Shown here one piece after another: positions 1 to 39,609 of a stretch of 39,609 bases of DNA. The stretch lies in contig JAGVQB010000047.1 of NCBI GenBank assembly GCA_020051955.1, positions 1 through 39,609 on the forward strand, in the 5' to 3' direction. The position numbers and the translations under genes are program-made. Within the stretch, counting starts at the first letter, position 1, and every line of letters starts with the position of its first letter. This DNA comes from a bacterium. Its GTDB lineage: Bacteria; Patescibacteriota; Patescibacteriia; UBA9934; GWF2-40-263. Below the pieces are notes generated by a model. That model was not told where the DNA came from. It ran no database searches and saw only the letters and a program-made list of their open reading frames with translations.

Positions 1-20
1 GCCGTAACCAGATATGCCGT

Positions 21-100
21 GTTATGTGATGTGCATGTTTTACTTTAATCCCGATAGCAATCGGGATTGCTCTAAAAAAGAATTTTAATTTTGTTTTTTG
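21..100 (+). repeat. Left copy of a long imperfect inverted repeat flanking the R-M module
   Basis: GTTATGTGAtgTGCATGTTTTACTTT + hairpin AATCCCGAT-AGCA-ATCGGGATT + GCTCTAAAAAAGAATTTtAATTTTGTTTTTT; its reverse complement recurs with few changes at 5910-5980. Confidence 0.85.
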
Positions 101-149
101 TTTTGGATTTTGGGCAGAGGGGTTAGGGGTGAATGCCCAAAATCCAAAA
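101..149. repeat. Perfect 15-bp stem-loop
   Basis: TTTTGGATTTTGGGC (101-115) / GCCCAAAATCCAAAA (135-149); loop agaggggttaggggtgaat. Confidence 0.85.
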
Positions 150-170
150 CTCCTTATTCTGTTTGAGGGA

Positions 171-205
171 GGGGCAAGAGGGGAACTAAAGGGGTGAATT
201 GCCCC
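171..205. repeat. Second stem-loop with a G-rich loop
   Basis: GGGGCAA (171-177) / TTGCCCC (199-205); loop gaggggaactaaaggggtgaa resembles the loop at 116-134. Confidence 0.7.
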
Positions 206-219
206 GACCGAAAACTTCC

Positions 220-2913
220 CTATCTGTTTTCAATTAACTGTTTTTCAAACACTTCTTCAAACTTTTCACGCAAAGTACTATTGACTTGTCCTTCGTTGAA
301 GAAAGGCAAACCAATCAAACGAAAATCCTTATTTTCTATCTTCAAATCAACTGTATGACTTTTTTCAATTTCAATCAAAAGTTTCTGTTTCCAACCTTCT
401 TTTGATTGCTCAAAAGTATTTTGCGCGTCCAAAAATTGATCACCTTTCGGCTCAACAAAAATCTGATACATAACTTCTTGCTTTGTCTTCTTCTCTGTCA
501 GAAACAAAACGAAATCTGGATAAAATGGCTCGCCGTTTTCATAGCTGTAAATTTTGAAAAACTGTTCATTGCGGAGTAAGGCAATGTCTTGATATTTTTT
601 CTTTAACTTTGTTATTGCCTCATCAATAAAGCGCAAAAATGATTCTTCCTCGCTCGTTCCCCGGATTTCGTTTTGAGCAAACCAATCCCGAGAAGAAAAA
701 TCAAAATCTCGCATATTTTGCGCTCGCGGACTTTCGCTATCTAATTGCAATACCTTGTCACTTTCAAATATTTTTTGGATCAAATGAGCTTTGAATTCCT
801 TTGTTCCGTAGTATTCCTTTTTCTCTTTGCCAGCGATTTCCAGCACTTTATCAATCACAAATCCGGCAATATTCAATTTTTCAATCTGCAAAAGATTTTC
901 AACCTGCTCGCTTGTGCCTTTCACCTTGATTTTTATTCCGCCAAGATATTTTTCATTTAAAATAAAATCTTTTGTGGATTCTATATTGCCGAATATCTTT
1001 TTTAGCTCATTAAATCGTCCGGCAGGCATTTTTGCCAAAGCGGTGCGGACAATATGTGTTCCCAAATCAGCAATTTTATAATCCCGAATTTCTATTTTTG
1101 CTTTTACTCCGGCGCCAGCCCCCGCAACAAACAAATCTTTTTCTATGGCTTCTCGCGTTGGTAGTTGAAAGATGTTTATTTCAGCATTGTGGTCAAATTC
1201 CGCTTTGGCGTCCGAGAGCGCAAAAACATCCTTTCCTAAATTTTCCTTGCGAGAATTTAAGAAAATATAACCTTTCTTCCAAAAATCACTGTTTTTAAAA
1301 TCACCTTTGATTTTGATCTCTTTTTGTACTGTTCGCGACGGCATAATACCTTCACGAACCAAAACACTTTCCAATTCTTGAATATAGCGAGGATTCGTTA
1401 CGCTGTGATAATAAAGCTGTTCCAAAATCCGAAGTTCGTTTTGTATGTCGGTATCAAATTTTCGCCTATATGCGTCCGTAAATTCGCCGAGCGTAAATGG
1501 ATAATATCTAGCGCCTCGTCCGATAAGTTGCGCCTCTTGCACAGTTGTTTTACCCGGTTTATTGCTTTTGGCGTCACGGCTGTTATACAAACGGACAATG
1601 TCAAAAAGATTTAAAACATCCCAACCCTCATTTAATTTTTCTGTTGCAAAAATAGCGCGGATTTCATTGTTTTGATCTTCCAACGAATTAAGTAAAATTT
1701 GTTTTTGCTCTAAATCTTTATCTTCATCAACCGTCAAGCATTTTTCCGGTGCAAAATCGCTTTTAATTTCTGCCACTAAATCCGCGAGAGTAATTTTTTG
1801 CTCATTGAAAAATTCAAATGCTTTTTGCAATGTCGCGTCTTTAATTGCCGTTTGCTGTTTTAGGTGTTTTTCGCCGAGTTCAGAAATAAGTTTGTGAAAA
1901 GAATCTTTGAAAATACTTGAAACGACAATTTGCGGATTATGTTCTTTTGATATTCCTTCTTTCGGAATACTTACTCTGTTAGCTTTGAACATAACCACGG
2001 GCTTTAGTGCGATTTTATACTTTTCTGCCACCTTACGGCGATATTGTGAAATAATCACCGCCGAAAGCGCGCGTTCCATAATCGGCGCGTTTATTTGTAA
2101 AGTTCGCACATCTTTTGAAAACCCGTCCAAGCGATATTCTTTCAGATCATAGCGATAAATTGCTTTGTCTTTATACTTTTCCAAAATTTCCGGATATTCC
2201 TGCTCCAAACGAGCCGTCGCCGTAAATTCCAAAAGCACATTATCCTTTTGGCTGTTGGCGTTCAAAATCCGCATCACTGTATTTTCCCAATTGCGTCGGT
2301 CTTCTTCTTCGGTTTTGCTTATCTTGGCATTTGTTTCCGCGGATAGATTATGCGCTTCATCCGCAATCAAAACAATTTTCTTGTCCTCAAAATCTTCATA
2401 AGTCAAAACATTTTCGCGAGCGAAATTAAAGCGAGAATGCAAAAGCGCAGTCGTGGAAAAGATAATATTTATATCGTCGTCATTTACTCCTTCAAAATTA
2501 TCCACCTCTTTGATTTTTATTTCCTGTCCGCCAAGTGAAATTTTATCGGCAAATAAATACTTTTTAGAATTCGGATCAAGAAAATTGGCCTTGGTCTTTT
2601 GGATAATGTTGCCAAGGCGAGTAAAAAAAATGAAATTGCGGTATCCCTTTTGATAAAAATACAAAAAATTGGCGGACATGATGAGCGTCTTGCCCGAGCC
2701 GGTCGCCATATTAAACATCAAATGAATCGGTTTTTGTTTTTGGTGGTATTCCTCAACATAATAATAAAAACGCCCCAGCGCTTCTTTTTGGTATTCGCGC
2801 GCCGGAAAAGCCGGATTTAGATTTTTCAAAATATCCGTTTTTTCCGTCGCCTTGTTTTTGAAAACATCAGCACCGGCAAAGTTTTTATATGAGTTAAATT
2901 CGTCGTATAACAT
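220..2913 (-). CDS. res: Type III restriction endonuclease subunit Res (DEAD-like helicase)
   Basis: 897 aa; Walker A MATGSGKT, DEAHN box, helicase motif QLIGRGAR, C-terminal YPDFVLFL...FVEPKGDQF nuclease-like motif; directly downstream of mod. Confidence 0.92.
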   Translation of the reverse strand: MLYDEFNSYKNFAGADVFKNKATEKTDILKNLNPAFPAREYQKEALGRFYYYVEEYHQKQKPIHLMFNMATGSGKTLIMSANFLYFYQKGYRNFIFFTRLGNIIQKTKANFLDPNSKKYLFADKISLGGQEIKIKEVDNFEGVNDDDINIIFSTTALLHSRFNFARENVLTYEDFEDKKIVLIADEAHNLSAETNAKISKTEEEDRRNWENTVMRILNANSQKDNVLLEFTATARLEQEYPEILEKYKDKAIYRYDLKEYRLDGFSKDVRTLQINAPIMERALSAVIISQYRRKVAEKYKIALKPVVMFKANRVSIPKEGISKEHNPQIVVSSIFKDSFHKLISELGEKHLKQQTAIKDATLQKAFEFFNEQKITLADLVAEIKSDFAPEKCLTVDEDKDLEQKQILLNSLEDQNNEIRAIFATEKLNEGWDVLNLFDIVRLYNSRDAKSNKPGKTTVQEAQLIGRGARYYPFTLGEFTDAYRRKFDTDIQNELRILEQLYYHSVTNPRYIQELESVLVREGIMPSRTVQKEIKIKGDFKNSDFWKKGYIFLNSRKENLGKDVFALSDAKAEFDHNAEINIFQLPTREAIEKDLFVAGAGAGVKAKIEIRDYKIADLGTHIVRTALAKMPAGRFNELKKIFGNIESTKDFILNEKYLGGIKIKVKGTSEQVENLLQIEKLNIAGFVIDKVLEIAGKEKKEYYGTKEFKAHLIQKIFESDKVLQLDSESPRAQNMRDFDFSSRDWFAQNEIRGTSEEESFLRFIDEAITKLKKKYQDIALLRNEQFFKIYSYENGEPFYPDFVLFLTEKKTKQEVMYQIFVEPKGDQFLDAQNTFEQSKEGWKQKLLIEIEKSHTVDLKIENKDFRLIGLPFFNEGQVNSTLREKFEEVFEKQLIENR

Positions 2914-2914
2914 A

Positions 2915-3955
2915 TTATTCTTTTAATAAGCTCAAAAATGTCTGTATTCTTCCAAATAATTCATCGAAGGTTATGATTTCAACCTCTTTAGAGAAAGACC
3001 GATACAATTCAAAAGATTTTTTCTCATCATTGTTTTGTAAGTTTTTTATTTTACCAATAACTAAAATACATTTGGCATTATGTAAAAATTTTCCATTATT
3101 ATCACCATGGGTATTTATATAGATTTTTCTTTGATTTAAAACTTGATTTATTCCGCCGGTCAATTCGTCGCTCATACTAAAAATAACATTGTCTTTTCCG
3201 TCCTCGTCTCCGCGATATTTACTGCCAACAATTTTTGTTTCTGGTGTTTTTATTTCAATAAAAGCTAAATTACCCGTAAGATCATTTTTATACAATAAAT
3301 CACCTTTTACGCCCCCCTTATCGTCGTCTTCTTTCCCTCCACAATAAAATTTTTTTCCTATCAATATGAATGGACAAGAAAATATTTGAGATAATATCCA
3401 TGTATGATTCTGGAATAACTGTTGCCAAAATTCCTCGTTATTATTACCTATGTTGTCATTCCAATTTTTTATGATGTCTTCTAAACGCGCAACACTAACC
3501 AAGGAATCAATATTTTTTAGCTTATTTTGATTTAAGTGTTTGATAAATGAAAAATCAATTTCTTCCGGATTATCAATAATTACTTTTTTCTTTTCAATCT
3601 TTTGTCCGATTGCATGATATTGTGCATTAAGAAATTCTGTTAATTTTTTAACAGCTTCTCCATTACCAGCATCGATTTTCATCGACTGAAAATCGCCATG
3701 AAAATGATCCTCTGCTTCATCAACTACAGCCTCCCATGCGTCAGTGGTCTTTTTTCTTTTATATTTGTTTAATTTCAAATCAAAATGGTGAATTGTTCCG
3801 TCTTTCTTGGGAATATGAAAAGCATGAGCGATTATTGTAGTAAAATCTGTTTTATAAATTACTTGTCTTGAAACACCAAAACCTCTTGATTTAGCGTCAA
3901 TAGAAATTGCCTCAATTTCATCGTTTAGTTTTACATCAAAATTATTTTGATCCAT
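2915..3955 (-). CDS. Shedu/DUF4263-like PD-(D/E)XK nuclease-domain protein
   Basis: 346 aa; C-terminal GDLLYKNDLTGNLAFIEIKTP (D...ExK) preceded by EEFWQQLFQNHTWILSQIF, typical of DUF4263; overlaps mod by 14 nt. Confidence 0.75.
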   Translation of the reverse strand: MDQNNFDVKLNDEIEAISIDAKSRGFGVSRQVIYKTDFTTIIAHAFHIPKKDGTIHHFDLKLNKYKRKKTTDAWEAVVDEAEDHFHGDFQSMKIDAGNGEAVKKLTEFLNAQYHAIGQKIEKKKVIIDNPEEIDFSFIKHLNQNKLKNIDSLVSVARLEDIIKNWNDNIGNNNEEFWQQLFQNHTWILSQIFSCPFILIGKKFYCGGKEDDDKGGVKGDLLYKNDLTGNLAFIEIKTPETKIVGSKYRGDEDGKDNVIFSMSDELTGGINQVLNQRKIYINTHGDNNGKFLHNAKCILVIGKIKNLQNNDEKKSFELYRSFSKEVEIITFDELFGRIQTFLSLLKE

Positions 3956-5798
3956 AAAAATTCTCGTTTAACTCTTTGTCTTTCTTACTTACTCCGTACT
4001 CTTTGTCTTCAATCTCGCTCAAATTGACATAAAGCTGATTTTTATCCAAACATGCAATCAAAAACTTTTTTTGATCGGCAATACTCAAATCCTCAAAATC
4101 TTTGGCGTTGGCGACAATCATTTCCGGCTTTACTTTATAGCTCAAAAATGCGGTTTCTTTCATTTCGTCCCAAAGTTTAGCGAGTTCTTTTCCTGTTTTT
4201 GTATCGCGAATATTTTCTATCCATTCCTCGTTCCATTTAGCGAGTTCCATATAAACAAAATCCCCGCCACCTTTCCAATTTACATCTTTTGAAATTCCAC
4301 CCTGATCGCCAGCGATAACCTCTTTCAATCTCGCTTCCGGCAGATCATGAATGTAATCCATTTGCTCAATACCGATATATTGCCGACCTGTCTTGTGTGC
4401 GGTCGCTAATGTAGTGCCCGTACCCGCAAAAAAATCTAACACCAAATCGTTATTGTCTATTGTTAAATCAAAAATTCTTTGTAAAAGTTTTTCTGGCTTT
4501 TGTCCGGAGAATCCCGTGTCTTCACTTTTACTCCTATTCATGTTTCCGATATCTCCCCACAAGTTATCTATCTGTTTTCCAATTTTCAGTCTTTCATTCA
4601 GATAATATTTTTCTCTAATAGTTTTATCGGTAATATATAATCTTCCTTCCTTTTCTTTCGCTTTTAATTTTTCTTTCGTCATTCTCCATCCTTTTGCTGG
4701 ACATTTCCAAATCCTTCCCTTGTTGTCTTTATAATCGTAAGTTGTTTGCGGACCAGGACCACCTGTTTTTTGCAGACTAACGGTTGTGTACTTACCTTTT
4801 CCGTCATTATCGTCCTTATTAAACGAAGCTATATCGATCTCGGTTAATTCTTTTGTAATGTTATTTATTCCGGAACTTGGATTTTTTGAGTAAAACAAAA
4901 TTGTATCAATATTCCAAGGTAAATTTTTACTTATAGTTTTACCCGCATATGTTCTATGCCAGTATATTGAATTTCTATAATTATCTCTTCCAAAAATATC
5001 ATCTAACAAAACTTTCAGATATGCTTGTTCGCTATCGTCGCATTGCACAAAAATAAAACCATCATCCCTCAATAAAGTTTTTGCAACTTCTAATCTATTC
5101 TTCATAAATACCAACCACGAGGAGTGATTGAAAGAATCGTTATAATTAAAACCATCGTTTCCCGTATTATATGGCGGGTCAATGTAAATCAATTTTACTT
5201 TTCCGGAGAATTCTTTTTTGAGCGAGGCGAGGGCGAGTAAGTTATTGCCTTTAATAATCAAATTATCTTTGATCGTTCCTTTTTCATCGCGATTGAAGCC
5301 GTCCAGTTTGTGTTCGCCTTTTTTGTCTATCCGCTTAAAATTGGTAAAAACTTTGGCGTCTAGCAAGCGATTGATGTCGTCCGGCGCCAACGTTTCGTTA
5401 TAAAAAATCTCGTCTCTTTTTTGGTCTTCCTTGGTCATTCCGCCTTCCAAAACACAATCTTTATATGGCCAAGTTAAAACAATTTCTTTGTTTTCGCTCA
5501 CATATTCATCGCCAGCAGTTAAGCCGATTTTGTTCTTAAAAGCGGTATAAGAATCCGGCAGAAATTGTTTATTGGAAACAAAACGGATAAATTTCTCTTT
5601 ATCAAAAATCAACGTCTTTTCTACTTCAAAAAAGAAGTGTTGCTTGATCGCTTTTTCGGAAAGCAAAAGTTTTATAAGTTCAGGGTCATTTTTTCGTGCC
5701 AATTCCTGTGTTTGGTTTTTTAAAAGTACGCCGTCTTGCGAAACAAGGCGTTCGTCTTTTTTTAATAAATCTGTTAACTGTTCAAATATGTTTTTCAT
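3942..5798 (-). CDS. mod: Type III R-M site-specific DNA-methyltransferase (adenine-N6) Mod
   Basis: 618 aa; DPPYNTGNDGFNYNDSF catalytic motif, LDFFAGTGTTLATA SAM motif. Confidence 0.93.
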   Translation of the reverse strand: MKNIFEQLTDLLKKDERLVSQDGVLLKNQTQELARKNDPELIKLLLSEKAIKQHFFFEVEKTLIFDKEKFIRFVSNKQFLPDSYTAFKNKIGLTAGDEYVSENKEIVLTWPYKDCVLEGGMTKEDQKRDEIFYNETLAPDDINRLLDAKVFTNFKRIDKKGEHKLDGFNRDEKGTIKDNLIIKGNNLLALASLKKEFSGKVKLIYIDPPYNTGNDGFNYNDSFNHSSWLVFMKNRLEVAKTLLRDDGFIFVQCDDSEQAYLKVLLDDIFGRDNYRNSIYWHRTYAGKTISKNLPWNIDTILFYSKNPSSGINNITKELTEIDIASFNKDDNDGKGKYTTVSLQKTGGPGPQTTYDYKDNKGRIWKCPAKGWRMTKEKLKAKEKEGRLYITDKTIREKYYLNERLKIGKQIDNLWGDIGNMNRSKSEDTGFSGQKPEKLLQRIFDLTIDNNDLVLDFFAGTGTTLATAHKTGRQYIGIEQMDYIHDLPEARLKEVIAGDQGGISKDVNWKGGGDFVYMELAKWNEEWIENIRDTKTGKELAKLWDEMKETAFLSYKVKPEMIVANAKDFEDLSIADQKKFLIACLDKNQLYVNLSEIEDKEYGVSKKDKELNENFYGSK

Positions 5799-5909
5799 AG
5801 TTTTTAGTTTCGTAAATCAAGTTATTAATATTGTATTCGTTTTCCCCTTATAAATAAATCGTTTTCGTAGCGGAGCGGAGAAAACACCTTATACCCCTTT
5901 CTAATAAAT

Positions 5910-5980
5910 AAAAAACAAAATTCAAATTCTTTTTTAGAGCTGGGCGATAGCCCAAAAGTAAAACATGCATTTCACATAAC
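5910..5980 (-). repeat. Right copy of the long imperfect inverted repeat
   Basis: Minus strand: GTTATGTGAaaTGCATGTTTTACTTT + TGGGC-TATC-GCCCA hairpin + GCTCTAAAAAAGAATTTgAATTTTGTTTTTT. Confidence 0.85.
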
Positions 5981-6004
5981 TGGTTTTTATACGAACTGTT
6001 TTCG

Positions 6005-6031
6005 GATACACACACGTATTCGTTGTGTATC
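6005..6031. repeat. Hairpin just outside the right inverted repeat
   Basis: GATACACA-c-ACG-TATT-CGT-TGTGTATC: 8-bp plus 3-bp stems with one bulged base. Confidence 0.75.
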
Positions 6032-6092
6032 TGATGTGGACAGTTTAGCATTGACAGAAGTTAAAAAACAAGTAAATATTAATAGCAGAAAT

Positions 6093-6128
6093 AACCTCCC
6101 CTCTATCTTAAGAGCTGGGAGGTTTTTG
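6093..6128 (+). terminator. Intrinsic-terminator-like hairpin upstream of the recombinase
   Basis: AACCTCCC (6093-6100) / GGGAGGTT (6117-6124) followed by a T-run. Confidence 0.6.
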
Positions 6129-6155
6129 TTTAATTCACTTTAGTTACTAATTTTT

Positions 6156-6992
6156 ATGGCAAATATTCAATTTCATAATTTGGATCAAGCGTTTCTGGAA
6201 CTCGAGAGGGTTCTCACTCTTAGAAACTATAGTCGTGCAACCTGTAAAAGCTACAGAGGATGTCTTTTGCGTTTCCTGCAGACGCATCCAGATGAGATGA
6301 ACAAACCAAATAAAACGTCGATTGAGAATTTTCTGCTTGATCTGTATGGAAAAAATTCTTCTGCGCAGACAGTGACATCATACCTACAAGCGATTCAGTT
6401 CTATTACCGTGAGGTAATCGGTGTGAATATTGACCTGCAGATCAAAACACCCAGGCGGCCATCTCGGCTTCCTGTTACATTGAGCCACAAGGAAATTGAA
6501 AGGATTCTATCAAACGTTTCGAACGATAAGCACCGCACTATGATTGCGCTTGCGTACGGATCGGGACTTCGCGTGTCTGAACTTACAGATTTGCGCGCGG
6601 GAAGCATAGATTTTGACGAAGGCGTCATATATGTCTATCAGGGGAAAGGTAAAAAGGATCGAATCACGCTTTTGCCGCAGGTAATCATTAAGGAGTTGCG
6701 AAAAAGTACAGCAGGCAAATGTCCGAACGACTATCTATTTGAGAGTGAACGTGGAGGCAGACTCTCATCACGCTCGATACAAAAAGTATTTTCACACTCT
6801 TTAAAAGTTTCGGAAATAAAAAAGCCAGCGACCTTTCATTCACTTCGGCATAGTTTTGCAACGCATATTCTCGAACAGGGAACGGATTTGCGATTTATTC
6901 AAAAACTTCTTGGACACTCGAATATTCGAACGACACAACGCTATACACACGTCTCGACCGCATCACTTCGTGCGATTCAGAGCCCGCTATGA
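6156..6992 (+). CDS. Xer-like tyrosine recombinase/integrase
   Basis: 278 aa; N-terminal SAM-like core-binding region; catalytic pattern R (GSGLRVSEL), HSLRHSFATH, LLGHSNIRTTQRYTHV. Confidence 0.9.
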   Translation: MANIQFHNLDQAFLELERVLTLRNYSRATCKSYRGCLLRFLQTHPDEMNKPNKTSIENFLLDLYGKNSSAQTVTSYLQAIQFYYREVIGVNIDLQIKTPRRPSRLPVTLSHKEIERILSNVSNDKHRTMIALAYGSGLRVSELTDLRAGSIDFDEGVIYVYQGKGKKDRITLLPQVIIKELRKSTAGKCPNDYLFESERGGRLSSRSIQKVFSHSLKVSEIKKPATFHSLRHSFATHILEQGTDLRFIQKLLGHSNIRTTQRYTHVSTASLRAIQSPL

Positions 6993-7202
6993 TGTCATTA
7001 GCGGTTGTCTCCGTTAGTTACATAACAACCCTGACCCCTCCATGCGGGATAACCACCCCCGACCCCTCCTTAAAAAGATTTCTATTACATCTTCTCTTCT
7101 CTCCACTTCCCAACCTCGATAACCTTGATTCCCTCGCAAACCTTGTAGCTTCTGTACCAATATATTTTCATTCCCCCACAATTTTGATAGGATGATCCTA
7201 CT

Positions 7203-8639
7203 GTGAGCATTGATGTTGCAAGAAATACAGCATTTCTAACAACAGCTTCCGTTGGGCAAAAGATAATAGCTTTTGTCTATTTTTTGTTTCTCGCGCGAGT
7301 GATGATGCCAGAGGCGACTGGTCAATATTTTTTGGCGGTTTCGATTACGGTCATTTTCACCGTGTTCGCGGACATGGGGATTACGCCTGTCATTATCCGC
7401 GAGGTGGCAAAACAGCCGTCTCGCGCTCGCGACCTTTTATCTCACGCCATTTCTCTCAAGATCCCGCTGATTATTTTTTCAATGTGCGGTGCGATATTCA
7501 CCGCGATGGCGCTTGGGTATGATCCGCTGATTGTAAAGTTGGTTGCTCTGGCGACTTTTGTTCTCGCGCTGGACACGACACATCTTTTGTTTTACGGAGT
7601 TCTGCGCGGCTTTCAACAGTTGAGATTTGAATCACTGGGTGTTTGTGTTGGCCAGCTTGCGACAGGAGTAATCGGTGGCCTGATACTCTGGCTACATCCA
7701 TCGCTAACTTTGCTTGTTGTAGCGCTCATATCAGGCTCGACAATGAACGTTCTTATTTCAAGCTCGAAGGTTGTAAAATTACTTGGCGCGCGCGCCCTAT
7801 TGCCGCGATGGCAACGTGCTGACACGAAGTGGATTATCAAAAGCGCTATCCCGTTCGCGCTCTCTTCAATTTTTGTTAAGGTCTATTCTTATGTTGATTC
7901 AATTTTGATTTCAAAATTCTTAGACGTAACAGCGGTCGGGATTTATAGTGTTGCGTATCGGTTCACTTACGCGTTTCAGTTTTTGCCACTCGCGTTTGTC
8001 GCGGCTTTGTACCCTGGCATGAGCGCTGTGGTAGGGAAGGACGAGGGGGCGCTCAAGCGAATATTTTTGCGGGGCATGTGGTACGTTGCGCTGTTGTGCG
8101 CGCCACTTGTGTTTGGCATTTGGGCTGTCGCGCCTGAAATGGTTCTGCTCGTGGGTGATGGCTATGCGAGCGCCGCACCAGTTCTTGGTGTGCTGGTTTT
8201 TGTCCTGATTCCAATTTTTTTGGATTTTCCAGTTGGCTCTCTTCTCAACGCGTCGGGTCATCAATCAGTGAAAACAGCAATCATGGGCGTTACGATGATA
8301 ATCAATGGCGCGCTGAATTGGATTCTTATTCCACGTCTTGGAATTATTGGAGCCGCGTACTCGGCGCTGGCGTGTTTTTCTTTTATGCTAATTGCAGGCT
8401 TGTGTTTTGTGCCGAGGATACTTCCGACCTTCCGATATTTTGTCTTGCTTAAATCGCTGTTCCCGATTTTTCTAAGCGGTGGGTTGATGCTGTTGGTTGT
8501 CGTGTATCTAAAACCGATCACTGGTTGGTATGCTGTTATTCCTGTTGGCGCCGTTGTGTATCTTGTATCCTTGTTTCTTACACGCGCGGTTAATCGTGAT
8601 GACATAGCCCTATTCCGCAAAAGTTTTAGACGTTTATGA
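7203..8639 (+). CDS. Flippase, polysaccharide transporter (Wzx/MATE-like family)
   Basis: 478 aa, multiple TM helices, N-terminal ARNTAFLTTASVGQKIIAFVYFLFLARVM typical of oligosaccharide flippases; GTG start. Confidence 0.85.
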   Translation: MSIDVARNTAFLTTASVGQKIIAFVYFLFLARVMMPEATGQYFLAVSITVIFTVFADMGITPVIIREVAKQPSRARDLLSHAISLKIPLIIFSMCGAIFTAMALGYDPLIVKLVALATFVLALDTTHLLFYGVLRGFQQLRFESLGVCVGQLATGVIGGLILWLHPSLTLLVVALISGSTMNVLISSSKVVKLLGARALLPRWQRADTKWIIKSAIPFALSSIFVKVYSYVDSILISKFLDVTAVGIYSVAYRFTYAFQFLPLAFVAALYPGMSAVVGKDEGALKRIFLRGMWYVALLCAPLVFGIWAVAPEMVLLVGDGYASAAPVLGVLVFVLIPIFLDFPVGSLLNASGHQSVKTAIMGVTMIINGALNWILIPRLGIIGAAYSALACFSFMLIAGLCFVPRILPTFRYFVLLKSLFPIFLSGGLMLLVVVYLKPITGWYAVIPVGAVVYLVSLFLTRAVNRDDIALFRKSFRRL

Positions 8640-9727
8640 GTGATAAGAAAGTATTACTTTTAACATCGGATTTTCCACCAAAAGAAGGCGGTGTGGCCAG
8701 ATACCTGCGCGCGCTGGCGGGTTTTTTTCATGACCAGATTGAGGTTGTGTGCGATCCAGATGAACACTGGCAGGAGTTTGATCCAATGGCTGGATATCCG
8801 ATTTTTCGTCGAGAGCTATTATCAAAAAGCGGAATCATGCGTTGGCGAAAGTCGGTTTCATTTTTGCGAGAGTTCAAAGATCGCTACCGCGCTGTCATCG
8901 TCAGCCACGTGTTGCCGTTTGGCACTGCCGCGTGGATCGCGAGCAAGTTTACTAAGTTGCCATACATTGTCATCGTGCACGGAATGGACATCCGACTTGC
9001 TTCTCGAACATTGAAAAAAAAATGGATCGCGAAAAAAGTTTTGACTGGCGCGCGCGTGGTAGTCGCGAACTCTAACGCGCTCGCGCAAGAAGTTGCTGAT
9101 ACTTTTGGATTGAAACAAGTCCTGGTTGTTTATCCGTGCGTGTCAGATTGTGTTTTGACAAAGCGAGATATGGATCAAGAATCATTTAGACTATTAACGG
9201 TGAGTCGTCTTGTTGAGCGGAAGGGTCACGTGTGCGTGTTAAACGCGCTTGCTCTTTTGAAACAATCTGGAAAACTTGGAAAGATCAGATATGACATTGT
9301 CGGAGATGGCCCAATGGAAGGAAGCCTGAAAAGCATAGTTGATGAACTTGGTTTGACCGATTGCGTTGCGTTTCTAGGACGTGTCAGCGACGAAAAGCGA
9401 GGGGCGCTATTTTCTGGCGCGGATCTGTTTGTCATGCCAGTGTCAAACGACCCTGTGGATAAGGAAGGCTTTGGACTTGTGTACATTGAAGCGGCGTCGC
9501 ACGGCGTTGCGTCTGTCGCGACGAGAGTCGCTGGGGTTGATGAGGCTGTGATTGATGGGCAGACTGGAATTTTGCTTGATGGGCAGGACGCGAACACGCT
9601 TGCGAGCGTGATTTTACAGCTAGTCAATGATTCGCAATTGCGTGAACGCCTTGGACTTGGTGCTTTTGCGCACGCGAAAAAGTTTGTGTGCGGTGAACAG
9701 ATGGAAAAACTACGGCCGTTTTTATGA
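8636..9727 (+). CDS. Glycosyltransferase family 4
   Basis: 363 aa; TSDFPPKEGGVARYLRAL N-terminus, VSRLVERKGH and DLFVMPVSNDPVDKEGFGLVYIEAAS motifs; ATGA overlap with upstream gene. Confidence 0.9.
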   Translation: MSDKKVLLLTSDFPPKEGGVARYLRALAGFFHDQIEVVCDPDEHWQEFDPMAGYPIFRRELLSKSGIMRWRKSVSFLREFKDRYRAVIVSHVLPFGTAAWIASKFTKLPYIVIVHGMDIRLASRTLKKKWIAKKVLTGARVVVANSNALAQEVADTFGLKQVLVVYPCVSDCVLTKRDMDQESFRLLTVSRLVERKGHVCVLNALALLKQSGKLGKIRYDIVGDGPMEGSLKSIVDELGLTDCVAFLGRVSDEKRGALFSGADLFVMPVSNDPVDKEGFGLVYIEAASHGVASVATRVAGVDEAVIDGQTGILLDGQDANTLASVILQLVNDSQLRERLGLGAFAHAKKFVCGEQMEKLRPFL

Positions 9728-10431
9728 GAAGTATTTCTGTCATCATTCCAACATATCAGCACGCGGGTTCGATCGTTAAATGTTTGGAATCGCTTTTCGC
9801 GCAAACAAGACTTCCCGATGAGATAATTGTGGTTGACGATGGGAGCACTGATAACACACAAGATAGGCTCGCGCGGTTTGAATCGAAGATTACGTACATC
9901 GCACAGAACAATGAGGGCGCGCCATCCGCGAGGATGCGTGGGTTTGGTGCGTCAACTGGGGCTCTCGTGCTTTTTTGTGACGCGGACGTATTGTTAGCGC
10001 GAAACGCGCTTGAAAAATTAGAACAAGCCCTTGATTTGAATCCTGGCGCTTCGTACGCGTATTCGAGTTTTGCGTGGGGAACAAAGAAATTTTCTTCCAG
10101 ACCGTTTGACGCGCGAGAACTTCAAAAGGGAAATTTTATCCACACAACAGCCCTAATACGTCGAGAACATTTTCCTGGTTTTGATATTGATCTGAAACGC
10201 TTTCAAGATTGGGATCTGTGGTTGACAATGTTTGAGCAAGGACATATTGGTGTGTTCGTGAATGAGGAATTATTCAGTGTTACTCAAGAACGAGGAAGAA
10301 AAAATATTTCTCGTTGGCTTCCATCGTTCGTTTATAACATACCTTGGCAGAAGATCGGTTGGGCACCGCGAGCTGTTCGTGAGTATCTGAATTCAAAAAA
10401 AATTGTTTTTAAAAAACATCATCTATTATGA
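9724..10431 (+). CDS. Glycosyltransferase family 2
   Basis: 235 aa; SVIIPTYQHAGSIVKCLESLFAQTRLPDEIIVVDDGSTDNT, DADVLL. Confidence 0.92.
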   Translation: MRSISVIIPTYQHAGSIVKCLESLFAQTRLPDEIIVVDDGSTDNTQDRLARFESKITYIAQNNEGAPSARMRGFGASTGALVLFCDADVLLARNALEKLEQALDLNPGASYAYSSFAWGTKKFSSRPFDARELQKGNFIHTTALIRREHFPGFDIDLKRFQDWDLWLTMFEQGHIGVFVNEELFSVTQERGRKNISRWLPSFVYNIPWQKIGWAPRAVREYLNSKKIVFKKHHLL

Positions 10432-11957
10432 GACAATTTTTCGACAAGATGTTTTGGCGATCGTTTTCGGTTATTGTTGTTATTTACCTAATAGCAACAC
10501 TGGCGTACCAAAGCGATTACTCAGGCTTGATTCTATTCGTAATGGCTGTGGCTTCAGCGTTTTTGTCATACAAGAGTTTGCACAGGGGGCTGGCTCTTGC
10601 GTTCCTAGAATTATTTTGTAATCCCCACGGAGTGCTTGTTATTGCCCCGTTTTTTGGTTTCAGTTTCACGTTGCGCATGGCGATCTTTGTTGGCGTGATG
10701 TTAGGGTGGGGGATTGGCATCTTTACGCGCCGTTACCATATCAGCATTCACGATGTTCGTTTGAAGCAGTTTATACTTTTAGCTCTTGCCATCGCGATTG
10801 GGTTTATTATGGGCGGTGTCTCAAGAGACCCATCAATTGTTTTCTCCGATGGAAACGCGTATTTCTTTCTATTGTATATTTTTCCGATCCTGTCGGTTCA
10901 CTGGACCCAAGAGCGTCGCCACGAATTACTGCAACTTCTTGCCTCCGGCGCTGTGTGGGTGTTATTTCTTTCGCTCGGACTTTTGTATGTATTTTCACAC
11001 TTTGGCGAAAATACACTGCGAACAGTTTATACTTTTTTTCGAGATTTACGGGTCGCGGAGATAACGAACCTTGGCAGTGGTGCATATCGAATCTTTATTC
11101 AATCTCAAACTTTTGTTGTTATATTTGGGTTGATGTTCTTTTCGTTTTGCGCGTTCGTGAATTGCAAACGATGGTGGATACTTTTCGAAAGTTTAATTAT
11201 TACTATTCTTCTTTTGTCTTTATCGAGAAGTTTCTGGGTTGGACTTGCTCCCGCGGTTGTGTTGATTATTGCTTTGATTTGTTCCAAAGGTCGCGCGTCT
11301 TGTCGCGCGCTGATGAAACAAGTTCCGCTCCATCTAGCCGCCGTTTTTTTAGGTGTCGCGATGATATACATCGTCGTACTTTTTCCAATCCCGCCACAGC
11401 GCGTTGATAGTTCTTTTTTGGCGGAGACCTTCAAAGATCGTGCGGTTGAGGATCAAGAGGTCGCGATTTCGAGCCGATGGAATCTTTTGCGTCCGATGGT
11501 TAATTTAATTATTGAAAGTCCGCTTGTTGGGCATGGCTTTGGAAAAGGCGTGACATTCCAAACAGACGATCCTCGCGCGCGCGAGGTTTCTCCCGATGGA
11601 ACATGGACAACGTATTCAATGGAATGGGGATGGCTTGAGTTGTGGATCAAGATGGGATTACTGGGGCCGGTGGGGTTTCTTTACCTAGCATTTGAGATTG
11701 TAAAAAGATTTTTGAGAGGTATTAATGGCGAGAATGGTTGGTTGTCAATTGGTTTGATTGCAAGCCTCGTATTTATCTACGCCACACATTTGTTCTCGCC
11801 CTATCTCAATCATCCCATTGGTCTTGGTTTACTTCTATTCTTGATTCCGTTTCTTCCAACAAAAAACAGCGACGCTATACCAGTCGCCGTCCTCGAATTC
11901 GAACCAAGACTGAAGGCGGCAAAAGAGATGCCTGTTACCGCGTCTCGATCTACGTAA
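10428..11957 (+). CDS. O-antigen ligase/polymerase-like (Wzy_C-type) membrane protein
   Basis: 509 aa polytopic; SLSRSFWVGL and large loop with LVGHGFGKG typical of O-antigen ligase-like proteins. Confidence 0.75.
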   Translation: MRQFFDKMFWRSFSVIVVIYLIATLAYQSDYSGLILFVMAVASAFLSYKSLHRGLALAFLELFCNPHGVLVIAPFFGFSFTLRMAIFVGVMLGWGIGIFTRRYHISIHDVRLKQFILLALAIAIGFIMGGVSRDPSIVFSDGNAYFFLLYIFPILSVHWTQERRHELLQLLASGAVWVLFLSLGLLYVFSHFGENTLRTVYTFFRDLRVAEITNLGSGAYRIFIQSQTFVVIFGLMFFSFCAFVNCKRWWILFESLIITILLLSLSRSFWVGLAPAVVLIIALICSKGRASCRALMKQVPLHLAAVFLGVAMIYIVVLFPIPPQRVDSSFLAETFKDRAVEDQEVAISSRWNLLRPMVNLIIESPLVGHGFGKGVTFQTDDPRAREVSPDGTWTTYSMEWGWLELWIKMGLLGPVGFLYLAFEIVKRFLRGINGENGWLSIGLIASLVFIYATHLFSPYLNHPIGLGLLLFLIPFLPTKNSDAIPVAVLEFEPRLKAAKEMPVTASRST

Positions 11958-12897
11958 GTACCGTGCCGTCAATGTCGGGGTGGCCAGCAATAAACGCGGA
12001 GGCTGACATTTTTGGTTTGCCTTCGGGTTGTAGTTCAAGAATTTCCAATGTCCCATTTGACGCAGAAACAAACACGCGATCTTTTTTAATTGAAATTGTC
12101 CCAGCCGGTAAATCAGCGGATAAATCTGTTAGTCGCATTCGTATCAGCTTAATGCGCACGGTTGAATCGTCAGATGATCGCACAAGACACCACAACCCCG
12201 GCCAGACGCCAAATGCCCTGTGTTTGCGTTCAATTACGTCCATTGGTTCAGACCAGTCCACGTGCCCATCCTCACGTGCAAGAAGCTTTGTAAGCGTCGC
12301 CTTGGATTCATCCTGACGCATTGGGACGATATCGCCGCAAGCGTGACGCTTAAGAGTTTCTACGAGGAGCCTAGTGCCGGTCGCCTTCACTTTTTCCTCC
12401 AGGCACTCATACGTCTCATCTGAATCAATTGTGATAGGTTCGCTTGCGAGGATTGGTCCGGTGTCCATTCCCTCGTCCAACAGCATAACCGAAACGCCGC
12501 CTTGAGCGTCACCAGAAAGAATTGTTCCTTGCATTGGTGATGGTCCGCGGTGGCGTGGAAGTAGAGAAGGATGCACATTAACAACTCCTAATTTTGGTAT
12601 CTGCAAAACAGCTGGAGGCAGAAGTTTGCCGTACGCTACGACCACAAAAATATCAGCAGCGAATTTTTTTAGATCCTCGACGGCCGCTAGATCACGCCTT
12701 AAGGATTCTGGTGAGACCACAGGTAAACCATTTTCCATCGCAAGAACTTTTATCGGTGAAGGAGTAAGATTTTTCCCTCTTCCGACTTGTTTGTCAGGCT
12801 GTGTTACAACGCAAACAACATTGAACTTTTTTTCGTCAATAAGCGCTTTAAGAAATGGGCAACTAAACGTTGGTGTGCCAAAGAAAATAATCTTCAT
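11950..12897 (-). CDS. fmt: Methionyl-tRNA formyltransferase
   Basis: 315 aa; MKIIFFGTPTFSCPFLKAL, VNVHPSLLPRHRGPSPMQGTIL. Confidence 0.95.
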   Translation of the reverse strand: MKIIFFGTPTFSCPFLKALIDEKKFNVVCVVTQPDKQVGRGKNLTPSPIKVLAMENGLPVVSPESLRRDLAAVEDLKKFAADIFVVVAYGKLLPPAVLQIPKLGVVNVHPSLLPRHRGPSPMQGTILSGDAQGGVSVMLLDEGMDTGPILASEPITIDSDETYECLEEKVKATGTRLLVETLKRHACGDIVPMRQDESKATLTKLLAREDGHVDWSEPMDVIERKHRAFGVWPGLWCLVRSSDDSTVRIKLIRMRLTDLSADLPAGTISIKKDRVFVSASNGTLEILELQPEGKPKMSASAFIAGHPDIDGTVLT

Positions 12898-13367
12898 AAT
12901 TCTGGCGTGCTTGTGAAACGGACCACTTTATCTATAAACAATATCCCGTCCAAATGATCGATCTCATGCTGAAGAACGATTGCAAGCAACCTGCTGGCTT
13001 TGATGTCTAGTTTATTTCCATCACGTGAAAGCGCGCTTACCTTCACCTCACGGTGTCTGCGGACAATTCCTTTGAAACCAGGGATCGAAAGGCAACCTTC
13101 TTCTGATTTAATCTTTCGTAACGAGACAGAAACGATTTTTGGATTGATAAATACTTGCGCGCCGTCCCCAACATCAACAATGATGATTCGTTTATTCTCG
13201 CCAATTTGTGGCGCCGCGAGGCCGACCCCATTTTCTACGTAAAGCGTCTGTATGAGATCGTCAATCAGTGTTTGTGTTTCCAGGTTTGTGATCTCTTCAA
13301 TTTTAAGAGTGGTTGATTTTTTTCGAAGCCTGTCGTCTGGGTGCCTGATTATTTGGCGGCTAGTCAT
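12894..13367 (-). CDS. def: Peptide deformylase
   Basis: 157 aa; GVGLAAPQIG, EGCLSIPG, HEIDHLDG. Confidence 0.96.
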   Translation of the reverse strand: MTSRQIIRHPDDRLRKKSTTLKIEEITNLETQTLIDDLIQTLYVENGVGLAAPQIGENKRIIIVDVGDGAQVFINPKIVSVSLRKIKSEEGCLSIPGFKGIVRRHREVKVSALSRDGNKLDIKASRLLAIVLQHEIDHLDGILFIDKVVRFTSTPEL

Positions 13368-13382
13368 AGGTTGGAAACGCTA

Positions 13383-15203
13383 TCAAGAGTATAGCGTTGT
13401 GTCAATGATATATCTATCTGGAAGTTGAGAAAAGATGGCGCCAAGTTCATGGAATCTTTCGTTGGAAATGCCGATCTCAAGAATTGCTCCCTTGCATGAT
13501 TGAGTTTGTTTTTTGCCGAGCACTATTCCTGGAATTGTCGTAAGTGTTTTTTGTAACAGTTCCAACGCGACTTGTGCCTTATGATCTTCAGGCTCTGTGA
13601 TTGTGACGCGCGCCCAACGAACTGTTGGTGGCAATCGATAATCTCGTCTGGAAGTCTGCTCTTCAGTAGCCAACGAGATCGGATCGTTCAACACACTTGT
13701 GAGTAGCTCTGGGCTGGAGGTCTGAATGATAAACGGTGAGCGTGATGAATATGCGACGAATCTCCACTGCCACACATCTCGCACAAGCGAAGTAAGCGCC
13801 GACGGCTCCGATGAGTATATTGGCATGTCTATGTTTGTGGCTACAATAAGATTAAATCGTTCTGGCGAAAAGGGGTCGTAGATAGTTTCAAGATAAAAGT
13901 TTGTCGCGACTACAATTGATGCGTCCGAGGAAGTCGCGTGTTCCTTATCGACGATCCGTACACTTGTGTTTGGAAAATGACGTGAAAGCTCTTGAGCGAT
14001 TTCTTGATTTCCGGGTCCAACGCGCGAAAAGTCGCGTCCTCGACATGATGGACAATGCAGAGGCAGAGGTAAAGCTTGGTGACAACGGGCGCATTCAAGC
14101 CGATTTGGAAACACGGCAAGAGACGTCTCACAAGCAGGACACAACCATCGGTGCGCGCACGACTTGCACATGAGCAATCTTGAGACTCCTTTCTGGTTAT
14201 GAGCGCAAAGCACGCGTCCTCCCTGATTCAGAACTTCAGAAATTGCCTCGAGAGTTTGATAGCACATGGTCTCGCGATCGCGTTCTTGTTTGATATCAAC
14301 GACTTGAGTCTGCGCGTTAGAATTCCACAAAAGAATTTCCGATTCATCGAAACGATCGAGGACATTGGATGTTGGCGCGTTGTCAAATAGAAAGATGTTA
14401 GCCCCAAATCGTTTATGAATCGTCCAAGCAAGTGATCGCGCGTCAAAACGTGGATTGCGATCTGTCTGCTTAAAGTTGCTGTCGCCTGAGCGCACTATGA
14501 ATATGGAAGTAATCTTTGAGTCGATCATCAAAAGAGCGGCACGCGTCCCAATCATTATTCCAGTTGGTGACGCGCGAAAGTGTTCCCATCGACGGAATCG
14601 TTGTGTTGGCGATTCATCTCCGGTTATAACGCACGTATCAAAACCAGTTATGTGAGTTCGTATCAGATCTACGTCACGCACAGTCGGCGCTAAAATCAGA
14701 ACCTTGTGATTTTCCTGAGACTGCAAGTATCCCATGATTAACGCGGTGGAGCGGCGTATGTCTGGCGATTGAATGAATAGTTTATTGCGTCCGTGCATCA
14801 GCCTAACAATTTGTCCGATATGTTCCGCCTCGGATCGCGGAAGCATTACTGGTAAATTGCTTACACTTTGGACCTCGGCTTCCTCACTGCGTTTTGGTGG
14901 ATGTTGTATAGCGCAATACAAAACAGTACTAGCTGATACTGCCAGATCATCAGCTAGCCATTCAAAAAAAGAGAGCTCATCCTCCCTTAGTGCCAAGCCT
15001 TCATAACGCGCCTTAATTGTTTTTAGTTTGATTCCGCGTTCTGGTTTATCTTTGAGTCTCTTTACGATCCCCCAAAGTGTTTCGTTCCGATAGGGCACTT
15101 CGATTAAATCGCCACACGAAAGATTCACGCCTTCCGGGACAAGATAATCAAAGACTCGCAGACGACGGCTTTGGCGTTTTAGTGGGTAAACCTCGGCGAT
15201 CAT
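13383..15203 (-). CDS. priA: PriA-like primosomal protein N' with degenerate ATPase motifs
   Basis: 606 aa; eight-Cys zinc region CKSC..CPAC...CARC..CPSC and PriA-like N-terminus; synteny priA-def-fmt; no GKT or DEEH motif at the expected positions. Confidence 0.8.
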   Translation of the reverse strand: MIAEVYPLKRQSRRLRVFDYLVPEGVNLSCGDLIEVPYRNETLWGIVKRLKDKPERGIKLKTIKARYEGLALREDELSFFEWLADDLAVSASTVLYCAIQHPPKRSEEAEVQSVSNLPVMLPRSEAEHIGQIVRLMHGRNKLFIQSPDIRRSTALIMGYLQSQENHKVLILAPTVRDVDLIRTHITGFDTCVITGDESPTQRFRRWEHFRASPTGIMIGTRAALLMIDSKITSIFIVRSGDSNFKQTDRNPRFDARSLAWTIHKRFGANIFLFDNAPTSNVLDRFDESEILLWNSNAQTQVVDIKQERDRETMCYQTLEAISEVLNQGGRVLCAHNQKGVSRLLMCKSCAHRWLCPACETSLAVFPNRLECARCHQALPLPLHCPSCRGRDFSRVGPGNQEIAQELSRHFPNTSVRIVDKEHATSSDASIVVATNFYLETIYDPFSPERFNLIVATNIDMPIYSSEPSALTSLVRDVWQWRFVAYSSRSPFIIQTSSPELLTSVLNDPISLATEEQTSRRDYRLPPTVRWARVTITEPEDHKAQVALELLQKTLTTIPGIVLGKKQTQSCKGAILEIGISNERFHELGAIFSQLPDRYIIDTTLYS

Positions 15204-15994
15204 AAATCGTTCAAATGGAATTGCGCGACCAGGTATCCAACACCAAACGGCGCTTCATACGACAAAATTTCTGGGCGGACGTTCTTCTTTTCTAAAACGC
15301 CAAACAGGATCAAGATTTGCTCATAAAGGCATTGACCTGAAGCAGAAATAATTTTGGACTCAAGATTAAGAAGCGCGGAGGTTGAGAGATTTTTGACCGC
15401 CTCAAGAACTGCGTGATCGTATTGTTCGCCTTCTGGATGGAAACCAAGTGGTGCCTGTGTAGTGAGACAGTGAGAGAGATCGCCTGACGCCACTACCGCG
15501 ATTCGTTTGTTGCTCGCGTCAATTACTTCTTTCAAAGCCGAACCAAAACGTAAGTGTTCGCGGTTGTCCAAGCCTGAATAGGTAGCTGGAATTATTTTTG
15601 CGTCAAGATCTCGCGATAGGTAATACAGAGGGACGCCAGTACCAAAATCCAAAGACGCAAAAGAGTCGAGTGTGAATGGAATTAATTCCTTTCGCATTCG
15701 ACGTTGAATTTGAGCAATTAGTTCAAGATCGGGCGACAACTCTTGGTTGATACTTAGATTCCCAAACTCTTTGAAATCAATAGTATATTCATCGTGAAGA
15801 TTCACTGAAAACGCGTCGTGGTGTTGTCCTGAATGTGACGAAAATACAATAATTGTTTCAGGACGAGCCAAAAATAATTCATCAGTAAGACGCTCAAGGG
15901 CTTTTTGTGTCTTCTCGAGAGATTTAAGATTCTCCTTTCCGATAGATGGGATGAGAAGAGGGGTGTGAGGTGTGATAGCTGAAAAAATCAACAT
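15200..15994 (-). CDS. MEMO1/AmmeMemoRadiSam-B / LigB-like class III extradiol dioxygenase superfamily protein
   Basis: 264 aa; SAITPHTPLLIPSIG, VVASGDLSH, FSSHSGQHHDAF. Confidence 0.75.
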   Translation of the reverse strand: MLIFSAITPHTPLLIPSIGKENLKSLEKTQKALERLTDELFLARPETIIVFSSHSGQHHDAFSVNLHDEYTIDFKEFGNLSINQELSPDLELIAQIQRRMRKELIPFTLDSFASLDFGTGVPLYYLSRDLDAKIIPATYSGLDNREHLRFGSALKEVIDASNKRIAVVASGDLSHCLTTQAPLGFHPEGEQYDHAVLEAVKNLSTSALLNLESKIISASGQCLYEQILILFGVLEKKNVRPEILSYEAPFGVGYLVAQFHLNDL

Positions 15995-15998
15995 AATT

Positions 15999-17435
15999 TT
16001 AGTTTATTGCCGATTCGATTTCAGAGGGTTTTTTGAGTGTTTCGAGGGCTGTCGTAAGAGGTTGAGAGAGAGGATGAATTGTCACAGAACGTTCATCTGT
16101 CCAAACGACTTGATTCCATTTCCAACCGTATGCGACAAAAGTCGCCTCGTCGGCAATGTGTCTACGAGCGCCTTCAGAGATAACAAAAACTTCTGCTGTG
16201 CCGCGCGAGGCAATAAGAGTGCCATCTTGAAAAGTTATTGGTTCGCCGCGTTCGTAAGCATTTAGATCAGCGAGTTCTGCTGGAACAATTGGGCGGCCAG
16301 CGAAGCGATTTACCAAAATTTCTTTTGAGAAAATCGGGCGCTTAAAACCATTCTCAACGTAGAATACCCCGCCAGTTGTTTTGTCTTGCAAGAGAATACC
16401 ATCAGGGTGCACAGACGAAACAGTGATCGGATCTCCCTCGGCGTACGGTTTTAATTCTTCAAAAGAGACATCAACAATTTCATCTTGTGAAAAACCAGTC
16501 GTCTTGAATGCTTCTTGTGATGTAAAACCGCGGCGCGTGTCGTCGACGATCAGGTACACTGTCCCGCGTGGTGAGCGAAGCAGAGAATAATTTGGGAAGG
16601 TAATTGCTTGTCCGATCGGATATGCATCAAGCGCGCTTGGCGGAACCTGGACAAGAGTGTTTGGATTGAAACGCGAAAAGAAGGCCGCTCTTGAGGTGAT
16701 CGGTCTGCGTGATCCGTTTTGAATAAGCCATATTCCGCCAGACGTTTCGTCTTGAAGAAGCGCGCCCGTTGGATATTCAGAATAAAACCAACGAGTCCAA
16801 ATGGCTACGAAGTTTTTATTTCCATTAAGGTGTGGCGTGTACGTGTAAAGCGATGCGGTCGCGTTATTAACTGGCATCACGAGAGTGCCGTCAATAACCG
16901 CTTCGATTCCTGGGCCTACGCCAGCTTCAGTAAATCCGCGACGCGTGAGATCTGATAAGTACGATTCGCGGATGCGTTGAGCTGAATAAAAAACTTGAGC
17001 CGCGAACCCGCGAAATTTTTGCAACCGTGGGTCAGACTTTGAACAATCATCGCAAATCGCATAACCCATTGCCCAATCCAGCTGATCCTTTGAGGGGCTA
17101 TCGTCCTCAACAAGACTCTGTTCGCGTTGTAATAATACGAGAAGAAATTTTGGGCTAATGTCAAAAGCCGAAGAAGCGTTCAGGATCATCTCTGCGGCGG
17201 ATCTCTCAACTCCATCTATGTCCCTCGCGCGATATTGAGCAAGTGAACCTCGCGAGAGGAATGCCTGAATCTGCGCGAGGCTCATGCTTTCAACATCCAG
17301 CATTTCCTCATCAGAAATAAGATAATTCAAATTTACATTCTGTTCATCTTGAGCACGCAAAAATAGGGAAGGGGAGGGGCAACTAAAAATCACCAGAAAC
17401 AACAAAAGTGTAGGGGCTCTTCGCATAACCATCAC
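15999..17435 (-). CDS. Secreted protein with N-terminal helical domain and about four repeats
   Basis: 478 aa; signal peptide RRAPTLLLFLVIFSCPSPSLFLRA; repeats of form G.LL....G..YLI..G.+R.I.s...F. Confidence 0.65.
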   Translation of the reverse strand: MMVMRRAPTLLLFLVIFSCPSPSLFLRAQDEQNVNLNYLISDEEMLDVESMSLAQIQAFLSRGSLAQYRARDIDGVERSAAEMILNASSAFDISPKFLLVLLQREQSLVEDDSPSKDQLDWAMGYAICDDCSKSDPRLQKFRGFAAQVFYSAQRIRESYLSDLTRRGFTEAGVGPGIEAVIDGTLVMPVNNATASLYTYTPHLNGNKNFVAIWTRWFYSEYPTGALLQDETSGGIWLIQNGSRRPITSRAAFFSRFNPNTLVQVPPSALDAYPIGQAITFPNYSLLRSPRGTVYLIVDDTRRGFTSQEAFKTTGFSQDEIVDVSFEELKPYAEGDPITVSSVHPDGILLQDKTTGGVFYVENGFKRPIFSKEILVNRFAGRPIVPAELADLNAYERGEPITFQDGTLIASRGTAEVFVISEGARRHIADEATFVAYGWKWNQVVWTDERSVTIHPLSQPLTTALETLKKPSEIESAIN

Positions 17436-17449
17436 AGTATAGCGCGTTT

Positions 17450-20110
17450 TTAGACTTTTGCCTTCGCGTTTTTTTTGTTGCCAACGATGAGCTCTTCACC
17501 TTTGGCTGATATTGAAACGGTTTGTCCTTCTTTGATTTCCCCACCGACAATCTTTAGCGCGAGCGGGTCAAGCAGTAGGGATTGAATTACTCGTTTAAGT
17601 GGCCGCGCTCCATACGAAGGATCGAAACCCTTGTTGGCAAGTAATTCTTTCGCTGATTCCGACACGGATAGCAAGATACCTCTATGGGTCTTGAGACGTT
17701 TTTCGGTTTGTTTCAATTGGAGGTCAACTATCTTTGCGATGTCTTGTTTGCTAAGCGAATGGAAAATAATCGCGTCGTCAATACGGTTAAGGAACTCAGG
17801 ACGGAATTCGTCTTTGAGAAGTTTCATTATCTGGTCGCGCGTTTCAAGCTCGCGGCTAAGCTCTGTATCGCCATCGACAAATCCCATCGAGGCCTTTGTG
17901 TTCCCAGCGTTTAGAATTACGTCTGAACCAAGATTGCTAGTCATGATTATTATCGTGTTTTTGAAATTGACCTTGCGGCCCTTCGCGTCAGTCAAGTGAC
18001 CTTCGTCAAGAATCTGAAGTAGCAGGTTGAAAGTGTCGGGATGCGCTTTTTCTATTTCGTCAAACAGCAGGACCGCGTACGGGCGACGGCGCACGATCTC
18101 TGTCAACTGTCCGCCTTCTTCATATCCGACATAGCCAGGAGGCGATCCAATAATTTTCGCGACAGCGTGTTTTTCCATGTACTCGGACATATCCAAGCGA
18201 ATCAACGAGGCTTCCTCGTTGAACATAAACTCCGCGAGCGCGCGAGCGAGCTCGGTTTTTCCAACGCCTGTTGGACCCAGGAAAATAAATGTTCCGATTG
18301 GCCTGTTTTCCTCACCAATGCCCGCGCGAGATCGGCGCAATGCGTTTGACACCGCTCTTATCGCTTCCTCCTGTCCCACTACGCGCTTTGACAATACATC
18401 TTCCATTAGTGCGAGTTTTTCCATTTCCGACTCTAGCATTTTGGAAACGGGGATACTTGTCCATCTTGAAACAACGTGTGCTATGTCTTCTTCGGAAACT
18501 ACTTCTTTGAGTAGTCCTCGTTCCTTTTGCAAACCAGCGAGTTCTTGACCGGCCGCGCGCAGTCGCTTTTCCGCGTTCGGAGTTTTTCCATAACGAATCT
18601 CCGCCACCTTCTCAAGATCGCCCTTGCGCTCTTCAAGCTCAGCTTGCGCGCGCAGTTTTTCGATCTCTGATTTGATTTCCTGAATCTCCGTGATTTTCTT
18701 TTTTTCGTTTTGCCATCGCCCCTCAAGCGAACCAGTTTTTTCGCGCAGATCCGCTATTTGCCTTTCGATATCCTTAAGCCGATTTTTTGATTCCTTATCT
18801 TCTTCCTTTAGCAAAGCGCGTTGTTCAATTTCAAGTCGCATCAGATCACGCTTCAAAACATCAAGCTCCTCTGGCATTGAGTCAATTTGCATGCGCAAAG
18901 CTGACCCAGCCTCGTCAATTAAATCAACGGCCTTGTCTGGCAAATGGCGATCTGTAATGTAACGCGCTGAAAGTTGCGCCGCGGCAACGATCGCGAGATC
19001 AGAGATGCGCACTCCGTGATGCACCTCATACTTCTCCTTGATTCCGCGCAAGATAGCGATTGTGTCCTCAACGCTTGGTTCATCGATAAGTACTGGTTGA
19101 AATCTTCGCTCTAGCGCTGGGTCCTTCTCGATGTGGCGTTGATATTCCTTCAGTGTAGTCGCGCCGATCGCCCGTAACTTTCCACGAGATAGCGCTGGCT
19201 TGAGCATGTTTGACGCGTCAAGCGATCCGCCTTCAGTGGTTCCAGCACCGACGATTGTGTGAAGCTCGTCAATAAATAAAATAATTTTGCCACCAGAATT
19301 TTCTATTTCCTTTATCACTGCCTTGAGCCGATCTTCAAACTCACCGCGGTATTTTGTGCCAGCCACCATTGATCCCAAATCAAGCGCCATGATTGTTTTA
19401 TCCTTAAGTAATTCAGGAACGTCACCAGCGACTATTCTTTGCGCCAGCCCCTCAACAACAGCCGTTTTACCAACGCCCGCTTCGCCAATAAGTACAGGAT
19501 TATTTTTTGTTCGTCGAGATAAAACCTGCATGAGCCTACGAATTTCCATGTCGCGTCCGATAATTGGATCCAGCTCGCCGTTACGAGCTGACTGAGTTAA
19601 ATCAAAACCATATTTTTGAAGCGCTTGATATCGTCCTTCTGGTTCAGGGGAATCCACGCGCTGATTTCCACGGATATCTTTGAGCGCCGCCATGACTGAT
19701 TCCTCTGTAACATCGTAACCTGACAACAGGCGCGCGATCGCTTTGTTTGTCATCAGACCCAAGAATAAGTGTTCGGTCGAAATATATTCATCCTTGAACA
19801 TTTTTGTTTTTTTGTGTGCCTCGGAAAGCGCCTTTGCCATTTGTTGGCTCATGTAAATCTGCCCAAGATCGTTTGGTGGCATTGCATTTCCATGAGGTAG
19901 TGACTGAAGTATCTGCTCAACCTCACCTCTTAAATCAGCGCGGCGAGGAGAAATTTTATCTATAATCGCCCCGACGATTCCATCTTCCTGCGTAATAAGT
20001 GACATGAGTAAATGAATGGGTTCAAGCGCCTGTTGGCCGAAATCAACAGCTATTCGGTGTGCCATCTGAAGCGCCTCCTGTGACTTGAGTGTAAAATTAT
20101 TTGGCATCAT
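17450..20110 (-). CDS. clpB: ATP-dependent chaperone ClpB
   Basis: Two AAA modules ([37 protein letters not shown]), coiled-coil middle domain; ATG at 20110 or 20107 preferred over the track's TTG at 20122. Confidence 0.95.
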
Positions 20111-20140
20111 AACAAAAAACAATGAAAGGCTGTGATATGA

Positions 20141-20167
20141 TTAGCACTCACGAGTATAGAGTGCCAA
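20141..20167. promoter_or_regulatory. CIRCE-type operator (HrcA site)
   Basis: TTAGCACTC-N9-GAGTGCCAA, one base from the canonical TTAGCACTC-N9-GAGTGCTAA. Confidence 0.9.
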
Positions 20168-20181
20168 TCCGCGTCTGTCAA
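20153..20181 (-). promoter_or_regulatory. Sigma70-type promoter for clpB
   Basis: Minus strand TTGACA (20181-20176), 17-bp spacer, TATACT (20158-20153), overlapping the CIRCE element. Confidence 0.85.
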
Positions 20182-20222
20182 CTGGAATTATGTGTATATT
20201 TTGGTATGATAACAGCGAAAAT

Positions 20223-21035
20223 ATGGCGCATGAAATATTTGTAGTACGAATTGATGACATTTCGATTGATGAGTTTGAATCGCGCGTCCGACAGTGGTTG
20301 GATGGGGAAGGCGGCAAAGTTATCTTCACGCCAAACGCAGAGTTTCTTTTGCTGGCAAGCCGAAATGACGCATTTCGTATACTTCTAAATCAGAGCGACC
20401 TTTCGATTCCTGATTCTGTCAGTTTGCGATTTGCTGTCGCCGCTTTGACTGACGGTAGTTTGAAGAATCGGATACCTGGCGTTGATGCGCTAAATAAAAT
20501 TGTAGAGCTGTGCGCGACTAAGAATCAAAGGGTTGTTCTTTTGGGTGGTGAGGACGGTGTTCAGACAAAAGCGGCTGGAGCGTTCAAGACGCAATTTCCT
20601 GCGCTTGCTGTGGTAGGTGTTGATCCAGGAGTAGTTGCTTTCGACGGGACTAAAGTTGAGATTGCCGAATCTGTTGTGTCAAAATTGCGAGAGCTTGCCC
20701 CTGATGTTGTTGCCGTCGCTTTGGGGCAGGGGAGACAGGAGTTCGCAATCGAAAAACTTAAGGCGTTGATTCCAGGAGTAAAGATTTGGATAGGAGTCGG
20801 TGGCGCACTGGATATGATAGCGGGAGGGAAACCAAGGGCGCCAAGATGGATTTGTCATTTTGGTTTTGAGTGGTTTTGGCGTCTGTGCATTGAGCCCTGT
20901 CGTTGGCGGCGCACAGTAAACGCGGCCGTTATCTTTCCACTTATCGTAATCAGAGATACACTGAAGTCGCGTTGTTTTGTGCGCGCGGCAGTGCGCGTTG
21001 CTAAGGAAATATTTTTGCAGATCAAAGGTCTATGA
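20223..21035 (+). CDS. WecG/TagA/CpsF family glycosyltransferase
   Basis: FTPNAEFLLLASRNDAFR, IPDSVSLRFA, ALGQGRQEFAIEK, IGVGGALDMIAGGKPRAPRW; start at MAHEIF preferred over upstream M at 20190. Confidence 0.88.
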   Translation: MAHEIFVVRIDDISIDEFESRVRQWLDGEGGKVIFTPNAEFLLLASRNDAFRILLNQSDLSIPDSVSLRFAVAALTDGSLKNRIPGVDALNKIVELCATKNQRVVLLGGEDGVQTKAAGAFKTQFPALAVVGVDPGVVAFDGTKVEIAESVVSKLRELAPDVVAVALGQGRQEFAIEKLKALIPGVKIWIGVGGALDMIAGGKPRAPRWICHFGFEWFWRLCIEPCRWRRTVNAAVIFPLIVIRDTLKSRCFVRAAVRVAKEIFLQIKGL

Positions 21036-22450
21036 CAGTTAAAACACGTTTTGCGCCATCACCTACAGGTTATTTACATATCGGAGGACTTCGAACTGCT
21101 CTTTATAATTATTTATTTGCAAAAAAACACAGTGGTACTTTTTTGTTGCGAATAGAGGATACTGATCAGACAAGGTATGTAGAAGGGGCGGTCGAGTCGC
21201 TTATTGAGACGCTAAAGAGGATGGGGCTGACTTATCAAGAGGGTCCATTTTTGCAGTCCCAGCGGCTTGAAATTTATCATAAATACGCAGACCAACTTTT
21301 GAGTGCTGGACACGCGTATCGATGTTTTTGTTCGAAAGAACGTCTTGAGGAATTACGCAAACAGCAAGAGGCGATGAAGCTTTCGACTAAATATGATCGC
21401 CGCTGTTTAAATCTTACTAAGGAGGAGGTCGAAGACAAAATCAAGAATGGTGAAAGCTCTGTTATCCGTTTACGAATTCCAGACGGTGAGACGACCTTCG
21501 ATGATGCGATTCGCGGCACAATTACAATTCCAAATTCTGAGATTGACGATCAGGTTCTTATCAAAACAGATGGATTCCCAACTTATCATCTTGCTGTGGT
21601 CGTTGATGATCACCTAATGGGCATCACGCACATTATTCGCGGTGAAGAATGGATTTCCGCGGTTCCAAAACACGTCATCATGTATCAAGCGTTTGGTTTT
21701 GAGATGCCAATATTCGCGCATCTTCCACACGTGCTCAACCCTGACAGATCCAAGCTCTCCAAACGCCAGGGTGACGTTGCAGTTGAAGATTATCTTAACA
21801 AAGGGTATCTACCAGAGGCGCTAAATAATTACGTCGCGCTCTTGGGGTTTAATCCGTCAGGGGATCGTGAGATTTACACAATCGAGGAACTCGTCGAGGC
21901 TTTTGATCTGTCTCGTGTAAACAAAAGTGGAGCGATCTTCGACGTCGCGAAGCTCAATTGGATGAACGCGTACTACATTCGAAATATCGACATCAACGTG
22001 CTTCTGGAACTCGTCAAGCCTTTTTTGGGTGACATGGTTATCAAAACAGAGACGCTTGAGAAGGTATTGATGGTTGAACGCTCAAGAGCTACGACGCTTG
22101 CCGATTTCGCGCCGTTGGCGCGGATGTATACAACACAACAAAGTTATAATCCCGAGGCACTGATATGGAAAAAAGCAGATAAAGCAGACGCGTCTAAACA
22201 ACTCGAAGGAGTAATCACGTTTATTCAAAATCTTGAGCTTTCTATTTTTGATGACAGCGCGTTGCTAGAAAGCAGAATAAAAGAGTATATTGAAAAGGGA
22301 AATCTTCAAACAGGAAACGTCTTGTGGCCAATGCGAGTGGCTCTTTCTGGATCAGAGCAATCAGCAAGCCCATTTGAGATAGCGTGGGTTTTGGGAAAAG
22401 AAGAAACGCTGTTAAGACTTAGAAACGCAGTCGAAAAATTAAACACATGA
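21032..22450 (+). CDS. gltX: Glutamyl-tRNA synthetase
   Basis: RFAPSPTGYLHIGGLRTALYN, DRSKLSKRQGDVAVEDY. Confidence 0.95.
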   Translation: MTVKTRFAPSPTGYLHIGGLRTALYNYLFAKKHSGTFLLRIEDTDQTRYVEGAVESLIETLKRMGLTYQEGPFLQSQRLEIYHKYADQLLSAGHAYRCFCSKERLEELRKQQEAMKLSTKYDRRCLNLTKEEVEDKIKNGESSVIRLRIPDGETTFDDAIRGTITIPNSEIDDQVLIKTDGFPTYHLAVVVDDHLMGITHIIRGEEWISAVPKHVIMYQAFGFEMPIFAHLPHVLNPDRSKLSKRQGDVAVEDYLNKGYLPEALNNYVALLGFNPSGDREIYTIEELVEAFDLSRVNKSGAIFDVAKLNWMNAYYIRNIDINVLLELVKPFLGDMVIKTETLEKVLMVERSRATTLADFAPLARMYTTQQSYNPEALIWKKADKADASKQLEGVITFIQNLELSIFDDSALLESRIKEYIEKGNLQTGNVLWPMRVALSGSEQSASPFEIAWVLGKEETLLRLRNAVEKLNT

Positions 22451-23661
22451 GTAGGACATCCTTCAATAATTCGGCGTTGTTAGTTCTGATTTTGTGCGTC
22501 TCGCTTGGCGCCAATGTGTTAAATGTGGCGCAAGCGCAAGACGCTGACACTTCTACTGATATAGAAGTCTTGAATTTGAAGGTTAAAGAAAAACAGAGCG
22601 CGATTGATCAATTGAATCGACAGATAGAGATTTATCAAACGAAGATAGATCAAGCGCAGTCAAAAGAGGCGAGTTTGAAGAATGAAGTAGAACTTTTATC
22701 AAATCGGATTGCTAAAACAGAATTGGATATTGAATCGGTTGAAGCATCAATCGACCTTGCTAATTCGGAGCTTGTAGTGATTGAGCGCGAAATTCAATCG
22801 GTTCAGGTTGAACTCGAAAAAAACAGAAAATTGATAGCAGATGTTTTGCGGGAAATACAGTCTCAAGATAACCGATTGCCACTTCTGTTGATGTTTGGAA
22901 CGGATTCATTGTCGGAATTATTTGACACGTTACAACAGCTTGAAAATGTATCGTCTGATTTAAAAGGCGCGGTCGAAAACGCAAGATCCACGGAAGCGAG
23001 ACTTGTTGAACGCAGAACATCCGCGGATGTAAAACATGGACAGTTGTTATCACTTGAGACATCACTAAAACGTGAGCGTCTATCTCTTGATGACGAGGTT
23101 GGGGCAAAGGAGATTCTGATTGCCGCTACAAGTGATTCTGAAGCGCGGTTTAAACAGCTGATGGTTGAACTGAAAGAAGAACAGGATTACATTGATTATC
23201 AAGTTTCATTATTGCAAGAAGAAATTGAAGGCAAACTTAACGCTGGCGATTTGGTGGGGGATAGCTCTGTACTTTCGTGGCCGATTGATCCACGGGTTAA
23301 AGGCATATCGGCATATTTTCATGATCCAACTTATCCATTTAGACACTTATTTGAGCACTCGGGGATTGATCTACCGTCTCCAACAGGCACTTCGGTTGGC
23401 TGTGCCGCGCCTGGATATGTTGCTTGGACAAAAAAAGGACAGATGTATGGAAATTACGTGATGGTCATTCACGCAAACGGAATTGCGACGCTTTACGCTC
23501 ACTTGTCGCGGATAGATGTCATCGCGGATCAATTCGTCGCAAGAGGGGACACAATAGGCGCGGTGGGTAGTACTGGATTTTCTACTGGTCCGCACTTGCA
23601 CTTTGAGGTTCGCTTAAACGGTATTCCATCCGATCCATTCAGCCACCTTATTGGATTGTAA
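22447..23661 (+). CDS. Coiled-coil murein hydrolase activator-like M23 peptidase
   Basis: 404 aa; signal peptide, long coiled coil, C-terminal HSGIDLPSPTGTSV...GSTGFSTGPHLHFEVR. Confidence 0.9.
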   Translation: MSRTSFNNSALLVLILCVSLGANVLNVAQAQDADTSTDIEVLNLKVKEKQSAIDQLNRQIEIYQTKIDQAQSKEASLKNEVELLSNRIAKTELDIESVEASIDLANSELVVIEREIQSVQVELEKNRKLIADVLREIQSQDNRLPLLLMFGTDSLSELFDTLQQLENVSSDLKGAVENARSTEARLVERRTSADVKHGQLLSLETSLKRERLSLDDEVGAKEILIAATSDSEARFKQLMVELKEEQDYIDYQVSLLQEEIEGKLNAGDLVGDSSVLSWPIDPRVKGISAYFHDPTYPFRHLFEHSGIDLPSPTGTSVGCAAPGYVAWTKKGQMYGNYVMVIHANGIATLYAHLSRIDVIADQFVARGDTIGAVGSTGFSTGPHLHFEVRLNGIPSDPFSHLIGL

Positions 23662-23667
23662 AAAAAT

Positions 23668-23871
23668 ATGGTTCTAGAATTTGTTTTAAAATTTCTTGGC
23701 TGGGCGTTTGTGCTTGTCCCAACAATAATTTTTTTTGGAGTCAGCTTCATGATGATAAAAGGGGCAGGGGAGGATGACACGATGATTAAGACCCTCACGC
23801 TTATTGGGCTTTCAGTTTTTTTGATTGGCGCCGTCACCCTGGCTCTAGTTTACACGACAAAGTTGCTTTAG
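23668..23871 (+). CDS. Small two-TM membrane protein
   Basis: 67 aa with two hydrophobic segments; immediately downstream of the M23 gene on the same strand. Confidence 0.5.
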   Translation: MVLEFVLKFLGWAFVLVPTIIFFGVSFMMIKGAGEDDTMIKTLTLIGLSVFLIGAVTLALVYTTKLL

Positions 23872-24014
23872 TGAGAAGTATTCACAAAAGTTATGGGTGA
23901 TAGGTTTGTGAATAGGGAAGAGGAGGAAAACAAACTTAAGGAAGGGTGAGAAGGCGTCGCACAATATACCTTCTACGTAACTAGAGGACACGGCTAGGAA
24001 AGAAAGAGAGGTCT

Positions 24015-24857
24015 TCATTTATAATAAATCTGCTCACCGAAGCGTAGGTCAACGTACTCAATGGAGGCTGGATCAATTAATTTCTGATCAAGAAGGGTCT
24101 TTAAATGCGCTACCTGCGTTTCTATATCTCCGGATGCGTCAAAATACACTTCATAACCATTTGAGGTCACAAGGCTCATCCATTTACCAGCAACGCGATT
24201 TATATTGGTCTGTGTAAAGGTAATGCCTAACTCCCCTATTTGTTTATGGAAATTTGAGATATCCAGAATTTCTTCTTTTGTAAGAACATTCGATCCTATA
24301 TTTATCTCACTCTCATTTAAATCAACGAATAGCAGTAGTGAACTTTCGTTTAATGATGAGGGCGACATTTCTCGCACTATTAGACCATCAAGATCAACCA
24401 CGTAGGTTTTAGATCCTGATCTCCACAAATAGTTTGATGTTCGCTCTTCAATTTTGATCTTTATCCCCTTGTCATAGTTATCAATCTCCACATTAGCAAG
24501 GCTTAAATTTTTCGTCAGTTGGATATTGAGTTCATCCTTGTTAAATAAAAACATGTTTGACTTGTGAAAGAAAAGTAATGAACGAGAATCAAGATATGCA
24601 TTCACCTGTGACTCGAAATCAATCTTTGATGTTTGCCTAAGACCAAAGACAGATACGGTTTCAATTTGAAATGCCTGGTGAGAAAAAAGAAAACATAAGC
24701 CCACCACGACTAACGCTGGAGTACATATGGCAACAACTATAGTTTTCCATGGCCAAAAATGTTTTTCATGCGAAAAATACGGGTTGTGGTATTTACCACG
24801 CTGGTATCTGTCACGGTTTGATTTTTTTAGGGAATTCATTTTGAACACACTAAACAA
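24015..24857 (-). CDS. ftsQ: FtsQ/DivIB-like POTRA-domain cell division protein
   Basis: 280 aa; single N-terminal TM then FQIETVSVFGLRQTSKIDFES, KIEERTSNYLWR, VVDLDGLIV. Confidence 0.7.
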   Translation of the reverse strand: MFSVFKMNSLKKSNRDRYQRGKYHNPYFSHEKHFWPWKTIVVAICTPALVVVGLCFLFSHQAFQIETVSVFGLRQTSKIDFESQVNAYLDSRSLLFFHKSNMFLFNKDELNIQLTKNLSLANVEIDNYDKGIKIKIEERTSNYLWRSGSKTYVVDLDGLIVREMSPSSLNESSLLLFVDLNESEINIGSNVLTKEEILDISNFHKQIGELGITFTQTNINRVAGKWMSLVTSNGYEVYFDASGDIETQVAHLKTLLDQKLIDPASIEYVDLRFGEQIYYK

Positions 24858-25989
24858 TGATTCTAGGAAGCCCGCGATTAATTTGCGCTATCACCTCATA
24901 ATTAACTGTAGAAGATTTTTGGGCGATGTCTTCAGCTGAAATTCGATGTCGTCCGTCCGTACCCAAGAGTATTACTTCGTCTTCTTTTGCAACCGAAGGC
25001 ACATCAGAAACATCAACCATCATCATATTCATACACACCCTTCCAATGATTTTGCATCGCTGCCCACGTAATAGAACCTCACCAATTGATGATAAAGACC
25101 TTCTGTAACCGTCAAAATAACCAACCGGCAATACAGCGATCCTCCCACTTCGTTTTATTTTTTCAGTAAGACCATAACCCACAGGCGTTCCCATTGATAC
25201 GTTTTTAATTTGCGCGACAATTGTCTTCCATGTCATGACTGGGACGAGATCAAGATTCATGTTTAGTTTGCGTGCGGTATTTTGTACTGATTCAGATGGC
25301 CATAAACCGTACATTGAAATCCCGGCACGGACCAATGTCTGATGTGTTTGTGGATAAAGGATTATCGCGGCTGAACACGCGCAATGTCTGTACGTTGGCA
25401 CAAGCCCATAAGAAGCAAGGGTTTCTGCCCCTTGACCAAGTAATGTGAATTGTTGCGCGGCAAAATCAGAGGTATCGGCATCCTCGATATTCGCGAAGTG
25501 TGTTGAAAGACCCTCAAGCTTTACATAAGGGGATCGCAAAAATTGTTGCGCTAAATCAGGTAGATCATCTAATGAAGCCCCCTGGCGTTGAGTGCCTGTT
25601 TCGATTTTTAGATGTACGTTAATTGTTTTTGCTAGTTCGCTCCCAACCTTCTGCGCCCACTCAATCCCCTCTTTATCATATAGGGTCAAATGGATTCCCG
25701 CGTTGATCGCTTCCTTAAATCGATCAAACATCGTGTATCCCAGGACAATAATGAGAGCCGATGGAAAAATCTCCTGTAGATAAAGCGCATCATCAATATC
25801 GTCCACCGCGTACGCGTCTACCCCGGCACGGTTAGCAATTGTAACCACCTCCTTCAAGCCATGCCCATAAGCGTTTGCTTTTACAACAGCACAAAAACGC
25901 GCGCGCGGTTCAAGAATGGCACGCATTGATTCGATGTTATGAACGAGAGCTCGTTCACTAATCTCAATCCATGTTCGACAACGCTTCAT
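24850..25989 (-). CDS. alr: Alanine racemase
   Basis: AVVKANAYGHG PLP motif; GISMYGLWPS, RVCMNMMMVDVSDV. Confidence 0.94.
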   Translation of the reverse strand: MKRCRTWIEISERALVHNIESMRAILEPRARFCAVVKANAYGHGLKEVVTIANRAGVDAYAVDDIDDALYLQEIFPSALIIVLGYTMFDRFKEAINAGIHLTLYDKEGIEWAQKVGSELAKTINVHLKIETGTQRQGASLDDLPDLAQQFLRSPYVKLEGLSTHFANIEDADTSDFAAQQFTLLGQGAETLASYGLVPTYRHCACSAAIILYPQTHQTLVRAGISMYGLWPSESVQNTARKLNMNLDLVPVMTWKTIVAQIKNVSMGTPVGYGLTEKIKRSGRIAVLPVGYFDGYRRSLSSIGEVLLRGQRCKIIGRVCMNMMMVDVSDVPSVAKEDEVILLGTDGRHRISAEDIAQKSSTVNYEVIAQINRGLPRIIV

Positions 25990-26398
25990 GAAAAAATGTA
26001 TTTACAATATTTTTGTTAGCTTCGAGTATATCCATTTTAAGTAACTCGCGTTTCGTAACCCATTTGTGTTGATAAGCTTTTGTCTCTTCCAATTTGGTCA
26101 ACCCCTCCCCTACCAACGAATGGAAACAGTGGATGTGTACTCGCAGAATGTGATCATCAAGATGCCAATCGTGAGTGTGGATTCCAAAGAAGCGAGATTG
26201 TAAAGCCATTATGCCTATTTCCTCGACGATTTCCCTATTTATAGCGGTATTAGGATCCTCCCCTATTTTGAACTTCCCTCCGGGGAATTCCCACTTTTTA
26301 TCAAACAAAGGATTATTATCTCGTCGTTGAATCAACAAAAAACGGTCCTCACGTTCGCAGATGCTTACCACAATGTCGAGTTCTTTAATTGGCATCAT
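25964..26398 (-). CDS. NUDIX hydrolase
   Basis: EFPGGKFKIGEDPNTAINREIVEEIGI Nudix box. Confidence 0.92.
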   Translation of the reverse strand: MMPIKELDIVVSICEREDRFLLIQRRDNNPLFDKKWEFPGGKFKIGEDPNTAINREIVEEIGIMALQSRFFGIHTHDWHLDDHILRVHIHCFHSLVGEGLTKLEETKAYQHKWVTKRELLKMDILEANKNIVNTFFHEALSNMD

Positions 26399-26762
26399 AT
26401 TTTCTCGCGCGCACGAGTTTTACATTGCGATTGTTTTTGAGAAGCCAACTTTGAAGCGCGTTAAATAAACAATCCTGATCGTGACCGATTAGGATGATGT
26501 CTGGACGGACAGAATCGATTATTTCAAATGACCCAAGCTCGACATCACACAAACGAGCATCGTAAACACCAGGGTATCCCAAAACAGAACTCAACCGTTG
26601 TTGCTCTGGAAAACGCGGTACCTTATTTTTCAATACTATGACATGAGCATCTCTCGCGACGCCAACCACAACCTCCGCGCCTAACGCTTTGGCTTGATCC
26701 AAAAACGATTCGTGTCCTTTGTGAAGTCCGTCGAACGTGCCAAATACCAAAGCTTTTGTCAT
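26385..26762 (-). CDS. Cytidylyltransferase-fold nucleotidyltransferase
   Basis: VFGTFDGLHKGHESFLDQAK nucleotide-binding motif. Confidence 0.85.
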   Translation of the reverse strand: MTKALVFGTFDGLHKGHESFLDQAKALGAEVVVGVARDAHVIVLKNKVPRFPEQQRLSSVLGYPGVYDARLCDVELGSFEIIDSVRPDIILIGHDQDCLFNALQSWLLKNNRNVKLVRARKYDAN

Positions 26763-28240
26763 ACCACTCCCCTATCAGGCCGCAGTGTTGGGAATAAAAT
26801 GACCTCTTTTATATTGTTTGATCCTGTTAAAAGCATAACCATCCGATCAATCCCAATTCCAATTCCGCAAGCAGGGGGCATCCCGTGTTTGATTGCTTCC
26901 AAATAATCATCATCAGTCTGGTGAGCTTCTGCAAAGCCTGCTTTTTCTCGTTGTTTTTCTACGACAAATCTCTTCTCGAGGTCGACAGGATCATTTAGCT
27001 CGGAATAATTATTTCCGATCTCGCTACCAAGGGCAAAAGCCTCAAACCGCTCGACGAAACGCGCGTCATCCACGCACCGTTTTGCCAGAGGAGAAACTTC
27101 GACTGGGTAATCGTAAATAATTGTTGGTTGGATCAGTTTTTCTTCGACGAGGTTCTCAAAAGCTAGCGCCATGAGTTCTCCGATGGTTTGTATTCGTTCG
27201 ATGTCTTCTTTAATACCCTTAGAAAGTTTTAGCATTGTCTTCTTAGCAGTATCCAAGTCATTCCAGGTTGATGTTGGTACCCCACCTATCTGTTCGACAG
27301 CCTCAATAAGACGTAACCGTTTCCATGGTCTTTGAAGTTCAATCAAAACGTCATCGCTTTTTACTTTCGTCGTTCCAATCGCGTTGATCGCCGCCTGCTC
27401 GAAAATTTCTTCAAAGATCGCCATTCCATATTCATAATTCTCGTAAGCGATCTGTGCCTCCAGCATCGTAAACTCTGGATTGTGGTCGTGATCGATCCCC
27501 TCGTTTCGAAAAACTTTCGTAATCTCATAAACTTTCTCAAAACCACCAACAAGAAGACGCTTCAAATACATCTCATCTGATATGCGCAAATAAAAATCAG
27601 CGTCCAGTGCGTTGTGATGCGTGATGAACGGTCGCGCAAAACCACCACCGTACACAGGTTGTAGTGTTGGTGTCTCGACCTCGAGGAACCCGCGCGAGTC
27701 TAATAACTGGCGAATGGCAGTGATTATTTTTGTGCGCGTTTTTAGTCGTGAACGCACCTCGTCGTTCATGATTAGATCAAGATACCTTTTGCGGAAACGC
27801 GTTTCGATGTCACTGATGCCGTGCCATTTTTCTGGTAGAGGTAAGGTTGACTTGGTAAGAAGCACAAAAGTTTTTACCTCCAAAGATTTTTCTCCCTTCT
27901 GTGTTGTAAAAGACGTGCCAGTAACCTCAACGAAATCTCCAACATCCATTGTCTTGTGGAAAAACTCGTATCGGTCGTCGCCTAGTTCGTTTTTCCGAAG
28001 AGCAATCTGCACAAATCCTGATTCATCAAACAATTGCGCGAATGTTAAACCGCCGTGCTTGCGCACAAGTTTCAGCCTTCCAAGAAGAGTTACTACATCC
28101 TTGCGCGCGCAGATACCATCAAAACCATCGACGAATTCTTTGATCATGTGTGATCGCGTGCCCTTCGATGGATATGGATTAATTCCAGCGTCTCGTATCG
28201 CGCAAAGCCTCGCGAGACGGTCGTTTTCTTCTTGAATCAT
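26759..28240 (-). CDS. lysS: Lysyl-tRNA synthetase (class II)
   Basis: RFRKRYLDLIMN, FRNEGIDHDHNPEFTMLE, GIGIGIDRMVMLLTGS. Confidence 0.96.
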   Translation of the reverse strand: MIQEENDRLARLCAIRDAGINPYPSKGTRSHMIKEFVDGFDGICARKDVVTLLGRLKLVRKHGGLTFAQLFDESGFVQIALRKNELGDDRYEFFHKTMDVGDFVEVTGTSFTTQKGEKSLEVKTFVLLTKSTLPLPEKWHGISDIETRFRKRYLDLIMNDEVRSRLKTRTKIITAIRQLLDSRGFLEVETPTLQPVYGGGFARPFITHHNALDADFYLRISDEMYLKRLLVGGFEKVYEITKVFRNEGIDHDHNPEFTMLEAQIAYENYEYGMAIFEEIFEQAAINAIGTTKVKSDDVLIELQRPWKRLRLIEAVEQIGGVPTSTWNDLDTAKKTMLKLSKGIKEDIERIQTIGELMALAFENLVEEKLIQPTIIYDYPVEVSPLAKRCVDDARFVERFEAFALGSEIGNNYSELNDPVDLEKRFVVEKQREKAGFAEAHQTDDDYLEAIKHGMPPACGIGIGIDRMVMLLTGSNNIKEVILFPTLRPDRGVV

Positions 28241-28312
28241 ATGTTTTGATCTGAGTAAAAAGTAGCAAAAGATAAAGCAATTTTAGCTGGTTTATCTCGT
28301 TGTTGTCAAAAA

Positions 28313-28341
28313 AATCATCCCCCCTTCGCGGGTAGATGATT
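28313..28341 (-). terminator. Intrinsic terminator downstream of greA
   Basis: Minus strand AATCATC-taCCCgcgaaGGGgg-GATGATT followed by T-run. Confidence 0.85.
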
Positions 28342-28355
28342 CTTTGCAGAGACCT

Positions 28356-28811
28356 CTAAATAATTTTCAGAATCTCAAATTCTATTACTCCGGTTACCAA
28401 ATCAACTGCCACGCGATCCCCTACCCTACGGCTCATGAATGCCTGCCCAATCGGAGATTCATTACTTATCTTTCCTTCCACTGGATTTGCTTCATGTGAC
28501 CCAACCATTGAATATGTCTTCTCGCCTTTTTCTGTCATGACCACGAATGTTGTTCCAAGCGTTATCTCGTCTCCACCCGTGGAAGCAGTCACCATTATTA
28601 CGTCATGAATCTGCGATTCGATTTCCGCAATGTGCGCTTCATTGAAACCTTGTTCCTCTTTTGATTCTTGATATTCAAAATTCTCGGAGAGATCCCCAAG
28701 CTCCTTTGCGCCAGCAATTTTTTCCGCGATTTGCTTTCGAAGATCCTTTTTTCGATACTGAAGCTCTTTCATCTTTTCTTCCAAAGCCTTCTTGGACAGA
28801 TAAGTTGGCAT
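28356..28811 (-). CDS. greA: Transcription elongation factor GreA
   Basis: 151 aa; coiled-coil N-terminus GDLSENFEYQESKEEQ, C-terminal ISNESPIGQAFMSRRVGD. Confidence 0.95.
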   Translation of the reverse strand: MPTYLSKKALEEKMKELQYRKKDLRKQIAEKIAGAKELGDLSENFEYQESKEEQGFNEAHIAEIESQIHDVIMVTASTGGDEITLGTTFVVMTEKGEKTYSMVGSHEANPVEGKISNESPIGQAFMSRRVGDRVAVDLVTGVIEFEILKII

Positions 28812-28816
28812 ACTTC

Positions 28817-28845
28817 AAAAAATTAACACCCGCTTGTGGGTGTTA
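28817..28845 (-). promoter_or_regulatory. Hairpin plus U-tract in the greA leader
   Basis: Minus strand TAACACCC-acaagc-GGGTGTTA then aTTTTTT, ending about 5 nt before the greA ATG. Confidence 0.7.
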
Positions 28846-28849
28846 CTTC

Positions 28850-28878
28850 AGACTATCGTCTTGTGAGGCGCGTGTCAA
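28850..28878 (-). promoter_or_regulatory. Candidate greA promoter
   Basis: Minus strand TTGACA (28878-28873), 17-bp spacer, TAGTCT (28855-28850). Confidence 0.55.
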
Positions 28879-28902
28879 TCACACAATGTGGAAAAGTTAT
28901 TT

Positions 28903-30825
28903 TCATTTACCATAAAGGAACCACCAACTAAACAACTCGCGTGCAAGCGGAACAGCCGCATCAGTACTCTCACCGCCTTCTTCGATAAGAACTACCAGGG
29001 TCAGGGTCGGATTTTCGTATGGAGCAAAACCCGTAAACCAGGAATGAAACGGAAGATCGCCTGGTGTTTGTGCTGTCCCTGTCTTTCCTGCCACAGATTC
29101 CGCAAGACCATTCAGCGACCTCGCGCTTCCAGTGCTTACAGTTTGCCTCATTCCCTCTCTAACAACACGCAAGGCTTCTTCGTTCAGGCCATCAATCGGT
29201 TCGACTAACACTTCGCCTTCAACCACACTTGGAGTGACTTTATACCCGCCGTTAGCGATAACTGATGTCGCGACAGCCATTTGAAGTGGTGTTGTTAAAA
29301 AATCCCCTTGTCCAATCGCGTAATGGTACGTATCACCAACATACCAGCGTTCACCTTTTACAGATTCTTTCCATTCCTTTGACGGCAAAAAACCATCGGT
29401 CTCGCCAGGCAAATCAATTCCAGTTTTAGAACCGAATCCGAATCGTCTCGCGTAATCACTAATACGTTCGACTCCTAGTCCAGTAACTTGATCGAGTCCT
29501 CCACCAATGATGTAAAAATAAGTATTCACCGATTCTGCTATAGCCTTTCGTACGTCTGTGACACCGTGACCGCCCTCTTTCCAATCAGGAAAAAACCACT
29601 GTCCGATTCTGACGCCACCAGTAGAAACGAAAGATGAGTGCTCCCCAACGATTTTTTCAGCGAGAGCCGCGTAGGCCACAAACGGTTTAAATATGGATCC
29701 AGATGGATATTCCCCAGCGATGGCTCGTGGAAAAAGTGGCTGGGCAGGATCTTCAAGAAGTTGTGCATACCTTGTGGCGTCAATTCCACCAATAAAATCA
29801 TTACTGTCAAACGTTGGTAAACTAACAAGAGCGCGAATTTTTCCACTTGCTGGATCCATAGCGATCACGGCGCCTTTTTGAGCGCCGATTCTTCGAAGTA
29901 ATACGTCAAGTCGTTCCGCAATGTACTTCTGAAAAGCTCCATCAATACACAACGTGATGTCAGCGCCCTGAATTGGATTTTCTTTTGAGACAATACTTAA
30001 TCGTCTTCCTCGGGCGTCAACCTCGTAAATCAACTTTCCTGGAGTACCACGCAGCTGTGTTTCATACCAACGTTCTATTCCTGATTTCCCTACATCATCG
30101 ATCAGACGATAATCGTCTTGAGAGTACTCTTCAAGATCCTGGACACTAACACCGCCAGTAAAACCAAGTACGTGGGAAAGAGATGGAATTGTTGGAGTAT
30201 ACAGGCGCTTATTTTTTGTTTTTAATTCAAAACCATCAAAACTGGCTATGTCCACCGCGATTCGCATTGCCGCGTCATAATCCAACGAATCAATAACTGG
30301 AACTGGATCATGTGGTGTGGATGATTTTAATGAGTAAAGTAATTCTAAATCGATCGGATTTAATCCAATAATTTTAGAGACTTCGTAAAAAATGCCGTTG
30401 CGCTCGTCTTCCCCGCGCGGAAGCTTAGAAATTGTCATCGTAAGAATGAAGGCTGGTTCGTTCCACGCAAGCTGTTCACCGTCTCTGTCAAAAATCCGAC
30501 CACGTAACGGCACAACAAGTTCAGTTTGGTAACGATTCTTTGTCGCCAATTCCTGATAGTGTTGACCATTGACGATTTGTAACTGAATTGATCGAATTGC
30601 GAAACATAATATACAAACGATGGCTACAATTGTAACCGTACGGAATCGTTTAGAAGACACACAGCTATTGAGCGCCGGTGCTGGTCTAGCAGACCCGTTC
30701 TTGGTAGAGGCTGAACTCAAAAAGTGTTCTATCTCATTATGAACGTGTTTTGACCCAACGCTGGCTCCTGTGCCTTGCTGGAGTCGAAAGATTCTTGATG
30801 GTTGTTGTTTTCGAAAAAAAGTCAT
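28903..30825 (-). CDS. mrdA: Penicillin-binding protein 2
   Basis: 640 aa; TM then dimerisation domain; SxxK in YPSGSIFKP, VAGKTGTAQTPG. Confidence 0.92.
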   Translation of the reverse strand: MTFFRKQQPSRIFRLQQGTGASVGSKHVHNEIEHFLSSASTKNGSARPAPALNSCVSSKRFRTVTIVAIVCILCFAIRSIQLQIVNGQHYQELATKNRYQTELVVPLRGRIFDRDGEQLAWNEPAFILTMTISKLPRGEDERNGIFYEVSKIIGLNPIDLELLYSLKSSTPHDPVPVIDSLDYDAAMRIAVDIASFDGFELKTKNKRLYTPTIPSLSHVLGFTGGVSVQDLEEYSQDDYRLIDDVGKSGIERWYETQLRGTPGKLIYEVDARGRRLSIVSKENPIQGADITLCIDGAFQKYIAERLDVLLRRIGAQKGAVIAMDPASGKIRALVSLPTFDSNDFIGGIDATRYAQLLEDPAQPLFPRAIAGEYPSGSIFKPFVAYAALAEKIVGEHSSFVSTGGVRIGQWFFPDWKEGGHGVTDVRKAIAESVNTYFYIIGGGLDQVTGLGVERISDYARRFGFGSKTGIDLPGETDGFLPSKEWKESVKGERWYVGDTYHYAIGQGDFLTTPLQMAVATSVIANGGYKVTPSVVEGEVLVEPIDGLNEEALRVVREGMRQTVSTGSARSLNGLAESVAGKTGTAQTPGDLPFHSWFTGFAPYENPTLTLVVLIEEGGESTDAAVPLARELFSWWFLYGK

Positions 30826-30829
30826 TGCA

Positions 30830-31342
30830 CTAAATCGGCAAAAGAAGTTGAATTAATCTACGGGTAGGATTAGCTAGTGGAAAGAGTAGAAGTAATATCG
30901 GGAGAGAAAGCATTGCGCCAAAAAGTCGGACGGTAAAAATTCCTATTGAATCCAAAACATTCGAAAAAAACATAACAAAAAATATCGCGATTACCATCTC
31001 AACAATCGCTACTGTGATCAAGCCGAGGATCGTGGTTGCCGCCAATCCGTAATAAGAGTGATTTGAAAATAAGTGTCTTGACGCAAGGAAAATACATATC
31101 GCGGAAATTGAGTACGCCACCGTCTCAATTGGTATTGCGCCGATCCCCAACAAATCAAGAAAAGCGCCCTCAAGTACAACCCACCAAATAGCCCCTGATA
31201 CAGATACGTACTGGAAAAGAAAAACAGAGCAAACAAAAATAAGAGGTATCATACAAAAGGGTTGGGGCAAGGAATTGATGAAACTGACCTGCAACACGAT
31301 CAATAGTATGAACGCGAGAATTGATGCAAAAAAACGGATCAT
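30830..31342 (-). CDS. mreD: MreD-like rod shape-determining membrane protein
   Basis: 170 aa polytopic, located between mreC and mrdA. Confidence 0.75.
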   Translation of the reverse strand: MIRFFASILAFILLIVLQVSFINSLPQPFCMIPLIFVCSVFLFQYVSVSGAIWWVVLEGAFLDLLGIGAIPIETVAYSISAICIFLASRHLFSNHSYYGLAATTILGLITVAIVEMVIAIFFVMFFSNVLDSIGIFTVRLFGAMLSLPILLLLFPLANPTRRLIQLLLPI

Positions 31343-32139
31343 AGTATCTCTTGTGTCAGGATGATAACAGAAGACAAAAGACGCATATCGATCAATGGTT
31401 CGACAACAGCCGATTTAAACAAACTAGCTTCATCTTGCTCAACGGCGTTTACGATTCCAACAATTAGTCCGCTTGGGACACTTGCCTCAAGCCCCGATGT
31501 CACGACGATGTCATTAATTGAGATGGACTCATCCAGCGGAATAAATGAAATCGAAAGAAGCCCACTTTGTGTGCCTCGCGCAATCCCGATTGTCTGGTGC
31601 TCGTTTACGAGGCTAACTGCCGTGGCGTGATCTGGGTCTGAAATTGTCACAACTGTAGATGAGTTTGATGTAACCTTAACAACCTTTCCCACTAAGACAC
31701 CCTGGTCAGCAACAACCGGATCATTAATTTTGACACCCTGTACGCTACCTGCGTTGACCACGAACCGACTCACTGTATTTTCAAGACTTTTTGCTAGGAT
31801 TTTAGCAGACACAAAGGGAGACTCTGTTCGTTCGATAAATCCAACCATCTGTTTCAATTCGTTGTTTTCTTTCTTTAGTCTTTCAAACTCAACACGATCC
31901 AAAGCTAAGTGTTCAAGAGTTTCAGAGATCTCTTTTAATTCACTCGGAGTGATCTCTTGCGAATTATTGAACCAATACGTGGAATTATAAATACCTGTGC
32001 CAATACGAGTGAAGAAGCCCGCGACAGGTGAAATAAAAAGAGCGGCAAGACCTGGAAAAATAACAAATATCAAAAAAATGAGTGCAACGAAATAAAACGA
32101 CAACAACCGCCTACGTTTTCCCATTGGGAAGACGCGCAT
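31339..32139 (-). CDS. mreC: Rod shape-determining protein MreC
   Basis: N-terminal TM, coiled coil, GVLVGKVVKVTSNSSTVVTISDPDHATAV. Confidence 0.88.
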   Translation of the reverse strand: MRVFPMGKRRRLLSFYFVALIFLIFVIFPGLAALFISPVAGFFTRIGTGIYNSTYWFNNSQEITPSELKEISETLEHLALDRVEFERLKKENNELKQMVGFIERTESPFVSAKILAKSLENTVSRFVVNAGSVQGVKINDPVVADQGVLVGKVVKVTSNSSTVVTISDPDHATAVSLVNEHQTIGIARGTQSGLLSISFIPLDESISINDIVVTSGLEASVPSGLIVGIVNAVEQDEASLFKSAVVEPLIDMRLLSSVIILTQEIL

Positions 32140-32145
32140 AAATTT

Positions 32146-33198
32146 TTAAATTATACTGCCCTCGCTCGCGGATGGCAGTGAGATATCCTTGAGTAGATTT
32201 TCATTTTCAAGAAGCATCCCAGCTCCTCGAACCACACAGGTCAAAGGATCTTCCGCGACACGCACTGGCACGGATGCTTGACGAGATATCAGCGTATCAA
32301 TGCCTCTTAGTAGAGCGCCGCCGCCAGTAAGCACGACACCGCGTTCGTATATATCGGCAACAAGTTCTGGTGGGGTCATTTCAAGCGTTGCCTTTACGTT
32401 TTCGACAATTATTCGGACTGAACGCGCGAGAGCTTCGCGTACCTGCGTGTCCGTTATCATTATTTCCTTTGGCAACCCAGTTAACAGATCTCGACCGCGC
32501 ATTTCCATTTCCATTGGTTCCTCAAGTTCGATGGCGCTTCCTATTCGCATCTTGATTCGTTCCGCGATTCGTTCTCCCAAAACAAGATTAAACTGCTCAC
32601 GCGCGTATTGAATAATATTTTTGTTCATTTCTTCACCGGCAATTTCAAGTGACTTCCACGTGACAACGCCTGCCAGTGACATAACCGCTATTTCAGTCGT
32701 GCCACCACCGATGTCTACCACCATCATTCCAACAGATTCAGAAAGAGGAAGCCTGGCGCCAAGCGCCGCGAGCATTGAGTTTTCAACCAGATGAACCTTG
32801 CGCGCGCCCGCGGAGAGAGCGGCGTCTTCGATTGCTTTTCGCTCAACTTCCGTTGTCTCAAGCGGAACACCGATTACAATTGTTGGACGGGGGATAAATG
32901 TAAACGACTCTTCATGAACACGATCAATGAAATACTTTAACATCTTTTCTGTTACCTCAAAATCGGAAATGACCCCTTTTGTAAGCGGATGTGAGATTAA
33001 AATGTGTGGCGGCGTCTTTCCCATCATGTCCTTAGCATCCTTCCCGACAGAAAGAATTTGATCAGTTCTTGTATTTACAGCAACGACCGATGGCTCATCA
33101 ATTACAATGCCACCGTCTTTGGAATAGACCCTTGTGTTTGACGTGCCAAGGTCAATACCGAGGTCCTTTGAGAAGTGCCCAAGTATCTTGTTGAACAT
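32146..33198 (-). CDS. mreB: Rod shape-determining protein MreB
   Basis: DLGIDLGTSNTRVY, VVDIGGGTTEIAVMSLAG, VLTGGGALLRG. Confidence 0.96.
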   Translation of the reverse strand: MFNKILGHFSKDLGIDLGTSNTRVYSKDGGIVIDEPSVVAVNTRTDQILSVGKDAKDMMGKTPPHILISHPLTKGVISDFEVTEKMLKYFIDRVHEESFTFIPRPTIVIGVPLETTEVERKAIEDAALSAGARKVHLVENSMLAALGARLPLSESVGMMVVDIGGGTTEIAVMSLAGVVTWKSLEIAGEEMNKNIIQYAREQFNLVLGERIAERIKMRIGSAIELEEPMEMEMRGRDLLTGLPKEIMITDTQVREALARSVRIIVENVKATLEMTPPELVADIYERGVVLTGGGALLRGIDTLISRQASVPVRVAEDPLTCVVRGAGMLLENENLLKDISLPSASEGSII

Positions 33199-33225
33199 AC
33201 AAAAAAAGAGACCCTTAGGTCATTG

Positions 33226-33254
33226 ATTCTACAGCAACAATTTATCAACAGCAA
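33226..33254 (-). promoter_or_regulatory. Candidate mreB promoter
   Basis: Minus strand TTGCTG (33254-33249), 17-bp spacer, TAGAAT (33231-33226). Confidence 0.45.
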
Positions 33255-33279
33255 GCTAATTATTGGACAGTTTTAGTGT

Positions 33280-33660
33280 TCAATGACCATGCCTGCGCGA
33301 TTGTGTTATAAGTTCTAAAAGCCCCACAATAAGCACGCACAACAACATTGTCCACCAACGAAACCAACCTTGTGAAAACAAGCATAGAGACACTAAACAC
33401 AGACAAGTAAAAAGAAAAGCCTGTCTTGAAGCGTCAACTGTCACACGTTGCGCGATTGTGTCCTTATACCTCCAGAGTCTGACAAGAACTCCAAGGACAG
33501 AAAAAGTTCCAAACAACGAAATTGACAACGCCCCATAAAAAAGTAGGAAACCCAGAAATCCAGCTTGTGTTGGATCCACTCCATGCAAAACAAGTGTCCA
33601 CGCGATCCACGCGCCGGCAGTCGCGAGACTCATCAAAACAAGAAAGCTACGAAAATTCAT
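33280..33660 (-). CDS. Small polytopic membrane protein
   Basis: 126 aa with several hydrophobic segments; start overlaps the end of the upstream gene. Confidence 0.55.
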   Translation of the reverse strand: MNFRSFLVLMSLATAGAWIAWTLVLHGVDPTQAGFLGFLLFYGALSISLFGTFSVLGVLVRLWRYKDTIAQRVTVDASRQAFLFTCLCLVSLCLFSQGWFRWWTMLLCVLIVGLLELITQSRRHGH

Positions 33661-34015
33661 ATTGAGGAGTTGGTCTTTGAAGTTTAATCGTAACTTTATT
33701 CATTGGAAGGGTCGGAAATTGCTGTTGCAGATTTGTCAGAAGTTCAGTCTCCTGACCTTTTATTGAAAAACGAGCTGCTGCTGTCTTTGCGGCTAAATGT
33801 ACGACCCCATCTTTATAAGAGATCGCAATAATGTCCTTTGACCTGGTTGAAGGCAGATAAGCTGGTAGAGCGCGATTTGCAGCCTCAACCACCATTGAAG
33901 CGTCCACTGATCGCATTATCCCCGCGCGCGTCAAAGAGCCAGAAAGCAGATTTCGAAGCGATGAAAGAGCCATACAAAAGTATTGTATCAGACTTATTTT
34001 TCTCGAAATTCGCAA
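33647..34015 (-). CDS. DUF721/DciA-like protein
   Basis: 122 aa; IIAISYKDGVVHLAAKTAAARFSIKGQETELLTNLQQQF resembles the DUF721 core; true start probably an internal Met (MALSSL). Confidence 0.6.
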   Translation of the reverse strand: MRISRKISLIQYFCMALSSLRNLLSGSLTRAGIMRSVDASMVVEAANRALPAYLPSTRSKDIIAISYKDGVVHLAAKTAAARFSIKGQETELLTNLQQQFPTLPMNKVTIKLQRPTPQYEFS

Positions 34016-36921
34016 ATGTCCGCAAAATCACAATAGCGGCATTGATAACCTGGAGATGGGTCAAATTTTGAATCACGAATTGTTTTTGCGCGATCCACAA
34101 TCATCTCTTGAAAATCCAACAAGTCTTCGTCGTTACCGAGAAACGACACGCAAGAATTATCTTGCAAGTAGTGATATGTAAGACGTTTGGGAATAAGGCC
34201 GAGGACATCGCGAGCAACAAGCTGATAAAGGAAAAGCTGTTCCTTATCTTCTTTTTCTAATTTTTGTTTTGGCGTGCCTGTTTTGTAATCAATAATCTCC
34301 ACACCATCTTCGAACGCGTCAATGCGATCTATCCTGCCTTTGATTACAACATCCCCGAGCTTCAGAGTAAACCCTGTCTCTATGAACAATGGCTTTGGTG
34401 TATTCACCTCCCAGCGCTTGTACAGCTCGCGTAGAGAATCCTTTCCCTGCTTGCGATATTTTTCTCGCTCATCATCATTTGTAAACCAGTCGTCTTGCCA
34501 GCACACTCGGTAATTCTCAAGTAGCTCATCAAGCGACACTGGCAATCCATCGTCGCTTTGTGCCACTGAAGTTTCAAACAGACTTGTTTGTTTTACTCCC
34601 GTGCGCTCAAGCCATAATCTAAAAAATCTTTCGAGTGTGTTGTGCATTGTTTTCCCGAACGAAAATGTCCACTTTCCCATCACAGGCACTTTGAGCACGT
34701 GAGCAAACTTGTACTGAAGCGGACAAGCGTTATAAGCCGCGAGTTGTGTAAATGAAAATTGCTTTGGCAATGGTATACAAGGCGCTGATTCGTCAGGCGC
34801 GGTAGTATCGTGGTCAATCAGTTCTAATGTGATTGGTTCGCGGATCGAAGGTTGTTGATAACCTAATTCGTGTAAAAATTGCGAAATTTTGCGCTTGCGG
34901 GTTCCGCCGTAATCATCTGCTGACGCGAAGAAAAGCCCCTCCTTCGCGCGTGTCATAGCAACGTAAAACAGTCGCCGCTCCTCTTCAATGTGCGCGTCCC
35001 CAACCTCTGGCGCTTTTACTCCGAGTCCTTCGGGCAATTCAATTGGATCTCGCATCGCGCGGGTTGGAAATTTTTGCGCGACCAGATTAACCACAAATAC
35101 ATAACGGAACTCCAACCCCTTTGACGCGTGAATCGTCATAATACGCACCATGTCAGGCCCAGCATCCAGGTCAACACTTAACGAACCTTCTTCTCCAGCG
35201 TCTCGTTCATGAGTAAACTCAATAAGAAAATTATGGAGGATTGGGTGTTCGTGCGCGCGTTCAAAAGATTTTAGACGCTCGTAAAATTGTTGAAGATGCC
35301 CGAACGATTCCATTTTCTGTCGCTCGCTGTCTTGATTAAGTCGCTCAAGATAGCCTGAATTTTTTGCGATCATCACAAACAACTCTGACACATTGCGAGA
35401 TATCGCGGCATGCTGGAACTCCTTAATTTTTGAAAGAATCCCGCGAATGACGGTTCTATCCCCTTCACATAATTCGTGCGCCATTTGTTCGTGTTCGCAA
35501 ATTTCAAACAAAGATTTCCCCTTTCGATTTGCAACGCGGTTGAGCTCAAAAATTGCTCGTTCTTGTAACCCGACGATTGGACTTGTTAAAAGACGATAGA
35601 AGCTTGGGCTATCAAATGGATTATCAACAACGCGCAAAAGCGCCAACATATCCAAGACGGCTGGCTTGGTATACAAACCAGAAAGAGCGAGAAATTGGTA
35701 AGGGATATTGTGTCGATCCATTGCGAGCGCGAAGTCAGTACCTGCCGCGTTAGACCGCACCAGTATCGCAAAGTCATTCCAAGATGTTTCTGGCTCACGT
35801 TCTCGTAGCTCAAGAATCTTTTTTACAACACTCGCCACCTCCTCCTCGCTCGTTGACGAATGCAAGTGTTCAATAAAACCATCGAACGATTGGGTTGAGA
35901 CAAGCTTCTTTGACAAGGTATTTACAGAGGCCTCCAATCGGTTTGGATTGTTGTGCTGAATAAAAGCGTGGGCAGTATCCAATATGTTTTGCGCTGACCG
36001 ATAGTTTGCTGTCAACACAACGCGTTTGGCTTGCGGATAATCAGCTTCAAAGCGAAGTATGTTCGCAAGCGACGCGCCACGAAAGCGGTAAATTGATTGG
36101 TCATCATCTCCCACGACTGTCAGATTATTGAGAGGCAACGCGATCTCGCGGACAATTTCATACTGCGCGTCGTTTGTATCCTGAAACTCATCAACCAAAA
36201 CATATTTGTAACGACCACGGATGTGATCGCGCACTTTTGGTCGTTCACGCAACAATTTTAGCGTGTAAAGCATCAGGTCGCCGAAATCCAAACAATCGTT
36301 TTCAAGAAGTATTTGTTGGTATGTCGTGTAAGCACCAGCGAGTTCCTCAAGACGCTTTAGCTCGCTTGTTGACTCATCATCTGACTGTGCCGCGTCCAAG
36401 TTCGCACGCTGATCCTCAACGTATTTCAAATAATGTTCTGGATCAACGCCAACGTCCTTGGCGCGCGAAAAGTGTGTGAGCAACGATCGAATATATTTTG
36501 TCGGGTTGCCAAGCGGGCGGAAATAGTCGAGCTTAAAGCGGTCAAAATTCTTGCGCGCCAACAACCAAGCGTCCAATTCGCTTACAACACGGAAGTCGCG
36601 CGACAATCCGATCTCCACGCCGTAATCGCGTAAAAGTTTTTCTGCGAACGCGTGGAAGGTGGAGATTTGAAGTTCCACATATCCATATGGCAACAATCTA
36701 TCCACGCGCTCTTCCATCTCGCTTGCCGCCTTTTCTGTAAACGTGAGCGCCAAAATCTCCTCTGGTTTTGCAAGTCCTTGCTCAATGAGCCAGGCAATAC
36801 GGTGCGTGATAACCATTGTCTTTCCAGTTCCAGCACCCGCCACAATCATCAATGGCCCGGTGACGTGAGTAACAGCTTGCGCCTGCTCTTGGTTCAGTTT
36901 TTCAAGGAGGTTGGTGATCAT
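33994..36921 (-). CDS. UvrD/PcrA-type superfamily 1 helicase with C-terminal PD-(D/E)XK nuclease and probable Fe-S cysteines
   Basis: VAGAGTGKTMVITHRIAWL, VDEFQDTN, VVGDDDQSIYRFRGA, GRIDRIDAFEDGVEIIDYKTG, CRYCDFADICEF; start at MITNLL preferred. Confidence 0.93.
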   Translation of the reverse strand: MITNLLEKLNQEQAQAVTHVTGPLMIVAGAGTGKTMVITHRIAWLIEQGLAKPEEILALTFTEKAASEMEERVDRLLPYGYVELQISTFHAFAEKLLRDYGVEIGLSRDFRVVSELDAWLLARKNFDRFKLDYFRPLGNPTKYIRSLLTHFSRAKDVGVDPEHYLKYVEDQRANLDAAQSDDESTSELKRLEELAGAYTTYQQILLENDCLDFGDLMLYTLKLLRERPKVRDHIRGRYKYVLVDEFQDTNDAQYEIVREIALPLNNLTVVGDDDQSIYRFRGASLANILRFEADYPQAKRVVLTANYRSAQNILDTAHAFIQHNNPNRLEASVNTLSKKLVSTQSFDGFIEHLHSSTSEEEVASVVKKILELREREPETSWNDFAILVRSNAAGTDFALAMDRHNIPYQFLALSGLYTKPAVLDMLALLRVVDNPFDSPSFYRLLTSPIVGLQERAIFELNRVANRKGKSLFEICEHEQMAHELCEGDRTVIRGILSKIKEFQHAAISRNVSELFVMIAKNSGYLERLNQDSERQKMESFGHLQQFYERLKSFERAHEHPILHNFLIEFTHERDAGEEGSLSVDLDAGPDMVRIMTIHASKGLEFRYVFVVNLVAQKFPTRAMRDPIELPEGLGVKAPEVGDAHIEEERRLFYVAMTRAKEGLFFASADDYGGTRKRKISQFLHELGYQQPSIREPITLELIDHDTTAPDESAPCIPLPKQFSFTQLAAYNACPLQYKFAHVLKVPVMGKWTFSFGKTMHNTLERFFRLWLERTGVKQTSLFETSVAQSDDGLPVSLDELLENYRVCWQDDWFTNDDEREKYRKQGKDSLRELYKRWEVNTPKPLFIETGFTLKLGDVVIKGRIDRIDAFEDGVEIIDYKTGTPKQKLEKEDKEQLFLYQLVARDVLGLIPKRLTYHYLQDNSCVSFLGNDEDLLDFQEMIVDRAKTIRDSKFDPSPGYQCRYCDFADICEFREK

Positions 36922-36954
36922 AGTCGGTGATATGGTATCACAATTCCAGGCTGT

Positions 36955-36982
36955 TTGACGGATGACAAAGGGTCTGTAAAAA
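36955..36982 (+). promoter_or_regulatory. Candidate promoter for the 77-aa gene
   Basis: TTGACG (36955-36960), 16-bp spacer, TAAAAA (36977-36982). Confidence 0.5.
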
Positions 36983-37049
36983 TTGTGGCTGAGGAAATTC
37001 CCCTCCTCCACCAAGGGGGGAGATTAACAACTTCATCAAGGAGGATGCA

Positions 37050-37283
37050 GTGAACGAACAGACGATCACAACAAGCCAAGTCGCCGAGCTTCTACTTGCT
37101 CAAGGTCGTCGAGCCCTCGCGTTTCGGCTAGAGCTCATCGCGTTGCTTGAGCGCGAGCGACCAGATCTCATCGAAGTAGACAAGATGCCCATGGGGGAAC
37201 TCGTTGGGCATGTGATCAAGCTGGAGTTGGATACCGACCCGCTTGGAAGTACCACTCAGACGATCCTCTCGATCGAAGCATAG
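37050..37283 (+). CDS. Small hypothetical protein (77 aa)
   Basis: GTG start preceded by strong SD AAGGAGG; followed by an intrinsic terminator. Confidence 0.7.
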   Translation: MNEQTITTSQVAELLLAQGRRALAFRLELIALLERERPDLIEVDKMPMGELVGHVIKLELDTDPLGSTTQTILSIEA

Positions 37284-37299
37284 CCCCTATTTCTCAAGG

Positions 37300-37329
37300 G
37301 TTTCCGCACGACACGGAAACTCTTTTTTC
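37300..37329 (+). terminator. Intrinsic terminator
   Basis: GTTTCCG-cacgaca-CGGAAAC followed by tcTTTTTT. Confidence 0.9.
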
Positions 37330-37346
37330 ATATCCAATATCTTCAT

Positions 37347-37493
37347 GGCACTGACACAATGCTAAATATCAGCCCCCGGGAGCATTGTCCCTCGCTACCC
37401 ACGAACCCATGCCGGCAATTCAACATTGCTCCAACCTACCAACCCTCAACCCCTGGGGCGACCAGGGTTGATATTTAGCATTGTGTCAGTGCC
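37347..37493. mobile_element. 147-bp MITE-like element with perfect 25-bp terminal inverted repeats
   Basis: GGCACTGACACAATGCTAAATATCA (37347-37371) / TGATATTTAGCATTGTGTCAGTGCC (37469-37493), 97-bp interior with no ORF. Confidence 0.6.
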
Positions 37494-37507
37494 GCACCCT
37501 TTTTCCC

Positions 37508-37536
37508 TTGACGGAATCGCTAAAAAGCTGTAAAGA
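37508..37536 (+). promoter_or_regulatory. Candidate promoter for the VWA gene
   Basis: TTGACG (37508-37513), 17-bp spacer, TAAAGA (37531-37536). Confidence 0.55.
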
Positions 37537-37570
37537 TTTGGTGCCACTTGTGGCGAAAACGGAGGACGAC

Positions 37571-38890
37571 ATGGCGTTCATTCCAGCGCGTCAGCAACAG
37601 TTTCTGGACGTGAGGGTTACCCTCGGACGGGCAGTGACTCTGTGCGTGCCCCCAGCAGTGCGTGTTCAGGTTCTCGTGGAGACCGCGCCGTGCTCGAAGT
37701 TGTCGGACGCGAAGGTCGACACTCGGCTCGTGGTGGATCGCTCAAGTTCCATGGCGGAGCAAGCAGGTCAAGGCTTGACCAAGATTGCGTTGGCACAGCA
37801 GGCGCTCAAGGCGTTCTGCGACCAAATGCGATCGGGCGATCGAGTCCTCCTCGCAAGCTTCAACGAGCGTGGAAGCCTGGACGTACCCCATTCGCAAGCG
37901 GATATGTTCGGTCTTGAGAAGCACCGCCTTGCCAAGGCGATCGGACGCCTGCAAGCCAATGGCAATACTTTCATCAGCGAGGCGCTGGACTTCGCTCTGG
38001 ATCCCAACGCGGCGAGCGGAACTGTCCCCAGGGTCTTCCTGTTCACGGACGGCGAGTCGACGATAGATGTCGCAAGGGATCACGCGCGTCTGGTCGAGCT
38101 TGCTGATGTCGCGCGCGCTTCCAACGTCCCGCTTGCCATCTACGGCACTGGCATCCGGTACAACTGGAGCCTGCTCCAACAGCTGGCAATCCGCGCTGGC
38201 AACGGGTCCTTCTGCAAGCACGTCTCCAACGTCGCGGAGCTGGAGGGCCACCTGCTTGGCGAGCTCGCGTTCATGCGCGGCACAGCGATCGAACAGCTTC
38301 GCGTGTCAGGCTCGACCAAGAGCGGCGTCAACATCGTCAGCGTCACTGTGATGGCGCCGATGATTCGTGAGCTTCCCAACCGCGATGTCGAACACGAAGC
38401 CCCGGACTTCTTCATCCCGCGAATGTTCCAGGACTCGGCAGGTTCCCTGGATGTTCACCGAGGTCAGCAGTACCTCATCGAGATGGAGGTTGTGAGTCCA
38501 AAGCCAGGAACCCTGGATCTCATCAAGATCCTTTTCGGTGGCAAGATCCTGGCAACCCGGGTTCCACTCACCGAGTCCGTGGAGGTGCGAGCCACGTTCA
38601 CACAGGATCCTGGACAAGAGTCCCCTGTTGACCCTCGCGTGATGCAGGTCGTCACAATGATGGCCGGCGCCAAGGCGGCACATGCCGGAAAGTACGACCG
38701 TGCGAGTGACTTGTTCGCACGGGCTGGCGACCCAAGGACATCAGAGGCGATGAAGACGCTTCACCAGATGTCCGTCGGAAGAGGTCCAGATGAGGACATC
38801 AGACGTACGGGATGTACGTCAGTGGATGATTCCATTTGCACGTCGTTGGGACCAATTGATGCCCTGCGACGCGGACGAGGAGACAAGTGA
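37571..38890 (+). CDS. VWA (von Willebrand factor A) domain protein
   Basis: 439 aa; MIDAS VVDRSSSM (DxSxS) and FTDGES; SD GGAGG 5 nt before ATG at 37571. Confidence 0.88.
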   Translation: MAFIPARQQQFLDVRVTLGRAVTLCVPPAVRVQVLVETAPCSKLSDAKVDTRLVVDRSSSMAEQAGQGLTKIALAQQALKAFCDQMRSGDRVLLASFNERGSLDVPHSQADMFGLEKHRLAKAIGRLQANGNTFISEALDFALDPNAASGTVPRVFLFTDGESTIDVARDHARLVELADVARASNVPLAIYGTGIRYNWSLLQQLAIRAGNGSFCKHVSNVAELEGHLLGELAFMRGTAIEQLRVSGSTKSGVNIVSVTVMAPMIRELPNRDVEHEAPDFFIPRMFQDSAGSLDVHRGQQYLIEMEVVSPKPGTLDLIKILFGGKILATRVPLTESVEVRATFTQDPGQESPVDPRVMQVVTMMAGAKAAHAGKYDRASDLFARAGDPRTSEAMKTLHQMSVGRGPDEDIRRTGCTSVDDSICTSLGPIDALRRGRGDK

Positions 38891-39468
38891 TGCCGCAATG
38901 CCCCAACTGCAGTCGTGAGTACCCGCACGGCACGCTCGCGTGTATGGACTGTGCGGAGATGCTGGTCGTGGATCTTGTCCAAGACACTGACTCAGACGGT
39001 CTACAACAAGCAATCATACTGCGGCCAAGCACAGGACAAGTTGATCTGAACGAACCTCATCTCGACCTGCACGTCATCCACGTTGACGGCACTGACTTCG
39101 AGGAGGGTGTCTGGGTCGCTCGGGTGCCAATCGCGACATTGAGCAGACCTGTTCGCATCGGGCGACAGGATCTCGACCAGATTCCGCCAATCGTTCCAGA
39201 GATCGATCTAGGTTTCCTACTGGCGCAGTGTTCACCAGATGGAAAGTGGGTCGTGTCGCGCTTGCACGCGGCTCTGGAGCTGGACGAATTCGAGAATCCT
39301 GCCCTGCGTCAGGTTGGCATGGATCACAGTCTCACCTGGACATGCCATTCGGGCGAGAGGCACTACCACACGGTCGGATTCAGACACACTTCCGTTCTCT
39401 GGATCGGCGATGTGATCCTGCTGGGTCAGCCTGGCGGACGCAACGTGAAGATCAGAGTTCGAACGTAA
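38890..39468 (+). CDS. Zinc-ribbon plus FHA domain protein
   Basis: N-terminal CPNCSREYPHGTLACMDC; FHA-type RIGRQD...VVSRLHAALEL; start overlaps the VWA stop. Confidence 0.78.
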   Translation: MPQCPNCSREYPHGTLACMDCAEMLVVDLVQDTDSDGLQQAIILRPSTGQVDLNEPHLDLHVIHVDGTDFEEGVWVARVPIATLSRPVRIGRQDLDQIPPIVPEIDLGFLLAQCSPDGKWVVSRLHAALELDEFENPALRQVGMDHSLTWTCHSGERHYHTVGFRHTSVLWIGDVILLGQPGGRNVKIRVRT

Positions 39469-39474
39469 CGCGCT

Positions 39475-39500
39475 GCGAGCCCACCAACGGCTCGCTTTTT
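39475..39500 (+). terminator. Intrinsic terminator after the FHA gene
   Basis: GCGAGCC-caccaac-GGCTCGC followed by TTTTT. Confidence 0.9.
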
Positions 39501-39609
39501 ATATCCAATCAAAAATCGAGTTAATAGACTTTTTCCAGTTGGTAAAAAACAGTTTTCTTTGCTAGTGTTTGGCATATTCTTGAACTTACTTAGCTATGGC
39601 TACTAAAAA

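Follow-up and report, generated by a model that had tools for sequence, protein, structure and literature searches.

The question raised by this locus is whether the type III restriction-modification (R-M) operon near its left end, which is enclosed by a long imperfect inverted repeat, forms a mobile unit, where that unit ends and what moves it. The window is the whole stretch of DNA that was analysed (39,609 nucleotides). Judged by sequence comparison, positions 21-5980 together with a missing attC very probably make up one integron-type gene cassette of about 6 kb, inserted at the attI-like site that belongs to an integron-like platform. The genes concerned are as follows.

220-2913, minus strand: type III restriction subunit, res (Pfam ResIII; PADLOC REase_III, E = 8.1e-112)
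2915-3955, minus strand: Shedu (SduA), between mod and res (Pfam SduA_C, E = 5.9e-22; PADLOC SduA, E = 5.9e-63)
3942-5798, minus strand: type III DNA methyltransferase, mod (Pfam N6_N4_Mtase and TypeIII_RM_meth; PADLOC MTase_III, E = 5.5e-189)
6156-6992, plus strand: tyrosine recombinase of 278 aa that resembles integron integrases, similar to XerA in length and lacking the IntI-specific insertion (Pfam Phage_integrase, E = 2.5e-44)

The first-pass annotation had described the enclosed DNA as a mod-Shedu-res operon that is AT-richer than its neighbourhood. The Pfam and PADLOC matches confirm the operon, and its GC content is 0.30-0.40 compared to about 0.44-0.50 past the recombinase. Both blocks of the inverted repeat described in that annotation were also recovered. 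The outer block pairs 21-46 with 5955-5980 (26 nt, 24 matching), and its two mismatches are the positions that had been written as 'nn'. The inner block pairs 69-103 with 5906-5940 (35 nt, 33 matching). Hairpins of differing stem sequence separate the outer from the inner blocks, AATCCCGAT..ATCGGGATT and TGGGC..GCCCA. The inverted repeat has a chance expectation of E = 2.8e-10 for the 1-Mb host genome, in which no third copy of the repeat, no complete attC and no other copies of the ends were found. The window cassette was therefore read by comparison with other genomes. Genomes from other families of the class carry DNA of the ends at 91-99% identity, in many cases as inverted pairs, and near-identical ends enclose several unrelated cargos, as had been expected of a unit with ends of its own.

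The two ends differ in what lies beyond them. Among 26 regions compared, the right-hand type of end (END A) has variable flanking sequence. Next to the left-hand type (END B), conservation continues for about 90 bases into an imperfect palindrome ending in ...GAAAC or ...GGAAC, after which the next unit begins with GTTRNNYGAAAT; two units follow each other directly in locus L037. Since the conservation at END B runs into an attC-like palindrome, the left repeat is not a terminus. The first base of the window is also the first base of its contig and only 20 bp lie to the left of the repeat, so that the true left boundary of the unit is missing. The ends of the window unit are divided as follows.

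1-20, minus strand: first 20 nt (L'' side) of an attC-like core, identical to the starts of complete cores in L029, L031 and L032, with a covariance-model match
21-46, minus strand: R'' arm of 26 nt, complementary to the R' arm except at positions 10-11
47-103, minus strand: inner part of END B, a hairpin with a different stem and the 35-nt inner block
5906-5954, minus strand: remainder of END A, the hairpin TGGGC..GCCCA and the 35-nt inner block
5955-5980, minus strand: cassette 5' end, R' arm of 26 nt, GTTATGTGAAATGCATGTTTTACTTT
5981-6008, minus strand: attI-like insertion site with arms TTATACGAA (5987-5995) and TTCGGATA (6001-6008); junction 5980|5981

The covariance-model test of the ends that had been proposed at first pass gave a match over positions 1-31 of 109 at the start of the window, where it is cut by the contig end. 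Each copy of the repeat holds one half of a 26-bp stem, the right copy being the cassette 5' start and the left copy the sequence just before the attC-like site. On its 5' side the unit ends with the outer edge of the right copy (5980|5981); its 3' terminus lies about 90 bp past the left copy, after the attC-like palindrome that was lost at the contig end. The first-pass reading is thus supported in part, for a discrete and transferable defence unit but not for the two repeats as its two termini.

A transposon-like or MITE-like unit bounded by the two repeats would account for the inverted repeats of about 75-83 bp that flank the operon and for identical ends around other cargos. Such a unit is extremely improbable here, as the roughly 90 bp outside END B are conserved up to the AAC|GTT junction, the homology between relatives (L029 and L031) stops at that junction and not at the repeat, and the arrays occur in one strand orientation only. 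The enclosed proteins match no transposase family in Pfam, in line with the non-transposase unit that had been suspected. A transposon with terminal inverted repeats was rejected because the unit does not end at the outer edges of both repeats and has no transposase.

The reading as a cassette depends on the nature of the attC-like sites. In nine complete cores, compensatory double changes were observed in 14 of the 26 pairs of the common structure. The covariance model found 50 sites in the fetched loci at E < 1e-6, a value that is rough in home-made models. In the alignment of these sites 93.3% of the cells pair, a count that leans towards the structure because the alignment was fitted to the model. 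The covariation score is 0.627 compared to 0.139 for shuffles and 0.07-0.10 with the partners slid, and the compensatory changes span three helices. A second covariance model identified 132 sites in 39 loci. Neighbouring sites share their orientation in all 93 pairs, and 193 of 201 array ORFs of at least 90 aa lie on the attC strand. The arrays therefore consist, as those of integrons do, of tandem cassettes with ORFs and attC in one orientation, and the sites are imperfect palindromes with a conserved fold and the order R''-L''-L'-R' that is required of attC. GTT stands at the junction in 122 of the 132 sites, and position 5 of the R box is mostly T, so that the R boxes deviate from strict GTTRRRY (integron consensus RYYYAAC / GTTRRRY). 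Integron attC sites have extrahelical bases in the L stem that the integrase reads; here the lower 11 bp of the L stem are free of bulges, and a conserved GTT/AAC(A/T)T motif on top could form a 2-nt bulge. Fold energies make the bottom strand the more stable one in 74 of 79 reconstructed circular sites. It is the bottom strand of classical attC that gets recombined (PMC8946536).

Back-to-back short palindromes were also observed beside attC-like sites in L091, L101, L029 and L041, some of them only about 210 bp apart, with cassette starts such as GTTATGCAAAATGCGCC... and TTATGCCGACATCGC...; these look like empty or minimal cassettes.

The outer block of the repeat corresponds exactly to the 26-nt R arm of these sites and its 'nn' to a conserved 2-nt mismatch. 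In 88 cassettes whose limits are set by successive sites, the 5' end was compared with the complements of 3' ends; the score is 22.4 with the cassette's own 3' end and 11.0 with those of other cassettes (p = 4e-13). Position by position, the arm matches at 1-9 and 12-26 and almost never at 10-11, and beyond 26 matching drops to the background level. Of 73 cassettes, roughly half have the full 26-nt arm. Arm extension and cassette length are uncorrelated. Around half of the cassettes lack a long match to their own arm, and many of them may each consist of two cassettes separated by an attC that escaped detection. Class 1 integron cassettes served as the control, the home-made scan for classical attC in IntI loci having given too few sites, and in the same comparison they have arms of 7-12 nt without that mismatch. 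In the end family of the window, the complementarity extends past the arm through the hairpin and the 35-nt inner block. As the two arms of one cassette are adjacent only in its circular form, these matches suggest that selection acts on the circular form. The cassette-specific 26-bp arms also provide a handle on how cassettes form.

The Xer-like recombinase that had been noted outside the right copy belongs to the unit, and its relatives recur at array heads elsewhere. The protein passes the NCBIfam XerA_Arch cut-off and scores 204 of 265 bits with the integron integrase model TIGR02249. Its best match among PDB sequences is XerA, followed by IntI4 (2A3V) with a gap of 43 aa. The top fold match of its AlphaFold model (pLDDT 88.7) is 2A3V, a Vibrio integron integrase (VchIntIA), and the model has no helix between 185 and 205. 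The IntI-specific insertion (about 42 residues) is missing in all 47 recombinases compared, and the spacing from K to HxxRH is 65 in 46 of them and 68 in one, compared to 106-108 in IntI. The IntI-specific additional domain around patch III (I2) that characterises integrons is thus absent from the recombinases. In the recombinase tree most of the proteins fall in one clade (SH-aLRT 99), four in a second and IntI in a third; the deep branching lacks resolution.

Many of the recombinase genes are preceded by a dif-like palindrome with the consensus TATACGAAAACA.TTCGTATAA.AAC.A|GTT, which ends at the first GTT. Next to a divergent recombinase gene, this putative attI is placed as in an integron. 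An attI-like site near-identical to that of the window is also present at L029 12680-12880 (genome G056), followed by an oxidoreductase gene and without an adjoining recombinase.

The dif-like character of this site (TTATRYGAA arms in the site and in the R boxes) and the XerA-like recombinase recall the Xer-dependent dif modules known on Acinetobacter plasmids, in which cargo lies between inverse dif-like sites and is moved double-stranded. That kind of module is very improbable for the window, where the inverted copies are the halves of one site and not two whole sites, and the array sites fold as long palindromes that all point the same way and show compensatory changes in three helices. An Xer/dif (pdif) module was rejected on the grounds that no whole inverse dif sites flank the cargo and that the arrays are unidirectional.

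Recombinase and sites are widespread in Patescibacteria and also occur together. All of the evidence is sequence, taken from mostly fragmentary metagenome assemblies, and the site counts in the large scans are lower bounds because scoring in them was confined to the top ten candidates of each genome. The recombinase was identified in 92 of the 286 genomes of the class and attC-like sites, counted in this way, in 141. Sites are present, among the ten best candidates, in 84 of the 92 recombinase-positive genomes and in 57 of the other 194 (p = 1e-24). The sites in those 57 have to be put down to dispersal in trans, loss of the recombinase or gaps in the assemblies. Genomes outside the class were held out from the building of the covariance model; there, sites are present in 22 of 27 recombinase-positive genomes and in 15 of 238 others (p = 7e-18), and all 44 same-contig sites lie on the predicted strand and side. 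Three of three named Patescibacteria (Peregrinibacteria, Moranbacteria and Magasanikbacteria) have sites. No attC-like site at E 1e-5 was found in 30 genomes outside the phylum, some of which carry true IntI.

Classical integrons whose divergent IntI was lost, binned elsewhere or left on another replicon, with the Xer-like gene as a bystander, would explain why the sites and arrays look classical, why arrays without a nearby recombinase also occur and why many attC-positive genomes have no detected one. We consider this explanation quite improbable. None of the 60 relatives has a protein above the integron-integrase cut-off, and the Xer-like recombinase stands at the array head in 26 of 26 loci, divergent and on the strand opposite to the sites, and on the predicted strand in 17 held-out loci besides. 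Its co-occurrence with the sites inside and outside the class likewise argues against a bystander.

The recombinase gene often lies within about 1 kb of a contig end (L060, L065, L069, L072, L073, L078, L081 and others). The array side faces the end in some of these contigs, and it seems that assemblies tend to break at arrays. L138, a contig labelled Bacteroidia, has an attC-like match at 4735-4842 (E 2.5e-16) with a Bacteroidetes-type integrase on the same strand, which may reflect mis-binning or a related system. In a Firmicutes MAG, weak attC-like matches at L127 4456-4733 and 2357-2725 lie upstream of a recombinase without I2, on the strand that was expected; similar platforms may occur outside Patescibacteria.

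The integron-like platform would work as follows. Excision of the cassette as a circle would bring its 3' R'' arm and its 5' R' arm together, and these would pair over 26 bp. R pairing, the L stem and the terminal hairpins would then give a folded attC-like site, with the bottom strand as the probable substrate since it is the more stable one. The recombinase encoded at 6156-6992, as the dedicated recombinase of the platform, would recombine the folded site at AAC|GTT, either with the dif-like attI or with a further attC-like site. The sites, their fold, arrays and orientation, the cassette-precise homology and the co-occurrence with the recombinase can be read from the genomes themselves; that this recombinase performs the reaction is what we infer from them. 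The long R arm with its conserved mismatch may stand in for I2 and the extrahelical bases.

The platform shares with integrons (class 1 and sedentary chromosomal; intI-attI-attC) the divergent recombinase, the adjacent insertion site and the tandem cassettes in one orientation. It also shares the folded attC with R and L stems, central spacer and variable terminal structure, the favoured bottom strand, the AAC|GTT junction and, according to the predicted model, a recombinase fold closest to VchIntIA 2A3V. It differs in having a recombinase without the IntI-specific insertion that falls in its own clades, R arms of 26 bp with a conserved 2-nt mismatch in place of the 7-12 bp without mismatch of class 1, a palindromic dif-like attI, and cassettes of up to about 10 kb that hold whole defence operons. 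Most of the features tested fit integrons but the integrase domain is missing, and the system is therefore called integron-like and not an integron in the strict sense (definition in PMC9668308). The Integrons of Archaea described there are similar in that integron-type arrays occur in uncultivated lineages, mostly in metagenome-assembled genomes; the archaeal IntI, however, carry the additional domain around patch III that the Patescibacteria recombinases lack.

With archaeal XerA/dif the platform shares passage of the XerA_Arch cut-off, similar protein length, the best PDB sequence matches and the dif-like attI arms. XerA carries out chromosome-dimer resolution at one double-stranded dif site, whereas the Patescibacteria gene heads cassette arrays and has a patchy distribution. 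The integration of CTXphi by XerCD is a case in which an I2-less Xer recombinase uses a folded single-stranded site (PMC4792948), but there a phage hijacks the host XerCD, with no dedicated recombinase and no cassette arrays.

On balance, we favour a dedicated cassette-capture platform of Patescibacteria in which an I2-less Xer-type recombinase acts on folded single-stranded sites. It would be either a surviving relative of integrons as they were before I2 evolved or an independent invention of the integron, with the 26-bp arm and its mismatch replacing I2 and the extrahelical bases, and would supply reduced genomes with whole phage-defence operons. How selection could have produced attC before the I2 domain, or I2 before attC, has been put as a 'chicken-egg paradox' (PMC4792948), and attC-like arrays served by I2-less recombinases make it directly testable. 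Patescibacteria are missing from the list of integron-bearing phyla in a 2021 review (PMC8618304). The literature searched contained no account of integrons from Patescibacteria, CPR or Parcubacteria; preprints and most subscription journals lay outside that search, so priority is not established. Profile searches that define integrons by the IntI domain are expected to miss such platforms, and integron-like capture may be underestimated as a result.

The comparison of relatives also bears on whether cassettes move as whole units. A cassette of 7.6-7.8 kb with an AlwI-type R-M system, SIR2 and HerA is common to genomes G056 and G127 of two families (88% identical). The homology ends at AAC|GTT on both sides, and the cassette lies at the attI-like site in one genome and behind an attC-like site in the other. 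It is the strongest evidence for movement as a cassette. The most frequent families among 150 array proteins are DNA methyltransferases, restriction enzymes, Fic and other candidate defence families, and metabolic genes occur too; as the first loci were picked by likeness to the ends of the window, R-M cargo may be favoured in this count. Single cassettes combine R-M with a second defence, which is Shedu in the window and the following elsewhere.

L031 5117-12260: R-M with SIR2-HerA
L034 3624-10779: R-M with an AbiU-like gene
L032 4394-9449: R-M with PDC-S19

CPR bacteria in groundwater are reported to have a high density of defence systems (PMC12259885). The cassettes offer these bacteria a possible route to such defences, with R-M plus Shedu, SIR2-HerA or AbiU-like genes acquired as single cassettes.

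The first-pass annotation had held that relatives carrying the operon without the flanking copies would refute a cassette. Such relatives exist, as the mod-res operon occurs in G296 and G194 without ends or an attC match (res DNA identity 89-96%), and its homology to the window stops at the gene borders. The mod-res cargo can therefore exist outside a cassette, and the operon is older than, or independent of, the window cassette. The cassette reading is not overturned by this, since several other cargos lie between identical ends. The operon without ends would fit either the capture of a pre-existing operon by a cassette or a replacement of cargo between shared ends. It is unlikely that the present unit is itself immobile and that its cargo was placed by homologous recombination between shared ends, although near-identical END A and END B around unrelated cargos and an operon homology that stops at gene borders would agree with it; another cassette of the same end family has moved whole, with junction-precise borders. 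No second location was found for the cassette of the window itself.

The slot between mod and res was compared in L284 (6840-9500 and 4898-6812), L285 (2112-7649) and the window (220-5798). It holds Shedu in the window and an unrelated ORF of 342 aa in G194 and is empty in G296, and it looks like an accessory-defence slot.
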